This document shows, piece after piece, positions 1 through 64,000 of a DNA stretch of 64,000 bases (position 1 is its first letter; each line of letters starts with the position of its first letter). The stretch spans positions 248,001 to 312,000 of the forward strand of contig JAXHNP010000007.1 of the NCBI GenBank assembly GCA_034520365.1. Direction: 5' to 3'. A program made the translations under genes and the position numbers. The notes below the pieces were generated by a model. The model saw only the letters and a program-made list of their open reading frames with translations, made no database searches and was not told the DNA's origin. This DNA comes from Desulfobacterales bacterium (lineage in GTDB: Bacteria; Desulfobacterota; Desulfobacteria; Desulfobacterales; Desulfosalsimonadaceae).

Positions 1-2
1 AT

Positions 3-476
3 GAGTTCTCAGAGGTCGACCTGACATTATCCTACGCATTGCCTATTGAACCGGTGGATATCACTATCGGGCACATCGAGTATCTTTTCCCCACCGGCGG
101 CTCCGGCACCAGCGAAGTGTTTTTGAGCGCCTATATAAACCCTGCAGGCGGCCTGTCCGCAGGCATTGATGCCTATTATGACTATGATGAGGTTGAGGAT
201 TATTACTTATCCGCCAGCATAGCTTATGATGCAGAGTTAGACAGCGGCTTGGGCTTAGGAGCTGCTGCTTCAGCTGGCTATGGCAGAGAGGATTTTACCA
301 TTGGTCCGGATGACGGATTTCATGAATATACCCTCTCCATGAGTGCCTCTTATCCAGTTACGGAAACGATTGGATTGTCAGCTTTTGTTGCCTATACGGA
401 CACATTTGACGAGGATGTGCTACCTGAGCAGGATGTTGATGTCTTTGGTGGGGGCGGGTTTTCATGGAGTTTTTAA
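3..476 (+). CDS. Outer-membrane beta-barrel protein, 5' end outside the window (TorF-like)
   Basis: The reading frame is open from the first bases of the window, so this is the C-terminal 157 or so residues of a longer protein. It shows alternating polar/aromatic beta-strand segments (for example IGHIEYLFP, AGIDAYYDYD, YYLSASIAYD, HEYTLSMSASYP, IGLSAFVAYTDTF) rich in Tyr, Gly and Ser. It ends in FSWSF, an aromatic C-terminus typical of barrels inserted by the BAM machinery. The pattern resembles the TorF/Gcw_chp family of putative porins. An internal TTG at 39 is only an artefactual start. What it transports cannot be read from this fragment. Confidence 0.6.
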   Translation, partial: EFSEVDLTLSYALPIEPVDITIGHIEYLFPTGGSGTSEVFLSAYINPAGGLSAGIDAYYDYDEVEDYYLSASIAYDAELDSGLGLGAAASAGYGREDFTIGPDDGFHEYTLSMSASYPVTETIGLSAFVAYTDTFDEDVLPEQDVDVFGGGGFSWSF

Positions 477-514
477 TATTCCGCTATGGCTACAAAGGTA
501 ACTATTTGATTTAA

Positions 515-931
<417 letters not shown>

Positions 932-975
932 ATCTTGAAACAAAACAGGAATAGAAGCAAAATAAGGAGAAAAAA

Positions 976-2352
976 ATGAAAAAGACGTTATTTCTGACGT
1001 TGCCCCTAATACTTTTTTATATTTCAAACTGCTGGGCGGGCGACGGAGTGCCGACGCCCGAATCCAACTCAATCGCCATCGATCTCGTGCAGACACATGC
1101 CAACTATGTGTGGACGCTGATTGCGGCATGCCTGGTCTTTTTTATGCAGGCCGGTTTTGCAATGGTGGAGGCGGGATTTACGCGTGCAAAAAATTCCATT
1201 AACATCATGATGAAAAACCTTATGGATTTTTCCATGGGCACATTGGCCTTCTGGGCGCTTGGGTTCGGCCTTATGTTCGGTGCCACCAGCACCGGGCTTT
1301 TTGGCACATCCGGTTTTTTCCTGAGTGATTTTTCCGTGGATGGTGATCCCTGGGTTTTGGCATTCTGGATGTTTCAGGTGGTTTTCGCAGCCACGGCGGC
1401 CACGATTGTATCCGGCGCTATGGCCGAGCGGACCAAATTCTCCGGCTATCTTATCTACAGTGTTTTTGTCAGCGGCCTGATCTATCCCATATTCGGCTCC
1501 TGGGCCTGGGGAGGGCTGTTTAACGGCGGCGGATGGCTGGAAGCCCTTGGATTTATCGATTTTGCCGGCTCCACGGTTGTACACTCGGTCGGTGGATGGG
1601 CGGCGCTTGCCGGGGCCATCGTATTGGGGCCCAGACTTGGAAAGTACGGGAAAAATGGGGCAATTCGCCCGATCCTGGGCCATAACATGCCATTGGCCGC
1701 CCTGGGTGTTTTTATCCTGTGGCTGGGTTGGTTTGGATTCAATCCCGGTTCAACCACTACAGCAGACACCTCCATTGCCATGATTTTTGTCACCACCAAC
1801 CTTGCGGCCGCAACCGGTGCCGTCTTTGCCATGGCCACCTCCTGGATCAAATTTAAAAAACCCGAGGTTGGCATGAGTTTAAATGGGGCGCTTGCCGGGC
1901 TGGTCGGAATCACCGCCGGCTGCGCCAGTGTTTCGCCGTCCAGCGCCATTATTATCGGCGCCGTGGCAGGCGTACTGGTCGTCTTGTCCGTTCTCTTTTT
2001 CGAACGCATTCGGGTGGATGATCCCGTGGGGGCAATATCGGTCCATGGCGTATGCGGCGCCTGGGGAACCCTTGCCGCAGGCATCTTTAACATGGGCGGC
2101 ACCTCACTCGGGATTATCGGCGTCCAGGTTTTGGGTATTGTTGTTTGCTTTGCCTGGACCTTTACCACTGCTTTTATCATGTTTAAAACCATTGCCGCCA
2201 CTGTCGGTCTTCGCGTCTCTCCCGAAGAGGAAATGGAAGGACTTGATTTCACCGAACATGGGGGTTCAGCCTATCCGGACTTTGAAATACTCTCCCATTC
2301 CGGCATTGGCTCCCTTGGCGGCAAAGGCACGACAAAAACGGCGTCAGTTTAA
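976..2352 (+). CDS. amtB: Ammonium transporter Amt
   Basis: Inner-membrane ammonium channel of the Amt/MEP/Rh family, 458 residues. A signal peptide of about 22 residues (ending CWAG) precedes the usual 11 membrane helices. The twin pore histidines are visible as His203 (VVHSVGG) and His357 (SVHGVCG), and the conserved cytosolic tail LRVSPEEEMEGLD, to which GlnK docks, is intact. A strong AAGGAG ribosome site lies just upstream. The gene follows glnK and is closed by a clear hairpin terminator at 2429-2470, so glnK-amtB looks like a complete two-gene operon, expected to be induced under nitrogen limitation. I found no convincing sigma-54 site upstream of glnK. Confidence 0.96.
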   Translation: MKKTLFLTLPLILFYISNCWAGDGVPTPESNSIAIDLVQTHANYVWTLIAACLVFFMQAGFAMVEAGFTRAKNSINIMMKNLMDFSMGTLAFWALGFGLMFGATSTGLFGTSGFFLSDFSVDGDPWVLAFWMFQVVFAATAATIVSGAMAERTKFSGYLIYSVFVSGLIYPIFGSWAWGGLFNGGGWLEALGFIDFAGSTVVHSVGGWAALAGAIVLGPRLGKYGKNGAIRPILGHNMPLAALGVFILWLGWFGFNPGSTTTADTSIAMIFVTTNLAAATGAVFAMATSWIKFKKPEVGMSLNGALAGLVGITAGCASVSPSSAIIIGAVAGVLVVLSVLFFERIRVDDPVGAISVHGVCGAWGTLAAGIFNMGGTSLGIIGVQVLGIVVCFAWTFTTAFIMFKTIAATVGLRVSPEEEMEGLDFTEHGGSAYPDFEILSHSGIGSLGGKGTTKTASV

Positions 2353-2428
2353 ACAATCGATAATATGTCGATTTTACTTCGTTTGAGAAAAGCTATCGGT
2401 TGACCGGTTCATTCCGGGCCGCTCTCAA

Positions 2429-2470
2429 AAAGCAGCCGTGCCCAAGGAGCTTTCTGGACACGGCTGCTTT
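2429..2470 (+). terminator. Rho-independent-type hairpin after amtB
   Basis: AAAGCAGCCGTG (2429-2440) and CACGGCTGCTTT (2459-2470) are a perfect 12-bp inverted repeat with an 18-nt loop, ending in TTT. It sits 77 bp past the amtB stop and ends the glnK-amtB transcript. Confidence 0.75.
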
Positions 2471-2563
2471 ACATTTTGGCCAGCATTCAAATTTATAACC
2501 GCAAAAAGGCTTACCCCCGCTCAATTTTACCTAAAACATTAGGAGCAAAGCGTTTTAATTGGC

Positions 2564-3292
2564 ATGAAAACACTTTTCATCATTAAGCTGGGAACTACAT
2601 TCGAATGTATTAAAAAAAGTTTCGGTGACTTTGACCAATGGACAAAAACTGCCCTCGGAAGTACTGATATGGATGTAGGTGTCGTCGATACGGAAAGCGG
2701 CGCCTCGCTTCCTCAGGCGAAAGACTGTGCCGGTGTTATATTGACCGGGTCTCATTCAATGGTTACCGACAATCTGCCCTGGAGCATTGAGGTGGAAAAT
2801 TGGATTCCGGAAATTCTTAAAGCCAGGATTCCATTTCTGGGTATTTGCTATGGGCACCAAGTATTGGCAAAAGCTGCCGGCGGCCAAGTGGGTTTTCATC
2901 CCAAGGGCAGAGAGATCGGTACAGTTAAAATTTATCTGCTTTCTGCCCATGCCAAAGATAAACTGTTTGGGGAGCTACCCAAACAGTTTGCGGCACATAC
3001 GGTGCATTCCCAATCGGTGCTGCGCCTGCCGCCAGAAGCCATTCATCTTGCGACAAGCGCCGATGAAGTCCATCATGCGTTTCGAATCGGCGACTGCGCC
3101 TGGGGAATTCAGTTTCACCCGGAATTTACAGAAAAAATTATGGAAGCCTACATCAGGACGCAGGCAAAAGAACTTCTGGCGGAAGGCCGGGATGTGGAAA
3201 AACTTTTGCTGATGATTGATGAAACACCGGCAGCTCTGAAGATAGCCCGTAATTTTTGCCGCATGGTCAGGGATCGAAAAAGCCGTTTTTAA
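2564..3292 (+). CDS. Class I glutamine amidotransferase (GMP synthase-like GATase domain)
   Basis: A stand-alone class I (triad) glutamine amidotransferase of 242 residues. The nucleophile is Cys95 in GICYGHQ, and the His/Glu pair is His185 and Glu187 in QFHPEF. Free-standing proteins of this family, annotated as GMP synthase-like or gamma-glutamyl peptidase-like, hydrolyse gamma-glutamyl compounds or transfer amide nitrogen to a partner. No synthetase partner lies beside it, so the substrate is unknown. The start ATG follows a TAGGAG site at 2540-2545. It is probably monocistronic: the amtB terminator precedes it and a decayed gene follows. Confidence 0.85.
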   Translation: MKTLFIIKLGTTFECIKKSFGDFDQWTKTALGSTDMDVGVVDTESGASLPQAKDCAGVILTGSHSMVTDNLPWSIEVENWIPEILKARIPFLGICYGHQVLAKAAGGQVGFHPKGREIGTVKIYLLSAHAKDKLFGELPKQFAAHTVHSQSVLRLPPEAIHLATSADEVHHAFRIGDCAWGIQFHPEFTEKIMEAYIRTQAKELLAEGRDVEKLLLMIDETPAALKIARNFCRMVRDRKSRF

Positions 3293-3374
3293 GACGCAAT
3301 AAATAAAGTCGAACCAGTAAGCCCTTTTCAAAAGTTAAAATCGAAAATCAGCATCAAATGTCGATAAACCTTAA

Positions 3375-3614
3375 TCACTGTGGCCAGTGCCCGGAATCGC
3401 ATCGGCGAGGATGGGTATATATAATCGAGCGATGGCTCGCTGTTTGGATTTCGGCATTATGTACTCAATTTCCTTCCTTTGTCAGAGCGGTGGTCAGCTG
3501 TTGCGGAAGTTCGGCGTGACCCTGATGGAGCAAACGGAATTTTCAGAAAACCCGGAGTATCAGGCTTATATCCGAAAACCCAGCGCGCTTATTCCGTTGC
3601 CGCCCAAAAAATAA
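3375..3614 (+). pseudogene. Remnant of a DUF1295 / steroid 5-alpha-reductase-like membrane protein gene
   Basis: The last 35 or so residues of the frame ending at 3614 (FGVTLMEQTEFSENPEYQ, then AYIRKPSALIPLPPKK) look like the conserved C-terminus of DUF1295 proteins (GVTLLE... YxxYxRxTSAFIPxxPK). Upstream, the matching membrane part appears only in another frame (RWLAVWISALCTQFP around 3430-3475), and no start or N-terminal membrane helices remain. I read this as a truncated, frameshifted gene; intact members are about 250-270 residues with several membrane helices. Family assignment rests on motif recall. The alternative is a short unrelated ORF. Confidence 0.5.
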
Positions 3615-3630
3615 GCGCGCCCTCTCATTC

Positions 3631-4293
3631 TTATAATTTTAGTTCAGGGTAAAGCCGTTTGGCGCATTCAGGACAAATGCTGTGGCTAAATTCAGCTTCA
3701 GAGTGTTTTTGAATATAGGATTCGACGGCACTCCAATACCCTTTGTCATCCCGGATTTTTTTGCAACTGGCACAAATAGGCAGCAAACCTTTAAGTTGTT
3801 TGATATTTTCAAGGGCCTCTTTTAATTCTGCCGTCTGTTCAGCCATTTTAAAGTGTGATTCTATGATATGCTTGAACTGCTCCATCAATATGATGATTTC
3901 TTCTGAAAAAACATTCTTTTTATCATCGTGGATGCAAATAGTGCCAAAAATGTCACCGCTTGGCAGTCTCAGCGGGTACCCCATATAGGAAATCAAATGA
4001 TGCTCAACTTCGGGCGCTTCACACCATTTTTCGGATTCAAGCGCATTTGACACCATGAGCATGTCATTTTCGTTTATAACTGCTTCACAATAATGATTTG
4101 CCAGCTCCACCGTAAGCCCCTCATAAAAAGGATTGTCTGGATTCCGGCTCACCAGGAAAGCTTCAATTTGAGACGAATCCACCCGGGTAATGGCGGCGGA
4201 TTTAACCGAGGCCAGTCGGCACAGCAAATCCAACATGTTCTGCCATTGATCAAAATTAATTACTTCAAACGGATCAATATTTTTCAGTTGCAC
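3631..4293 (-). CDS. GAF-domain protein with a C-terminal four-cysteine motif
   Basis: 220 residues. Residues about 10-150 form a GAF-type sensory domain (YMGYPLRLPSGDIFGTICIHD is the usual beta-strand core). A short helical linker follows, then a C-terminal module with CASCKKIRDDKGYW and HSICPECAKRLYP. The two CxxC pairs suggest a small metal site. This C-terminal module is commonly found after PAS or GAF domains and response-regulator receivers in deltaproteobacteria. No output enzyme domain is present, so it is likely a soluble sensor or adaptor; the ligand is unknown. Confidence 0.75.
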   Translation of the reverse strand: MQLKNIDPFEVINFDQWQNMLDLLCRLASVKSAAITRVDSSQIEAFLVSRNPDNPFYEGLTVELANHYCEAVINENDMLMVSNALESEKWCEAPEVEHHLISYMGYPLRLPSGDIFGTICIHDDKKNVFSEEIIILMEQFKHIIESHFKMAEQTAELKEALENIKQLKGLLPICASCKKIRDDKGYWSAVESYIQKHSEAEFSHSICPECAKRLYPELKL

Positions 4294-4384
4294 GCATCCC
4301 TCTCAGTTTAAATGAGTATAATTCTAAAATCATCTTGGCCGGTGCGTCTCCAACCGATGAATTTATGCTTATAATAATAGCTAT

Positions 4385-4503
4385 TTTTGACGGCTTCGCA
4401 AAAAGTCCAATATCTTTGTTGCGCTGCATTCCTCGGGATTTGCGCGCCGCGATCTTGAACTTTTTTCTTTGCCGTCCCAGAATCGACTTTTTACGGGTCC
4501 ATC
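4385..4503 (-). repeat. Dispersed intergenic repeat, short copy
   Basis: About 119 bp starting GACGGCTTCGCAAAAAGTCC and ending GACTTTTTACGGGTCC, so the ends share an inverted AAAAAGTC/GACTTTTT. A second copy in the opposite orientation lies at 36626-36783; over the shared parts the two are nearly identical. It has no ORF of note and resembles the non-autonomous repeats scattered through this group of genomes. Confidence 0.8.
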
Positions 4504-4538
4504 ATTATCCCGAATTGGCCCCCTGATCGCAGCCTGAT

Positions 4539-4566
4539 TTGACAACCCCCGGGCAGCGCTTATGTT
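4539..4566 (+). promoter_or_regulatory. Candidate sigma-70-type promoter for the small membrane protein gene
   Basis: TTGACA at 4539-4544, a 16-bp spacer, and TATGTT at 4561-4566. It lies about 60 bp upstream of the ATG at 4626, just beyond the dispersed repeat. Predicted from sequence only. Confidence 0.45.
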
Positions 4567-4625
4567 AATTATTCAGATACATAAGGATTTGACGGCAGGT
4601 TAACAAATAATTGAGAGGTGATACT

Positions 4626-4829
4626 ATGGGTGCATTGGATTGCTTTGGGGACAAGGTATCGGCGTTTTTTATCGGGGTGCTGCTGTTGATCATCGGTATT
4701 GGGTTTGTCATTGTGTCGTTTACAGTTCTGCCGATTTTCGGATTAATTGTTGCCATCCCGGCGCTTATCGCCTCGGTGCCCTTTTTAAGAACCGCGTTTC
4801 GGGCGGCTTGCGACTATTACGGCTGGTAA
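4626..4829 (+). CDS. Small two-helix membrane protein
   Basis: A 67-residue protein starting at the ATG at 4626 behind a GAGAGGTG ribosome site. Two hydrophobic stretches (FFIGVLLLIIGIGFVIVSF and LIVAIPALIASVPFL) are separated by a short turn, giving a predicted helical hairpin in the inner membrane with a polar C-terminus (RAACDYYGW). It is its own transcription unit, with a candidate promoter upstream and a strong terminator 49 bp downstream. I do not recognise a named family. Confidence 0.7.
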   Translation: MGALDCFGDKVSAFFIGVLLLIIGIGFVIVSFTVLPIFGLIVAIPALIASVPFLRTAFRAACDYYGW

Positions 4830-4877
4830 TTGATAAGCCGACTGATTGAATCATTTTTCAAAAAAAACCATGAAGCC

Positions 4878-4910
4878 AAAGGGGTGTTCAACAGAACGCC
4901 CCTTTTTTTT
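4878..4910 (+). terminator. Rho-independent terminator
   Basis: AAAGGGGTGTTC pairs with GAACGCCCCTTT across a 4-nt loop and is followed by a run of eight T. It ends the small membrane protein gene. Confidence 0.85.
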
Positions 4911-4932
4911 ATATCCGCCATGCATTATTTTC

Positions 4933-4961
4933 TTGCAAATTTAATTTAACTTTCTTATATT
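4933..4961 (+). promoter_or_regulatory. Candidate sigma-70-type promoter
   Basis: TTGCAA (4933-4938), a 17-bp AT-rich spacer and TATATT (4956-4961), 43 bp before the start codon of the coiled-coil gene. Good spacing and a near-consensus -10. Confidence 0.5.
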
Positions 4962-5004
4962 ATTATGAAAAATATAAACTAACGCCTTTCATGGAGGGAG
5001 CCGT

Positions 5005-5289
5005 ATGAACGAAAAAAAAGATTTTTTCGAAAAACAGAAGGAACTCCTTAGCCAGTGGCGCGAGGATATCGATCAGCTGCGGCGCAAAGCCAAGAAAGCC
5101 CAGATATCCGCCAGTGTAAAATTTGACAACTATATGGACGAATTGCGGGGCAAGCTGGATGAGGCCACCGTCAAAGTCGAGGCGCTCCGAAAAGCCGGGG
5201 AAAACTCCCGGGATCAGCTTAAATCCAGCCTGGATAAGACCTGGAAGGAGTTAAAAGAGGCGTGGGATAAAACCAAATCCCGCCTCTAA
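5005..5289 (+). CDS. Coiled-coil stress-type protein (sll1863-like)
   Basis: 94 residues, almost entirely charged helix (E, K, D, R) with heptad patterning and no membrane segment: a predicted antiparallel coiled coil. The length and composition match the small sll1863-type stress-response coiled-coil family, but this is a weak similarity by eye. A GGAGGG ribosome site precedes the ATG and its own promoter candidate is at 4933-4961. It converges on thrS with a 7-bp gap. Confidence 0.65.
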   Translation: MNEKKDFFEKQKELLSQWREDIDQLRRKAKKAQISASVKFDNYMDELRGKLDEATVKVEALRKAGENSRDQLKSSLDKTWKELKEAWDKTKSRL

Positions 5290-5296
5290 AATCTTC

Positions 5297-7213
5297 TTAA
5301 TTCTCAAAAATATCAAGGGACAGTCTCCGCTCGCGAACATTGGCACAAACCGCGTTAATAAACAGTTCCTGCCCCACGCCGTAATGCACCTGCCCGTCCA
5401 GGGTGCGGACCGATAGGGTGCCGGCGCTTTTTTCCTTTTCTCCCACTGTGATGATCAGGGGGATCTTGGAAAGCTGTGCCTCCCTTACCTTCTTGTTCAG
5501 GCTCTCCGTGCGCTTATCCACCCTGGAACGAAGCCCCGCCCCGGTAAATGCCGCATTCACCGTTTCGGCAAACGGCGTCAAAGAGTCATTTATGGGCAGA
5601 ATCACCGCCTGCACCGGCGCCATCCAAAGGGGAAATTTCCCGGCAAAATGCTCGATCAAAATACCCAGAAACCGCTCAATGGAGCCATAGACCACCCGAT
5701 GGATCATCACCGGCCGGTGCTTGTCATTGTCCTGGCCGATGTAGGAGAGATCAAAGCGCTCGGGAAGCGACATATCCAGCTGGATGGTGCCGCACTGCCA
5801 GGTCCGGCCGATGGCATCCTTGATATGGATATCGATTTTCGGCCCGTAGAACGCGCCGTCACCCTCGTTTATCTTAAAATCCATGCCATAGTTTTCAAGC
5901 GCGGCCTGAAGCCCGTTTGTGGCATCTTCCCATTGCTTTTCCGTGCCGATGGACTTTTCCGGCCGGGTGGAGAGCTCCAGGTGAAATCCCAGGCCGAAGG
6001 TGCTGTAGATGCGCTCCACCAGTTTTAAAACGCCCAGGATCTCCGCCTCGATCTGATCCGGGGTCATGAAGATGTGGGCATCGTCCTGGTGAAACGCCCG
6101 CACCCTAAAAAGGCCGGAGAGCACGCCGCTTAGCTCGTGCCGGTGTACCAGACCGATTTCCGCCGCCCGGATGGGCAAATCCTTATAGGAGTGCCGCTTT
6201 GTTTTGTAAAGCAGCATGCCGCCGGGGCAGTTCATGGGCTTGATGGCCACCTCTGTGTCATCGATCACCGTGGTATACATGTTTTCCCGGTAGTTTTCCC
6301 AATGGCCGCTCTGCTCCCAGAGGCTCCGGTTTAAAATGATCGGGGTCTTGGTTTCCACGTAGCCGTCGGCCTGATGTTCCTTGCGCCAGTAATCCATCAG
6401 CATGTTCCAGAGCACCATCCCGTTGGCATGAAAAAACGGCATGCCGGGTGCCTCGTCATGGAAGGAGAAGAGCTCCAGCTCCGCCCCGATCTTTCGGTGA
6501 TCCCGCTTTCTGGCCTCTTCCAGGAAATTGAGGTATTCGTTTAAATCCTTCTTATCAAAATAGGCGGTGCCATAGATCCGCTGAAGCTGGGGCCGGTTCG
6601 AATCCGCCCGCCAGTAGGCGCCGGATACCTTCAAGAGTTTAATCGCCTTGATAAACCCGGTGTGCGGAATGTGCGGGCCGCGGCAAAGATCGGTGAATTC
6701 CCCCTGACTGTAAAAGGAAATCGTGCCGTCCTCAAGCTCGGAGATCATCTCCTGCTTGTAGGGTTCGCCTTCATAGAACTCCATGGCCCGCTGCTTGGGG
6801 ACCTCTTCGCGCTTGACCGGAAGCTTCTCCTTGATGATTTTTTTCATTTCCGCCTCGATTTTCGGAAATTCCTCCTCGGAAATCGGGGGCATGTCGATAT
6901 CATAATAAAACCCGTTTTCCACCACCGGCCCGATGGTAAGCTTGGCGTCCGGATACAGCCGGAGAATGGCCTGGGCCATGACATGGGCGGCGCTGTGGCG
7001 AAGGATATCCAGGGCTTCCGGGTCCTTGGGGGTGATAAACCGGATATTCGCGTCCCGGTCCACCGTTGTATACATATCATAGAGCACCCCGTCGATTTCC
7101 ATGGCCACGCAGTTTCGCGCCAGGCCCTCGGATATGGACCTGGCAATGGTAAACCCGTCCGGCTGATTTTCAAACTGTTTGACACTTCCGTCTGGAAACG
7201 TGATATTAATCAT
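5297..7213 (-). CDS. thrS: Threonyl-tRNA synthetase
   Basis: Class II aminoacyl-tRNA synthetase charging tRNA-Thr, 638 residues, close to the E. coli length. The order is N-terminal TGS domain (residues 1-60), the editing/SAD domain (HSAAHVMAQA near 73 and the FTDLCRGPHIP region), the catalytic core with MNCPGGM and RVRAFHQDD, and the C-terminal anticodon-binding domain. The usual neighbours infC-rpmI-rplT are absent. No T-box or attenuator-like structure is seen in the 131 bp between it and rnd. Confidence 0.97.
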   Translation of the reverse strand: MINITFPDGSVKQFENQPDGFTIARSISEGLARNCVAMEIDGVLYDMYTTVDRDANIRFITPKDPEALDILRHSAAHVMAQAILRLYPDAKLTIGPVVENGFYYDIDMPPISEEEFPKIEAEMKKIIKEKLPVKREEVPKQRAMEFYEGEPYKQEMISELEDGTISFYSQGEFTDLCRGPHIPHTGFIKAIKLLKVSGAYWRADSNRPQLQRIYGTAYFDKKDLNEYLNFLEEARKRDHRKIGAELELFSFHDEAPGMPFFHANGMVLWNMLMDYWRKEHQADGYVETKTPIILNRSLWEQSGHWENYRENMYTTVIDDTEVAIKPMNCPGGMLLYKTKRHSYKDLPIRAAEIGLVHRHELSGVLSGLFRVRAFHQDDAHIFMTPDQIEAEILGVLKLVERIYSTFGLGFHLELSTRPEKSIGTEKQWEDATNGLQAALENYGMDFKINEGDGAFYGPKIDIHIKDAIGRTWQCGTIQLDMSLPERFDLSYIGQDNDKHRPVMIHRVVYGSIERFLGILIEHFAGKFPLWMAPVQAVILPINDSLTPFAETVNAAFTGAGLRSRVDKRTESLNKKVREAQLSKIPLIITVGEKEKSAGTLSVRTLDGQVHYGVGQELFINAVCANVRERRLSLDIFEN

Positions 7214-7344
7214 TATTTTATCGGTCCTTATAAATATCCGTAATTTTTTTGATCAAACTGATTTTTTAAGCAATTCGGCCCACCGGGTCAAGGACAAATC
7301 GAACCTAAACTCAAGTTGAATTCAAATCGCACAGGCTTTTTATC

Positions 7345-8499
7345 ATGCGAGAAAAGTACGCTGAACCCGTTAAACTGATTAACACGCCATCCGATCTGGC
7401 GGCCGCTGCCCGCCATCTGGCCGGGCAATCCGTTATTGCCGGAGACCTGGAGGCGGATTCCATGTTTCACTTTAAAGAGCGGATCTGCCTGATCCAGATG
7501 GCCGCCCCGGATATGATCTATATCATCGACCCCCTGGCGGTGACCGATATGGCGCCCTTAAAGCCCGTACTGGAGAACCGGGATATCCGGAAAATATTCC
7601 ACGGCGCGGACTATGACGTGCGCAGCCTTTACCGGGACTTTAATATAAGCATGCAAAACCTCTTTGACACGGAACTGGCCGGCCGGTTTCTGGGATATGC
7701 CGAAACCGGGCTGAACGCCATGATCAAGCAGCAATTTGACATCGAACTGGAGAAAAAATTCCAGAAAAAGGACTGGTCCCAGCGGCCCCTGCCGAATGAG
7801 ATGGTCACCTACGCGGCCGATGACGTCAGATACCTGATTGCCCTCTATGAGCACCTGGAACAGGCGCTTCAGGCCAAGGGCCGCCTGGAATGGGCGTTTG
7901 AAGAATTCGCCCATATTGCCGCGGTCCGGCCTGAGCCGAGTGACGGACGCCCCTTATTTCTCCGTTGCAAGGGCGCGGGCCGGCTGGACCCCAAAAGTTT
8001 GACCGTTCTGGAGGCCCTGCTTGAGATGCGGCTTGAAAAGGCCCGGCAAAAGGACCGGCCGCCGTTTAAGGTGATGGGCACCGCGCCTTTAATAGCGCTC
8101 GCCCAGGCCCGGCCCAAATCGATGAAGAACCTGGAATCGCAAAATATTCTGAGCCGCCGGCAGATACAGATGTATGGCCCGGATATCCTGCGGGCGATCA
8201 AAACCGGGGGATCGGTGCCGGCGGATCAGCGGCCGCACTATCCGCGAAATGCCCGGCAGCGCCCATCAGCCGCAACCACCCAGAAAATCCGGCAGCTTAA
8301 GCGCTGGCGGGAAAAGGAGGCCAAACGACTGGCCATTGACCCGGGGGTCTTTTTCAGCAACGCCCAGATCAACGCTCTGGTGGAGGCGGTGCCAACAGCG
8401 AGTGACGAGCTTGATGCGATTCCGGCGCTCAAAAAATGGCAGATCCGCGAATACGGCGACCAGCTCATCAAGATTATCAATCAAAGGGAAAAAACCTGA
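7345..8499 (+). CDS. rnd: Ribonuclease D
   Basis: A 384-residue 3'-5' exoribonuclease of the DEDDy class that trims tRNA and other stable RNA 3' ends. Motif I is Asp34/Glu36 (GDLEAD), motif II is HGADYDVRSL, and motif III is YAADDVRYL with the catalytic Tyr. Two helical HRDC-like regions follow the nuclease fold, giving the full RNase D length. It is divergent from thrS. Its stop codon shares one base (TGATGG) with the start of the following hydrolase remnant, suggesting a former operon. Confidence 0.92.
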   Translation: MREKYAEPVKLINTPSDLAAAARHLAGQSVIAGDLEADSMFHFKERICLIQMAAPDMIYIIDPLAVTDMAPLKPVLENRDIRKIFHGADYDVRSLYRDFNISMQNLFDTELAGRFLGYAETGLNAMIKQQFDIELEKKFQKKDWSQRPLPNEMVTYAADDVRYLIALYEHLEQALQAKGRLEWAFEEFAHIAAVRPEPSDGRPLFLRCKGAGRLDPKSLTVLEALLEMRLEKARQKDRPPFKVMGTAPLIALAQARPKSMKNLESQNILSRRQIQMYGPDILRAIKTGGSVPADQRPHYPRNARQRPSAATTQKIRQLKRWREKEAKRLAIDPGVFFSNAQINALVEAVPTASDELDAIPALKKWQIREYGDQLIKIINQREKT

Positions 8500-8810
8500 T
8501 GGCTGAAACCCCCATATCCTTTAAAAGCGAGGAACTAACCATTGACGGCCGCCTGGCCATGGCGGATGCAAACCGCGGGGTGGTGATCACCCATCCGCAT
8601 CCGCTCTTTGGCGGGGACATGAATAATCCGGTGGTTCAGAGCATAAAAAGCGTTTATCAGCGAAAGGGGTATACCTGGGATAAAACCAAATCGGCATTCA
8701 GGCAGAATCAATTACGCCAGGGAGGCCTCCCTTTTATCCGGTTTATCCGGTTTATCCGGTTTACCAGCCAGGGGGGGGGGGGTTATTCCCCGTACACCGT
8801 TACCTTGTAA
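8499..8810 (+). pseudogene. Truncated alpha/beta hydrolase (N-terminal 59 residues of the fold only)
   Basis: From the ATG at 8499 the protein begins like CocE/dienelactone-type alpha/beta hydrolases: VVITHPHPLFGGDMNNPVV and YQRKGYT. That homology ends near 8675, before the nucleophile serine elbow, where the sequence changes to unrelated repetitive DNA. This DNA holds a palindrome GGGAGGCCTCCC at 8720-8731, a 9-bp tandem GTTTATCCG, and a 12-G tract. The frame then runs into the opposite-strand TRL gene. An intact hydrolase is about 200 residues, so this copy cannot be catalytic. Confidence 0.75.
8732..8782. repeat. 9-bp tandem repeat followed by a G12 homopolymer
   Basis: Tandem units of GTTTATCCG (8732-8767, first and last imperfect) are followed by twelve consecutive G at 8771-8782, abutting the stop of the TRL gene at 8783. 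It sits at the scar of the truncated hydrolase. Both features are prone to slippage, and the G count may vary between isolates or be a sequencing artefact. Confidence 0.85.
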
Positions 8811-9103
8811 ACCCCGTATATTCCCAGAATATTTTCAACATCCCAATCCACATGATGGATTTTTGTGATGTTTCCGTTCTCCATTGCCGTTTGAATGCTG
8901 GCATCACCCGTTGCCACGAGGGAAAGAACGCTGGTGCACTCGGCAGTGCCGACTTTACTCGCCGATGACATGCTCCCCTCGGCATCTATCGGGAGTTTAA
9001 CTTTCGTATACAGCGAACCCACCGGATAACTGGTTGCACATCCCATTACCATGGGGATTAAAGCGATCAGACCGATGAAACAAATCAGTTTTACATGTTT
9101 CAT
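8783..9103 (-). CDS. TRL-like lipoprotein
   Basis: 106 residues. The N-terminus is a lipoprotein signal peptide, with lipobox VMGC and Cys22 as the predicted lipidated residue. The mature part matches the TRL domain pattern: GTAECTSVLSLVATGDASI, then NGNITKIHHVDW, NILGIYG and a final VYGE. These small lipoproteins are thought to sit at the outer membrane; their molecular role is unknown. An AAAGGAG site precedes the start. It is divergent from the diguanylate cyclase gene. Confidence 0.85.
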   Translation of the reverse strand: MKHVKLICFIGLIALIPMVMGCATSYPVGSLYTKVKLPIDAEGSMSSASKVGTAECTSVLSLVATGDASIQTAMENGNITKIHHVDWDVENILGIYGVYKVTVYGE

Positions 9104-9421
9104 GGCAAACTCCTTTCTTCAGATAACCCATTAAAACAGATCCAATTATGTAAGTTAAACGACATGCCCGAATGCCGATTCGGTCGCTGATAAGAATAGC
9201 AGACGCGTTGATCCCGCACCATACGCAGGCAAATTAGTATGAGAAAAAAATATAATCAATATCAAACCATATGTCCCGTAAAATACTCATTTCCGCGAAA
9301 CAAGCAATTTATTCTTTTACATCTATCTGAAATTTGATACAAATATTTTCAGCCATGCATACTTACACAATTAAATAAACATTAATTTCCGCCGGTTAAA
9401 CCGACACCCATTATTGGATCA
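9104..9421. other. Divergent AT-rich intergenic region
   Basis: 318 bp between the TRL lipoprotein gene (minus) and the diguanylate cyclase gene (plus). It is clearly more AT-rich than its surroundings and must hold both promoters, but I see no promoter with convincing boxes and spacing and no stable hairpin. Confidence 0.6.
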
Positions 9422-12079
9422 ATGACCCGTCGATTCACCTTGCAAAGCCGCCGCCAGATCCCCACGATTCTGATAAGAGCATTGATTATCGGTATATATG
9501 GAGTTTTGGCATTTGCCTCGGCATGGCTCCTAAAGGACTATGCGCCGGGCTATATTATTGACCGGGTAGTGCCCTACGGCCTCCCGCCCCTGCTTTCGCT
9601 CTTAAGCGGCGCCTTTCTTTCGGTCTTTGTGCTAAGCCTGGAGCAGCCGCGGATTGAAACCTTCCTTTTTTCATTTATCTCCCTGGCCTTTGCCGGGCTT
9701 AATCTGGATATCTTCCTGCTGGCCATCATCACGGATCCGGATCTCGCCCTGACCATCTCCCGGATCGACCACTTTTTTCTGGTGCTGGTGACTACAGGGG
9801 CCAATCTCCACCTGGCCTATCTGGTGGCAGAAAAAAAGACCCAATGGTGGGTGGTTTATCTGGCCTATGCGTGTGGGGCGGCCATCGCCCTCTTTACTCC
9901 GACAGACCTCTATCTGCAGGGCGTACATGATTACTTCTGGGGATTTTTTGCCAAAAAAAACTTCCTCTATGATGTCATGAGCGCCATATGGCTGGCGGCT
10001 ATCTTTTACTGCGTCTACGTGCTGGGCCGCGCCTATCGGCAGACCGAAAGCCGCCGGAAACAGGGGACCATTAAGTATCTGATTTACGGTTTCGTGGCCG
10101 CCGGCGTCCTGAGCCTCACCAATACCCCGGCAATCTACGGCCATGAAGTCTACCCGCTGGGCACGTTTATTTTTATCTCCCTGTTTTTACTGGCCTACGG
10201 GCTGTTCAAATACAATATGCGGATCGCCCTTGAACAGCTCCGAAGCCTGGTCTTCCGGATCGGCCATTTCGCACTGCTCATAGGGGCCGGGCTTTTGCCC
10301 TGGATCTTCATCTCCGCCGACTCCCCCCGGCTGCGTATGCTGGCCGGGGTCATCATGATCTCGATTGCCTATCATCCGCTGCATGTCTTCTGGGACAAAG
10401 CCCTTAGCCTGGTCATCAAAAGAGCCGCCGAAAGGCTCCAGGGCGAATACTACCGATTGACCTACACCCTTTCCGGTCTCCACCACCTGCAGGCCATCTA
10501 TCAGGAGATCAGCCAATGGCTGTTCCGGGTGTTCATGAATTCCCGGTGCGCCATGGTATTTTATAATGAGAAGAGCAAACAGTTTGAGGGCTGGCGGACC
10601 TGGAACACGGACGCGATGTCCGGATTCTTCACCGCCGCAGACAACATCCCGGCCGGCGATCAACCCATAACCCTTAGCCGGGAACACCCCCTGATCCAAA
10701 AAATTGCGGCCAAAAAGCCGCCCTTTGTCTCCCACGGGCTGATCCGGCAATGGATGATCGAGGACCGGATTCCCCCGAATAAATCCGACTGGCTGCAGGA
10801 GGCCGGCGTGGTGATTCCGGTATTTTCCGAAAACCGGATCATCTGCCTTTTAATGGCCGGCAACAAGATAAATGACCGCTCCTATATCGCCGCGGAACAG
10901 GAGATACTCAAAAATATCGGGGCGATACTGGCGCCGATCATTGAAAACGCCCGGTTCTTTGAACGCCTGGAATACCTGGTGGAACGGCGGACCCGGGCAC
11001 TTCACCGAACCCTGGCGGATGCCCGGAAAAAGAGCCGCCAAATCACCGCCATCAACCAAACCATCAAAAAACAAAACCATATCTTTTTACGTCTTTTTGA
11101 GACCAGCTCCCGGATTCATAATATCGAAGACCTGGACGAACTCTTCGGCTTTACCCTGAAACACCTGAAATCCCTTTTTCCCCAGCTGGGCTTTGGCCTC
11201 ATCCTTGAGGGCGGCAGATCCGAAATCCTGGAAGGCGGGGCATTTCAGGGATTAACCCAATCTGAACAGGGGATTGTGCTCAAACACCGCGCGGATCTTG
11301 GCAATCCGGATCTTGACCGCATACTGAAATCCGAAATGCCCCCGCCCCGGCATTCCGAATCCAAAGACCTGACATTTCAATGGCATACCATTCCCATGCA
11401 GGTAAAAGACAACCGCATCATCGGCTACATGGTCATCAAGGGACCGGCCCTCGAACAGGCCACCCTCAAGGTGATCGGCATCTTCCTGGCCCAGGTTTCC
11501 GCCGTGGCCCAGTACAAGCTCCTTATGCGACGGCTTGAGACCATGGCCAATACGGACGGCCTCACCGGCGCAGCCAACCGGGCGTTTTTTGAAAAAGAAT
11601 ACGCCGCCCACCTGAAACGCGCCCGGCAGTTTCCGGATATCCCTTTTTCCCTGATAATTATTGATTTAAACGGATTAAAACAGATAAATGACCAATACGG
11701 CCATGAAACGGGGGATGAGGGGATCAAACGGGTGGCCCGGATGCTGGCCGGCCTGTGCCGGGAAACCGATATACTGGCCCGCATCGGCGGCGATGAATTC
11801 GCCCTGCTGCTGCCTTCAGTTGACAGCCAAAAGGCCAAGGCGCTGCGCAAGCGTATCCGTGAAGAAGAAAAGCAACTGGTCCTTCCAGTTGCCGACCCCC
11901 ATGCAAAGCAGGCGGAAATTCCGCTGCGCATCAGCATCGGCCTGGCCGGCTCCGAGGAGACCGCGCCGGAAAATGTCATGAAGCTGGCAGACCAGCGCAT
12001 GTATAAAGAGAAAGCAAACTACTACCAGACCTTGCGGCAGACCCCGGAAACTCCGCCCAACCGGCATGATAGGGCTTGA
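9422..12079 (+). CDS. Membrane-bound diguanylate cyclase with 7TM-type sensor, GAF region and GGDEF
   Basis: 885 residues. The N-terminal 300 or so residues contain eight to nine hydrophobic helices resembling the 7TM sensor module (N7TM) of bacterial signalling proteins. Two GAF-like regions follow (about 350-510 and 560-700), separated by a coiled coil. The C-terminal GGDEF domain has an intact active site, GGDEF at about residue 789. An RETD inhibitory site lies exactly five residues upstream, so an active, product-inhibited c-di-GMP synthase is expected. It is followed 78 bp later by a sigma-54 activator gene and 2.2 kb later by a PilZ gene, so c-di-GMP output is plausible locally. Confidence 0.88.
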   Translation: MTRRFTLQSRRQIPTILIRALIIGIYGVLAFASAWLLKDYAPGYIIDRVVPYGLPPLLSLLSGAFLSVFVLSLEQPRIETFLFSFISLAFAGLNLDIFLLAIITDPDLALTISRIDHFFLVLVTTGANLHLAYLVAEKKTQWWVVYLAYACGAAIALFTPTDLYLQGVHDYFWGFFAKKNFLYDVMSAIWLAAIFYCVYVLGRAYRQTESRRKQGTIKYLIYGFVAAGVLSLTNTPAIYGHEVYPLGTFIFISLFLLAYGLFKYNMRIALEQLRSLVFRIGHFALLIGAGLLPWIFISADSPRLRMLAGVIMISIAYHPLHVFWDKALSLVIKRAAERLQGEYYRLTYTLSGLHHLQAIYQEISQWLFRVFMNSRCAMVFYNEKSKQFEGWRTWNTDAMSGFFTAADNIPAGDQPITLSREHPLIQKIAAKKPPFVSHGLIRQWMIEDRIPPNKSDWLQEAGVVIPVFSENRIICLLMAGNKINDRSYIAAEQEILKNIGAILAPIIENARFFERLEYLVERRTRALHRTLADARKKSRQITAINQTIKKQNHIFLRLFETSSRIHNIEDLDELFGFTLKHLKSLFPQLGFGLILEGGRSEILEGGAFQGLTQSEQGIVLKHRADLGNPDLDRILKSEMPPPRHSESKDLTFQWHTIPMQVKDNRIIGYMVIKGPALEQATLKVIGIFLAQVSAVAQYKLLMRRLETMANTDGLTGAANRAFFEKEYAAHLKRARQFPDIPFSLIIIDLNGLKQINDQYGHETGDEGIKRVARMLAGLCRETDILARIGGDEFALLLPSVDSQKAKALRKRIREEEKQLVLPVADPHAKQAEIPLRISIGLAGSEETAPENVMKLADQRMYKEKANYYQTLRQTPETPPNRHDRA

Positions 12080-12133
12080 CATCCGGCCGCCGGACCCCGT
12101 AAGAAAACACAGGTGATGAATCGGCAAACTTTC

Positions 12134-12146
12134 ACCTAAATTGAGC
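12134..12146 (+). promoter_or_regulatory. 13-bp motif shared with the tadA upstream region
   Basis: ACCTAAATTGAGC lies 11 bp before the start codon of the sigma-54 activator gene, where a ribosome site would be expected but none is obvious. The identical 13 bases recur at 18184-18196 and inverted at 18264-18276. Possible operator or repeat end. Confidence 0.4.
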
Positions 12147-12157
12147 GATTAAAATCT

Positions 12158-13702
12158 ATGCCACAGCAATCAGGCGACATAAGACCCACCGATGATATCG
12201 GACTGTTGTATCAGATCACCCGGGTACTGAACCAGTCACCGGACTTAAAGCAGTCCCTCTATGATGTGCTGGAACTGCTCTCCAAAACCATGAACATGGT
12301 CCGGGGCACCATCACGCTTTTAAATCCCTTAAACAATGAGATCAATATCGAAGTGGCCCACGGCATGCCCAAAAGTGCCTTGCATAAAGGTAAATACCAG
12401 CTCGGCGAAGGCATCACCGGCCAGGTCATCCAAACCGGCCGGGCGGTGGCCATTCCGAAAATAAGTGATGATGCCCGATTTTTAAACCGCACCGCCACCC
12501 GCAAAAAAGAAAAGGACCAGGACCTTTCCTTTATCTGCGTGCCGATTAAAAAGGAGACCCAGGTAATCGGCGCCTTAAGCGTGGACCGGCCCTATGATCC
12601 GGATTATCCGCTCGAAGAAGGCAAGAAGCTTTTATCGGTGATTGCGGCCATGATCGCCACCCAGGTCACACATCTGGAGCGGCTGCGCATTGAAAAAGAG
12701 CAGCTTGAGGCTGAAAATGAGCGGCTTCAGGCCGAACTTCAGAAAAAATACCGCATTAAAAACATCATCGGCAACAGCAACAAAATGCGGGAGGTCTTTC
12801 AGATGATCTCCCAGGTGGCGGAGAGCAACGCCACGGTCTTAATCCGCGGGGAGTCGGGTACCGGAAAAGAGCTGGTGGCCAATGCCATTCACTATAACAG
12901 CCGCCGGTCCAAGCACCCCTTTATCAAGTTAAACTGCGCGGCCATTCCGGTCAACCTGATTGAGAGCGAACTCTTCGGCCATGAAAAAGGGGCCTTTACC
13001 GGCGCCCTGCACCAGAAAACCGGAAAATTCGAGCTCGCAGACAAAGGCACCCTGTTTTTAGACGAAATCGGCTCCATCGATCCGGATGTGCAGGTAAAAC
13101 TGCTGCGGGTGCTTCAGGAACGGGAAATCGAACGGGTGGGGGGCAACAAATCCATCCGCGTGGATGTCCGGATTGTTGCGGCCACCAACCGGAACCTGGA
13201 ACAGGCGGTCACCGAGGGCAGCTTCCGGAGCGACCTCTATTACCGGATCAATGTGTTTCCCATTTACCTGCCGCCCCTGCGGGAACGCAAAACCGACATC
13301 CTGGTGCTGGCGGAATTTTTCCTGGAAAAATACGCCCGGGAGAACAACAAGTCCATCCTCCGCTTTTCCACCCCGTCCATTGACATGCTCATGGGCTACC
13401 ACTGGCCCGGCAATGTAAGGGAACTCGAAAACTGCATTGAACGGGCCGTGCTATTATGCGAGGATCAGGTGATTCACAGCTTTCATCTGCCGCCTACGCT
13501 TCAGACCGGGCAGACATCGGACACCCTGCCCAATGCATCCCTTGATAGCGCCGTGGAGCGCCTGGAACAGGAAATGATCATCGACACGCTGAAACACACC
13601 CGGGGCAATATCTCCCAGGCGGCCAAAGCCCTTCATACAACGGTGCGAAAATTATCCTACAAAGCCGGCAAGTATGCTATCGATCCCCGGCAATACCGGT
13701 AA
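12158..13702 (+). CDS. Sigma-54-dependent transcriptional activator, NifA-like (GAF-AAA+-Fis)
   Basis: 514 residues: N-terminal GAF domain (about 25-170), a helical linker, and a central AAA+ domain. This has Walker A GESGTGKE near 231, the sigma-54-contacting GAFTGA loop near 278 and Walker [12 protein letters not shown]-terminal Fis-type helix-turn-helix follows ([13 protein letters not shown]). Architecture and sequence are those of NifA and related GAF-type activators. It converges on a PII gene with a 2-bp gap. No nif structural genes are present here, so the target may be nitrogen assimilation rather than fixation. The HTH is a variant of the usual motif. No clear Shine-Dalgarno precedes the ATG. 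Confidence 0.9.
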
Positions 13703-13704
13703 AT

Positions 13705-14112
<408 letters not shown>

Positions 14113-14269
14113 CTAAACCGCCGGGGGTAAAGGTAATGTCAAGTATATCAGCTTGACACAGGAAGCCGATTTTTTCTATAGTTTTTTGGCCATAAGCCAA
14201 AAACGCCGATCGTCACCTTGGGTATGCGATCCTTCGCTTCTCTGGGCCAAACCTTTATGGAGACGCGTA

Positions 14270-14758
14270 ATGCCAGTTAAAGTATTTGTCAACAGCGATA
14301 ATACGGCCACACTGATGTGCCCGAACTGCCAGAACACCCGCATTGTTGACGTATCCAAGTATCTTCGCCCGGATGCCCCGTCAAAGCTGAAGGCCAAATG
14401 CAAATGCGGCCATTCCTACGTCGTATCTCTGGAAAAACGGAAATATTTCCGTAAAGATACCCAGCTTGAAGGGATTTACCGCTATACGCTCTCCAGCTCC
14501 ATTGTCTCCTCTGGGGAAGTGCAGGGGCGCTTAATGGTAATCAATATCTCAAAAACCGGCATGCGATTAAAATTAAACGCCATGCCCCGGTTTCAGGTCG
14601 GGGACCTAATTAATGTGGAATTCCAATTAGATGACAGTAAAAACAGCCTGATCAACCGGAATGTTTATGTCCGGAACATGAAGGGCTTTTTCATCGGCGT
14701 GGAATACGCCACCCAGCCATCGCTTGACAGTGCCCTTGGCTTCTACCTATTCCATTGA
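14270..14758 (+). CDS. PilZ-domain protein with N-terminal zinc ribbon
   Basis: 162 residues from the ATG at 14270. The N-terminal 60 residues form a ribbon with CPNC and CKCGH, a probable zinc site. The C-terminal 100 residues are a PilZ fold with the KRKYFR arginine segment and NISKTG in place of the usual D/NxSxxG, so c-di-GMP binding is likely. The combination suggests a small soluble effector. Its 3' end overlaps the convergent glnE stop by 12 bp. The 120 bp upstream hold no recognised riboswitch. Confidence 0.82.
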   Translation: MPVKVFVNSDNTATLMCPNCQNTRIVDVSKYLRPDAPSKLKAKCKCGHSYVVSLEKRKYFRKDTQLEGIYRYTLSSSIVSSGEVQGRLMVINISKTGMRLKLNAMPRFQVGDLINVEFQLDDSKNSLINRNVYVRNMKGFFIGVEYATQPSLDSALGFYLFH

Positions 14759-17650
14759 AAAAAAACTCCATATCCGCCGGACCCGCTGGCGATGCTCTGT
14801 CAGCCGGCTGGCGGCAATTCTGGCCGGCTTCTGCTGCAGGTTCAGCCGGTGGACCAGATACCGATACACCAGATAGGCCTGCTTGAGGATATGGGCGGTG
14901 ATATCATCGATGACACCGGCAATGGCCAGGGCGTTCAGCTGCCGGACCACATCCGTCCAGCGCACCAGATCGGGATGATCGTGTGCGGAAACCAGAATCA
15001 GATACTGCACGAGAAATTCGATATCAATAATACCGCCCGGATCATTCTTGATATCAAAACGCTTACTGCCCCGACCGCTGGCGTGCGCCTCGCGCATGCG
15101 GTTGCGCATATCCGCCACTTCCTGCCTGAGATTGGCCCCTTCACGCTTTTGGGTTAAAATCCGGCGGCGGATATCCAGAAAATAATTGCCAACCGCCGGA
15201 TCACCGCTAATCGGCCGGGCCTTGAGCAGGGCCTGATGCTCCCAGGTCCAGGCCTCATCGCGCTGATATTCTGCGAATGCATCGATATGGCTGACCAGCA
15301 CGCCCGCATTCCCGCTGGGCCGCAGACGCATATCCGCATCATAGAGTTTTCCGGTAGGGGTCATGGTGGTTAAAAAATGGATCACCCGCTGGCCCAGCCG
15401 GACGTAGAACTGATGGTTGTCAATGGGGGAAAGCCGGCCGCCCTGGGTATACCCCCGCGGGGCGGCATGCAGAAACACCAGGTCCAGGTCCGAGCCGTAG
15501 CCCAGTTCATAACCGCCCAGCTTGCCGTAGGCCACCACCGCAAACCCCTTGGCGTGCTCCGCAGAAACGCCGCCGGGCAGACCGTACTTGCTCTCAAGAT
15601 GCGCCCATGAAAGGAAAAGCACCACATCAAGCACCGTTTCCGCCAGATAGGTCAGCCGGTCGCTCACCTTCATCAATGGCAGGAGACCGGCCACATCCGC
15701 GGCCGCAATCCGCAGGGTGTGGCTCTGCTTGAATATCCGGAGTTCATCCATCTGCTGCTCCAGATCCCACGGATCCGCCCGATCGATTCGCTGCCGGATC
15801 TCCTGTTCAAGCTCAGCCTTGCCAAGGGGCACATATAGACTCCGCGGGTCCAGCAGCTCATCCAAAAGCAGGGGATGCCTATCCAGAAATGACACAATCC
15901 AGGAACTGGCGGCAGCCAATTGAATCAGATGGGTGAGCGCCTCCGGGTTCTCAAGCAGCAGGGCTATATAGCAGGAGCGGCGGCGAATTGCACGGATCAG
16001 CTCAAAAACCCGCTGCAATACGTCCGCCGGAGCTTCGGATTCAGAAGCTTTCTGAAGGATCCGGGGCATCAGGCGGTAAATCCGAACCCTGCCCTCAGAG
16101 CTTATATCCGGGGCATCCGGAACATCCAGAAACTGGCGCAGGAGCTCAAGGATTTGATCTGGCTCGCTAAACCCGATTTCCGAAAGGATCTCCCTGGAGC
16201 GCTCCCTGTCAGACAATGAATTCCATAATTCCTCAACCAGCGGACCGGTTCCGGAATTCTCCCCGGCTGCTTCCGACGGATCGGCCAGCAGCTCGTTGAA
16301 ATGGCTATGCACCCGGTCCATATGGGCGGAAAGGGTTTGATAAAACGCCTGCCAATCGGAAAAACCCATGGAAAGGGCCAGCCGCATGCCCGGCATTTCA
16401 TCCCTGGGAAGGGTATGGGTCTGCCGGTCCTCAAATACCTGCAGGCGATGCTCGGTGTCCCGAAGAAAGCAATACGCATCGCAAAGCTCATTGTAGACAG
16501 CCTCCGGAATACAGTGCTCATCCAAAAGAATCTTCAATGTGGCCAGCAGGTTACGTGTCTGAAAGGCCGGATTTACGCCCCCGCGGATCAGTTGAAACAC
16601 CTGCCCGAAAAATTCGATCTCCCGGATGCCGCCGGGCCCCTGCTTGATGTTTCCTGAAAGCCCCTTGCGCTTGACCTCCTGGACAATTTTCCGCTTCATC
16701 TCCCGAAGGTCCTCAAAAGTGCCGAAATCGAGGTAGCGCCGAAATACAAAGGGCCGCAGCCGTTCGATCAGGCGTTGGCCGGCCTCCCGGTCGCCTGCCA
16801 CCGGCCGGGCCTTGATGAGCGCATACCGCTCCCACTCCCGCCCCTGATGCTGGTAATAGGTTTCAAACGCATCAAAACTCATGGCTATCGGCCCGGAGTC
16901 GCCATAGGGGCGCAGGCGGGTATCCACCCGAAAGACGAAACCATCCGGTGTATTTTTGGACAAAATATTGATAAGCCGCCGGAAGAGTTTGGAGAAGAAC
17001 TCCTCATGGCTGATCGGGCGCCCGTTTGAAGGGATTTGTCCCTTCTCGGGAAACGCAAAAATGAGGTCCACATCAGAGGAAAAATTCAGCTCCGCCCCGC
17101 CCAGTTTACCCACGCCAAGCACCACCGGCAGCTGCCGGCTGCCGTCTTTTAACTGAGGCGCGCCGTATTGTGCACTCATCCATTGATACACCGCGTTCAG
17201 GGCGCAGTCCAGGCAGACCTCGGCAAAATGGGTAAGGTCCGCCATGGTTTCATGGAGATCCGCCCACCCGCAGAGATCCCGGATCGCAATACGAATCATC
17301 TCCCGGCATCTTACGCGGCGGAGCCGGCTGATCAGATCCGCCTCGTTTTCCGCCGCCTGACAGACCGGCTGAGTCTTTGAGACAAAATCCCCGGCATGGT
17401 AAGATCGGGAAAGATCCCCGCTCACCGTCAGGTCATCGATGATCCCGGGCGCCCGGGCCGCCCATCGGGCGACGAACGGGCTGAACGCAAACCCGAGCCG
17501 AAGCGCGTGTACGGTCTCCGGATCCTCGGGAACCGAAACGCCTGCCTTATCACAGGCGGCCGTATACTTTTCCCAGCTTTCAGCCAGGTCGATCCGGAGT
17601 TTTTCCGGAAAAGCGTCTATCGCCTGAATTTTTCTTACTTTTTCAGCCAT
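14747..17650 (-). CDS. glnE: Glutamine synthetase adenylyltransferase/deadenylase
   Basis: 967 residues from the ATG at 17650, which has a GGAG site inside the end of the upstream deaminase gene; the longer frame adds nothing conserved. Two nucleotidyltransferase halves are visible. The N-terminal adenylyl-removase has GVGKLGGAEL and SSDVDLIFAF, and the C-terminal adenylyltransferase has AYGKLGGYEL and GSDLDLVFLH. A GlnD/PII-type helical linker lies between them. It reversibly adenylylates glutamine synthetase in response to glutamine and PII. It starts 2 bp after the deaminase stop, so the two are co-transcribed. No glnA or glnD lies in the window. Confidence 0.95.
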   Translation of the reverse strand: MAEKVRKIQAIDAFPEKLRIDLAESWEKYTAACDKAGVSVPEDPETVHALRLGFAFSPFVARWAARAPGIIDDLTVSGDLSRSYHAGDFVSKTQPVCQAAENEADLISRLRRVRCREMIRIAIRDLCGWADLHETMADLTHFAEVCLDCALNAVYQWMSAQYGAPQLKDGSRQLPVVLGVGKLGGAELNFSSDVDLIFAFPEKGQIPSNGRPISHEEFFSKLFRRLINILSKNTPDGFVFRVDTRLRPYGDSGPIAMSFDAFETYYQHQGREWERYALIKARPVAGDREAGQRLIERLRPFVFRRYLDFGTFEDLREMKRKIVQEVKRKGLSGNIKQGPGGIREIEFFGQVFQLIRGGVNPAFQTRNLLATLKILLDEHCIPEAVYNELCDAYCFLRDTEHRLQVFEDRQTHTLPRDEMPGMRLALSMGFSDWQAFYQTLSAHMDRVHSHFNELLADPSEAAGENSGTGPLVEELWNSLSDRERSREILSEIGFSEPDQILELLRQFLDVPDAPDISSEGRVRIYRLMPRILQKASESEAPADVLQRVFELIRAIRRRSCYIALLLENPEALTHLIQLAAASSWIVSFLDRHPLLLDELLDPRSLYVPLGKAELEQEIRQRIDRADPWDLEQQMDELRIFKQSHTLRIAAADVAGLLPLMKVSDRLTYLAETVLDVVLFLSWAHLESKYGLPGGVSAEHAKGFAVVAYGKLGGYELGYGSDLDLVFLHAAPRGYTQGGRLSPIDNHQFYVRLGQRVIHFLTTMTPTGKLYDADMRLRPSGNAGVLVSHIDAFAEYQRDEAWTWEHQALLKARPISGDPAVGNYFLDIRRRILTQKREGANLRQEVADMRNRMREAHASGRGSKRFDIKNDPGGIIDIEFLVQYLILVSAHDHPDLVRWTDVVRQLNALAIAGVIDDITAHILKQAYLVYRYLVHRLNLQQKPARIAASRLTEHRQRVRRIWSFFSME

Positions 17651-17652
17651 AA

Positions 17653-18156
17653 TCAATCCTGCTCCAGGGTGCATTGGGCCAGCAGGCTGTCCTGCCAGTA
17701 GCTCTGGCCGGGCTCAGAGAAAAAAGCCCGGAAAAGCGCAAGGCTTTCCGCCCGCATCACATCCGGAATCACGGTAATACCGGCATCTGCGTAAAGCGGC
17801 GGCAAATCCGCCAGCCGGCATCCGGTGCCGCCGCCCATAACGTCCTCATAGGCATAAACAATTCTGGAAATGTTATTCAGAATAATCGCCCCCAAACACA
17901 TCAGGCAGGGCTCCATCGTGGAATAAAGGGTGAGTTCCCTTCTGTTTCCCGTATAACCGGCCTCCTGAAGCCTTCTCAAGGCGATGATTTCCGCATGATC
18001 CAGTTCATTCGGGCAGTCCCCCCGGCTTCCGCTCCGGCCGGCGGCGGCGAGTACCCGGGCACCATCGGCAATCACACAGCCCACGGGAAATTCGCCCGCG
18101 GTCAGGGCTGCTTTGGCCTCCTCAAGGGCTTTTTCCATAAAATAGGCATCGCGCAT
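17653..18156 (-). CDS. Zinc-dependent nucleoside/tRNA deaminase (TadA/guanine deaminase-like)
   Basis: 167 residues of the cytidine/deoxycytidylate deaminase fold. The zinc site is HAE in ELDHAEI plus EPCLMC, with the catalytic Glu in HAE. TadA proteins normally have NAHAEI; the DHAEI variant and the C-terminal half (GGTGCRLADLPPLY) make a free-base or nucleoside deaminase also possible, so no gene symbol is given. It leads a two-gene unit with glnE. Its upstream region contains a 14-bp inverted repeat. Confidence 0.8.
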   Translation of the reverse strand: MRDAYFMEKALEEAKAALTAGEFPVGCVIADGARVLAAAGRSGSRGDCPNELDHAEIIALRRLQEAGYTGNRRELTLYSTMEPCLMCLGAIILNNISRIVYAYEDVMGGGTGCRLADLPPLYADAGITVIPDVMRAESLALFRAFFSEPGQSYWQDSLLAQCTLEQD

Positions 18157-18182
18157 CCGGCCCGTCTCCGCTTTCTCGCTTC

Positions 18183-18277
18183 GACCTAAATTGAGCCTTT
18201 TAAACTGTTAAAATATAAATTGGTATAACCCTTTACAAAGTCATATTTTTAAAAATCTGAAACGCTCAATTTAGGTC
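18183..18277. repeat. 95-bp region bounded by a perfect 14-bp inverted repeat
   Basis: GACCTAAATTGAGC (18183-18196) and GCTCAATTTAGGTC (18264-18277) flank 67 bp of AT-rich DNA directly upstream of the tadA-like gene. It could be a paired operator for the tadA-glnE unit or a tiny MITE; no target-site duplication is evident. The same 13-mer occurs before the NifA-like gene. Confidence 0.65.
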
Positions 18278-18418
18278 TGATTAAAAAACCTCCATTCAAG
18301 AAGAAATCTGATTTTACCACGTCTTCCGGCATCACGGAACACTTTTCCGCCAGCCCCGGTTCCGGCAAACCATAGCCCTCCCCCGGGCTTACGGCCATCT
18401 ATATAACCGGCCGGTCTT

Positions 18419-18965
18419 CACGGCTAATTTGTTCTGTATCCAAATCGAAATCGCTATCGGGATCGGGATCGAAAAAAATATGACCCTTGGACACGAAAAA
18501 CTGGACGTCTATCGCTTTTCAATAGGCTACGTTGCATGGGTTTACGAGAAGGCCGACAGCCTGAACGAAGTCCATCGGCCCGCCCGGGATCAATGGCTTC
18601 GGGCCAGCCAGTCGATACCGCTCAATATCGCCGAAGGTAATGGCAAGACCGCGGAAGCCGACCGAAGGCGTTATTTCGAAATCGCTCGTAGCTCCGCGCT
18701 TGTATGCGCGGCGATTCAAGATGTGCTGGTTGTCGGCAAGGCGCTGGACAAGATGGAAAGCCGGAACCGCAAGGATGAACTCGACCGTATGGCCGCGATG
18801 CTCAGCCGTCTCGGCGGAAGAGGATACCAAGTTCGAGAGGATCAGGAAGTCTACAGCATCGATTTCGATCCCGATTTCGATCCCGATAGCGAAGAAAACG
18901 AATCCCAACCTTAGCTTTAACAGGACCGGGGGTATGGATTTTGCGGTTAGAACAAATTAGCCGTG
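18419..18965. mobile_element. Element A: transposon-like unit encoding a four-helix-bundle (IVS-type) protein
   Basis: 547 bp with perfect 17-bp terminal inverted repeats, CACGGCTAATTTGTTCT (18419-18435) and its complement at 18949-18965. The flanking 10-mers GGCCGGTCTT (18409-18418) and GGCCGTTCCC (18966-18975) agree at 7 of 10 positions, consistent with a decayed target duplication. Inside the ends, a second inverted pair (TCGCTATCGGGATCG at 18451-18465, complement at 18878-18892) would let a transcript fold end to end. The only gene is the 144-residue protein at 18480-18914. Elements at 33069-34144 and 48142-48293 share the ends. No transposase is encoded. Confidence 0.82.
18480..18914 (+). 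CDS. Four-helix-bundle protein, 23S rRNA intervening-sequence (IVS) family, copy A
   Basis: 144 residues from the ATG at 18480. It shows the IVS/S23-family hallmark: a helix with QWLRASQSIPLNIAEG, then RRRYFEIARSSA and further amphipathic helices, predicted to fold as a four-helix bundle related to Avd proteins. The C-terminus is an acidic DFDPDFDPDSEENE tail encoded by a 6-bp-periodic repeat. No Shine-Dalgarno is present: the start is preceded by an A-run at the base of the inverted repeats, and an upstream TTG frame through the repeat is also open. It is almost identical to copies B and C. Family members may bind nucleic acid; the function is unproven. Confidence 0.88.
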   Translation: MTLGHEKLDVYRFSIGYVAWVYEKADSLNEVHRPARDQWLRASQSIPLNIAEGNGKTAEADRRRYFEIARSSALVCAAIQDVLVVGKALDKMESRNRKDELDRMAAMLSRLGGRGYQVREDQEVYSIDFDPDFDPDSEENESQP

Positions 18966-19079
18966 GGCCGTTCCCTGATCATATTGACATTAGCGGACGT
19001 TTTGGTTAATGAGACAGTAGGGGCAAAGCTTCATTCAGATTTCGCATCCCCGACGCCATCAAAGAAAAGCGGGAAAGGA

Positions 19080-20780
19080 ATGCCTATGATTATCGGGCTG
19101 GATGTTGGCGGCACCCACACGGATGTCGTCCTCCTCGGGGAAAACGGGCTTGAAAAGCAGGTCAAGGTCCCCACGGACACGGCTGCACTTTTTAATACCG
19201 TGCTCACCGGGCTTGAAAAAATTACCGAAAACGTCCCCGCCGACGAAATCACCCATGCGGTGCTGAGTACCACCCTTACCACCAATGCGATCGTCCAGGG
19301 AAAACTCTCTCCGGCGGGCATGATCGTCACGAGCGGCCCCGGCATCCATCCGGAAGCCTTTCGAACCGATGAAAATTATTTCATCGTTCCCGGCGGCATT
19401 GACCACAGCGGCCGGGAGATTGAAAAAATCGACCCTGATAAGGTCAAAGCGGCCGCAGATCAGCTTGAACGGTCGGGCATCCGGCATGTGGGGGTGGTAG
19501 GCAAATTTTCCGCCCGAAACCCCGTGCATGAACGCCAGATCGCCGAAATCCTGGGCGACCGGTTCGACCGGGTTTTTCTGGGCCACCGGATTTCCGGCAA
19601 TTTCGGCTTTCCCCGGCGGATCGACACCACATTTTTAAACGCTTCGATCTACCCCGTACATCGGAATTTTTTTGAAGCGGTCAGCCATTCTTTGAAGCAA
19701 AAGGGCATTCAGGTGCCCATCCATATTCTAAAGGCGGATGGCGGCACCATGGGGTTTGAAAGCTCAATCGCCTTTCCCGGCCAGTCGATTCTCTCCGGCC
19801 CGGCGGCCAGCGTCATGGGTTCGGTGGCTTTTGCCCCGGATTATACAGAAACCCTGATCCTGGATATCGGGGGCACGTCCACGGATATGGCGGTTTTAAT
19901 CAAGGGCGTGCCGCTGCTTGCCCCCCATGGCGTGGACATTAACCAATACAAAACCCTGATCCGGGCGCTGAAAACCCAATCCATCGGGATCGGCGGGGAT
20001 TCCTGCGTGCGGGTGATTGACGGGGAGCTTAAAATCGGGCCGGACCGGACCGGAAAGGCCATGGGATACGGCGGCAGCGATCCGACCCCGACCGATGCGC
20101 TGTTTGTCCTGGAACGATCCGTGGGCGGCGACCGCGGCCGGGCGATTCAGGGCATTGAACCCATTGCCGCCCAGCTTGGCCTCTCCATGGAAGAAGCGGC
20201 CTTTGAGATATTTGATAAAACCTGCCGGGAAATCCTTGCCGGCGCCCGGCAAATGATCGCGGACATCAACAGCAAACCGGTCTATACGGTTAAAGAGGCC
20301 CTGCAGGGCTACCAGGTCAACCCGGATCATATTCTGGTCCTGGGCGGCCCGGCCGCCTATTTTGCGGAGCATTTCGAAAATATCAGCAGCTACACGGTGG
20401 ATACCGTGCCGGAGTGCCAGGTGGCCAATGCCATCGGCACGGCCCTGTCCCGCACCACCTGCGAAATCACCCTGTTTGTGGACACCCAGAAGGGACTGGC
20501 CACCGCACCGGAAGAATCGTTCAGCCAAACCGTGGATCTCCATTTTTCCCGCGTCGATGCCCACCGCATGGCCGCGGACCTGTTGAAGCAGAAGGCGGTC
20601 AAGCTGGGGGCCCAAACCCAGGATATTGAAACCGAACTGCTCGAGGACCTGGAATTTAATATTGTCCGGGGCTTCCGGATGATGGGGAAAAACTTAAGGG
20701 TCAAGCAGCAGATCAAACCCGGCTTGATCCACGACTTTAAAACCATTTCCAAAAAGATCGCCGACAGCTGCGTCCGGTAG
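19080..20780 (+). CDS. Hydantoinase/oxoprolinase-family protein (HyuA-like)
   Basis: 566 residues from the ATG at 19080, which follows GGGAAAGGA; the upstream extension is not conserved. It has two sugar-kinase/actin-like phosphate loops: GLDVGGTHTDVVLL at the N-terminus and LDIGGTSTDMAVL near residue 260. It belongs to the ATP-dependent hydantoinase A/5-oxoprolinase superfamily that opens cyclic amides. No hydantoinase B partner gene is adjacent, which is common for the shorter stand-alone members whose substrates are unknown. It is followed 47 bp later by the histone-deacetylase-like gene in the same direction. Confidence 0.87.
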   Translation: MPMIIGLDVGGTHTDVVLLGENGLEKQVKVPTDTAALFNTVLTGLEKITENVPADEITHAVLSTTLTTNAIVQGKLSPAGMIVTSGPGIHPEAFRTDENYFIVPGGIDHSGREIEKIDPDKVKAAADQLERSGIRHVGVVGKFSARNPVHERQIAEILGDRFDRVFLGHRISGNFGFPRRIDTTFLNASIYPVHRNFFEAVSHSLKQKGIQVPIHILKADGGTMGFESSIAFPGQSILSGPAASVMGSVAFAPDYTETLILDIGGTSTDMAVLIKGVPLLAPHGVDINQYKTLIRALKTQSIGIGGDSCVRVIDGELKIGPDRTGKAMGYGGSDPTPTDALFVLERSVGGDRGRAIQGIEPIAAQLGLSMEEAAFEIFDKTCREILAGARQMIADINSKPVYTVKEALQGYQVNPDHILVLGGPAAYFAEHFENISSYTVDTVPECQVANAIGTALSRTTCEITLFVDTQKGLATAPEESFSQTVDLHFSRVDAHRMAADLLKQKAVKLGAQTQDIETELLEDLEFNIVRGFRMMGKNLRVKQQIKPGLIHDFKTISKKIADSCVR

Positions 20781-20827
20781 CGGAGAAAGCTCGGGAATGG
20801 CAATATTAAAACACATCGGAGTCATCC

Positions 20828-22144
20828 ATGCTAAAAGCGTTAAATAAAACCGGTCTGGTATTTTTCCCGGCGTTTGACTGGGCGATCAGCCCCACGCACC
20901 CGGAACGCGAGGAGCGGCTGCTATATACCCAGGATCAGGTGATGGAAGAGGGGCTTTTCGATATTGACGGCATTCATGAGTACAAATCCGAAGTCGTGGA
21001 TATCAAGGACGTGCAGCGGGTCCATTTCTCCTATCCGGATGTCTGGCAGGTGATGACCGAATCCCACTTTATCAGCGCGGGTGGTGCCAAAACCATTGCC
21101 AGGGCGGTGATGGAAAAATCGGTTAACAACGGGTTCGCCCTGGTTCGGCCGCCCGGCCACCATGCCATGCGCGTGGTGCACGGGGGGCGCGGGTTCTGCA
21201 ACGTCAATAACGAAGCCATCATGCTCGAATACCTTCGCCATGCCTACGGTGTTGACCGGGTGGCGGTGGTGGACACCGACTGCCACCACGGCGACGGCAC
21301 CCAGGACATTTACTGGCATGACCCGGACACCCTGTATATTTCGCTGCACCAGGACGGACGGACCATGTACCCCGGCTCCGGATTCCCCCAGGAATTGGGC
21401 GGCCCCAATGCGGCCGGCACGACCTTAAACATTCCGCTTCCCCCGTATACCGGCGAAGAGGGCTTTCTCTACGCCATAAACGAGGTGGTGCTGCCGGTGA
21501 TAGACGAGTTCAAGCCGGAGCTGATTATTAACTCCGCCGGCCAGGACAACCATTTCACCGACCCGCTGACCAACATGCTGTTTACCGCCAAAGGGTACGC
21601 GGATTTAACCCGCCTGCTCAAACCCGATATCGTGGTCCTGGAGGGGGGCTACTCCATCGAAGGCGCGCTTCCCTATGTAAACATCGGGATTATCCTGGCG
21701 CTTGCCGGCATGGATTACAGCCATGTGATCGAACCGGGCTATGATCCGGACAAACTGAAACAGACCGACAGCATCACCCAGACCGTGAAACAGACCTGCG
21801 ATACGGTCAAAGCCAACTGGGCCCAGCGGGAGGCCATCGGCCGGAGCATGCGCGGCAATCAGGAATATGCCGAACGCCGGCGCAACATTTTCTATGATAC
21901 CGAGGGCATCCATGAAACCCAGCGGGAAACCTTAAGGCTGTGCCCGGAGTGCAGCGGCGCCCTGAAAATCGATTCCACATCCGACCGGGGCGCCCATCTG
22001 CTGGCAATCCATATCCCCCGGAAAGCCTGCAATAACTGTTGGGACCTGGGCCGCCAGTGGTATGAATCCGCCAACCCGTCGGACTACGACATGATCTGCC
22101 TCCAGGACAGAACCGAGGACAGCTATCAGGTAAAAGAGAAATGA
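20828..22144 (+). CDS. Histone-deacetylase-family amidohydrolase with C-terminal zinc ribbon
   Basis: 438 residues. Residues 1-310 carry the arginase/HDAC fold with an intact site: His111-His112 (PPGHHAM), Asp151/His153 metal ligands (DTDCHHGDG), the third metal Asp in the GQDNHFTDPL segment, and EGGYS with the catalytic Tyr. Bacterial relatives remove acetyl groups from acetylpolyamines or other acyl-amines. The last 90 residues add CPEC and CNNC, a probable zinc ribbon not present in acetylpolyamine amidohydrolases. It lies between the hydantoinase-like gene and epmA in an apparent operon; the substrate is unknown. Confidence 0.88.
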   Translation: MLKALNKTGLVFFPAFDWAISPTHPEREERLLYTQDQVMEEGLFDIDGIHEYKSEVVDIKDVQRVHFSYPDVWQVMTESHFISAGGAKTIARAVMEKSVNNGFALVRPPGHHAMRVVHGGRGFCNVNNEAIMLEYLRHAYGVDRVAVVDTDCHHGDGTQDIYWHDPDTLYISLHQDGRTMYPGSGFPQELGGPNAAGTTLNIPLPPYTGEEGFLYAINEVVLPVIDEFKPELIINSAGQDNHFTDPLTNMLFTAKGYADLTRLLKPDIVVLEGGYSIEGALPYVNIGIILALAGMDYSHVIEPGYDPDKLKQTDSITQTVKQTCDTVKANWAQREAIGRSMRGNQEYAERRRNIFYDTEGIHETQRETLRLCPECSGALKIDSTSDRGAHLLAIHIPRKACNNCWDLGRQWYESANPSDYDMICLQDRTEDSYQVKEK

Positions 22145-22199
22145 TCCCGGTCAGCCGGCCGCTCATGGCCCGAACCGGAAACCCGGCCAAACCTGTTTT

Positions 22200-23120
22200 A
22201 TGATTTTTCCCCGGCAGCACCGCCTGCATCGAAACCTTTCCATACGCTCAAGGATACTGGCCGGCATCCGCCGCTTTTTTATTGAAAACCAGTACATAGA
22301 GGCAGAGACCCCGGTCTGCATTCCGGCCCCGCTGCCGGAGCCGCATATTTACCCGCCAAGTGCTGCCTGCGGCTACCTTCAGCCATCCCCGGAAATCTGC
22401 ATGAAGCCGCTTCTGGCTGAGGGCTTTGAAAAAATCTTTCAGATCTGCAAATGCTTCCGTCAATCCGAGCGCGGCCGCCGCCATCTGCCGGAATTTTCCA
22501 TGCTGGAGTGGTACGCGGCGGGTGAGGACTACGAGGATCTCATGCACACCTGTGAAGCCATGTTTGAAACCATCTGCCAGGCCCTCGAAATTCCCCTTCA
22601 AATCGAATATCAGAAAAACCGCATCGATCTGACCCGCCCCTGGCAGCGGCTCACGGTTTCCGAGGCTTTTTCCCGCTACGCGCCGGCGGATATGGAAACC
22701 GCCCTAAACCACGATGATTTTGATGAAATCATGGGGATTGAAATTGAGCCCCGGCTGGGGCTTAAACAGCCGGTTTTTTTATGCGACTATCCGGCGGCGA
22801 ACTCACCTTTGGCCGCGCCCCAACCGGACAACCCGATGCTTGCCCAGCGGTTTGAGCTCTATATCGCCGGCCTTGAAATCTGCAACGGATCCACCGAACT
22901 GAGCGATTCCCGGTTTCAGCGGAAACGCTTTGAAGCCGAAATAGAACACCGCCGCGAAAACAGCCTTCCGGTCTATCCGTATCCCGCCCGGTTTATAGAG
23001 GCTTTGCAGGAAATGCCGGCCGCCGCCGGATGCGCCATGGGGGTGGACCGGCTGACCATACTGTTTGCCGACGCCGAATCCATTGATGAGGTGGTGGCCT
23101 TCACCCCGGAGACCCTTTGA
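22200..23120 (+). CDS. epmA: EF-P-lysine lysyltransferase-like protein (EpmA/PoxA/GenX)
   Basis: 306 residues, the catalytic half of a class II lysyl-tRNA synthetase without the anticodon-binding domain, which defines EpmA/GenX. Visible motifs are FQICKCFRQSERGRRHLPEF (motif 2), CNGSTEL and the motif 3 segment AGCAMGVDRLTIL. EpmA attaches beta-lysine to elongation factor P. The partner aminomutase epmB and efp itself are not in the window. It begins 55 bp after the HDAC-like gene on the same strand. Confidence 0.88.
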   Translation: MIFPRQHRLHRNLSIRSRILAGIRRFFIENQYIEAETPVCIPAPLPEPHIYPPSAACGYLQPSPEICMKPLLAEGFEKIFQICKCFRQSERGRRHLPEFSMLEWYAAGEDYEDLMHTCEAMFETICQALEIPLQIEYQKNRIDLTRPWQRLTVSEAFSRYAPADMETALNHDDFDEIMGIEIEPRLGLKQPVFLCDYPAANSPLAAPQPDNPMLAQRFELYIAGLEICNGSTELSDSRFQRKRFEAEIEHRRENSLPVYPYPARFIEALQEMPAAAGCAMGVDRLTILFADAESIDEVVAFTPETL

Positions 23121-23234
23121 ATGGGATTTTTGCGGGCATTGGCGAAAAAGGCTTGATTTTTTTACGGATCTTATAATAATTAATGGAAATTATTCGAATT
23201 TAAGATCACCCTAAACCAACGGCAGCCTGAATTG

Positions 23235-23819
23235 ATGATGCGAATACTCACCCTGCAGCTTGCGATGGCGGTTCTTCTGGGCGCAGCGCTTACCGGTTCT
23301 GTGCGGGCGGAAATTTATACCTATGTGGATGAAAACGGGGTCCGCCATTTCAGCAACGCGCCCACCTCGCAGCGTTACCGATACGCCGGCCCGGAAATTG
23401 AAGACAGAATCGCCTATTATTCATCCACGGATACGTTCGATCATTACATCCGGGATGCGGCAAGCCTTCACGGCCTGGATTTTGCGCTGGTAAAAGCCGT
23501 GGTGCAGGCAGAATCCAATTTTAACCCCAATGCCGTCTCCAAGGCCGGCGCCATCGGGCTTATGCAGATCATGCCGGGCAACCTCGCCGCCTTCCGCCTC
23601 CACGACCCCTATGATCCGCGGGCCAACATCCTGGCCGGCACCCGGTATCTGAAATCGCTTATCAAAAAATTCAACCATGATCTAACCCTTTCCCTGGCCG
23701 CCTATAATGCCGGTCCGGCCGCGGTGGAGCGCTACAACGGGGTTCCCCCCTACCCGGAAACACAGAAATATGTCAAACGGGTGATGGCATATTACAACCG
23801 CTACAAGAACTCAGAATAA
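23235..23819 (+). CDS. Lytic transglycosylase with N-terminal DUF4124 domain
   Basis: 194 residues from the ATG at 23235 (23238 is equally possible). It has a signal peptide of about 22 residues, then a DUF4124 segment (AEIYTYVDENGVRHFSN), then an SLT domain. The catalytic Glu is in VQAESNFNPNAVS, followed by GAIGLMQIMP and LAAYNAGPAAV. It is periplasmic and cleaves peptidoglycan glycan strands to 1,6-anhydromuropeptides. The gene is directly followed by a cysteine-cluster protein gene 6 bp later. Confidence 0.92.
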   Translation: MMRILTLQLAMAVLLGAALTGSVRAEIYTYVDENGVRHFSNAPTSQRYRYAGPEIEDRIAYYSSTDTFDHYIRDAASLHGLDFALVKAVVQAESNFNPNAVSKAGAIGLMQIMPGNLAAFRLHDPYDPRANILAGTRYLKSLIKKFNHDLTLSLAAYNAGPAAVERYNGVPPYPETQKYVKRVMAYYNRYKNSE

Positions 23820-23825
23820 TCAGAT

Positions 23826-24512
23826 ATGGCAACAGAAAAAAAATTGCTCGCATTAGAGCGGATCTATGCGCGCTACGAGGAATATACCCGGCAGCTTCGG
23901 GTGGCCTGTCAGAAATACTGCGCCCACTGCTGTACCTGCAATGTCACCATGACAAGCCTTGAGGCGGCATATATCCGAAAAGCCCTGTCGGATGCCGAAT
24001 GGGCCGCCATACGGCAAAGACTTGCCCCGCAGCTTGAGAAAATCCGGTATCAGCCGGAAATAACGCTCAACCAGATGGCCGGATTATGCGCCAACAGCCA
24101 GGAACCGCCGGAGGAAATCATTGATCCGAATTGGGGCGCCTGCCCCCTGCTTGAAAAAAAAGCATGCCCCATCTATTCGGTCCGCCCCTTTGGCTGCCGC
24201 TGCCTGCTCTCCGGCAGAAACTGCGGGGATTCCGGATATGCCGAAATTGATGCGTATACGATCACCGTAAATTATGTGTTCACCCAGTTTATCGAGCATC
24301 TGGATCAAAGCGGCAAAACCGGCAACCTCTCAGATATATTAATGGCGACCGACCCCGAAACCGCCGCCGCCGGGGCCTCCATACATGACAGCGCCGCCGG
24401 CTGCCATGTGATCAGAAACCGGGCCATCCCCATGCTGCTGGTGCCGCCCGAGCATCAGCGAGACATCGCCTCAATTGTCAATGACCTCCATGCCATTGTC
24501 GAAAGCGCCTGA
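23826..24512 (+). CDS. YkgJ-type cysteine-cluster protein
   Basis: 228 residues. The conserved cysteines are in QKYCAHCCTCNVTMT near the N-terminus and GACPLLEKKACPIYSVRPFGCR in the middle, the layout of the YkgJ/zinc- or iron-chelating CxxCxxCC family. No membrane segment. It likely binds a metal ion or Fe-S cluster; the reaction is unknown. It is translationally close to the transglycosylase and is probably co-transcribed with it. Confidence 0.8.
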   Translation: MATEKKLLALERIYARYEEYTRQLRVACQKYCAHCCTCNVTMTSLEAAYIRKALSDAEWAAIRQRLAPQLEKIRYQPEITLNQMAGLCANSQEPPEEIIDPNWGACPLLEKKACPIYSVRPFGCRCLLSGRNCGDSGYAEIDAYTITVNYVFTQFIEHLDQSGKTGNLSDILMATDPETAAAGASIHDSAAGCHVIRNRAIPMLLVPPEHQRDIASIVNDLHAIVESA

Positions 24513-24595
24513 GGCTTTATTTTAAAGCCTTCTTGACTTACTCTGGGAAAATAATTTATGAACAACAAATTTGACAATAAGCTCAAAAGGCCAAA

Positions 24596-26263
24596 ATGAA
24601 AACAAAACTCAAAACCATGATCAAAAGTGCCGCAGAAGCGGCCTATAAATCCGGGGCCTTAAACTCCGACGCGTTCGCCCCGGTTGAGATAGAAGCGCCC
24701 AAGGCAGGGGCCCACGGGGATCTGGCCTCCAATTTTGCCATGTTAAATGCCTCCGCCCAGAAAATGGCGCCCCGAAAAATCGCCGAGGCCCTGGTGAGCC
24801 ACCTCTCAGACCCCGAGGGCATTATTGATAAAACCGAAATCGCAGGCCCCGGATTTATCAACTTTTTTATCCACAAGACCGCCTGGCACCCGGTACTCCA
24901 TGAGATCCACGCGCAAAACGGGCAATACGGGGCCTGTGATATCGGAAAAGGCCAAAAAGTCCAGGTGGAATTCGTAAGCGCCAATCCCACCGGCCCCTTG
25001 CACGTAGGGCATGGCCGGGGCGCGGTGGTGGGCGATACCGTGGCCGCGATTCTCTCCTTCTGCGGCTATGATGTGTTCCGGGAATACTACATCAATGACT
25101 CCGGCAAACAGATTCAAACCCTGGGCCGGTCCGTATATCTGCGATGCCTGGAGCTTTTCGGCCGCGATATAGCCTTTCCCGAGGACTGCTATCAGGGCGA
25201 CTATATATACGAAATCGCCAAAACGCTAATGGAGCGAAAAGGCGAATGGCTGACAAACGCCTCTGAAGAAGAGGCCACTTCCGACTGTGCCCGATACGCG
25301 GCTGAAAAAATTCTGGAGGGCATCCGGGAGGATCTGGCGCTTCTGGGCATCTCCTTTGATCACTGGTTCAGCGAACAGGGCCTCTATGATACCGCCAAGG
25401 TGGAAGCCGCGATCAAGCAGTTTCAGGACGCCGGGCTCATCTACGAGAAAGAAGGGGCCCTGTGGTTTAAAACCGAGGCGTTTGGGGATGAAAAGGACCG
25501 GGTGGTGGTGCGGCAGAACGGGCAGACCACCTATTTTGCATCAGACATCGCCTATCACCGGGACAAATTTGACCGGGGGTTTGACCAGATCATCGATGTC
25601 TGGGGGGCGGACCACCACGGCTATATCCCCCGGATATCCGCGGCCATTAAAGCGGGCGGAAAAGACGGGGGCCGGTTTCACGTGATTTTGACCCAGTTGG
25701 TTAACCTCCTGCGCGCCGGCACCCCGGTCACCATGTCCACCCGGGCCGGACAGTTTGTCACCCTGCGCGAGGTTGTTGACGAGGTGGGCAGCGATGCCGT
25801 GCGCTTTATTTTTCTGACCCGGCATTATGAGAGTCCGCTGGATTTTGATCTTGAAGTGGCCAAGCAAAAAACCAATGACAATCCGGTCTATTACGTGCAG
25901 TATGTCCACGCCCGGATATCGAGTATTTTTAAAAAGGCCCGGGAAGAAAAAGGCATTGCCTCGGTCACCGGTGAGGCCGCATCGGTGGCTCGGCTCACCG
26001 AACCCGAGGAGATTTCGCTGATCAAGCACATGGCGCGCTACCCGGAGGTGATCCAGGCGGCCGCCCAATTGATGGAACCGCACCGGATCGCATTCTACCT
26101 CATGGATCTTGCAGCCGCATTCCATGCCTATTATAATAAGCACCGGGTTTTGATTGATGACCCCCAGCTGGCGGACGGACGGCTCTATCTGGTGCTGGCT
26201 GTCCAGAAAATCATCCGAAACGGCCTCGGCCTGCTGGGTGTTTCTGCACCCGAGACCATGTAA
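24596..26263 (+). CDS. argS: Arginyl-tRNA synthetase
   Basis: Class I aminoacyl-tRNA synthetase, 555 residues. It has the N-terminal Add-1 domain for tRNA D-loop recognition, then [13 protein letters not shown] with the HIGH signature as HVGH. The KMSKS position is degenerate (VTMSTRAG), as is usual for ArgRS, and a DALR anticodon-binding domain ends the protein. It is followed 8 bp later by a SPOR protein gene, an argS-SPOR order common in deltaproteobacteria. Confidence 0.97.
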
Positions 26264-26271
26264 AAAGGCAT

Positions 26272-27117
26272 ATGGCCACCAAAAGCCCCCAAAATAAAGC
26301 GGCCCGAAAAAGGGCCGCGCCCAGGCCCATTTTTATCATCAACCGGGGCAATGTGCTGGGCTGGATCTTTCTGGCGTTTTCCGCCTGCGGCCTGATGTTT
26401 GTCTTAGGGGTCTTGGTCGGCCGGGATCAGGCGCCCATCCGGTTTGATATCGAGCGCCTGGATGAAAAGCTCACCCACTTGAAACAAAGCGTTTTAACCA
26501 ACCAGGAGATAAAACCGTTTGATGTGCTCGAAAACCTGAAAAAAGACGGCATCCCGGAAGCAGCGGAAACTGATCCCCATACGGTGGCGCCGCGCTATGC
26601 CAAAAAAGAAATCTCCGGCGAACCGGTATCCCCCGAGGCCCTGAAACCGGAACCGGAGGCTGCGGCAGAAACCCAGGAATCAGAAACCGCTTCCGGAAAA
26701 ACCGCTGACAAAATGCCGGACACCGAATCCGGGGCATCACCCCCGCCGCCGCCTGAGAAAACCGAGTCAAAAGCGGATTCAACGCGAAATACCGCCTCCG
26801 TCAAAAAACCCGCGGTATCGAAACCGCAGAAAACAGCTTCCGCCCAGACCGCCGCTTCCCGAAATGTCGACGGGGACGGCTATGCCATTCAGATCGCTTC
26901 CCTGAGTGATCCGGAAAGCGCGGCCACCGTCAGGGACAGATTTCTGGCCAAAGGGTATCCAGCCTATGTAAGAAGAGCGGATGTCAACGGCAAAACCTGG
27001 TATCGGGTCCGGATCGGTTCCTATCCAAGCAGGGATAAGGCCCGGAAGGATTTAAAAAGCCTAACTGAGGCCGGGGTTAGCGCCATGATCTTTTTAAGAG
27101 ACGGCGCGAATCCATAA
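26272..27117 (+). CDS. SPOR-domain inner-membrane protein
   Basis: 281 residues. A basic N-terminus precedes one membrane helix (about 28-49, VLGWIFLAFSACGLMFVLGV). A low-complexity Pro/Glu/Ala/Ser-rich periplasmic linker follows, and a C-terminal SPOR domain starts at YAIQIASLSD and contains WYRVRIGSY. SPOR domains bind denuded septal peptidoglycan, so a role at the division site is likely (FtsN/DedD-like layout). Confidence 0.88.
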   Translation: MATKSPQNKAARKRAAPRPIFIINRGNVLGWIFLAFSACGLMFVLGVLVGRDQAPIRFDIERLDEKLTHLKQSVLTNQEIKPFDVLENLKKDGIPEAAETDPHTVAPRYAKKEISGEPVSPEALKPEPEAAAETQESETASGKTADKMPDTESGASPPPPPEKTESKADSTRNTASVKKPAVSKPQKTASAQTAASRNVDGDGYAIQIASLSDPESAATVRDRFLAKGYPAYVRRADVNGKTWYRVRIGSYPSRDKARKDLKSLTEAGVSAMIFLRDGANP

Positions 27118-27129
27118 AAGGAGACAACA

Positions 27130-27417
27130 ATGAAAATATCCAGAAAAGAAGTTTTGCACGTGGCGGATCTGGCCCGCCTGACCATGGATGACGACGCGGT
27201 TGAGACGTTTGCCGGACAATTGGGCGGCATCCTGGAATATGTGGAAAAGCTGAGCGCCGTGGACACCTCCGGCATTACGCCCACCGCCCATGCGGTGGAG
27301 AGGGCCAATGCCTTTCGAAAGGATGAAACCACCGGCCATCTGCAGCGGGATGCGGCGCTGGCCAATGCACCGGAGGCCGAAGACGGCCAGTTTATCGTGC
27401 CCAAAGTGATTGAGTAA
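27130..27417 (+). CDS. gatC: Asp/Glu-tRNA amidotransferase subunit C
   Basis: 95 residues, the small stabilising subunit of GatCAB, which converts mischarged Glu-tRNA-Gln and Asp-tRNA-Asn to the correct amides. [15 protein letters not shown] at the N-terminus and NAFRKDE in the middle are typical. AAGGAG precedes the ATG, and gatA starts 8 bp after the stop. Confidence 0.93.
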
Positions 27418-27425
27418 AGGAGCTG

Positions 27426-28898
27426 ATGCCAATGGAACTTAATGCACTGACCATCCACGAAGCCGCCCGGCTTTTGAAAAACAGGGAAATCTCGGCAGCG
27501 GAGCTCACAGATTCCCTTCTTTCAAAGATCGAGTCAGTCGAACCGCTGGTGGACGCCTATATCACGATCACCGGGGAGGCGGCAAAATCTGCCGCTGAAG
27601 CGGCGGATCAGGCGATCGCCCAAGGGACGGCCGGCCCGCTTTGCGGCATTCCCCTGGCCATCAAAGATCTGATCTGCGTAAAGGGCATTAAAACCACCTG
27701 TGCCTCCAAAATGCTGGAAAATTTTTATCCGCCCTATGATGCCACGGTCATTGAGAAACTAAACACCGCCGGTGCGGTCATGGCGGGCAAAGCCAATATG
27801 GATGAGTTTGCCATGGGCTCTTCCACGGAAAACTCCGGGATAAAACCCACCAAAAACCCCTGGGATCTTTCCCGGGTGCCGGGCGGCTCCAGCGGCGGCT
27901 CAGCCGCTTGCGTGGCGGCCGACATGTGCCTGGGGGCGCTTGGCTCGGATACCGGCGGATCGATCCGACAGCCGGCCTCGCACTGCGGGGTGGTGGGAAT
28001 AAAGCCCACCTACGGCCGGGTATCCCGATTCGGCCTGGTGGCATTCGCCTCTTCCCTGGATCAGATCGGGCCGCTGGCCAAGGATGTCACGGATGCGGCG
28101 ATACTTTTAAACGCCATTTCCGGATACGACCCCCGGGATTCCACATCCGTGGATCAGCCGGTGCCGGATTATGCGGCCGCACTCACCGGGGACATTAAAG
28201 GGCTTAAAATCGGGATTCCCAAAGAGTATCATGGGGCCGAAGGGGTTTCCGAAGAGGTTTCTTCGGCTGTTGAAAAGGCCATGACCGTATTTAAAGAGGC
28301 CGGCGCGGAATTTATCGAAATAACGCTTCCCCACACCGAGTATGCGGTAGCTGCCTATTATCTCCTCGCCCCGGCCGAGGCAAGCTCCAACCTGGCCCGC
28401 TATGACGGGGTGAAATACGGCTTTCGCGATCCGGAAAGCAGCGGTATGAAAGAGATGTATAACAATACCCGGTCCAAAGGATTCGGGCCCGAAGTTAAGC
28501 GGCGGATCCTTCTGGGCACTTATGCCCTGTCCGCCGGATACTACGACGCCTATTACAAAAAAGCCTCCCAGGTGCGGACCCTGATCAAGCAGGATTTCAA
28601 CACCGCCTTTGACGCCTGCGACCTGATCCTGGCGCCGGTGGCCCCGACCCCGGCATTCAAAATCGGAGAGAACATTGATGACCCTTTGCAGATGTATCTG
28701 TCTGACGTTTTCACCCTTTCCGCCAATCTGGGGGGCATTCCGGGGCTTTCCGTGCCATGCGGCTTCTCACAAGAGGGGCTTCCCATCGGCCTTCAGCTCA
28801 TGGGGAATTATTTTGATGAGGCGTCCATATTGAATGCCGCCTACTTTTTTGAGCAGCAAACCGATTATCACAAACAAAAGGCCGGATTGATGCCTTGA
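27426..28898 (+). CDS. gatA: Asp/Glu-tRNA amidotransferase subunit A
   Basis: 490-residue amidase-signature enzyme that releases ammonia from glutamine for GatCAB. The Ser-cisSer-Lys triad is in GIPLAIKDL (Lys), the GGSSGGSAA loop and [10 protein letters not shown] (nucleophile serine). AAAGGAG sits 5 nt before the ATG at 27426; an ATG at 27432 is also possible. gatB is not in this operon but lies 2.2 kb away on the other strand. Confidence 0.96.
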
Positions 28899-28977
28899 AT
28901 TAACGGACACGGGACCATTTTTTTGGATAAGATTAAGAGTAAAAGTAAGACGGTCGCAAATACATGAAAGGATGCAT

Positions 28978-29157
28978 ATGAGCATACAACCCGAGGGCGA
29001 GGATCTGCGAAAAGCCATCAAATGGATATCCGAGATGCGCCAGGAGGAGCCGGACAAGTCGCTTACCCGGCTGGTCGAAGAGGCCGGCGCCAAGTTCGAT
29101 CTGCCGCCCAAGGATCAGGAATTCCTGTACCGCTTTGTCAGGGATAATGAAGCATAA
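28978..29157 (+). CDS. Small conserved-looking protein upstream of mutL
   Basis: 59 residues. The ATG at 28978 is preferred over 28972 because the GAAAGG site is then 7 nt away. It is charged and helical, with no cysteines or membrane segment; the middle reads KSLTRLVEEAGAKFDLPP. I do not recognise a named family. It lies between gatA and mutL on the same strand. Confidence 0.6.
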   Translation: MSIQPEGEDLRKAIKWISEMRQEEPDKSLTRLVEEAGAKFDLPPKDQEFLYRFVRDNEA

Positions 29158-29166
29158 ATGGGGTTT

Positions 29167-29231
29167 CAGGTGTCAGATGTTAGATGGGTATGGTTTGACT
29201 GAAGACTGAAACCTGAACACTGAAACCTAAT
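29167..29231. repeat. Short imperfect inverted repeat of the GTTTCAGG/CCTGAAAC type
   Basis: GGTTTCAGGTGTCAG-like sequence on the left is mirrored by CTGAAACCTGAACACTGAAACC on the right, just before mutL. The same GTTTCAGG...CCTGAAAC...CTGAAACCTGAACAC arrangement recurs at 38364-38428. Confidence 0.6.
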
Positions 29232-29249
29232 CCGAAGGATAAGGCGCTG

Positions 29250-31064
29250 ATGTCCAAAATCCGCATCCTGCCTGAAATTCTTTCCAACAAAATTGCGGCC
29301 GGCGAGGTGGTGGAGCGGCCCGCCTCGGTGGTCAAGGAACTGGTGGAAAACGCGATTGACGCGGGAAGCTCCCGAATCACCGTGGAAATCGGCCAGGGCG
29401 GCCGGTCCATGATCCGGGTCTCGGATAACGGGGCGGGCATGACCCATGATGATGCGCTTTTGGCCATTGAACGCTACGCCACGAGCAAAATTTACAAGGA
29501 CCCGGATCTGTATGCGATCTCCACCCTGGGCTTCCGGGGCGAGGCGCTTCCCAGCATTGCCGCGGTCTCCAAATTTACACTGATCACAAACGACGACCAG
29601 TCAACCCCCGCCACCCGTATCTATGTGGAAGGCGGCAGAGTCAAGCAGGTGGATGAAACCGGCGCGCCGCCGGGTACGCTTATTTCAGCCGAACAGCTGT
29701 TTTTCAACACCCCGGCCCGGCGAAAGTTTTTAAAAACCGTAAACACCGAGATGGGCCATATCGCCGATGGTATCGCCGCCGTTGCCCTGGCCTGGAAGGA
29801 TATCCAGTTCCGGCTGTTTCACAATGACCGGATGGTCAAAAACTGGCCCTCGGTGAATAACGGGCTGGACCGGGTGGTTGACGTGCTGGGCAAGGAATTT
29901 CGCTCCGGGTTGTATCCGATTTCGCTCAAGGGATCCCATATTTCGATTACCGGCTGGATATCCGATCCCGGCATTACGCGAAGCACGTCTCAGAAAATCT
30001 ACATCTATATCAACGGCCGCTATATCCGGGACCGGGGCGTCTATTACGCCATTTTAGACGGCTATAAGGGGCGGCTCATGAAGGGACGGTTTCCGGTTGG
30101 GGTGCTGTTTCTTGACATTCCGCCGGAAGAAGTGGATGTAAACGTCCATCCCACCAAACACGAGGTCCGGTTTTCCCGGCAGCGGGAGCTTTACCAGGCC
30201 ATCAAGACCGCGGTCGCCGAAACCCTTCAGCCATCCGGCTGGCAGGTGCCACCTTCCCAAACGCCGCAGGTTGAAGAGGCATCGGTATTTTCCGGAAAAG
30301 ATCCAACACCGGACCGCCCGCCGGAGAACCAAGCCCCGCCAGCAACTGAACAATCGCCCGGCAAACCAAACGCCTCGGAAATCCGCAGACAATCCGGCAT
30401 TAAAACTCAGCCCGGGCACTTGGGGGAGGCGGCCGACGGACCGGCAGACGAGCAGTCCGAATTATGGCAGCAGCCGGGATTTTCGCAGATGGCGGTCATC
30501 GGCCAGTTCCATAATACCTATATTCTCTGCGAATCCGCGTCCATGCTCTATGTGATTGATCAGCACGCCGCCCATGAGCGGATTGTATATGAAAATTTGG
30601 CAAAACAGCGGCAGGCATCCGGCGCCGCGCCCAGCCAGGCGCTGGTAATCCCGGAAACCATTGAACTCAATTACCGGGAGAGTGCGGCGGTGGCTGAAAT
30701 GATTCCGGATTTCGCGGCCATGGGGATTGCCATTGAGCCGTTCGGCGGAAACACCTATATTGTGAAATCGCTTCCCGCTATGATCTCCGAGAAATCCGCC
30801 CAGCCGCTGATCACTGAAATTGCGGAAACCGTGACCGAATCCGGCTATGCCCCGGGCCTGGATGAGACCATTGACCAGTGCCTCATCCTAATGGCCTGCC
30901 ACGGGGCAATCCGCGCCAACCAAGCCCTATCGGATAAAGAAATCAAGGCCCTATTGGCGCAGTTGGACCGCTGCGAAAACCCCTACCACTGCCCCCACGG
31001 CCGGCCCACCCTTATCCAGTGGCCGCTTGAATCCCTGGAGAAGCGGTTTCGAAGGACGTTGTAA
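29250..31064 (+). CDS. mutL: DNA mismatch repair protein MutL (endonuclease-type)
   Basis: 604 residues. The GHKL ATPase N-domain (VVKELVENAIDAG, DNGAGM, TLGFRGEALPSI) is followed by a Pro/Gln-rich linker at about 330-400 and a C-terminal dimerisation domain. The latter keeps the metal-dependent endonuclease motif DQHAAHERIVYE at about residue 437, plus ACHGAIRA and CPHGRPT. This MutL is therefore expected to nick DNA itself, as in bacteria without MutH. It converges on gatB with a 15-bp gap. Confidence 0.96.
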   Translation: MSKIRILPEILSNKIAAGEVVERPASVVKELVENAIDAGSSRITVEIGQGGRSMIRVSDNGAGMTHDDALLAIERYATSKIYKDPDLYAISTLGFRGEALPSIAAVSKFTLITNDDQSTPATRIYVEGGRVKQVDETGAPPGTLISAEQLFFNTPARRKFLKTVNTEMGHIADGIAAVALAWKDIQFRLFHNDRMVKNWPSVNNGLDRVVDVLGKEFRSGLYPISLKGSHISITGWISDPGITRSTSQKIYIYINGRYIRDRGVYYAILDGYKGRLMKGRFPVGVLFLDIPPEEVDVNVHPTKHEVRFSRQRELYQAIKTAVAETLQPSGWQVPPSQTPQVEEASVFSGKDPTPDRPPENQAPPATEQSPGKPNASEIRRQSGIKTQPGHLGEAADGPADEQSELWQQPGFSQMAVIGQFHNTYILCESASMLYVIDQHAAHERIVYENLAKQRQASGAAPSQALVIPETIELNYRESAAVAEMIPDFAAMGIAIEPFGGNTYIVKSLPAMISEKSAQPLITEIAETVTESGYAPGLDETIDQCLILMACHGAIRANQALSDKEIKALLAQLDRCENPYHCPHGRPTLIQWPLESLEKRFRRTL

Positions 31065-31079
31065 GCCATGGCCGCTGGC

Positions 31080-32510
31080 TCAACCCAGTTTTTTCTTCAG
31101 GATCTGGTTGACCATCTGGGGGTTGGCCTTGCCCTGGGTCTGCTTCATCACCTGGCCCACAAAAAAGCCCAAAAGCTTTTTCTTCCCCGCCTTATAGGCG
31201 GCCACCTCATCCGGGCATCCGGCAATCACATCATCAACCACGGATTCAATGGCCGAGGCGTCGGTGACCTGAACCAGCCCTTTTTCATCGACAATGGTTT
31301 TCGGGGATTTCCCGGAGGTCACCATTTCATCAAAAACGGTTTTAGCGATTTTGCCGCTGATCACCTCGTCATTCACCAGCTGCAAGAGTTCCGCCATCTG
31401 AACGGCCGAAATCGGGGATTCCTCGATGGTCCTGCCTTGGGCATTTAAGAGCCCCAGGAGGTTTCCCATGACCCAGTTGGAGACCAGCTTGGGGTTGGCC
31501 ACTTCTTTGACGCAGGCTTCAAAATAATCCGCCAGCTCCCTGGACGCGGTCAGCACATCCGCATCATAGGCCGGCAGATCGAATCGATCCATGAACCGAT
31601 CTTTCCGCTGATGCGGAAGCTCCGGCAGGTTGGCCTTGATTCGGGCAATCCAGGCATCATCAATTTGTAAGGGCACGAGATCCGGATCCGGAAAATACCG
31701 GTAGTCGTGAGCCTCCTCTTTTCCGCGCATGGGAACCGTCTTGTTTTTATCCGTATCCCAGAGCCGGGTTTCCTGAATCACCGTCCCGTTTTCGGAGATG
31801 ACCCGGATCTGGCGGTTGATCTCATAGGCCAGGGCCTTTTCCACGAACTTGAATGAATTGAGGTTTTTCAGTTCCGACCGCGTACCCAGCGTCTCGCTAT
31901 CTTTCGGCCGTACCGACACATTGGCGTCGCAGCGGAAACTGCCCTCCTCCATATTGCCGTCGCTGATGCCCAGATACCGCAAAATGGCGCGGAGCTGGCG
32001 CAGATAGGCGCCCGCCTCCTCCGGGGATTCGATATCGGGGTCACTGACGATTTCAATGAGCGGCACCCCGGTGCGGTTGTAATCCACCCGGCTCACCGCC
32101 CGGTCCGGGTCATGGATGAGCTTTCCGGCATCTTCCTCCATATGAATGCGGGTTAAGCCGATCCGCTTTTTGCTGCCGTCCGGCCGGGTGATATTGACAT
32201 GGCCGTGTTCGGCGATCGGCAGCTCATACTGGGATATCTGATAGCCCTTGGGCAGATCCGGATAAAAATAGTTTTTCCGGGCAAACCGGCTTTCCGGCGC
32301 AATCCGGCAGTTGGTCGCAAGCGCCATGCGCATGGCATATTCCACCACGCCCTGATTTAACACGGGCAAAACGCCGGGCATGCCGAGGCATACCGGACAG
32401 ACATGGGTGTTGGGCGGTGCGCCGAATTGGGTGGAGCAGGCGCAGAAAATCTTGGTCCGGGTTTTTAGCTGGGCGTGGACTTCAAGTCCGATTGTGGGGA
32501 CAAACTCCAT
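31080..32510 (-). CDS. gatB: Asp/Glu-tRNA amidotransferase subunit B
   Basis: 476 residues. The N-terminal kinase-like domain has [30 protein letters not shown] and the [12 protein letters not shown] strand. The C-terminal YqeY-like tail domain binds tRNA. It supplies the phosphorylation and tRNA-binding part of GatCAB; its partners gatC-gatA are at 27130-28898 on the opposite strand, an unusual split. The start ATG at 32510 gives the standard [16 protein letters not shown]-terminus. Confidence 0.96.
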
Positions 32511-32570
32511 GGGTTTTTCCTGCGATATTTTCTAAGCCCCCTCATACCGGGGGCGATAATTTTTTCCAGA

Positions 32571-32939
32571 TTATTGATTCGGGCCGGCAGCGTATTGCTC
32601 GGGATGCCGGTATTTTTTGATGCCGTAGAAAAGCACCACCAAACCGATCAGCGCCATGATGATGCCCGGCACCTTATCATGAAATCCGGCCAGCTCCTCG
32701 CTGATATAAATCTTGTGGGTCAGGATAAAACCCACCCAGCTGCTGCCGCCGATGACCGCGAGTACCCCCAGAATCGTCATGGTAATGCCTTTGAGCCAGG
32801 TAATCTTTTGCTGTCTCTCCGGTTCCTCAAGCTTTTCAAACCGCAGCCGTATCCGGTCATGGATGATATAGGCGGCCACCAGAATGATAATCGTTATGCT
32901 GGTCACAAATTCCCACATGTAATAATACGTCTCAGCCAT
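32571..32939 (-). CDS. Three-helix membrane protein of unknown function
   Basis: 122 residues with three hydrophobic helices (about 8-26, 47-70 and 89-106) and short charged loops (RLRFEKLEEPERQQK). No catalytic motif. It is upstream of gatB on the same strand, with a 60-bp gap. I do not recognise the family. Confidence 0.6.
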   Translation of the reverse strand: MAETYYYMWEFVTSITIIILVAAYIIHDRIRLRFEKLEEPERQQKITWLKGITMTILGVLAVIGGSSWVGFILTHKIYISEELAGFHDKVPGIIMALIGLVVLFYGIKKYRHPEQYAAGPNQ

Positions 32940-33129
32940 GGCGTCGTTCCTTTTAACAGTGGTTGGTATGGAAGGCGCTATGATACGCCCCTGTTCGGGT
33001 TAAACCGAGGCGATTATTTCAGAATCTTTATCCGGATGCAAGTATGATGTTGGGGATCCTTCGGCTGCCACGGCTAATTTGTTCTGTATCCAAATCGAAA
33101 TCGCTATCGGGATCGGGATCGAAAAAAAT

Positions 33130-33582
33130 ATGACCCTTGAACACGAAAAACTGGACGTCTATCGCCTTTCAATAGGCTACGTTGCATGGGTTTACGAGAA
33201 GGCCGACAGCCTGAACGGAGTCCATCGGCCCGCCCGGGATCAATGGCTTCGGGCCAGCCAGTCGATACCGCTCAATATCGCCGAAGGTAATGGCAAGACC
33301 GCGGAAGCCGACCGAAGGCGTTATTTCGAAATCGCTCGTGGCTCCGCGCTTGAGTGCGCGGCGATTCAAGATGTGCTGGTTGTCGGCAAGGCGCTGGACA
33401 AGATGGAAAGCCGGAACCGCAAGGATGAACTCGACCGTATGGCCGCGATGCTCAGCCGTCTCGGCGGAAGAGGATACCAAGTTCGAGAGGATCAGGAAGT
33501 CTACAGCATCGATTTCGATCCCGATAGCGATTTCGATCCCGATTTCGATCCCGATAGCGAAGAAAACGAATCCCAACCTTAG
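33130..33582 (+). CDS. Four-helix-bundle protein, IVS family, copy B
   Basis: 150 residues. It differs from copy A at a handful of positions (for example RLSIG for RFSIG, RGSALECA for RSSALVCA; the B/C form is closer to the family consensus GSALE). The acidic C-terminal tail is six residues longer (DFDPDSDFDPDFDPDSEENE). The ATG lies just inside the inverted repeats and has no Shine-Dalgarno. It is the first gene of the tandem pair in element B. Confidence 0.88.
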   Translation: MTLEHEKLDVYRLSIGYVAWVYEKADSLNGVHRPARDQWLRASQSIPLNIAEGNGKTAEADRRRYFEIARGSALECAAIQDVLVVGKALDKMESRNRKDELDRMAAMLSRLGGRGYQVREDQEVYSIDFDPDSDFDPDFDPDSEENESQP

Positions 33583-33658
33583 CTTTAACAGGACCGGGGG
33601 TATGGATTTGTTCTGTATCCAAATCGAAATCGCTATCGGGATCGGGATCGAAAAAAAT

Positions 33659-34093
33659 ATGAACCTTGGACGCGAAAAACTGGACGTCTATCGCCTTTCA
33701 ATAGGCTACGTTGCATGGGTTTACGAGAAGGCCGACAGCCTGAACGGAGTCCATCGGCCCGCCCGGGATCAATGGCTTCGGGCCAGCCAGTCGATACCGC
33801 TCAATATCGCCGAAGGTAATGGCAAGACCGCGGAAGCCGACCGAAGGCGTTATTTCGAAATCGCTCGTGGCTCCGCGCTTGAGTGTGCGGCGATTCAAGA
33901 TGTGCTGGTTGTCGGCAAGGCGCTGGACAAGATGGAAAGCCGGAACCGCAAGGATGAACTCGACCGTATGGCCGCGATGCTCAGCCGTCTCGGCGGAAGA
34001 GGATACCAAGTTCGAAAGGATCAGGAAGTCTACAGCATCGATTTCGATCCCGATAGCGATTTCGATCCCGAGGAAAACGAATCCCAACCTTAG
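33659..34093 (+). CDS. Four-helix-bundle protein, IVS family, copy C
   Basis: 144 residues from the ATG at 33659. An in-frame ATG at 33602, created at the duplication junction, would add 19 residues read through the repeat. It is almost identical to copy B; N-terminal changes give MNLGREKL, and VRKDQEV replaces VREDQEV. The tail is shortened to DFDPDSDFDPEENE. The longer frame running in from 33290 is a shifted reading of copy B and should not be taken as a fusion protein. Confidence 0.86.
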   Translation: MNLGREKLDVYRLSIGYVAWVYEKADSLNGVHRPARDQWLRASQSIPLNIAEGNGKTAEADRRRYFEIARGSALECAAIQDVLVVGKALDKMESRNRKDELDRMAAMLSRLGGRGYQVRKDQEVYSIDFDPDSDFDPEENESQP

Positions 34094-34229
34094 CGTTAAC
34101 AGGACCGGGGGTATGGATTTTGCGGTTAGAACAAATTAGCCGTGCTTCGGCTGCATTTCATTTTGACATTTCCGGATGTTTGCATATATCTTTAACGATT
34201 TACAAAATACCAAAAAGGCTTGTCGCGTT

Positions 34230-34415
34230 ATGAAATTTTTCCTTTGTGTCATCGGTATGGTTATGATCATTGAAGGGCTGCCGTATTTCGGTTTCCCGGA
34301 GAATATGAAGGCCATGATGGAAAAGGTGCTGGAACTCCCGGAGGCCACCCTGCGAAAATTCGGATTCGTTTTGATGGTGTTGGGGCTTTTACTGGTCTAT
34401 ATCGGGAATGCTTAA
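34230..34415 (+). CDS. DUF2065 small membrane protein (YjeT-like)
   Basis: 61 residues from the ATG at 34230. There is an N-terminal hydrophobic helix (FFLCVIGMVMIIEGLPYFGFP) and a C-terminal one (FGFVLMVLGLLLVYIGN) around a short amphipathic segment, with the GLPYF and LRxxGxxxMxxGLLLVY features of DUF2065. Inner membrane; the function is unknown. It lies 5 bp before queA and is probably co-transcribed. Element B ends 85 bp upstream. Confidence 0.82.
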   Translation: MKFFLCVIGMVMIIEGLPYFGFPENMKAMMEKVLELPEATLRKFGFVLMVLGLLLVYIGNA

Positions 34416-34420
34416 ACGCC

Positions 34421-36609
<2,189 letters not shown>

Positions 36610-36625
36610 ACATATATTCAAAAAT

Positions 36626-36783
36626 GAGGGACTCGTAAAATGTCGATTCTCTGACGGCAAAGAAAAAAGTTCAAGATCGCGGCGCGCAAATCCCGAGGAA
36701 TGCAGCGTACTGACTCGTACGTGAAATTCCGAGGGATGCAGCGCAACAAAGATATTGGACTTTTTGCGAAGCCGTCAAAAATT
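36626..36783 (+). repeat. Dispersed intergenic repeat, long copy with an internal duplication
   Basis: Inverse orientation to the copy at 4385-4503 and nearly identical across shared parts. It contains about 36 extra bases in the middle (near 36706-36741) that repeat the core ATTCCGAGGRATGCAGCG, so the core occurs twice here and once in the other copy. It fills most of the tgt-nfu gap. Confidence 0.8.
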
Positions 36784-36888
36784 TTTGCCATTTACCTAAA
36801 TTTCATCATAGCATAATTGCTTAAGGCTTATTATTTTTAAATCATAAAATGGCATAGGCCATAACGCTTATCTTAAAGGAGGCGACTT

Positions 36889-37107
36889 ATGAAGGAACAA
36901 GTTCAACAGGTACTGGAGAAAATAAGGCCGTCGCTGCAGGCAGACGGCGGTGATGTGGAATTGGTGGATGTCGCGGATGGCGTGGTCACGGTAAAGCTGC
37001 AGGGCGCCTGCGCGGGCTGCCCGATGTCCCAGATGACCCTTAAAAACGGCATTGAACGGATACTCAAACAGGAAATTCCGGAAGTTAAATCCGTCGAACC
37101 AGCTTAA
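36889..37107 (+). CDS. NifU C-terminal-domain protein (Nfu-type Fe-S scaffold)
   Basis: 72 residues, a stand-alone NifU-C/Nfu domain. [13 protein letters not shown] is the family signature and CAGCPM supplies the two cysteines that bridge a [4Fe-4S] cluster in the homodimer. It acts in the cytoplasm as Fe-S scaffold or carrier. A strong AAAGGAGG site precedes the ATG. The aminotransferase gene starts 18 bp after the stop. Confidence 0.93.
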
Positions 37108-37125
37108 ACCGCAGCGGAGAGGCTT

Positions 37126-38307
37126 ATGACGATTGCCACGCACATTGCGACATTTTTAGAAAAATCGTCGTGGATACGAAAAATGTTTGAAGAAGGGGCC
37201 CGGCTGAAAGCCATTCACGGGGCGAACAACGTGTTTGACTTCAGCCTGGGCAACCCCTACCTGCCCCCGCCGGAAACATTTCGGCATAAATTAAAGGAGA
37301 TTGCCGACTCGGAAAAACCCGGCGTGCATGCCTATATGCCGAACCCGGGCTATCCGTTTGTCAGACAATCCGTGGCCCAATACCTGAAAAAAGAGCACAA
37401 CGCCGAGATCACGGAAAACGAAATCCTGATGACCTGCGGGGCGGCCGGCGGCCTGAATGTGATATTAAAGACCATCCTGGATCCGGGCGACGAGGTGATT
37501 ACCCCGGCGCCCTATTTTGTGGAATACGGATTCTATGCGGACAACCACGGGGGAAGCCTTAAAACCGTCCAGACCCACCCGGATTTTACCCTTGATCTGG
37601 ATGCCATTGAAAAGGCGATCACGAATAAAACCAAAGCCGTGCTCATCAACTCGCCCAACAACCCCACCGGCCAGGTCTATTCAGAGGAAAGCATCAGCCA
37701 GCTGGGCGAGATCCTTTCCCGAAAAAGCCGGGAACTGGACCGGACCATTTACCTATTATCCGATGAGCCGTACCGAAAAATCGTCTTTGACGGCATCCGG
37801 GTGCCGAGCATTTTTGCCGCCTACCCGGACAGCCTGGTGGCCACATCCCATTCCAAGGATTTATCGATCCCGGGGGAGCGCATCGGATTTATCGCCATCA
37901 ACCCGGCAGCCCAATATAAAACGGATCTCGTCAGCGGCCTGGCCCTTGCCAATCGAATCTTAGGATTTGTGAATGCCCCGGCCCTGATGCAGCGCCTGGT
38001 GGCTGAACTTCAGGGCGAGAGCGTGGATATCTCTCATTACGCCAAAAAACGCGAACTGCTCTGCAACGGCTTAAAAGACTGCGGCTATGATTTTGTCAAA
38101 CCGCCGGGCACGTTCTACCTGTTCCCCCGCTCGCCGATTGAAGATGATGTGAAATTCGTCCAGGCGCTCCAGGAGGAGCTGATTCTGGCCGTGCCGGGCA
38201 GCGGCTTCGGCGGCCCCGGCCATATCCGGCTGGCCTTCTGCGTGGAGGATCAAACCATCACCGATGCCATGCCGGGATTTGAAAAAGCGATCAGGAAATT
38301 TCAATAA
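37126..38307 (+). CDS. PLP-dependent class I/II aminotransferase
   Basis: 393 residues, fold type I. It has NSPNNPTGQVY (Asn/Pro of the cofactor pocket), LSDEPYRKIVF (Asp/Tyr pair), SHSKDLSIPGERIG with Schiff-base Lys244, and a C-terminal GSGFGGPGHIRLAFC with the carboxylate-binding Arg. It is closest to the aspartate/aromatic/alanine aminotransferase group; the substrate cannot be fixed by eye. It sits behind the Nfu gene, probably co-transcribed. Confidence 0.88.
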   Translation: MTIATHIATFLEKSSWIRKMFEEGARLKAIHGANNVFDFSLGNPYLPPPETFRHKLKEIADSEKPGVHAYMPNPGYPFVRQSVAQYLKKEHNAEITENEILMTCGAAGGLNVILKTILDPGDEVITPAPYFVEYGFYADNHGGSLKTVQTHPDFTLDLDAIEKAITNKTKAVLINSPNNPTGQVYSEESISQLGEILSRKSRELDRTIYLLSDEPYRKIVFDGIRVPSIFAAYPDSLVATSHSKDLSIPGERIGFIAINPAAQYKTDLVSGLALANRILGFVNAPALMQRLVAELQGESVDISHYAKKRELLCNGLKDCGYDFVKPPGTFYLFPRSPIEDDVKFVQALQEELILAVPGSGFGGPGHIRLAFCVEDQTITDAMPGFEKAIRKFQ

Positions 38308-38310
38308 CTC

Positions 38311-38428
38311 AGGTTTTAGGTATTAGGTTTTAGGTATTAGGTTTTGGGCCTTGACGGGAAACAATAATTTTAGAAGTTTCAGGTTTCCGGCGGCGCCTGA
38401 AACCTGAACGCTGAAACCTGAACACTCA
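38311..38428. repeat. 14-bp tandem repeat and GTTTCAGG inverted repeat
   Basis: AGGTTTTAGGTATT occurs twice in tandem at 38311-38338, with a partial third unit. At about 38370-38428, GTTTCAGG and CCTGAAAC form an 8-bp stem, followed by CTGAAACCTGAACAC. The latter part is the same family as the repeat before mutL. Confidence 0.65.
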
Positions 38429-38442
38429 AAAAGGAGGACGCT

Positions 38443-39306
38443 ATGGATACTCGCAAGCCAGTCTTTGCCGGCAGCTGGTATCCGGGCAACGCGGCTGAAT
38501 GTGAAAAACTGATTCGGGAATTTCTGACAGACGAGCGTTTCAACGTTCAGCCGAATGGCGGATATCTGGGCGGTATCGTCCCGCATGCCGGCTGGGTCTT
38601 CTCCGGCAGTCTCGCCTGCAACGTGATTGCCGGCCTGCAAGCCCAAGAAAACACCCGAAAACCGGATACCATCATAGTGTTCGGCATGCACCTGCCGCCC
38701 AACGTGTCGGGCTATATCATGGCCGAAGGGGCATGGGAGACCCCGCTGGGCGAGCTGTTCATTGATGAAGCGATGGCGCGCCCCATCGCCGAACAATTCT
38801 CACTTAAGGCGGAAACCGCCAATCGGTTTACGCCGGATAACACCATTGAACTCCAACTCCCGTTTATTAAATACTTTTTTCCCGAGGCAAAGCTTGTCCC
38901 CATCGGACCGCCGGCCGCCGCCACGGCCGTGGAGATCGGCGAAAGAGCCGCAAAAATGGCTGAATCGGCCGGCAAAACCATTAAAATCGTCGGCTCCACG
39001 GACCTCACGCATTACGGCCCCAATTTCGGATTTACGCCGGCCGGCAAGGGCCGCGAGGCCTATAACTGGGTTAAAGACAAAAACGACCGCCAGGTCATCG
39101 ATGCCATGCTCGACATGGCGCCGGAAACCGTGATCAAAGAGGGACTTTCCAACCACAATGCCTGCTGCCCCGGCGCGGCGGCGGCCGCCATTGCCGCGGT
39201 TAAATCCCTGGGGGCCCAAAATGCCCGGTTCGTCGGGTACAGCTCAAGCTATGAGCACAGCCCGGGGGATACGTTTGTCGGATACGGGGGGGTGCTGTTT
39301 TATTAA
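38443..39306 (+). CDS. MEMO1-family protein (AmmeMemoRadiSam system protein B)
   Basis: 287 residues. It has RKPVFAGSWYP at the N-terminus, IVPHAGWVFSG with the conserved His, the STDLTHYG segment and NHNACCPGAAAAAI. The MEMO family is related in fold to extradiol dioxygenases and has a candidate metal site of His residues. In many anaerobes it is encoded with an AMMECR1 protein and a radical SAM enzyme, neither of which is next to it here. A strong AAGGAGG site precedes the ATG. Its substrate is unknown. Confidence 0.88.
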   Translation: MDTRKPVFAGSWYPGNAAECEKLIREFLTDERFNVQPNGGYLGGIVPHAGWVFSGSLACNVIAGLQAQENTRKPDTIIVFGMHLPPNVSGYIMAEGAWETPLGELFIDEAMARPIAEQFSLKAETANRFTPDNTIELQLPFIKYFFPEAKLVPIGPPAAATAVEIGERAAKMAESAGKTIKIVGSTDLTHYGPNFGFTPAGKGREAYNWVKDKNDRQVIDAMLDMAPETVIKEGLSNHNACCPGAAAAAIAAVKSLGAQNARFVGYSSSYEHSPGDTFVGYGGVLFY

Positions 39307-39344
39307 CCCACTTTGCCGAAGCTTCCCGATATACCTGAAACTCC

Positions 39345-39373
39345 TTGACATCCAACTATATTTCAAATATGAC
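39345..39373 (+). promoter_or_regulatory. Candidate sigma-70-type promoter for the acyl-CoA synthetase gene
   Basis: TTGACA at 39345-39350, a 17-bp spacer, and TATGAC at 39368-39373, about 130 bp before the ATG at 39503. The spacing is ideal and the -35 is perfect. Confidence 0.5.
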
Positions 39374-39502
39374 AAGCACTGTTCATTGGACAACCCGTCA
39401 GGTTCATGTAACACCGCCGGTATTCATTCGCTTGCGAACCGGCACAACTCCAATTCATCCGGATAATGGCACGTACCATACAAATTTAAAAGGGAGGCAT
39501 TA

Positions 39503-41296
39503 ATGCAATTTGTAGACTATCAAAACGTCCACCAGATGCTCAAAAAAACGATTGATGCGAAATCCGATGTGATCGCGCATCGATGGTTTCTGGACGGCGA
39601 AGGGTCTTCTGAATCGGTTACATGGGGGGAATTCTACGACCAGGTCAAACAGGCGGGCAAAAGCCTCATGGCTCTGGACGTGGAAAAAGGGGACAAAGTC
39701 ATTATCCTGAGCTATACCTGCTACTACTGGGTCTTGTGCGATATGGCCAACGCCACCATCGGCGCGGCCACAGTCGGCATCTATCAGTCCAACCTGGCGG
39801 AAGACTGTAAATATATTATCAACCATTCGGATGCCGTGGTGGTATTTGCCGAAAATCAGCAGCAGCTGGACAAACTCCAGCAAATCCGCGAGGAGATTCC
39901 CAATATCCGCAAGGTCATTCTCTTCAACGGCGATGCCCCGGCCAATGACGACTGGGTCATCAGTTTTGACGAATTCATGGGCCTATCCAAAAACATCTCG
40001 GAAAAGGATCTCCAGCAGCGCATCCAGATGCCCACCCCCCAGGATACGGCCACCATCGTCTACACCTCAGGCACCACGGGCGTGCCCAAAGGGGCGGTAA
40101 TCACCCATGACAACGTTACCTTTACCGCCCAATCCGTGGAGGCAAGTGCGGATGTCCGGGACGGGGATGAGACCTTCCTGTTTCTACCCCTGGCCCATAT
40201 CTTTGCGCGCACCCTCGTCAATGCCACCCTGCTGATCGGCGCCACTACCAACTACTGCCGGAGTATGGACACCATCACAGAGGATTTAAAACTGGCCAAG
40301 CCCCACTGGTTTCCAAGCGTTCCCCGCATCTATGAAAAAGTGTATTCAAAAGTTTTAAGCGGGGCGGAATCCAAAGGCGGTGTGGCCCTCAAGATTTTCA
40401 ACTGGGCCAGAAACATCGGCGACAAAATGGCTGACTGCAAATTAAACCGCGAGCCGGTCCCGTTTATGCTGGGATTGAAGCACAAAATCGCCTCCGCCCT
40501 TGTGTTCAGCAAGCTCCATGAAGCCCTGGGCGGCCGCCTCCGGTTCTGCATCAGCGGCGCAGCCCCGCTGGAGCCCGCGATTGCCAAATTTTTCATCGGC
40601 GCGGATGTGCTGGTGCTCGAAGGCCTCGGCATGACGGAGAACACCTCGTTTACCAATGTGAATCGCCCGGATAACTACCGGATCGGCTGGGTCGGCCCCC
40701 CGGGCCCTGGAATTGAGCAGAAAATCGCCGATGACGGGGAGATTCTCTTCCGCGGCAGAAACGTGATGAGGGAATACTACAAAATGCCGGATGAAACCGC
40801 GGAAACGCTATCCCCCGAAGGCTGGCTCCATACCGGCGATCTCGGGGAAATCGACTCGGAAAACTTCCTGCGGATCACCGGCCGGAAAAAAGAGCTCATC
40901 ATCACCGCAGGCGGTAAAAACGTTGCCCCCTCGGCCATCGAAGGAAAAATGGCGACCTCCAAATACATTAACCAGTTCTGCGTGGTGGGCGACCGCCGGA
41001 AATTCCTGTCCGCCCTGGTCACCCTGGATGAGGAAAATGTCACCGAATATGCGGATGCCAACGGCATCCCCTATAACTCCTTTGATGACCTGATCAACAA
41101 TGAGCAGATTTATAAACTGATTGAAAGCGAAATCCAGGCGAAGAACAAGGATCTGCCCTCGTATGAAACCATCAAGCGCTTTAAAATCGTTCCGGAATTC
41201 ACCGTGGAAAACAAAATGATGACCCCCACCATGAAGATCAAGAAAGCGGTGGCAATGGACGCCTATCAGGATGAAATTGAACAATTGTATAGCTGA
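39503..41296 (+). CDS. AMP-forming long-chain acyl-CoA synthetase-like ligase
   Basis: 597 residues of the ANL superfamily. It has the P-loop TIVYTSGTTGVPKGAVITHDN, the acyl pocket/A5 LEGLGMTENTS, the A7 hinge-proximal GWLHTGDLG, A8 GRKKELIITAGGKNVAP and a late catalytic Lys (KIKKA). It activates a carboxylic acid to acyl-AMP and then to the CoA thioester, acting at the membrane or in the cytosol. The CoA-transferase/GNAT gene starts 5 bp after the stop, so the two form an operon for acyl-CoA handling. Confidence 0.93.
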   Translation: MQFVDYQNVHQMLKKTIDAKSDVIAHRWFLDGEGSSESVTWGEFYDQVKQAGKSLMALDVEKGDKVIILSYTCYYWVLCDMANATIGAATVGIYQSNLAEDCKYIINHSDAVVVFAENQQQLDKLQQIREEIPNIRKVILFNGDAPANDDWVISFDEFMGLSKNISEKDLQQRIQMPTPQDTATIVYTSGTTGVPKGAVITHDNVTFTAQSVEASADVRDGDETFLFLPLAHIFARTLVNATLLIGATTNYCRSMDTITEDLKLAKPHWFPSVPRIYEKVYSKVLSGAESKGGVALKIFNWARNIGDKMADCKLNREPVPFMLGLKHKIASALVFSKLHEALGGRLRFCISGAAPLEPAIAKFFIGADVLVLEGLGMTENTSFTNVNRPDNYRIGWVGPPGPGIEQKIADDGEILFRGRNVMREYYKMPDETAETLSPEGWLHTGDLGEIDSENFLRITGRKKELIITAGGKNVAPSAIEGKMATSKYINQFCVVGDRRKFLSALVTLDEENVTEYADANGIPYNSFDDLINNEQIYKLIESEIQAKNKDLPSYETIKRFKIVPEFTVENKMMTPTMKIKKAVAMDAYQDEIEQLYS

Positions 41297-41301
41297 ATCT
41301 C

Positions 41302-43164
41302 ATGAATGATATGGATACCCCATCCTGGGAACAAATGGTCATCCCGCCGGAAAAGGCACTGAAAAAGATCGAGCCCGGCATGTGCATCTTTTTGAGCACG
41401 GGTGCGGCCGAACCGCGCACCCTGGTCCGGGAACTGATGAACTCGAATGCGGACAATCTGCAGGACCTTGAGTTGTTTCAGCTGTTGAGCTTCGGGGATG
41501 CCATCTCCATCCAGAAACTGCAGACCCAGAAATTCCGGCTGAAAACCTTTTTCTCCGGCTGGGTGGCCAAGGAGGCCATTACCGCCGGACGCGTGGATTT
41601 GATCCCCAGCCGGTTCTCCCGGCTGACCCAGTTAATCGATTCCCGCCGGATTCCCTTTGATGTGGCGTTTATCCAGATTTCCCCGCCCAATCGGCTGGGC
41701 TACTGCAGCTTCGGGATCTCCGTGGATGTGGCCCGGCAGGTCATGCATCAGGCAGGCGTTGTGGTGGGTGAGATAAACCCGGATGTGCCCCAGACGTTAG
41801 GCAACACCTTTGTCTCCATTAACGAATTCGATCTTTTGGTCAAGGCCACGGAAAAACCGATCTATTTTGACCGGTGGCCGGAGGATGAGGTGTTTGACCG
41901 GGTCGCCGCCAACGTGGCCTCCGCCATTGAGGACGGCTCCTGTATCGCATTCTCCATCGGTCCCTTATATGAGCCCCTGGGCCGGCACCTGATGAACAAG
42001 AAAAACCTTGGGGTGCATACGCCGATATTTACGGATGCCCTGATGGATCTGGTAAAAAGCGGGGCGGTGTCCAACCGCTACAAGGAACATTTCCCAGGCA
42101 AATCCCTTACCTCCTATGCCATGGGCACCCAGGAATTAATGGCCTGGCTGGACCAGAATCCGCTGGTGGAGTTTCAGGGGATTGACAAGGTCTTCAACCC
42201 CATGCGTATCGGCCGGAATCCGAGATTTGTGGCTGTCGCCAACATCCGAAAGACCGATTTGACCGGACGGATCGCCCTTCATGTGGGCAAAAGCAATATC
42301 ACCACCGACCCCTCGGAGGTGATCGATTTTGTAAACGGCGCAGAGATCTCCCCGGGCGGCTACACTATATTTGCCCTGCCCAGCCGGAACCTGAAAGGCG
42401 AATCCAATATCCGGGGCTCGCTTGAGGATGTGCCCAATCAGTTGAATGTCCGGGAATCCGTGGATCTTGTAGTAACCGAGTACGGGGTGGCCAACTTAAA
42501 CGGCCGCACCATCCGGGAGCGCGCCCAGGCCCTTATTGAAGTCGCCCATCCCGATGACCGCCAGTGGCTGATCGAGGAGGCCAAAAAGCAGAATATCATT
42601 TACGGGGATCAGATTTTTCTGGCTGAAAGCGCCCATCTATATCCGGCGGATATCTATACCCGCCAGACCTTTAAGAACAATGTGGAGGTCCGTTTCCGGC
42701 CGATGCGCCCCTCTGACGAGGAGGAGATGCGGCGGCTGTTCTACCGGTTCTCGGATGAATCGGTTTATTACCGGTATTTCACGCCCCTTAAGACCATGCC
42801 GCATTCCAAGATGCAGGAATATGTCAATATCGACTACAGCCAGGTAATGTCCATCGTCGGCCTGGTAGGCGATCTGGGCAAAGGCCATATCATTTCTGAG
42901 GCCCGGTACGTGAGGCATAAGGACCGCCCCTATGCGGATGTGGCCTTTATCGTGGATGAGGAGTACCAGAACCTGGGTATCGCCACCTATCTCTACAAGC
43001 TTTTGATGCGGCTCGCCAAGGAGCGCGGTCTACAGGGCTTTACCGCGGATGTTCTCCCGGCCAATAAAGAAATGATGCGGGTATTTGAAAAAGGCGATGC
43101 CGAGGTCAAGGCCACCCTGGAGCACGGGGTCTACTGCCTGACCATCCCATTCTTCAGTTCATAG
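41302..43164 (+). CDS. Acetyl-CoA hydrolase/CoA-transferase fused to a GNAT acetyltransferase
   Basis: 620 residues. Residues 1-455 form both halves of the acetyl-CoA hydrolase/4-hydroxybutyrate CoA-transferase family, with GEINPDVPQTLGN around the likely catalytic Glu, and LVVTEYGVANLNGRTIRERA in the second half. Residues 465-620 are a GNAT domain (VRFRPMRPSDEEEMRRLFY, DEEYQNLGIATYL for acetyl-CoA binding). This Cat/GNAT fusion is known in anaerobes. The GNAT part may act in protein or small-molecule acylation or as a regulatory domain. It overlaps the convergent glycosyltransferase gene by 11 bp. Confidence 0.9.
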   Translation: MNDMDTPSWEQMVIPPEKALKKIEPGMCIFLSTGAAEPRTLVRELMNSNADNLQDLELFQLLSFGDAISIQKLQTQKFRLKTFFSGWVAKEAITAGRVDLIPSRFSRLTQLIDSRRIPFDVAFIQISPPNRLGYCSFGISVDVARQVMHQAGVVVGEINPDVPQTLGNTFVSINEFDLLVKATEKPIYFDRWPEDEVFDRVAANVASAIEDGSCIAFSIGPLYEPLGRHLMNKKNLGVHTPIFTDALMDLVKSGAVSNRYKEHFPGKSLTSYAMGTQELMAWLDQNPLVEFQGIDKVFNPMRIGRNPRFVAVANIRKTDLTGRIALHVGKSNITTDPSEVIDFVNGAEISPGGYTIFALPSRNLKGESNIRGSLEDVPNQLNVRESVDLVVTEYGVANLNGRTIRERAQALIEVAHPDDRQWLIEEAKKQNIIYGDQIFLAESAHLYPADIYTRQTFKNNVEVRFRPMRPSDEEEMRRLFYRFSDESVYYRYFTPLKTMPHSKMQEYVNIDYSQVMSIVGLVGDLGKGHIISEARYVRHKDRPYADVAFIVDEEYQNLGIATYLYKLLMRLAKERGLQGFTADVLPANKEMMRVFEKGDAEVKATLEHGVYCLTIPFFSS

Positions 43165-44020
43165 GCCCATACTGCCGCGAAAGCCCCCAATAATAATCCG
43201 CTTCCCCGTTTTTCCCGCGCTTTCGGCAGCCGGCCGCATAAATCTCACACTTTTCTTTTAATGCCCGAACCGCCGCGCTGTATTTTTCATCGGTCAGCAA
43301 GCGGCCGGCCAGGATTTTTTCAATTGCAAAAATCCGGTACTTGTCCAGACCCGGCTGGCGGGATAATTGATCGGCATGCCCGCCCTGTTTAACAATCAGC
43401 GGTTTTTCAATCAAATGGACCGGGTATTGAGAGCTTACCCGCAGCCACAGGTCATAGTCCTCGCAGGCGGGCAGGTTTTCATCAAATCCGCCGATTTCAA
43501 CAAACAGCGCCTTTTTGGCCATCACGGCAGACGGACTGACCAGGCACAGTTCAAGGGAGGGGATAAAAATATCACCGGCAGGCTTTTGATGCCGCCGGCG
43601 GGGGTTAACCCGGCGGCCGTTTCGGATCCAGACCTCTTCGGTCTGGCAGATCAGGGCATCGGGATGGGCATTAAAAAAGGCGACCTGCTCGGAAAGCTTT
43701 CCCGGCAGCCAGTAATCATCGGAATCCAGAAATGCGATCAGGTCGCCGGAGGCCGCGGCGATGCCGCGGTTTCTGGCGGCGCTCACCCCCTGATTGGGTT
43801 GATGGATATAAACGATCCAAGACTGATAGGCTGAAAGCAGGCTCCGGGTTTGATCTATGCTGCCGTCATCGACCACAATGAGTTCAAAATTCGGGTAATC
43901 CTGGAAAAGCACCGAATCAATAGCCTTGCCCACCGCCCAGGCCCGGTTGAACGTGGGGATGATCACACTCACCTGCGGCGTTGACTCGGCCGTCAATGCA
44001 TTTTCCGGGCTGTGACTCAT
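43154..44020 (-). CDS. Family 2 glycosyltransferase
   Basis: 288 residues with a GT-A fold. It has VSVIIPTFNRA at the start, LIVVDDGS, AARNRGI and the metal-binding LIAFLDSDDYW (DxD-like). No membrane helix, so it is a soluble or peripheral enzyme transferring a sugar from a nucleotide donor. Its start overlaps the end of hrpA by 4 bp (ATGA), so it is translationally coupled to that gene, an odd functional pairing. Confidence 0.9.
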   Translation of the reverse strand: MSHSPENALTAESTPQVSVIIPTFNRAWAVGKAIDSVLFQDYPNFELIVVDDGSIDQTRSLLSAYQSWIVYIHQPNQGVSAARNRGIAAASGDLIAFLDSDDYWLPGKLSEQVAFFNAHPDALICQTEEVWIRNGRRVNPRRRHQKPAGDIFIPSLELCLVSPSAVMAKKALFVEIGGFDENLPACEDYDLWLRVSSQYPVHLIEKPLIVKQGGHADQLSRQPGLDKYRIFAIEKILAGRLLTDEKYSAAVRALKEKCEIYAAGCRKRGKNGEADYYWGLSRQYGPMN

Positions 44021-47000
44021 ATCATCCGCCGGATGTGATCCGCATGCTGCTTAAGTTTCCTGGCGGATACGGGATACGCGGTTTTAAGCTCCTGGGCAAA
44101 GAGCGAGACCTTGAATTCCTCGATCATCCAGAAAAATTCTTCCACCGCATCCCGCTTCTCCTGGGAGGTACTCGCCTCGATTTCGTTTAAAAACGCTGCC
44201 AACTGGTCATTGAAAGGCTTGACCTGTTCGGCCTTTTTCTGGTCCTTGTCAAGATCCATCACCCCGCGCTCGGCCCGAAAGGACAGGGCTTTAAGGTATC
44301 TGGAGAGGTGTCCCAGACGCTCGAGGGTATAGATGTCCATAAAATGCTCCGGCACCAGACGGCTTAGCGAGCGCCGCAGCTCGGAGAGAAAGGCCGTGAC
44401 CAGCGGTCTGTCAGCATGCCCGGATTCCAGCTTATAGATGAGGGACCGGGTCTGCGCATAGGCCTCGATGACGGCGAGCCCCTTCTCCATTAGCGCCCGG
44501 CCGGCAGGCAGCAGGTTTTCCGACTGGGTACTGGCATGGCTGTAGAATTGCTCCGCTGTGCGGATATTTGCCGCAAACAATTCATTTATCACCCGATCCA
44601 TTATCCGGGCCTCAAGTTTCTGCCGGCCGCCGAAATACATGGCTGCCGGCTCCACCGATGACGGCAGGGCCACGGTCTTTTTCAAAAATTTTATGTCCTT
44701 TGCCAAATAGCGGCGGTAAAGCCGGGCGACCCCGGTTTTATGGGCGCGAAGGGCCGCCTCCGGGTCCTCGAAAAGCCGAAGATCCACGGTATCCCCGTTT
44801 TGGACAAGCGCGGGATACACGTGAAAGCCGCCTTGCCCGCGCCCTTGAACCGCAATGGCATCCGGGAGATCCGGAACCTCCCAGGTGGTCATCCCGGATT
44901 TTTCCCACTTTTTTCTTTCCGCGGCCAACCCGTTCGCATCCGTTTTCTCAGGCGCCTGGGTCAGAAGTGCCTGTTTATCCCGGCTGCCGGCGACCTCTTT
45001 TCCGTTTGAATCGGTAATGGCAAAACGCAGGCGCAGATGATCCGGCAGATCCGCCTCCCGCCATTCGGACACCGGGATATCCACCCCGAACCGATGATAG
45101 ATGAACCGGCTCAATTCACTGCGCAAGGAGCCCTGATACATGGGCATCTCTTTCATGATGCAGCGGAGGGTATCATTTATAGGCACTAGCTGTTTGCGAC
45201 AGGATTTCGGGAGCCCCCGGAGCAGGGCGTTGATCTTTTCCTCAAGCAGGCCGGGCACGATCCAGTCCGTAGGTTCCCGGGATATGGCGGAAACCCCGGA
45301 GGCGGGCACCTTGACGGTTACGCCGTCAGCCGGCGCGCCGGGATCAAACCGGTACGCGCACGCATACCTGGATTCGACAAGCTTAAGGGAATCCGGAAAA
45401 AGGGAAAGCTGGTCGTCTTCCGGATGGTAAGTCAACAGATCTTTCTGATCCATTCTCAGGAAATGATCGGACCCCATCTTCTTGATGCGTTTTTTAAGCG
45501 TGGCCATATCATAGATATTCTCCAGCCGCTCGCGGTAGAATTCAAGCATGGCCGCTTCCGCGACCAAAAGATCCCGGCGGCGGAGCCGGTTCTCCATCTC
45601 CCGGATGGATTCGATCTGCTCGCGGTTATGCTGCATAAAGGGGAGTTCTTTTTTCACCCGGCCTTCGATCAGCGCCTCCCGGATAAAAATCTCGGTGGCC
45701 CCTTCCGGATCTACCGGCCCGTATCGTTTAGGCCGGCCCGGTTCAATGATCAGCCCGAAGAGACTCACCTGCTCATCGGCCATCACCGCCTCCTGCTTTT
45801 TCTCCCATCTGGGATTCAGATAGGTATACCGGCAAAGGGAGGCGCCGATGGGCTCAAGCCACGTGCGGTCGATATTGGCCACATTGCGGCCGAAAAGCCG
45901 GGAGGTCTCAACCATTTCCGCGCACACGATCCAGGCCCCGCCCCGGTTAAACACTCCGGAGCCCGGAAAAATCATCATTTCCCGGTTTTTGGCCGCCTGA
46001 TAGACATTTTTTTCCTTTTTCACCGCAATGTTTGACAAAAATCCGCTTAGAATCGATTTATGGATGGCCGCATACCCTTGGGAAAAGTCTTCATCCCCGG
46101 ATTCATTTTTTTTACCAGGCGCCGGCTGACTCGGCTTGACCCCGGCCTCGTTTAGAATCGCGGTGATCTGCTCGTGCACATCCTGCCATTCCCGCATGCG
46201 CTTAAAGGAGAAAAAATTCGACCGGCAGAACTCCTTAAGATCCCTTGCCCGGACAAAGGCCCGTGTCATGGCCGGCGTCCCAAAACAGGCCCGCCAGATA
46301 TTGATCCAGGTGATAAAGTCCGAGGCCGGGTCCTTAAACTGGTTGTGGGCCGCCTCTGCGGTTTTTTCGGCATCCTCCGGCCGCTCCCGGGGGTCAATGG
46401 TGCTAAGCGCTGACACAATCACCACCAGCTCTTCAAGGTGGCCCTGATCCGCGGCTTCGAGAAGCATTCGCGACAGCCTGGGATCAAGCGGAACAGCGGC
46501 CATTACACGGCCCCTGGCGCTCAGGCGGGGGGTTTTTTTCTTTGCGGGCTTTTCCTTTTTCCGGGCTGCCGCCGGGACCAGGGCCCCCAGTTCGTGGAGC
46601 AGATCAAAACCGTCCTTAACCTGCTTTGCGGGCGGGGGATCAATAAAGGGGAAAGACTGAATATCCCCCAGGTTTAAGGAAATCATCCGGAGGATCACCT
46701 GGGACAAATTGGCGCGCTGGATTTCCGGCGGGGTGAAAAGCGGCCGGGACTCATAGTCAGACTCGGGGTATAGCCGTATGCAGACGCCGTCCGCCACCCG
46801 GCCGCACCGGCCCTTGCGCTGGTCGGCGCTGCTTTTTGAGATCGGCGCAATCGGCAGTGACGTGGTTCTGGAGCGGGGGTCATACTGGGAAATCCGGGCC
46901 AGGCCCGTATCAATCACGTATCGGATGCCCGGCACCGTAATGGAGGTTTCGGCCACATTGGTGGCCACCACGATCTTTCTGCCCGGGATGGATTTAAACA

Positions 47001-48027
47001 CCCGCATCTGATCGGCCGCAGGGAGCCGCGCAAAAAGCGGGAGCACCGTGGTATGCCGGTAGTTCCGGCCCTCAAGGGTTTCACAGGTCTCCCGGATATC
47101 CTGTTCCGTGGGCATAAAAATCAGAATATCGCCCGGTTTTTTTTCAGAGATCACTGCATCCGCCGCGTCCACCGCCTTTTCCACGTAGGTAAGTTCCTCT
47201 GCATCGCCGTCGGTATCGGATTCCGCATACTGAACTGTCACCGGATACGTCCGGCCGGAGACCTCGATTACCGGGGCATCCCCAAAGGCTTTTGAAAACT
47301 TTTGCGTATCAATGGTGGCGGAGGTGATAATGAGCTTCAGATCCTTGCGGATGCTTGTGAGGTTTCTCAGGATCCCCAGCAGAAAATCGATGTTTAAGCT
47401 GCGCTCATGGGCCTCATCCACGATAATCGTGTCATAGGCATTCAAATACTTGTCCCCCTGGGTCTCGGCCAGAAGGATGCCATCGGTCATAATCTTGATG
47501 AAGCCGTCCGCCTTGTTGAACTGCTCCTGAAACCGAATCTGATAGCCCACGGATTCACCGGGCGACTCCCCCAGTTCCTCGGCGATCCGGTCGGCCACTG
47601 TGACCGCGGCGATCCGCCGGGGCTGGGTGCAGCCGACAATTCCCTCGATCCCGCGGCCCGCCGCCAGGCAGAACTTGGGCAGCTGCGTGGTCTTGCCGGA
47701 GCCGGTCTCACCGGAAACAATCACCACCGGATGATTCCGGATGGCGGCGATAATATCATCCTTTTTGCGGGTGATCGGCAGATTTTCCGGATATTCGGGC
47801 TTTGGCCGAATCTTTTTCCGTTTTTCCTTATGCGCGATCGACCGCGTGAGACGCTCCTTCAGCTGATCCAGCTCATGCCGGGTTTTCTTTGCCGACCCGT
47901 CACCGTTTTTCCGGCGCTTGATCTTTTTAAGCTCACGGAGCGCCGCATGCCGGTCCGCGTGCATGACATCCGGCAGCAGGCTTTCCAGGGATTTTATTTT
48001 TTGATATAAATCAGATGATCTGGACAT
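44017..48027 (-). CDS. hrpA: ATP-dependent RNA helicase HrpA
   Basis: 1,336 residues, close to E. coli HrpA. It has the DEAH-box helicase core with GETGSGKTTQLPKF (motif I), DEAHERSLNIDF (motif II), SATIDTQKF (III) and QRKGRCGRVADGVCIRLY (VI). The winged-helix/HA2/OB regions and the long C-terminal DUF3418-type extension of the HrpA family follow. It is implicated in mRNA processing and rescue of stalled ribosomes. The gene is upstream of, and coupled to, the glycosyltransferase gene. Confidence 0.96.
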   Translation of the reverse strand: MSRSSDLYQKIKSLESLLPDVMHADRHAALRELKKIKRRKNGDGSAKKTRHELDQLKERLTRSIAHKEKRKKIRPKPEYPENLPITRKKDDIIAAIRNHPVVIVSGETGSGKTTQLPKFCLAAGRGIEGIVGCTQPRRIAAVTVADRIAEELGESPGESVGYQIRFQEQFNKADGFIKIMTDGILLAETQGDKYLNAYDTIIVDEAHERSLNIDFLLGILRNLTSIRKDLKLIITSATIDTQKFSKAFGDAPVIEVSGRTYPVTVQYAESDTDGDAEELTYVEKAVDAADAVISEKKPGDILIFMPTEQDIRETCETLEGRNYRHTTVLPLFARLPAADQMRVFKSIPGRKIVVATNVAETSITVPGIRYVIDTGLARISQYDPRSRTTSLPIAPISKSSADQRKGRCGRVADGVCIRLYPESDYESRPLFTPPEIQRANLSQVILRMISLNLGDIQSFPFIDPPPAKQVKDGFDLLHELGALVPAAARKKEKPAKKKTPRLSARGRVMAAVPLDPRLSRMLLEAADQGHLEELVVIVSALSTIDPRERPEDAEKTAEAAHNQFKDPASDFITWINIWRACFGTPAMTRAFVRARDLKEFCRSNFFSFKRMREWQDVHEQITAILNEAGVKPSQPAPGKKNESGDEDFSQGYAAIHKSILSGFLSNIAVKKEKNVYQAAKNREMMIFPGSGVFNRGGAWIVCAEMVETSRLFGRNVANIDRTWLEPIGASLCRYTYLNPRWEKKQEAVMADEQVSLFGLIIEPGRPKRYGPVDPEGATEIFIREALIEGRVKKELPFMQHNREQIESIREMENRLRRRDLLVAEAAMLEFYRERLENIYDMATLKKRIKKMGSDHFLRMDQKDLLTYHPEDDQLSLFPDSLKLVESRYACAYRFDPGAPADGVTVKVPASGVSAISREPTDWIVPGLLEEKINALLRGLPKSCRKQLVPINDTLRCIMKEMPMYQGSLRSELSRFIYHRFGVDIPVSEWREADLPDHLRLRFAITDSNGKEVAGSRDKQALLTQAPEKTDANGLAAERKKWEKSGMTTWEVPDLPDAIAVQGRGQGGFHVYPALVQNGDTVDLRLFEDPEAALRAHKTGVARLYRRYLAKDIKFLKKTVALPSSVEPAAMYFGGRQKLEARIMDRVINELFAANIRTAEQFYSHASTQSENLLPAGRALMEKGLAVIEAYAQTRSLIYKLESGHADRPLVTAFLSELRRSLSRLVPEHFMDIYTLERLGHLSRYLKALSFRAERGVMDLDKDQKKAEQVKPFNDQLAAFLNEIEASTSQEKRDAVEEFFWMIEEFKVSLFAQELKTAYPVSARKLKQHADHIRRMI

Positions 48028-48141
48028 GCTTCGGTCATTGTCAATGTTTTTAAAAATTACAGAACCCCTGCGGGCTCAAATTGGGCATACAATAAACAGT
48101 ACGTTCCGATTTTTCAATATCTTCCACATCCTTTCCCGGGA

Positions 48142-48293
48142 CACGGTAAATTTGTTCTATCTATTTTTCAGGCGGGCACGGTGGCCTGCCCTTCGCGACA
48201 ATGCCGATATTTTGTAGGGTCGGCCACCGTGCCGACCTTGCATGCGAGAAACCCCATGGTTATGGGGTTTCTCGCCAAAACAAATTCACCGTG
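48142..48293. mobile_element. Element M: 152-bp non-coding unit with related ends and a 10-bp target duplication
   Basis: The left end CACGGTAAATTTGTTCT (48142-48158) matches the element A/B end at 15 of 17 bases; the right end (48277-48293) matches at 14 of 17. The adjoining 10-mers TTTCCCGGGA (48132-48141) and TTTCCCGGAA (48294-48303) agree at 9 of 10. Inside are GGCACGGTGGCC (48175-48186) with its complement at 48222-48233, and a perfect 14-bp stem with a 4-nt loop at 48244-48275. It lies in the 399-bp gap between hrpA and the histidine kinase gene; I see nothing else definite in that gap. It has no ORF and reads as a MITE-like relative of the coding elements. Confidence 0.72.
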
Positions 48294-48426
48294 TTTCCCG
48301 GAATAAAGGCTTTGACATCCCGGCTTGAAGTGATATAAAAAATTGATCGCAAATGAGAACATGTTTTATCGGGATAAATCCGATAAACCCGAATAAATTG
48401 AAAGGCTAAAAACGGGTCAGTGTTTT

Positions 48427-50004
48427 ATGCAAACGTCCCAGCCCCCTCAAAACCTGCCAACCGGATTACACCGGCTGCGTAAAGATCAGCTCCGGTATAT
48501 ACTGGATAATATTTCCGATTACGTATGCCTCCATGACCTGCAGGGAAAAATCCTGGGGGTTAACCGGACAATGCAGAATCATGCCGGTATAACCGATCCC
48601 CGGCAGCTGGTGGGCCAGCCGATTACCCTGTTCATGCCGGAACAATATCAGGCCCTGTTCGACGACTACATGGCCCGCCTGCTTAAAAAGGGGGCCAACT
48701 CCGGGCTGGTCAGCCTGATCACCCAAACCGGGGAGGAACGGGTGATCGAGTACAACAGCCTGCTGATCTACGATGATGAGGGCCGGCCCCTGGCGGTGGC
48801 CAGTCTGGGCCGGGATATCACCGAACGGCTGAGATCCGAGAAAGCCTTAAAAAAAAGCGAGGAAAAATACCGCAACATCCTGGAAACCATTGAGGACGGC
48901 TATTATGAGGCCGACCTTAGCGGCAGCATCAAATTCTGCAACCCCGCGCTCTGCCGGATACTCGGATATAGCGAATCCGAACTGCTGGAAAAGAACTATC
49001 GGGAGATTTGTGAGCCGCCCTATATCAATACCATTTATAACACCTTCAACAAGGTCTATCACAGCCGGGAATCCACCAAGGCATTTGACTGGCGGCTGAT
49101 CCGAAAAGACGGTTCAGCATGCTTTGTGGAAACCTCGGTTTCCCTGATAGAAGCCGACGACAAGCGGATTGCCGGTTTTCGGGGGATCTGCCGGGATGTC
49201 ACGGATCGCATCGAGGCGGAAAAGGAGCGGCAGAGTTTGGAGAACCAGCTTTTCTACAGCCAGAAAATGGAGGCCCTTGGCACCCTGGCCGGCGGATTTG
49301 CCCATAACTTCAACAACATCTTATTCCCGTTAATCGGCTATATTGACATGGCCCTGATGCAAGCCCCGGCGGACAGCCGAACGCGCCAGCACATGGAAAA
49401 GGCGCTGGAATCCGCCAACAAGGCAAAAAATATCGTCCATCGGGTGCAGGAATATACCCGCAATGACAAGGGGCATCAGATCCAGCCGCTTGATGTGCCG
49501 GAAGTTGTGGACCAGGCCCTCCGGCTGGTTCGGGGCTCGCTTTCCAGCCGGATCAAGCTGTCAACGGAATTTGACGAGACCTGCCCGCAGATTATGGCGG
49601 ATGCGGGCCAGATCCAGCATGTAATCGTCAACCTTTGCGCCAATGCCAATGATGCGATCATGTCAAACGGTCGCTCCGGCCATATCACAGTTGCGGTTTC
49701 GTCCGCGAACATCGCATCCGCCGATTCAGGTAAAGCCAAGGCACTGCCCCAGGGACGCTATGCCTGTATTTCGGTCACAGATTCCGGATGCGGAATCGAT
49801 TCGGGGATGGTGGACCGGGTGTTTGACCCGTTTTACACCACCAAACCGGAAACCGGAAAAGGCTTAGGCCTCTCCCTCTCCCACCGGATTGTCAAGAAAT
49901 ACGGCGGCGAGATATTTATTGAGAGCCAGGTCGGCGAAGGCACCGCTGTTCACGTATACATTCCCGAAATGACGGCGGACGCTCAACCTGATGAGAACCA
50001 GTAA
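48427..50004 (+). CDS. PAS-PAS sensor histidine kinase
   Basis: 525 residues, soluble (no membrane helices). Two PAS domains (about 20-135 and 145-265) precede a HisKA-type dimerisation domain with phospho-acceptor His293 in GGFAHNFNNIL. The HATPase domain has NLCANANDAI (N box), DSGCGID and GKGLGLSLSHRI. There is no receiver domain. The HD-GYP regulator gene begins 72 bp downstream and is the obvious partner. The signal is unknown; cytosolic redox or ligand sensing through PAS is likely. Confidence 0.92.
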   Translation: MQTSQPPQNLPTGLHRLRKDQLRYILDNISDYVCLHDLQGKILGVNRTMQNHAGITDPRQLVGQPITLFMPEQYQALFDDYMARLLKKGANSGLVSLITQTGEERVIEYNSLLIYDDEGRPLAVASLGRDITERLRSEKALKKSEEKYRNILETIEDGYYEADLSGSIKFCNPALCRILGYSESELLEKNYREICEPPYINTIYNTFNKVYHSRESTKAFDWRLIRKDGSACFVETSVSLIEADDKRIAGFRGICRDVTDRIEAEKERQSLENQLFYSQKMEALGTLAGGFAHNFNNILFPLIGYIDMALMQAPADSRTRQHMEKALESANKAKNIVHRVQEYTRNDKGHQIQPLDVPEVVDQALRLVRGSLSSRIKLSTEFDETCPQIMADAGQIQHVIVNLCANANDAIMSNGRSGHITVAVSSANIASADSGKAKALPQGRYACISVTDSGCGIDSGMVDRVFDPFYTTKPETGKGLGLSLSHRIVKKYGGEIFIESQVGEGTAVHVYIPEMTADAQPDENQ

Positions 50005-50076
50005 ATCATGTATTAAAAAGTCATTTTTAAGCTCGGTCCCGGACAAACGGCCCGGGGAGGAATACTTCCAACTGAA

Positions 50077-51288
50077 ATGCCGACTGAGAAAAACAAATAT
50101 ATGGCCACGCCCCTGGCGGAGCATTCCAATGCATCCATTCGCATCCTGATCGTGGATGATGAGCAGCCCATCCGGGAAATGATGGAGCTTCTACTCTGCC
50201 GGGAGGGCTATCAGTGTGCGAGCGCAAAAGACGGCGACACCGCCCTGGAGATCCTGGGGGGGCAACCGATTGACATCGTGATCACAGATATCAATATGCC
50301 GGGTATCAGCGGGGTGGAACTGCTGGAGAAGGCCCGGAATTTCACGGATGCGGATTTTATCGTAATTACCGGCTATGTCGAGGACTTCAGTTACGAAAAC
50401 CTGATTTCCGCCGGTGCCAGCGATTTCATTTACAAACCGATCAGCAATAATGAGATTCTGCTGCGGTTTAAACGGGTCCTGCGCGAACGTTTTCTGCTGC
50501 AGGAGCGCGAAAAGATCAACCGGGAGCTTGAAAAAAACAATCAAAAGCTGGCCAGATATGCCGAGGAGTTAAATGCCGCCCTATCCGACCTGAAAACCAC
50601 CCACAATGAACTGCAATCCGCTTACCTGGACACCATTAACCGGCTGGCGCTGGCTGCGGAATTCAAAGACGAGGAGACCGGCGACCACATTTCCCGGATG
50701 AGCGATTACTGTGCGCTGATGGCTGAAAAATACGGACTTGAAGCGCGCGAGGTGCAAAACATCCGGTATGCCGCACCCATGCATGACATCGGTAAAATCG
50801 GCATTCCGGATAAAATCCTCATAAAGCCCGACCAGCTTACAGACAGCGAATTTGAAACTATCAAAACCCATACCACCATCGGCGCCTCCATCCTTTCCGA
50901 TGCCCGGGCGGAAGTGCTTAAGGCGGCCCATGACATTGCGCTGACCCATCATGAGAAGTGGAACGGCAGGGGCTATCCCAAGGGCCTGAAAAAGAGAGAA
51001 ATCCCCATACGCGGCCGGATTGTGGGCTTGCTGGACGTATTTGATGCATTAACTTCCAACCGTCCCTATAAAGCGGCATATCCCTATAAGGTGGCCCGGA
51101 ATATTATTGAAAGCGAACGGGGCAAAAGCTTTGATCCGGATTTGGTGGATATCTTCATTGCCAACTTCGAGGCGTTTGTCCAAATCAAAAAACAAACCGG
51201 CCCGACCGCGCATATTTCAATCGCCGATTTTCAATGGAGCGCCCGGGATTTATCTAACGGGCTGGATAAACATATCAGCCGCCACTGA
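50077..51288 (+). CDS. Response regulator with HD-GYP output (c-di-GMP phosphodiesterase)
   Basis: 403 residues. The receiver domain at about 22-140 has phospho-acceptor Asp71 (VITDINMPG), Asp27/Asp28 and a Lys in FIYKPIS. A coiled coil of about 45 residues leads to an HD-GYP domain with HDIGKIGIPDKIL and HHEKWNGRGYPKGL, both metal/GYP signatures intact, so c-di-GMP hydrolysis is expected. Paired with the upstream PAS histidine kinase. The start is uncertain: GGGGAGG lies 16 nt upstream of the ATG at 50077, and an ATG at 50101 is also possible. Confidence 0.92.
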   Translation: MPTEKNKYMATPLAEHSNASIRILIVDDEQPIREMMELLLCREGYQCASAKDGDTALEILGGQPIDIVITDINMPGISGVELLEKARNFTDADFIVITGYVEDFSYENLISAGASDFIYKPISNNEILLRFKRVLRERFLLQEREKINRELEKNNQKLARYAEELNAALSDLKTTHNELQSAYLDTINRLALAAEFKDEETGDHISRMSDYCALMAEKYGLEAREVQNIRYAAPMHDIGKIGIPDKILIKPDQLTDSEFETIKTHTTIGASILSDARAEVLKAAHDIALTHHEKWNGRGYPKGLKKREIPIRGRIVGLLDVFDALTSNRPYKAAYPYKVARNIIESERGKSFDPDLVDIFIANFEAFVQIKKQTGPTAHISIADFQWSARDLSNGLDKHISRH

Positions 51289-51294
51289 AAACAA

Positions 51295-51313
51295 AAAAGG
51301 AAGCCCGCCTTTT
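51295..51313 (+). terminator. Weak hairpin after the HD-GYP gene
   Basis: AAAAGG and CCTTTT form a 6-bp stem around a 7-nt loop, ending in four T. It lies between the HD-GYP gene and the convergent yjbQ gene. Confidence 0.3.
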
Positions 51314-51362
51314 ATCCCCGGACTTAAATTGTGCCGAAAACCCCTAATTTTGAGTTTTCCTG

Positions 51363-51779
51363 TTATTCGCCGATGATTTTAAGCAGCACCCGCTTTTTTC
51401 TCCGGCCGTCAAATTCGCCGTAAAAAATCTGCTCCCAGGTGCCGAAATCAAGGCGTCCCCCGGTAATGGCCACCACTACCTCCCTGCCCATTACCTGCCG
51501 CTTCATATGCGCATCCGCATTATCCTCGCCCACATTGTGCCGATACTGGGAAACCGGCTCATGCGGGGCCAGCCGCTCCAGCCACTCATCATAGTCCTGA
51601 TGCAGGCCTGATTCATCATCATTAATAAATACAGAGGCAGTAATGTGCATGGCGTTTACCAGCACCAAGCCCTCCTTGACCCCGCTTTCCGCCAGGCACT
51701 CATCAACCTGCGGAGTGATGTTGATAAATGCGCGGCGGGTGGGAACGTTGAAAAACAGCTCTTTACGATAGGATTTCAT
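51363..51779 (-). CDS. yjbQ: YjbQ/UPF0047 family protein
   Basis: 138 residues from the ATG at 51779, which has a perfect AAAGGAG site 7 nt upstream; the longer frame is not conserved. The UPF0047 pattern is present: [16 protein letters not shown], the [13 protein letters not shown] region and [19 protein letters not shown]. coli YjbQ shows secondary thiamine-phosphate synthase activity, but the physiological role is unsettled. Confidence 0.92.
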
Positions 51780-52094
51780 TCTTTGCTCCTTTCTTCGCCC
51801 TGTTTGATTCATTAAGCGGGTATCGTTTCACCCGGCTAAATCCGAATCCAAAATTTTACGGGCTTAAAATAACATTTTTACAGCCCGGCCACAAACCCTG
51901 CGCGTTCATATTTTTGGCCTGTTTGCCGAAAAATAAGGCCTCTGGCCGGTGCCCCCTCAGTGATTGTTAAACCGCGAAACATGCTTATGTTTTGATGGCC
52001 GTGAAATTGGCTTGACACAGCAAAAATTTCTATGGCAATTAAAATGTTTTATTTTTGTTTCAGGAATTTGTCTCATTTTTAAGAGGTATGACGG
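51780..52094. other. Divergent intergenic region between yjbQ and the cytochrome operon
   Basis: 315 bp. TTGACA occurs at 52012-52017 but without a well-spaced -10. TTGGCTTGACACAGC (52008-52022) resembles a sigma-54 site, but the GG-GC spacing is one base short. The operon promoter is probably here; nothing else recognisable is seen. Confidence 0.45.
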
Positions 52095-52544
52095 GTGTAT
52101 CAACTCCCTAAAAAAACAGTCTTAAGCGGCATATGTATTGTGCTTATCTTTGGCGCGATTTTTACGTTTTCCATACTGGCCGCATGCCCGGTAAAACAGG
52201 AAACCTGCCCGAACCAGCGGCCGCCTGTGGCCTTTCCGCATGACATGCATATGGCAAGCTTTGACTGCTTAGACTGTCACCATGTCTATGACAAAGCGCA
52301 TAACAACATCCTGGATCCCATGGAGCTGTATGCCGGCAACCCGCATGCAAAATGTGCATCCTGTCATGATTCAAAGCATAGAATCAATCGGCAGGAAGCC
52401 TTCCACCAGCAGTGCATCCGATGCCACTTAGATTTCGGCCGGACGGGAGATGCCGCGGGCGGCCCGAGCCTCTGCGGGGAATGTCACCAGACAGCCGGGC
52501 AAACATCGGATTTTGTGATGATACTTGGAGAACCCCATGATTAA
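52095..52544 (+). CDS. Tetraheme c-type cytochrome (class III/c3-like), membrane-anchored
   Basis: 149 residues from a GTG start with AAGAGG 8 nt upstream. An N-terminal hydrophobic segment (9-30) acts as signal or anchor. Four CxxCH heme-binding motifs follow, with histidines at 62, 91, 111 and 131, plus several extra His residues suited to bis-His ligation. It is periplasmic. Its last 8 bases overlap the start of the MetV-like gene, so it heads a four-gene operon. Likely role: electron exchange with the periplasmic cytochrome c pool. Confidence 0.9.
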   Translation: MYQLPKKTVLSGICIVLIFGAIFTFSILAACPVKQETCPNQRPPVAFPHDMHMASFDCLDCHHVYDKAHNNILDPMELYAGNPHAKCASCHDSKHRINRQEAFHQQCIRCHLDFGRTGDAAGGPSLCGECHQTAGQTSDFVMILGEPHD

Positions 52545-53214
52545 AGCCAAACCAAAGCCCCTGGATGAAATCCTTTCATATATCGGCCCCTATGAAGACA
52601 TTTTGATCGCCGGATGCGGCGGCTGTGTCTCGGTCTGCCTGGCCGGGGGACAGAAGGAAGTCAATATCCTGAAATCCGAACTCGATTTTGCGCTGCGCGA
52701 CGCCCGGGAGACCAAGCAAATAAGCGGCTACACGGTGGAGCGCCAGTGCAATGCCGCCTATCTCGGAGAGATTGACGCGTATGCCGAAAAGGCCGACTGC
52801 ATGCTCTCCATGGCCTGCGGCGCGGGCGCCCAGCTGCTCGCCGAGCGATACCCCCAAACCCCCGTTTTTCCGGCGGTAAACACCATTGCCATCGGCGTTG
52901 ACCGGGATATCGGTTTGTATGAGGAACGCTGCCGCGCCTGCGGGGAATGCGTGCTCGCCTATACCGCCGGCATATGCCCGGTGACCCGCTGCGCCAAGGG
53001 TCTTTTTAACGGCCCCTGTGGCGGCACCCAGGGCGACAGATGTGAAATCAGCCCGGAAGTGCCCTGCGCATGGCACGAAATTTTTGAGCGTTTAAAGGCC
53101 CAGAACCGGCTCGAGGATATCCTGAGAATCCATAAACCCATGGAATGGCGCAATCAAATCCAGCGCAAATTCGTACAAAAGGGTTATGAAAACAGGTACT
53201 TACAGGAAGACTAG
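52537..53214 (+). CDS. metV: Methylene-tetrahydrofolate reductase C-terminal-domain protein (MetV-like)
   Basis: 225 residues from the ATG at 52537, with a GGAG site 7 nt away. The family is cysteine-rich and binds Fe-S/zinc: here GCGGCVSVC, MACGAGAQ, CRACGECV, CPVTRCAKG and FNGPCGG. In acetogens MetV is the partner of MetF in ferredoxin- or NADH-linked methylene-THF reduction; in sulfate reducers it belongs to the Wood-Ljungdahl methyl branch. metF itself is not in this window. Here the gene is placed between a periplasmic cytochrome and a cytochrome b, which is unusual and suggests membrane-coupled electron flow. Confidence 0.86.
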   Translation: MIKAKPKPLDEILSYIGPYEDILIAGCGGCVSVCLAGGQKEVNILKSELDFALRDARETKQISGYTVERQCNAAYLGEIDAYAEKADCMLSMACGAGAQLLAERYPQTPVFPAVNTIAIGVDRDIGLYEERCRACGECVLAYTAGICPVTRCAKGLFNGPCGGTQGDRCEISPEVPCAWHEIFERLKAQNRLEDILRIHKPMEWRNQIQRKFVQKGYENRYLQED

Positions 53215-53219
53215 GCAAA

Positions 53220-53915
53220 ATGGCATCTCAAGAACAGCTTTTGCAGTTCCTCCAGGGCCCCATGGTCTGGGCGGCCTGCCTTATTTTTGCAGCAGGCCTT
53301 GTCGGCCAAACCATCCGGCTCTGCCGGCTCACCCGGAAAAGTGATCCGGAAAAAATTCAATTTATCGCCAATCCCCGGAAAACAAAAAAAATTGCCGGAT
53401 GGCGGCGCTGGATACCCTACCTGGGCCAGCTTAAAACCACCATGCTGGGAACCAGTCCGGTGCTCTCCGCGGTGACCATTATTTTCCACATCTGCCTGTT
53501 TATCACCCCGATTTTTCTTTTGGGGCACAATGTGCTTTTAAAGGCCGCCACCGGGATACCGATCCCCTCTTTTTCGGAAACCACTTCCGATCTGCTGACC
53601 CTGCTCGTCCTGTTCTGCGGCCTGTTTTTCCTGCTGCGCCGATTGCTTCTGCCGAGGGTGCGGGTCATTACCACGCCCTATGATATCCTGCTGCTGATTC
53701 TGGCAATTTTTCCGTTTTTAACCGGCTTTATGGCCCATCATCAGCTGGTACTGGATTACAAGCTGATGATCATACTTCATATGATCTCAGGGGAATTGCT
53801 GCTGATCCTGATCCCGTTTTCCAAATTTTTTCATATGATTTTCTTCTTTTTCGGCCGGTTTTTCATTGTCAACGAATACAGCCTGGGGATGCCCAAACGC
53901 ACCTGGCAATTCTGA
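53220..53915 (+). CDS. Cytochrome b-type membrane subunit (NarI/DsrM/TmcC-like)
   Basis: 231 residues with five predicted membrane helices (about 14-30, 82-105, 118-140, 153-175 and 183-210). Conserved-position histidines (FHICLF, AHHQLV, ILHMISGE, KFFHM) are suited to bind two b hemes, as in NarI, DsrM, HdrE and TmcC. It carries electrons across the inner membrane between quinone or periplasmic cytochrome and a cytosolic Fe-S partner, here the next gene. Confidence 0.85.
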   Translation: MASQEQLLQFLQGPMVWAACLIFAAGLVGQTIRLCRLTRKSDPEKIQFIANPRKTKKIAGWRRWIPYLGQLKTTMLGTSPVLSAVTIIFHICLFITPIFLLGHNVLLKAATGIPIPSFSETTSDLLTLLVLFCGLFFLLRRLLLPRVRVITTPYDILLLILAIFPFLTGFMAHHQLVLDYKLMIILHMISGELLLILIPFSKFFHMIFFFFGRFFIVNEYSLGMPKRTWQF

Positions 53916-53935
53916 TTCTCAAACGGAGACTTCCT

Positions 53936-54325
53936 ATGGCCCGAACCGATATTGATACCGCGCCGATCCAACGGATCCTCAAACACAACAAACAAGAGAT
54001 CAAGCTGGGATTAAAGGTGTGTGCGCATTGCAGCCTTTGCGCGGAAAGCTGTTTCCTGTATGCGGCCACCAAAGATCCCCGGTATATGCCCTCATATAAA
54101 TTCATCAATTCCATCGGCCGCCTATACCGGAAAAACGGAAAGGTGAGCCGGGAAGAACTGACGAAAATCCGCGATATCGTGTGGCATGACTGCGTATTAT
54201 GCACCCGCTGCTACTGCCCGTTCGGAATCAATATCCCCTCCCTGATCGCCCTGGCGCGCCAGGCCTGCCGGACCCAGGAACTTTACCGGGAATACGACAG
54301 GGAACCCATGGGAACGGCAACGTAA
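53936..54325 (+). CDS. HdrC-like di-[4Fe-4S] protein
   Basis: 129 residues. The first cluster motif is regular (Cys29, 32, 35, 39). The second is compact: Cys86, 89, 92, 94 in CVLCTRCYCPFG. This is the N-terminal ferredoxin part of HdrC/TmcB/DsrK-type proteins, but the CCG domains that would form the catalytic non-cubane cluster are absent and the gene simply stops. It is probably the cytosolic electron carrier of the complex. The next gene is convergent. Confidence 0.85.
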   Translation: MARTDIDTAPIQRILKHNKQEIKLGLKVCAHCSLCAESCFLYAATKDPRYMPSYKFINSIGRLYRKNGKVSREELTKIRDIVWHDCVLCTRCYCPFGINIPSLIALARQACRTQELYREYDREPMGTAT

Positions 54326-54390
54326 AAAGCCCAATTTCTGCGGACTACAATTTTTTCAGAGCAAGAGTAAGACGGAAAAACCTTACACCT

Positions 54391-54424
54391 TAAACCCTAT
54401 ACCCTACACCCTATACCCTACACC
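54391..54424. repeat. Short tandem repeat of CCCTATACCCTACA
   Basis: About two and a half units of a 14-bp repeat in the convergent gap between the HdrC-like gene and the helicase gene, ending inside the helicase stop region. Low-complexity spacer DNA. Confidence 0.7.
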
Positions 54425-57400
54425 TCCCCCGCCGCCCACTCCCGGTAATTTTTGAGCTGCGGATAATACAGCATCAGCCGGATCGGCCGGTTTTCCATAG
54501 CCCGCATGACGCTTGCATAGCCCGCCATCTGCTCCTGGTAGCGCTCCTTTTCCCGGTCCAAAAAATACTCGACGGCCCCGCCGTGGTGGATACTGCTTTT
54601 GTAGTCGATAATCCACCGTACCCCCTCATCATCGACAAATGTCCGGTCAATGACCATGTTGACGAGCCGGCCCGCCAAAATTCCGGACACTCTGTATTCG
54701 CAGGCCGCCGACGCATGGCGGGAGAGTATCCAGCGGCCCGCGGGATCCCCGATCGTCTGTATCAAGGCGGATTTTACCTGGGATACGCCTTCCTCCAGCT
54801 GATCCCCGCTGATGCCCGCGCTTTTAAGATGCCGGAAAATGCGCTCTGTCAATTGCTCCACCCGGGCGGGCCACCATTTTTCAAGGCCGTCCTCGCAAAT
54901 AATTCGCAGCCAGCGGTGAACCACGGTCCCTATGCGGCGCACCGTCTCCCCGGCCCAATCAAACGGGGGGCGCTCAGATGCCGGCACCAGGACTTCCGGA
55001 GCCGGCACCGAAAGGCCGGCCAAGCCCGGCGGGGGGGCAGGAGGCTGCCAGTCCCGGGACAAGCGCCGGATATAGGGAATCATGGCGGACTCCGCTTCCC
55101 CGGGCCCGGGGGCGCTCCCGGCATCCGAACGCGCCTTCCGGTCCCTGTCCGCTTCCTGAAAGCGCTCATATACCACCGGCCATAGGGGATAGAGCAGGGA
55201 AGCGGCATCCGGCGGCCGCACCGCGCCCGGCTCGGTGCCCGGCTTTGCCCCGCCCAGCAGGTGCAGCCGTTTTTTCGCCCGGGTAGCCGCCACATAAAGC
55301 AGCCGGCCATCTTCATAGGCCCGCTTTTTTTTCTCAAACTGCCGGATATACTCATAGGTTTTGCTGCTCTCCGGCCCGGCCTCGGCAATGGGGGCCAGCA
55401 GCAGATCACTGCCGGCTCCGCCTGAGCGCTCAAGCCACATGAGAAGCCGTGATCCGGCAGCCGGCGGCGGCCTGTCCAGACCCGGCAGAATCACCGTGTC
55501 AAACTCAAGCCCCTTGGCCTTATGAATGGTCATCACCTGAAGCTTCGGGTCTGCTGCCGGATCGGGCCTTGCAAAAAGCTCGGCTGTTTTGGATTCAAAT
55601 GCGGCGATATCATCCAGAACGCCGGTACCGATCGCCTCATCCAAAAGATCCAGAAAAGCCCGGGCATCGTTAAAATCCGCCTCGGAAAAACAGCCGGCCG
55701 GTCCGCCCAGTAAAAGCCACGCCCCCTCGACCAGACGTCTTAAGGACCGGCGCTCCCGCTCCAGAATCCGCGGCAGGAGAATATCCCGGCACCGCTTCGC
55801 CCGCATCTGCCCGTCAGAACTCAACCGGCCGATCCGATCCGCATCCTGCAGAAGCCCCATAATGGTTTTATCCGGCGCATCTGCCGCCAGCGCATAGAGA
55901 TCTTTAAGGCACAGGCCGCACCAGGGCGCCCGAAGAACGGCCAGCCAGGCGATGCGATCCGCCGGATGCGATATGGCCCGGGTAAGGGATAAAAGATCCT
56001 GGATGACGGGCCGGTTTTTAAGGGACTCGATTTCCACCCCGGTAAATGAGATCCTGTGCGCCTTGAGATGCTTGAGGATTAGCTCCAGATGGGGCCGGCT
56101 GCGGACAAGGACCGCAATACTGCCCGCCGGATCATCCGCCTGCGCCTGGCGGATACAGGCCAAAACGGCTTCGGCCTCCTGCTGCCGGTCCGGCGGAATC
56201 ACCGGATGAATCTTTACCGCAGCCGTGCCTTCGGATCCAAACACGGCTTCAGCCGGCGAATAGGCCACCGCCCCCAGATGCGCATCATTTTCCGGCGGCA
56301 TAATTTGCGGAAAACTCTGGTTGACCCAATCCACAATCCCTTTTTGCGAGCGAAAATTGACCCGCAAGGCCAGGGGATTGAGCGCCAACTGTCCCAGCCC
56401 GTTCTGCCATGCCCGGATGAACAGCCCCACCTCGGCCTCACGGAACCCGTAGATCGACTGCATGGGATCGCCCACGGCAAAAAACGTGCGCCCGTCCCCG
56501 GGCTGCCAGCCCATGGTCATTTTTTCCAGCAACGTGTACTGGGTAATGCTGGTATCCTGGAACTCATCGATCAGGATGTGCTGTATCTGGTAGTCCATGG
56601 AAAGGGCGAGATCCGTGGGATTTTCCGAATCCCCGAGCGCCTGGTCCGCCCGAATGGCCACTTCGGAAAAATCCACCTTGCCCTCGGCCTGAAACGCCAA
56701 TGCCAGATGGGCAGATGCGAGCCGCAGGATCTCCGAAAGCGCCTCCAGAATCACCCATTCATTGTCACTGTAAGCGCACGCCGGCAGGCCGCGCAGGGCG
56801 TGCAGTCGCCCGGCCAGGCCGGAATCAGCCGCCAGCTCGGATATCAGGGCTTGAAAGGCGGATTTCTTTTCTTCATAGAGGGTTTTCAGGGCTTTGTTTT
56901 TTTTTGCGCTGCTGGGCGCCGGAAACCCCAGATTTTTATCCGACTTGCGGCGGAAGCCGCCGTCTTTGGTCAATAGCAGATCGCACAGCCCCAGCCACTG
57001 ATCCAGGGCCTCCGGCCGGGCCGCAGGCAGGGCCTTAAGCTCCCGGCAGGCCAGAAGGGGCGAGGCCGGATTGGCATCTGCCAGATTGCCGGCGGCAAAC
57101 CGGGCCAGATCCAGCAAATCATCAATTAACGCATCCGGAAACCGGTTTCTGGCGTCTTCGAGCGCTTCTGTGACGACTCTCTCCAATGCCCGCTCCAGAT
57201 GCTCCCGCCGTTTTTCCGGAAGCTCCCCGGCGGCGATATGGCGGAGCCATTGATCCCGCCTGGCCAGCATCCCGGCAATCAGGCCTTCAATCTTATCCAG
57301 CTGATTGTCCAGATGGCGGATCAAGGCTTCAATGGCGGACGACCATTTTGAGCCCGCCTCCAGTTCGGCCACGGTTTCCCGGGCGGCCTGCTGATAGAAG

Positions 57401-57858
57401 TCTTCCGGGGTTTCGGCGATTTCCGGAGGGGCGCCCAGCCGCGACAAAAACGGCATCTGCCGGGTTATGGCCGCGCACAGGGCGTCAATGGTCTGAATCC
57501 GCAGACGGCTCGGATTCTCCGGCAAATGCCAGTTCTGCCGATCATTCTGCGCCTTTGCGGCCCGGGCCAGCCGCCAGGTGCGCGCTTCGTGCGGGGCCTC
57601 TGGCGGCTCCGGATCTTCGGCGCGTTCAAGGGCGCTTAAAATCCGGCTCCGCATCTCCGCGGCCGCCTTTCGGGTAAAGGTGATGGCCACCACCGCCTCC
57701 GGCGTCTTTACGCCGGCCAGCAGCCTCAGGAAGCGCTGGATCAGAAGCTCGGTTTTTCCCGAACCGGCCGGGGCCTGTACGATAAAGGAGCGTTCGGGGT
57801 CAATGGCGGCCTCCCGCTGCCGGGCATCCGCCACCGGCTGTTTATCCGCCTGTTTCAT
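54418..57858 (-). CDS. UvrD/Rep-family helicase-nuclease (AddA-like)
   Basis: 1,146 residues from the ATG at 57858; the longer upstream frame lies within the nuclease gene and is not conserved. Superfamily 1A motifs are APAGSGKTELLIQRFL (I), AITFTRKAAAEM (Ia), IDEFQDTS (II), GDPMQSIYGFREAE (III), VMTIHKAKGLEFDTVIL (V) and LLYVAATRAKKRLHLL (VI). A C-terminal RecB-type nuclease segment has WIIDYKSS. Together with the overlapping AddB-like gene it should process double-strand ends for recombination. No recBCD is seen here. Confidence 0.92.
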   Translation of the reverse strand: MKQADKQPVADARQREAAIDPERSFIVQAPAGSGKTELLIQRFLRLLAGVKTPEAVVAITFTRKAAAEMRSRILSALERAEDPEPPEAPHEARTWRLARAAKAQNDRQNWHLPENPSRLRIQTIDALCAAITRQMPFLSRLGAPPEIAETPEDFYQQAARETVAELEAGSKWSSAIEALIRHLDNQLDKIEGLIAGMLARRDQWLRHIAAGELPEKRREHLERALERVVTEALEDARNRFPDALIDDLLDLARFAAGNLADANPASPLLACRELKALPAARPEALDQWLGLCDLLLTKDGGFRRKSDKNLGFPAPSSAKKNKALKTLYEEKKSAFQALISELAADSGLAGRLHALRGLPACAYSDNEWVILEALSEILRLASAHLALAFQAEGKVDFSEVAIRADQALGDSENPTDLALSMDYQIQHILIDEFQDTSITQYTLLEKMTMGWQPGDGRTFFAVGDPMQSIYGFREAEVGLFIRAWQNGLGQLALNPLALRVNFRSQKGIVDWVNQSFPQIMPPENDAHLGAVAYSPAEAVFGSEGTAAVKIHPVIPPDRQQEAEAVLACIRQAQADDPAGSIAVLVRSRPHLELILKHLKAHRISFTGVEIESLKNRPVIQDLLSLTRAISHPADRIAWLAVLRAPWCGLCLKDLYALAADAPDKTIMGLLQDADRIGRLSSDGQMRAKRCRDILLPRILERERRSLRRLVEGAWLLLGGPAGCFSEADFNDARAFLDLLDEAIGTGVLDDIAAFESKTAELFARPDPAADPKLQVMTIHKAKGLEFDTVILPGLDRPPPAAGSRLLMWLERSGGAGSDLLLAPIAEAGPESSKTYEYIRQFEKKKRAYEDGRLLYVAATRAKKRLHLLGGAKPGTEPGAVRPPDAASLLYPLWPVVYERFQEADRDRKARSDAGSAPGPGEAESAMIPYIRRLSRDWQPPAPPPGLAGLSVPAPEVLVPASERPPFDWAGETVRRIGTVVHRWLRIICEDGLEKWWPARVEQLTERIFRHLKSAGISGDQLEEGVSQVKSALIQTIGDPAGRWILSRHASAACEYRVSGILAGRLVNMVIDRTFVDDEGVRWIIDYKSSIHHGGAVEYFLDREKERYQEQMAGYASVMRAMENRPIRLMLYYPQLKNYREWAAGEV

Positions 57859-60550
57859 TTTCCGACTCCAGCATATCGCGTTCATTGATGCGGCATATGG
57901 GGGCGAAATCGCAGTACCGGCAGCTTTGATAAATGGCTGTGGGCGATACGGCCGCATAACCGGACTTTACTTCATTTCCCAGATCCTCGAGCCGGGCCCG
58001 CCATTGGGGCAGCAGCTCCCGGAGCGAGGCATATTCCGGGGCCTGCCGGTTGTCTTTTTCAATCGCGCAAACCCCCGGGGCGATCCCCTCCGCATCAGCC
58101 ACACCGATAAACCGCGCCTCGCCTTTTCGGACCTGGCCGAACAATACGGCCGCCAGCGGCTCGTTCAGGCTGCTCGCATAAAGGGGGAGCTGCGGCTCGG
58201 CCATGCGCCGGGTAAACCAGTCATTTAATGTGGGCGTGCTGGTTTTATAGTCGATAATCACCAGCCGGCCGTCTGCCAGCTGATCAATCCGGTCCGCATA
58301 GGTTTTCAGGCCGAATCCGCAGATCATGACCGGCAGTTCGGCCTCCCGGTGCTGCACCGCAAACGGGGCGCGCTCCCGCTCCTTTTCCAGCCATTCCGTG
58401 ATAAGGGCGATCAAACGATCGGTCTCCAGCGCGGTAAACCGCCTGGTAAAGGTTTGCGGCTTTAACCCGCTTTTTTCCCGGATGGCGGACGTTACCGTTT
58501 TTTCGATGACTGCCAGAAGATCCGTTTCCGGCATGCGCATCAATGCGTCATGCGTTTGCAGGGTCTCCCACAGTTTTTCCAGTGCCCGGTGGACCAAAGC
58601 CCCCCGCTCGGCTGCGGACAACCCGGAAACCGGGGCCTCCAGCGCCTCCGTCCTTAACCGGTATTTGACAAACGCTTTAAACGGGCACTCGGCCTGGGCT
58701 TTTAAAAGCCCGGTACCCCCGCTTACGAACGCCCCGTCGGCCACTTCAGGGCCTGTCTTATCCGCGGTGCGCTCAAATGCCGCGGCGTTGCGAAAGTCAC
58801 TCCAGAATTGGGGGGGGTCGATTTTCCCTGCATCCAGGTCGGAAAGCGGAAGGTGCCGGATCAGGGGGCTTGAAAAGAGCTCGGCATCCCCTTGGCGCCG
58901 GGGAGAGCTGAAAATCACCCTTGGGGCAGTACTTGTCAGGCGCCCGGTGATCTGTTTGGCGTATTCGTATTCCCGTTCGGCGGAGGCATGCCGCATGTGG
59001 TATTTTCGTTGAATCCATATGGGAATGAACGGATTGGGCCGCGGCGGCGGCGGCCAGGCCTCATTATGAACCCCCATGACCCATAGGGCATCAAAGGCGG
59101 CACCGGCCGCTTCCAGCACCCCCATCACCTGAACCGGCCGATCGCCTGTCTCCGGCTGAAACAGGGTATCGGCCAGAATCTGCCTTAACAGACGGACGGC
59201 GCGCGCATGGGGAATCTGACCGAGCACCCGGTCCATTTCCGCCAGCCGGGAGATCGCCTCCTGCCAGGCATCAAGGGTCTGGTATGCCGTACTGGATAGC
59301 GTTCGCCCCCCCGGCCATTCCAAAGCCGCCAAGAGGCTCGTGAAAACCGTCGTCCATTGGGAAGGAAGCCTTGGGCGGGACAGCCCCCCGGCAGCCGCTT
59401 CCAAAGCCCGGAGGAGCCGGCCAAGGTGATGGCATCCCGTCGCTTCGGCTTTTTTATAAATGGCATCAACACTAAACTCCGTTTCACCGGTTTTTCGAAG
59501 GCGGGCATCAAACAGGCTCCGGGACGCCAGTTCCGCATCCGCGCCGCCGATAAACGGGGATCGCATAATCCCGGTGAGGATACTTAACGGGATACAGCCA
59601 CCACCCCTTTCAAGCATCGCCAGCGCCAGGCCAACCATCGGATAATCCGCCAGGGGCCGCCCCAGGGAAATATTATATATCCGCTCAAGATCCGTATCTG
59701 TTGAAAACACCAGATCCGGATGCAGGATATCATCAAAAATCCGGATAATCGGCTGCCGCACGGCCTCAAGGTCGGGCACAATGACACCGATGCGCTGATC
59801 CGGGCGCTCGGTGAGCAGATGCCGGATCCAACAGGCCGCATGGGTAATCTCGGTCTCGGTATCCGGCAGTTCAACGCGTTCGCCATGGCTTGAGACTGAA
59901 GGCGCGGCTATCAGCTTTACCGTTTTTTGGACGGATTGGATCGCAGCGAAGAGATCCGTCATCTGCGGCGGGTATTCATCAAACCCGGCGAACAGGATGG
60001 TCTCGGGCGGCTCAATCAGAGACTGCCGGATAGCTGAGGCCACAAGATCCGGCAGACCGGAGGCCGCCACCCAGTTTTCGCGCCGGCACCAACGGGTGAA
60101 GTTTTGCAGCCAGTCAATAAAGGCCTCTGTATCCGGCGGCGGGGCATGGGATAGCTGCCTGATATCGATCCGCCACTGCCGGCATAGGCGCCAGGCCTGC
60201 TGTGCGGTTTTGGCTGCGGCCTGGGCCTGAAGCAGCCCTCTGCCGTAATCGGAATCCCGGATCACGGACTCCCAGATCCATAGCTCCTGAGTCGGAGAAA
60301 GCCTATCCGGCCACTTCTCAGCCGATGCCAATGCGGGATTAATCAGCAGGGCATCATATAGATTTTCAAGCCAGGCCGAATACGGAAAAATATCCGGGGT
60401 CTCCCAGGCGGACCGGCCGGCGGCCATATTTCTGGCCGCGTACTCGCCCGTCAGATGCCGGGCCAGCCGGCGGTTGACCGTGACTACGGCCGCGCCCTGC
60501 TCAATTTTTTCCCATATTTTGGAATGCGGAATCTGCGGATAATCTGTCAT
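57842..60550 (-). CDS. PD-(D/E)XK nuclease/helicase-like DNA repair protein (AddB-like)
   Basis: 902 residues. A degenerate helicase-like N-terminal part (VVTVNRRLARHL) is followed by a RecB-family nuclease domain with LVIIDYKTSTPT. The AddB-style cysteine set, AECPFKAF plus CRYCDFAPIC at the C-terminus, is expected to hold a [4Fe-4S] cluster. It belongs to the group annotated as probable DNA repair protein that pairs with a UvrD-like partner. It overlaps the AddA-like gene by 17 bp downstream and the mutY 3' end by 50 bp upstream. Confidence 0.88.
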   Translation of the reverse strand: MTDYPQIPHSKIWEKIEQGAAVVTVNRRLARHLTGEYAARNMAAGRSAWETPDIFPYSAWLENLYDALLINPALASAEKWPDRLSPTQELWIWESVIRDSDYGRGLLQAQAAAKTAQQAWRLCRQWRIDIRQLSHAPPPDTEAFIDWLQNFTRWCRRENWVAASGLPDLVASAIRQSLIEPPETILFAGFDEYPPQMTDLFAAIQSVQKTVKLIAAPSVSSHGERVELPDTETEITHAACWIRHLLTERPDQRIGVIVPDLEAVRQPIIRIFDDILHPDLVFSTDTDLERIYNISLGRPLADYPMVGLALAMLERGGGCIPLSILTGIMRSPFIGGADAELASRSLFDARLRKTGETEFSVDAIYKKAEATGCHHLGRLLRALEAAAGGLSRPRLPSQWTTVFTSLLAALEWPGGRTLSSTAYQTLDAWQEAISRLAEMDRVLGQIPHARAVRLLRQILADTLFQPETGDRPVQVMGVLEAAGAAFDALWVMGVHNEAWPPPPRPNPFIPIWIQRKYHMRHASAEREYEYAKQITGRLTSTAPRVIFSSPRRQGDAELFSSPLIRHLPLSDLDAGKIDPPQFWSDFRNAAAFERTADKTGPEVADGAFVSGGTGLLKAQAECPFKAFVKYRLRTEALEAPVSGLSAAERGALVHRALEKLWETLQTHDALMRMPETDLLAVIEKTVTSAIREKSGLKPQTFTRRFTALETDRLIALITEWLEKERERAPFAVQHREAELPVMICGFGLKTYADRIDQLADGRLVIIDYKTSTPTLNDWFTRRMAEPQLPLYASSLNEPLAAVLFGQVRKGEARFIGVADAEGIAPGVCAIEKDNRQAPEYASLRELLPQWRARLEDLGNEVKSGYAAVSPTAIYQSCRYCDFAPICRINERDMLESENETGG

Positions 60551-61646
60551 TAATATCCATCAGCAAAGGGATAAATTTATGGTGCGATCCGGGAAACGGG
60601 TACCGGGACAGCGCGTTTATTGAAACCCAGCAATGGGCCGGCGGCCCGTTCCGCCGCACCCGGCCGCCAGTATAGCGGCAGACATAGACATCGGCAACTA
60701 TTTTAAAATGGGTATACGCATGCCGGATGGTTGTCAACCGGGAACCAATGGCCACCTCCAGTCCGACCGCTTCGCGGATATTTCGAAGACAGGCGGACCC
60801 CCCGGATTCACCCGCCTGCCGAACCCCGCCGGGAAATTCCCAGAGGCCGCCCAGCATAGCTTCGGCCGGGCGCTGAACGATCAAAAGGCGCTGCCCCTTG
60901 ACAATCACCCCGATCACCATACGGTATTCCGGCACCGGCGCTTTTTTGATGCGCACCGGATATTGCGACACCTGATCCTCCCCCCGGGCGCGGCACCATT
61001 CGGCAACGGGGCAGGCCCCGCAGTCCGGATTCGCGGGTTTACAGACCAGGGCCCCCACTTCGATGAGCGCCTGGTTGAATATACCCGGCGAGGTTTTATC
61101 AAGAAGCCGGGCGGCAACCGCTCGAAACTGCCTGTGGGCGGCGGATTGATTGACCGGCGTATCGATTGCAAAGAGCCGGGCCAGGACCCGCTTCACATTC
61201 CCGTCCACCGCGGGCCAGGGTTTTCCAAAAGCAATGCTAAGCACCGCTGCCGCGATATAATCGCCCACCCCCGGTAGCTTTCGGAAGGCATCCCACTGAT
61301 CGGGAATCCGGCCGTCTGCCTTGTCAACCAGCTCCCGGGCCGCCTTGTGCAGGTTTCTGGCCCGGGCATAATAGCCCAGGCCCTCCCAGCATTTGAGCAC
61401 GTCCTGCAGATCCGCGGCCGCGAGGCAAAAGATGTCCGGAAATGTTGCCACAAAGCGATTGAAATAAGCAATCACGGTATTTACCTGGGTCTGCTGGAGC
61501 ATGATCTCTGAGACCCATATCCGGTAAGGGTCTTGCGATTGCCGCCAGGGGAGGCTTCGATGATGCGCCTGATACCAGGTCAGAAGCGCTTTTTGAATTT
61601 TTGCCGCTTTATCCGCCGGCAACCGCGGGGCGTTATTTTTTGGCAT
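60501..61646 (-). CDS. mutY: A/G-specific adenine DNA glycosylase
   Basis: 381 residues. The HhH-GPD domain has SEIMLQQTQVNTV, the LPGVGDYIAAAVL hairpin and catalytic Asp in PAVDGNVKRVLAR. The [4Fe-4S] loop is CKPANPDCGACPVAEWC (C-x6-C-x2-C-x5-C). A C-terminal NUDIX-like domain (GLWEFPGGVRQ) recognises 8-oxoguanine. It removes adenine opposite 8-oxoG. It heads the mutY-addB-like-addA-like operon, a coherent DNA repair unit. Confidence 0.96.
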   Translation of the reverse strand: MPKNNAPRLPADKAAKIQKALLTWYQAHHRSLPWRQSQDPYRIWVSEIMLQQTQVNTVIAYFNRFVATFPDIFCLAAADLQDVLKCWEGLGYYARARNLHKAARELVDKADGRIPDQWDAFRKLPGVGDYIAAAVLSIAFGKPWPAVDGNVKRVLARLFAIDTPVNQSAAHRQFRAVAARLLDKTSPGIFNQALIEVGALVCKPANPDCGACPVAEWCRARGEDQVSQYPVRIKKAPVPEYRMVIGVIVKGQRLLIVQRPAEAMLGGLWEFPGGVRQAGESGGSACLRNIREAVGLEVAIGSRLTTIRHAYTHFKIVADVYVCRYTGGRVRRNGPPAHCWVSINALSRYPFPGSHHKFIPLLMDINDRLSADSAFQNMGKN

Positions 61647-61805
61647 TTAGCATAAAATGGATATTATGTGTTGATGATTGCGCTGATATGTAATAACGAG
61701 TATATTTTTAATCGGAATTGAGCGTTACAGATTTTTACATTCTTTTTAAATAATTTTTCAGTCTATAAAATAGATATCGCGCCAAAACGACAAAGAATCA
61801 AGGTA

Positions 61806-63461
61806 ATGGGGAATCATTCAAGCGCAAACCACTCGCCTGCACCCGACAGGCCGGATCTGATTGCGGACTGGGAGCACCTCTTCAAAGTGTTTATCCAACC
61901 CGAGGACCATGCCTCGCGGGAAACGCTTATCAAATACATGGAGCAGATCCTTTTCGGGCTCCATGATTTTTTGAGAAAACACGTAGGCATCACCGAAGCC
62001 AAAAGCCTGAAGGATCTATCCGAGCAATTTACCAATACGAGAATCCGCGAAAACCCGGAAAAAAAACTTGCGGATGTTATTACCTGCGTGATTGACGATA
62101 TCGCCCCGCACGCCGTTAACATCGCCTCTCCCTATTTTGTCGGCCATATGACCTCGGCCATCCCTTTTTTCATGGTGCATTTAAAAACCATTGTGGCGGC
62201 CCTCAATCAGAATGTGGTCAAACTTGAGACCTCCAAGGTGGTCTCGATCATCGAAAAACAGGTAATCGCCAAAATCCACCGCATGATTTTTGAAAACAGC
62301 GAGGCCTTCTACCAGGCGCATGTCCAGAACACCGAGACCACGCTGGGCGCCTTTGTGGAGGGGGGGACCAGCGCCAACCTGACGGCCCTCTGGGTGGCCA
62401 GAAACGCCAGACTGGCGCCCAAACCGGGCTTTGACGGCGTGGAGATGGACGGCATGGCCGCCGCGTACAGGGCCCATGAAATTGACCGGGCGGTCATTCT
62501 GGTTTCCCGTCTGGGGCACTACTCGCTTCGAAAAGCGGCCGGCATCTTAGGCATCGGCAACAAAAACGTGATTCCGATTGAAACCGATGAACGCAACAGG
62601 ATCGATATAGAGGCGCTCCGGCAAACCATCCGAGAGCTTGAGGCGGATCAAAAAACCAGCATAGTGGCGGTCGTAGGCATTGCCGGGGCTACGGAAACCG
62701 GCACCATTGATCCGCTGCCGGAAATGGCCGATATCTGCGCGGAACACGGCATCCATCTGCATGTGGATGCGGCCTGGGGCGGTCCCACGCTTTTTTCAGG
62801 CAAATACAAATACCTGCTGGAGGGCATCAAGCGCGCGGATTCGGTGACCATTGACGGGCATAAACAGTTTTACATGCCCATGAGCTGCGGCATGGTCTAT
62901 TTCAAAAGCCCCACCGCCATGGATGGCATCGCCTATTACGCCAATTACGTAAACCGCCGGGGCTCGGTGGATCTGGGTATAAAATCGCTTTCCGGCTCGC
63001 GGGAGGCCAATTCGCTGATTCTCGACAGTGCCCTTAAAATTATGGGGACCAAGGGCTATGAGCTCCTGATCAATCACGGCATTGAAACCGCGGCGGCATT
63101 TGCCGAGGAAATCGACCGTCGGGAGAATTTTGAGCTGGTCACCGCACCGGCGCTAAATATCCTGACCTACCGCCTGTGCCCGCCGGCGCTTAAACATCAG
63201 CTGGTTTCAGGGGATGACGACGCCCGGCAGGCGGCCAATGAGCGGTTAAATGCCATTAACCGCAACTTGCAGCGGCTGCAGCGTGAGGCGGGCTGGAGTT
63301 TTGTGTCGCGGACGGCACTCAAAACAGCACCGAACGAAGCCCCGGAGAGCAAGGTGGTTTTGCGGGCCGTAATCATGAACCCGATGACTACCCTTGGTAT
63401 CTTAAACGAGATTCTTGACGAGCAGGAAGAAATCTATCACACTTATCTGGTCGGGGTGTAA
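61806..63461 (+). CDS. panP: PLP-dependent aspartate/glutamate decarboxylase, PanP-like
   Basis: 551 residues of the group II decarboxylase family. It has TLGAFVEGGTSANLTAL, HVDAAWGGPTL with the cofactor Asp, and IDGHKQFYMPMSC with Schiff-base Lys353. Overall length and the N-terminal region match the putative pyridoxal-dependent aspartate 1-decarboxylase (PanP), which makes beta-alanine for pantothenate where panD is missing. Glutamate decarboxylation is the alternative. It is divergent from mutY and 4 bp from the convergent iorB stop. Confidence 0.85.
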   Translation: MGNHSSANHSPAPDRPDLIADWEHLFKVFIQPEDHASRETLIKYMEQILFGLHDFLRKHVGITEAKSLKDLSEQFTNTRIRENPEKKLADVITCVIDDIAPHAVNIASPYFVGHMTSAIPFFMVHLKTIVAALNQNVVKLETSKVVSIIEKQVIAKIHRMIFENSEAFYQAHVQNTETTLGAFVEGGTSANLTALWVARNARLAPKPGFDGVEMDGMAAAYRAHEIDRAVILVSRLGHYSLRKAAGILGIGNKNVIPIETDERNRIDIEALRQTIRELEADQKTSIVAVVGIAGATETGTIDPLPEMADICAEHGIHLHVDAAWGGPTLFSGKYKYLLEGIKRADSVTIDGHKQFYMPMSCGMVYFKSPTAMDGIAYYANYVNRRGSVDLGIKSLSGSREANSLILDSALKIMGTKGYELLINHGIETAAAFAEEIDRRENFELVTAPALNILTYRLCPPALKHQLVSGDDDARQAANERLNAINRNLQRLQREAGWSFVSRTALKTAPNEAPESKVVLRAVIMNPMTTLGILNEILDEQEEIYHTYLVGV

Positions 63462-63465
63462 ACTA

Positions 63466-64000
63466 TCAGGAAATCTGATCCCGCACGGCCTCGCGCCCCA
63501 GCTCCAATGCCTTCAAATTTGTGTCCAGAAAAGCTTTTTTGGTGGTTTCCTTAATCGCGGCCTGCACGCTCTCCGGGGTGACCGGGAGCAGATCAATCTC
63601 GATCAGCGCGCCCAGAAGCACGATATTGACCGATAGCTCATTTCCGGCGGATTTGGCCAGGCGGGCGGCATCCAGGGTAATCAGATGCCCGGTTTTGGCC
63701 TTAAGGAGTGCCAGCATCCTGTCCATATCCGGATAGGTCCCTTTGCCGATGGCCGCGGTAAACGGCGGCAGCGGCGCGGTATTGGTGATCACAACCGTCC
63801 GGGAATTGCATTTTTTTATCGCCCGAAGCGCCTCCAGCGGCTCAAAGCTCAGCAGAATATTTGCCTCGCCGTCTGAAATAATGGTGCTTTCCGCATCGCC
63901 AAACACCATGGCCGATTCCACGACGCCGCCCCGCTGCGCCATTCCGTGGATTTCACTCATCCGAACCGGCACATTCTCCCGGCAGGCGGCTTCGCCCAGC
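63466..64000 (-). CDS. iorB: Indolepyruvate ferredoxin oxidoreductase beta subunit, 5' end outside the window
   Basis: The frame is open to the window edge (the residues before the first internal Met read LGEAACRENVPV). It therefore extends beyond 64000; about 178 residues are visible. VRMSEIHGMAQRGGVVESAMVFGD is the pyruvate/ketoisovalerate oxidoreductase gamma-domain signature. With IorA it oxidises aryl pyruvates to aryl-acetyl-CoA with reduction of ferredoxin, typical of strict anaerobes degrading amino acids. iorA is probably just outside the window. Confidence 0.9.
   Translation of the reverse strand, partial: LGEAACRENVPVRMSEIHGMAQRGGVVESAMVFGDAESTIISDGEANILLSFEPLEALRAIKKCNSRTVVITNTAPLPPFTAAIGKGTYPDMDRMLALLKAKTGHLITLDAARLAKSAGNELSVNIVLLGALIEIDLLPVTPESVQAAIKETTKKAFLDTNLKALELGREAVRDQIS

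Follow-up and report, generated by a model that had tools for sequence, protein, structure and literature searches.

The window, i.e., the whole stretch of 64,000 nucleotides of a Desulfobacterales genome that was analysed, contains a short non-coding element, which lies in an intergenic gap flanked by divergent genes. The two genes, the element and its parts are the following:

44017–48027, minus strand: DUF3418 helicase gene, on one side of the gap
48132–48141, no strand: left copy of the target-site duplication, TTTCCCGGGA, 9/10 identical to the right copy
48142–48293, plus strand: type-A MITE, non-coding, 152 bp, 95.4% identity to the family consensus
48142–48158, plus strand: left terminal inverted repeat, CACGGTAAATTTGTTCT (direct reading, end-pattern search)
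48172–48194, minus strand: left REP unit, with the tag GAAG in place of GTAG in the window copy
48214–48236, plus strand: right REP unit, GTAGGGTCGGCCACCGTGCCGAC, of a REP family that is also found around the RAYT gene in L362
48244–48275, plus strand: subterminal perfect hairpin, 14 bp, with arm variants in other copies
48277–48293, minus strand: right terminal inverted repeat, which reads CACGGTGAATTTGTTTT on this strand (direct reading, end-pattern search)
48294–48303, no strand: right copy of the target-site duplication, TTTCCCGGAA (direct reading)
48427–50004, plus strand: PAS histidine kinase gene, on the other side of the gap

A sequence-only reading had compared the ends of the element with those of gene-carrying elements in the window, and had reported matches at 15/17 and 14/17 bases, flanking 10-mers identical at 9/10 positions, a perfect 14-bp hairpin and a 12-bp inverted pair. 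Direct reading gave the same values. The left end CACGGTAAATTTGTTCT agrees with CACGGCTAATTTGTTCT of the coding elements at 15 of 17 bases, the right end AAAACAAATTCACCGTG with AGAACAAATTAGCCGTG at 14 of 17, and the hairpin arms (48244–48257 and 48262–48275) are 14 bp long and 100% complementary. The 12-bp inverted pair exists as well and forms the core of 23-nt arms (48170–48192 and 48216–48238, 83% complementary), but its identity as a REP doublet, described below, had been missed.

The single strand of the MITE folded much more stably than its shuffled versions (z −8.5, 0/200). A search of the MITE against Rfam revealed nothing credible, the best match having an E-value of 0.54 and 18.4 bits versus a gathering score of 100. 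A role as terminator or promoter was also considered and rejected: one terminator-like and two promoter-like sites were seen in the 601 bases scanned, all of them outside the element, and these numbers were near those of shuffles. The hairpin arm pairs GAGAAA/TTTCTC, GAACAA/TTGTTC and GAAAAA/TTTTTC were matched across copies. A conserved hairpin structure is not claimed on the basis of this covariation, as at least 5 of the 48 aligned rows were mismatched hybrids.

A genome-wide search with the element revealed at least 39 further near-full-length copies in its own genome, which were 90–97% identical (40 of 254 candidates were scored, the window's own copy among the 40). The query began 10 bases ahead of the element, and its bases 11 and 162 correspond to the borders given in the sequence-only reading. 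The alignments started at base 11 in 29 of the 39 copies (remaining starts at 4–18) and ended at base 162 in 26 (remaining ends at 160–167). Copies with different borders, which that reading had named as a sign of coincidental end similarity, did not appear; the copies share their borders and mostly duplicate 10 bp. A search for the element on plasmids and in phages gave no match. In the alignment of type-A copies, 39 of 48 rows were 92.8–99.3% identical to the consensus (95.4% for the window copy), and the remaining rows were longer, deleted or, in one case (L120), composite.

The end pattern CACGGNNAATTTGTT was found with at most one mismatch at 306 sites in the genome, versus 6 sites for the reversed control, and 187 of the 306 sites were located individually. 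End pairs were called when the ends were 90–1300 bp apart and had at most 4 mismatches over both ends together; they were drawn from the search loci and targeted stretches, and the window lay outside the scanned loci. Altogether, 125 non-redundant pairs were called. An exact 10-bp duplication was present at 59 of them and a match of at least 9/10 at 80, while only 2 of 15,750 mismatched left/right flank pairs, which served as control, reached 9/10. Exact duplications of 9 or 11 bp were seen at 8 further pairs, and L321 has a duplication of 12/12, which is outside the reach of the test for 9–11 bases. This test was failed by 27 of the 125 pairs, of which 12 represent a different composite repeat (string filter) and several of the other 15 have composite or accidental partners. 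The 80 duplications revealed no target-sequence preference (at most 0.04 bits per position). Chance similarity of the ends was ruled out by the copies, the excess of the end pattern and the duplications.

The flanks were at least 80% alike in 98 of the 125 pairs. These comprise 46 elements of type A, the window's kind, 18 of type B, 33 with a PF05635 gene and one other, and, thus, gene-less elements are the larger part (64/98). The type-A elements are short, non-coding and multi-copy, and have terminal inverted repeats as well as target duplications. In these features, including the length of 152 bp and the dozens of copies, the family resembles bacterial MITEs; unlike in these, an internal REP doublet is present in 61 of the 64 short copies.

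Uninterrupted sites were searched for in all loci retrieved for this analysis, by means of queries in which the two flanks of an element are linked through a single copy of its duplication; 99 element rows (98 elements, L324 being present twice) were covered. The gene-carrying element of L137 has an uninterrupted paralogue in L105 (106/109 across the junction), and the type-B element of L123 has one in L124 (61/68). In addition, an uninterrupted site was found in L101 for the gene-carrying element of L079, which is nested in a type-A-like copy (57/60). The retrieved DNA yielded no empty site, neither orthologous nor paralogous, for any type-A copy, that of the window included.

The internal inverted pair consists of two GTAG-tagged REP units: it forms a GTAG-tagged inverted doublet, and its family adjoins a RAYT gene. 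With up to one mismatch allowed, the REP pattern GTAGGGYSGGCCACCGTGCCSRCC has 334 matches in the genome, versus 0 for the reversed pattern. Eight places of this REP family surround the Y1 (RAYT) gene of L362, an arrangement called REPtron in the matched passages of PMC3733652. Exactly two REP units are present in 61 of the 64 short elements and none in the 33 gene-carrying elements. The spacer between the units varies among the type-A copies, and some of these have extra units. According to excerpts of PMC3116915, an inverted REP doublet has been proposed as the replicative unit. The GTAG palindromes, the inverted doublets and the units around a RAYT gene are shared with the GTAG-type REP/REPIN systems in the matched parts of PMC3733652 and PMC3116915, whereas the doublet is here nested in a DDE-type MITE and amplified along with it.

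Several further observations were made on the repeats of this genome. Two RAYT-like genes, in L362 (Y1 gene, C6:804458) and in L363, each lie near their own family of GTAG-type palindromic repeats. On contig C5 of G000, nine REP units are present within about 25 kb (61–86 kb), and none of the 187 located MITE ends is on C5. A composite repeat (L026, L028, L032 and others) consists of AACTTTAAAGGCACTGAGG, the MITE left arm, the REP pair, short CCTAATACC repeats and GTGAAGTTACTTAGAAG. It is a different high-copy inverted-repeat family that has apparently captured the MITE arm. An interpretation of 55 unpaired ends as one-ended insertions was rejected: 28 of the 38 rows inspected share the left border of the composite repeat, and its right border was visible within 200 bases in 22 of these 28. 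The ends of the composite repeat were left out of the element counts.

The two gene-carrying elements of the window lie among reading frames:

18419–18965, plus strand: gene-carrying element with a PF05635 gene from ATG 18480 to stop 18914; ends 17/17 inverted, flanks 7/10
33069–34144, plus strand: gene-carrying element (identical with L060), inside duplicated in tandem, with genes at 33130–33582 and 33659–34093; target-site duplication CTTCGGCTGC, 10/10

The first of them, with its flanks of 7/10, is not part of the 98 elements, as the window was not scanned. Tandem-duplicated insides were seen in the second one as well as in L077 and L080, in each case with a length of 1076–1106 bp, one end pair and one target duplication. 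In the element at 18419–18965, the leader before the ATG (18428–18474) and the C-terminal tail of the gene, which is rich in repeats (18859–18897), are complementary at 74–90%. A transcript of this element could form a stem that has the gene in its loop, similar to rRNA intervening sequences.

The gene product is a PF05635/TIGR02436 protein, and the genome contains 45 PF05635 matches. Both ends were present within 2 mismatches at 25 of the 30 PF05635 loci L051–L080, and the remaining five have no end pair. Over 48 positions, the right arms of type B and of the gene-carrying element are alike at 44, and those of types A and B at 32. From these sequence comparisons, type A, type B and the gene-carrying form seem to be a single family in which the inner parts have been exchanged.

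Selection on the gene was analyzed with 39 aligned copies, of which the 37 ungapped ones were used. They were 98.4–100% identical to the consensus and contained 60 distinct changes, i.e., 41 amino-acid-changing, 18 silent and one stop. There was no sign of purifying selection among these 37 copies, the ratio of non-silent to silent changes being 1.01 of the expectation; this value is based on a small number of changes and refers to the copies, not to the source copy. This result is as expected of a passenger. Also because elements with the same ends carry the gene in place of the REP pair, it is most likely a passenger. The sequence-only reading had left the choice between a bundle protein that is cargo and one that acts in trans. 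The first is favoured, and a role in trans is disfavoured by the gene-less majority, by the copies showing no sign of selection, and by the situation in G013 and G034 and a transposase gene with the same end, both of which are described below.

The gene-carrying elements resemble mobile insertion cassettes (MICs), as presented in the matched passages of PMC3281130, in having IS-type ends and a passenger gene that replaces the transposase. They differ from the MICs named there in that the passenger is a PF05635 gene, a family named after 23S rRNA intervening sequences. In excerpts of PMC4990558, rRNA intervening sequences are cited as having been proposed in 1990 to be remnants of transposition, and the ORF of these sequences has been proposed, separately, as a component needed for mobility.

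Two transposase families, PF01609 and PF01797, were screened in the own genome. Eight PF01609 loci were found, two of which were below the cut-off. One of the eight, L143 (C8:156177–156923), is followed by AGAACAAATTAGCCGTG, which equals the right end of the coding elements in 17 of 17 bp. The next best end near a PF01609 locus had 3 mismatches (L142), versus 0 for L143. In the sequence-only reading, the coding elements had served as the reference. L143, one of two ISAs1-family loci found, lies outside of the window and is the probable mobiliser. L143 has a DruA-like domain (PF14236), DDE_Tnp_1_assoc (PF13808) and DDE_Tnp_1 (PF01609). Its DDE part scored 148.6 bits against NF033564 (ISAs1 family; cut-off 70), and the N-terminal part alone scored 42.9. 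In the DDE alignment of the L143 lineage the columns D45 and E174 are invariant, which we take to be two catalytic residues of the transposase. The transposase frame is split at CCCAAAAAAAGT (A7G) at the same place in all five members of the lineage that were compared, and this sequence is probably a −1 frameshift site. In L143, the right end is present, a left end was not found in the retrieved DNA, and a stop interrupts the DruA-like frame. Because of the missing left end and the stop, the L143 copy itself is probably immobile now; it could still supply transposase.

ISAs1 transposases with an upstream DruA-like domain and the A7G site were found in L143 (1447–2196), L149, L313, L314 and L315. 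The own genome also has another ISAs1 element, L310/L141, which is 1310 bp long and has the ends CAGGGTAACCGCATTTGG, which are inverted at 15 of 15 positions; in L310, the terminal inverted repeats begin with CAGGGTAA and an exact 10-bp duplication is present. Target duplications of the ISAs1 family are 8–10 bp long. With the exact 10-bp duplication of L310, ISAs1 chemistry in this host fits the duplications of the MITEs. The system shares with the ISAs1 family (H-repeat type) the DDE_Tnp_1_assoc and DDE_Tnp_1 domains, the match to NF033564, ends that start with CA(C/G)GG and, in the case of L310, the 10-bp duplication. In contrast to the family, the L143 lineage has an upstream DruA-like domain and a conserved A7G site, and the MITE has no transposase.

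Relatives of the L143 lineage are present in four other genomes, with DDE parts that are 55–60% identical. Mismatches of their ends were counted over 15 fixed bases and amounted to 1 and 0 for L149 and to 0 and 3 for L313. L315 has one end with 3 mismatches, and its other end lies at the contig terminus and matches exactly. For L314, 5 and 1 mismatches were counted, and the value of 5 equals the background level of unrelated loci, though the end is rightly placed. No duplication of 9–11 bp was found around L149 (5 bp at most), L313 or L314, and L315 ends with the contig. Elements of the lineage with both ends were seen in these other genomes only. ISAs1 loci of a Thiodictyon plasmid (L317), which were covered at the level of their reading frames, were 42% identical.

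The MITE itself was searched for in 60 relatives, the own genome included, and 12 of them had a match. In G013 and G034, two genomes that belong to the same family-level group but to a different genus, at least 14 matches each were found (14 scored of 94 and of 107 candidates, respectively), mostly full-length and with an identity of 73–78%. Nine distinct copies of these genomes were inspected: eight had an exact duplication of 9 or 10 bp, and REP pairs were visible. G001, which belongs to the same genus, contains one relative of 229 bp (L290) with an exact 9-bp duplication. The matches in the remaining relatives were confined to the REP region. In G013 and G034, no match to the L143 transposase was found at an E-value of 1e-3, and the 8 PF05635 loci found in these draft genomes all lack flanking MITE-type ends. 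Because gene-less copies are present in these genomes, in which the PF05635 loci do not have such ends, the gene is unneeded in cis.

The exact 17-mer of the coding-element end was found in 26 stretches of other genomes, which is about the chance level by our own estimate. A second end was present in L149, L164, L166, L171 and L151. Among these, L164 and L166 have exact 10-bp duplications and L171 has one of 8/9, while none was seen at L149 and L151. Among 112 stretches of viral contigs no convincing element was found. The Pseudomonadota MAG C17_metabat.bin.16_sub contains a 220-bp MITE with the same type of ends (L164, 1867–2086; L166, 1778–1997), and a third copy starts at L150 2898. It has a different inverted pair that begins with GTAG, which hints, from the sequences at hand, at a recurrent nesting of REPs in MITEs.

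Different agents could in principle have spread these elements. The four-helix-bundle protein of PF05635 could be the mobiliser or an essential helper, and the gene-less elements could be its MITEs. This would fit the 33 gene-carrying elements with duplications, which share ends and right arm, as well as the gene copies being more uniform than the type-A copies. Moreover, excerpts of PMC4990558 mention the proposal that the ORF of rRNA intervening sequences acts as a helper, and resident genes, such as those of the five loci without an end pair, could act in trans. However, the copies show no sign of purifying selection, gene-less copies are present in G013 and G034 without any PF05635 locus flanked by such ends, and a DDE transposase with an identical right end exists in L143. 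We know of no nuclease or transposase activity in the PF05635 family, and we regard this explanation as unlikely. A spread of the type-A element by a RAYT that moves the internal REP pair, with incidental outer ends, is less probable still. The outer ends are where the borders and the 10-bp duplications lie, and the 33 REP-less gene-carrying elements have the same ends and duplications, even though the REP doublets in nearly all short elements, the RAYT gene surrounded by the same REP family and the REP units outside of MITEs would agree with such a spread. We also know of no target duplication made by Y1 transposases.

The ends could, furthermore, belong to a transposase of another family in the genome, and the right end of L143 could be due to chance or be an acquired MITE end. 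The screen covered PF01609 and PF01797, about 120 of the 306 end sites are outside the 187 that were located, L143 has no left end, and no duplication surrounds the complete elements of its lineage, all of which leaves some room for another owner. Yet, the lineage is bounded by such ends in other genomes, on both sides in L149, L313 and L315 and clearly on one side in L314, and the ISAs1 element L310 of the same genome makes an exact 10-bp duplication. We regard another owner as improbable.

Taken together, the elements are, with good confidence, a MITE family that is probably moved by the ISAs1/DruA transposase lineage and that contains a nested REP doublet in its short forms and a PF05635 gene, most likely a passenger, in the gene-carrying form. 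An ISAs1-family DDE transposase with a DruA-like domain would probably be expressed through the A7G frameshift. It would probably recognise the ends of about 17 bp (CAC/GGGNNAATTTGTTCT) in trans, since the right end of L143 is identical and its relatives carry similar ends. The element would be excised or copied and then inserted without a clear sequence preference, and staggered cuts would lead to the duplications of 10 bp, rarely 9, 11 or 12 bp. We infer that the ISAs1 transposase does this work, and its source may be the present truncated locus or an intact one that has been lost. The REP doublet, of the kind mobilised by RAYT/Y1, would be one non-autonomous element within another. In the PF05635 elements, which have the same ends, the gene occupies the position of the REP pair, as in the organization of mobile insertion cassettes. 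The proposal of the sequence-only reading that the mobilising activity recognises the ends alone is, at the level of sequence, supported by the gene-less majority, the copies in G013 and G034 and the end of L143.

Neither an ISAs1-type MITE with a REP doublet nor a transposon-borne PF05635 gene was found among the best-ranked matches in the open-licence literature of PubMed Central. The interest of the family lies in its tie to the intervening-sequence gene and in the nesting of two mobile systems. Dozens of copies of an intervening-sequence-type gene are present in the frame of a DNA transposon and have clear duplications; gene-less elements that share their ends accompany them. The nested doublet also points to an ability of DDE-type MITEs to spread RAYT substrates. 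As a tentative wider idea, which is possible though on balance doubtful, the ISAs1/DruA lineage spreads MITEs as vehicles for RAYT-type REP doublets and S23/IVP gene cassettes, and the three together form a three-layer mobile consortium. If this is true, one short element would be the substrate for two unrelated transposase chemistries, and cassettes mobilised in trans would be a plausible source of the 23S rRNA intervening sequences, the origin of which is still unexplained.
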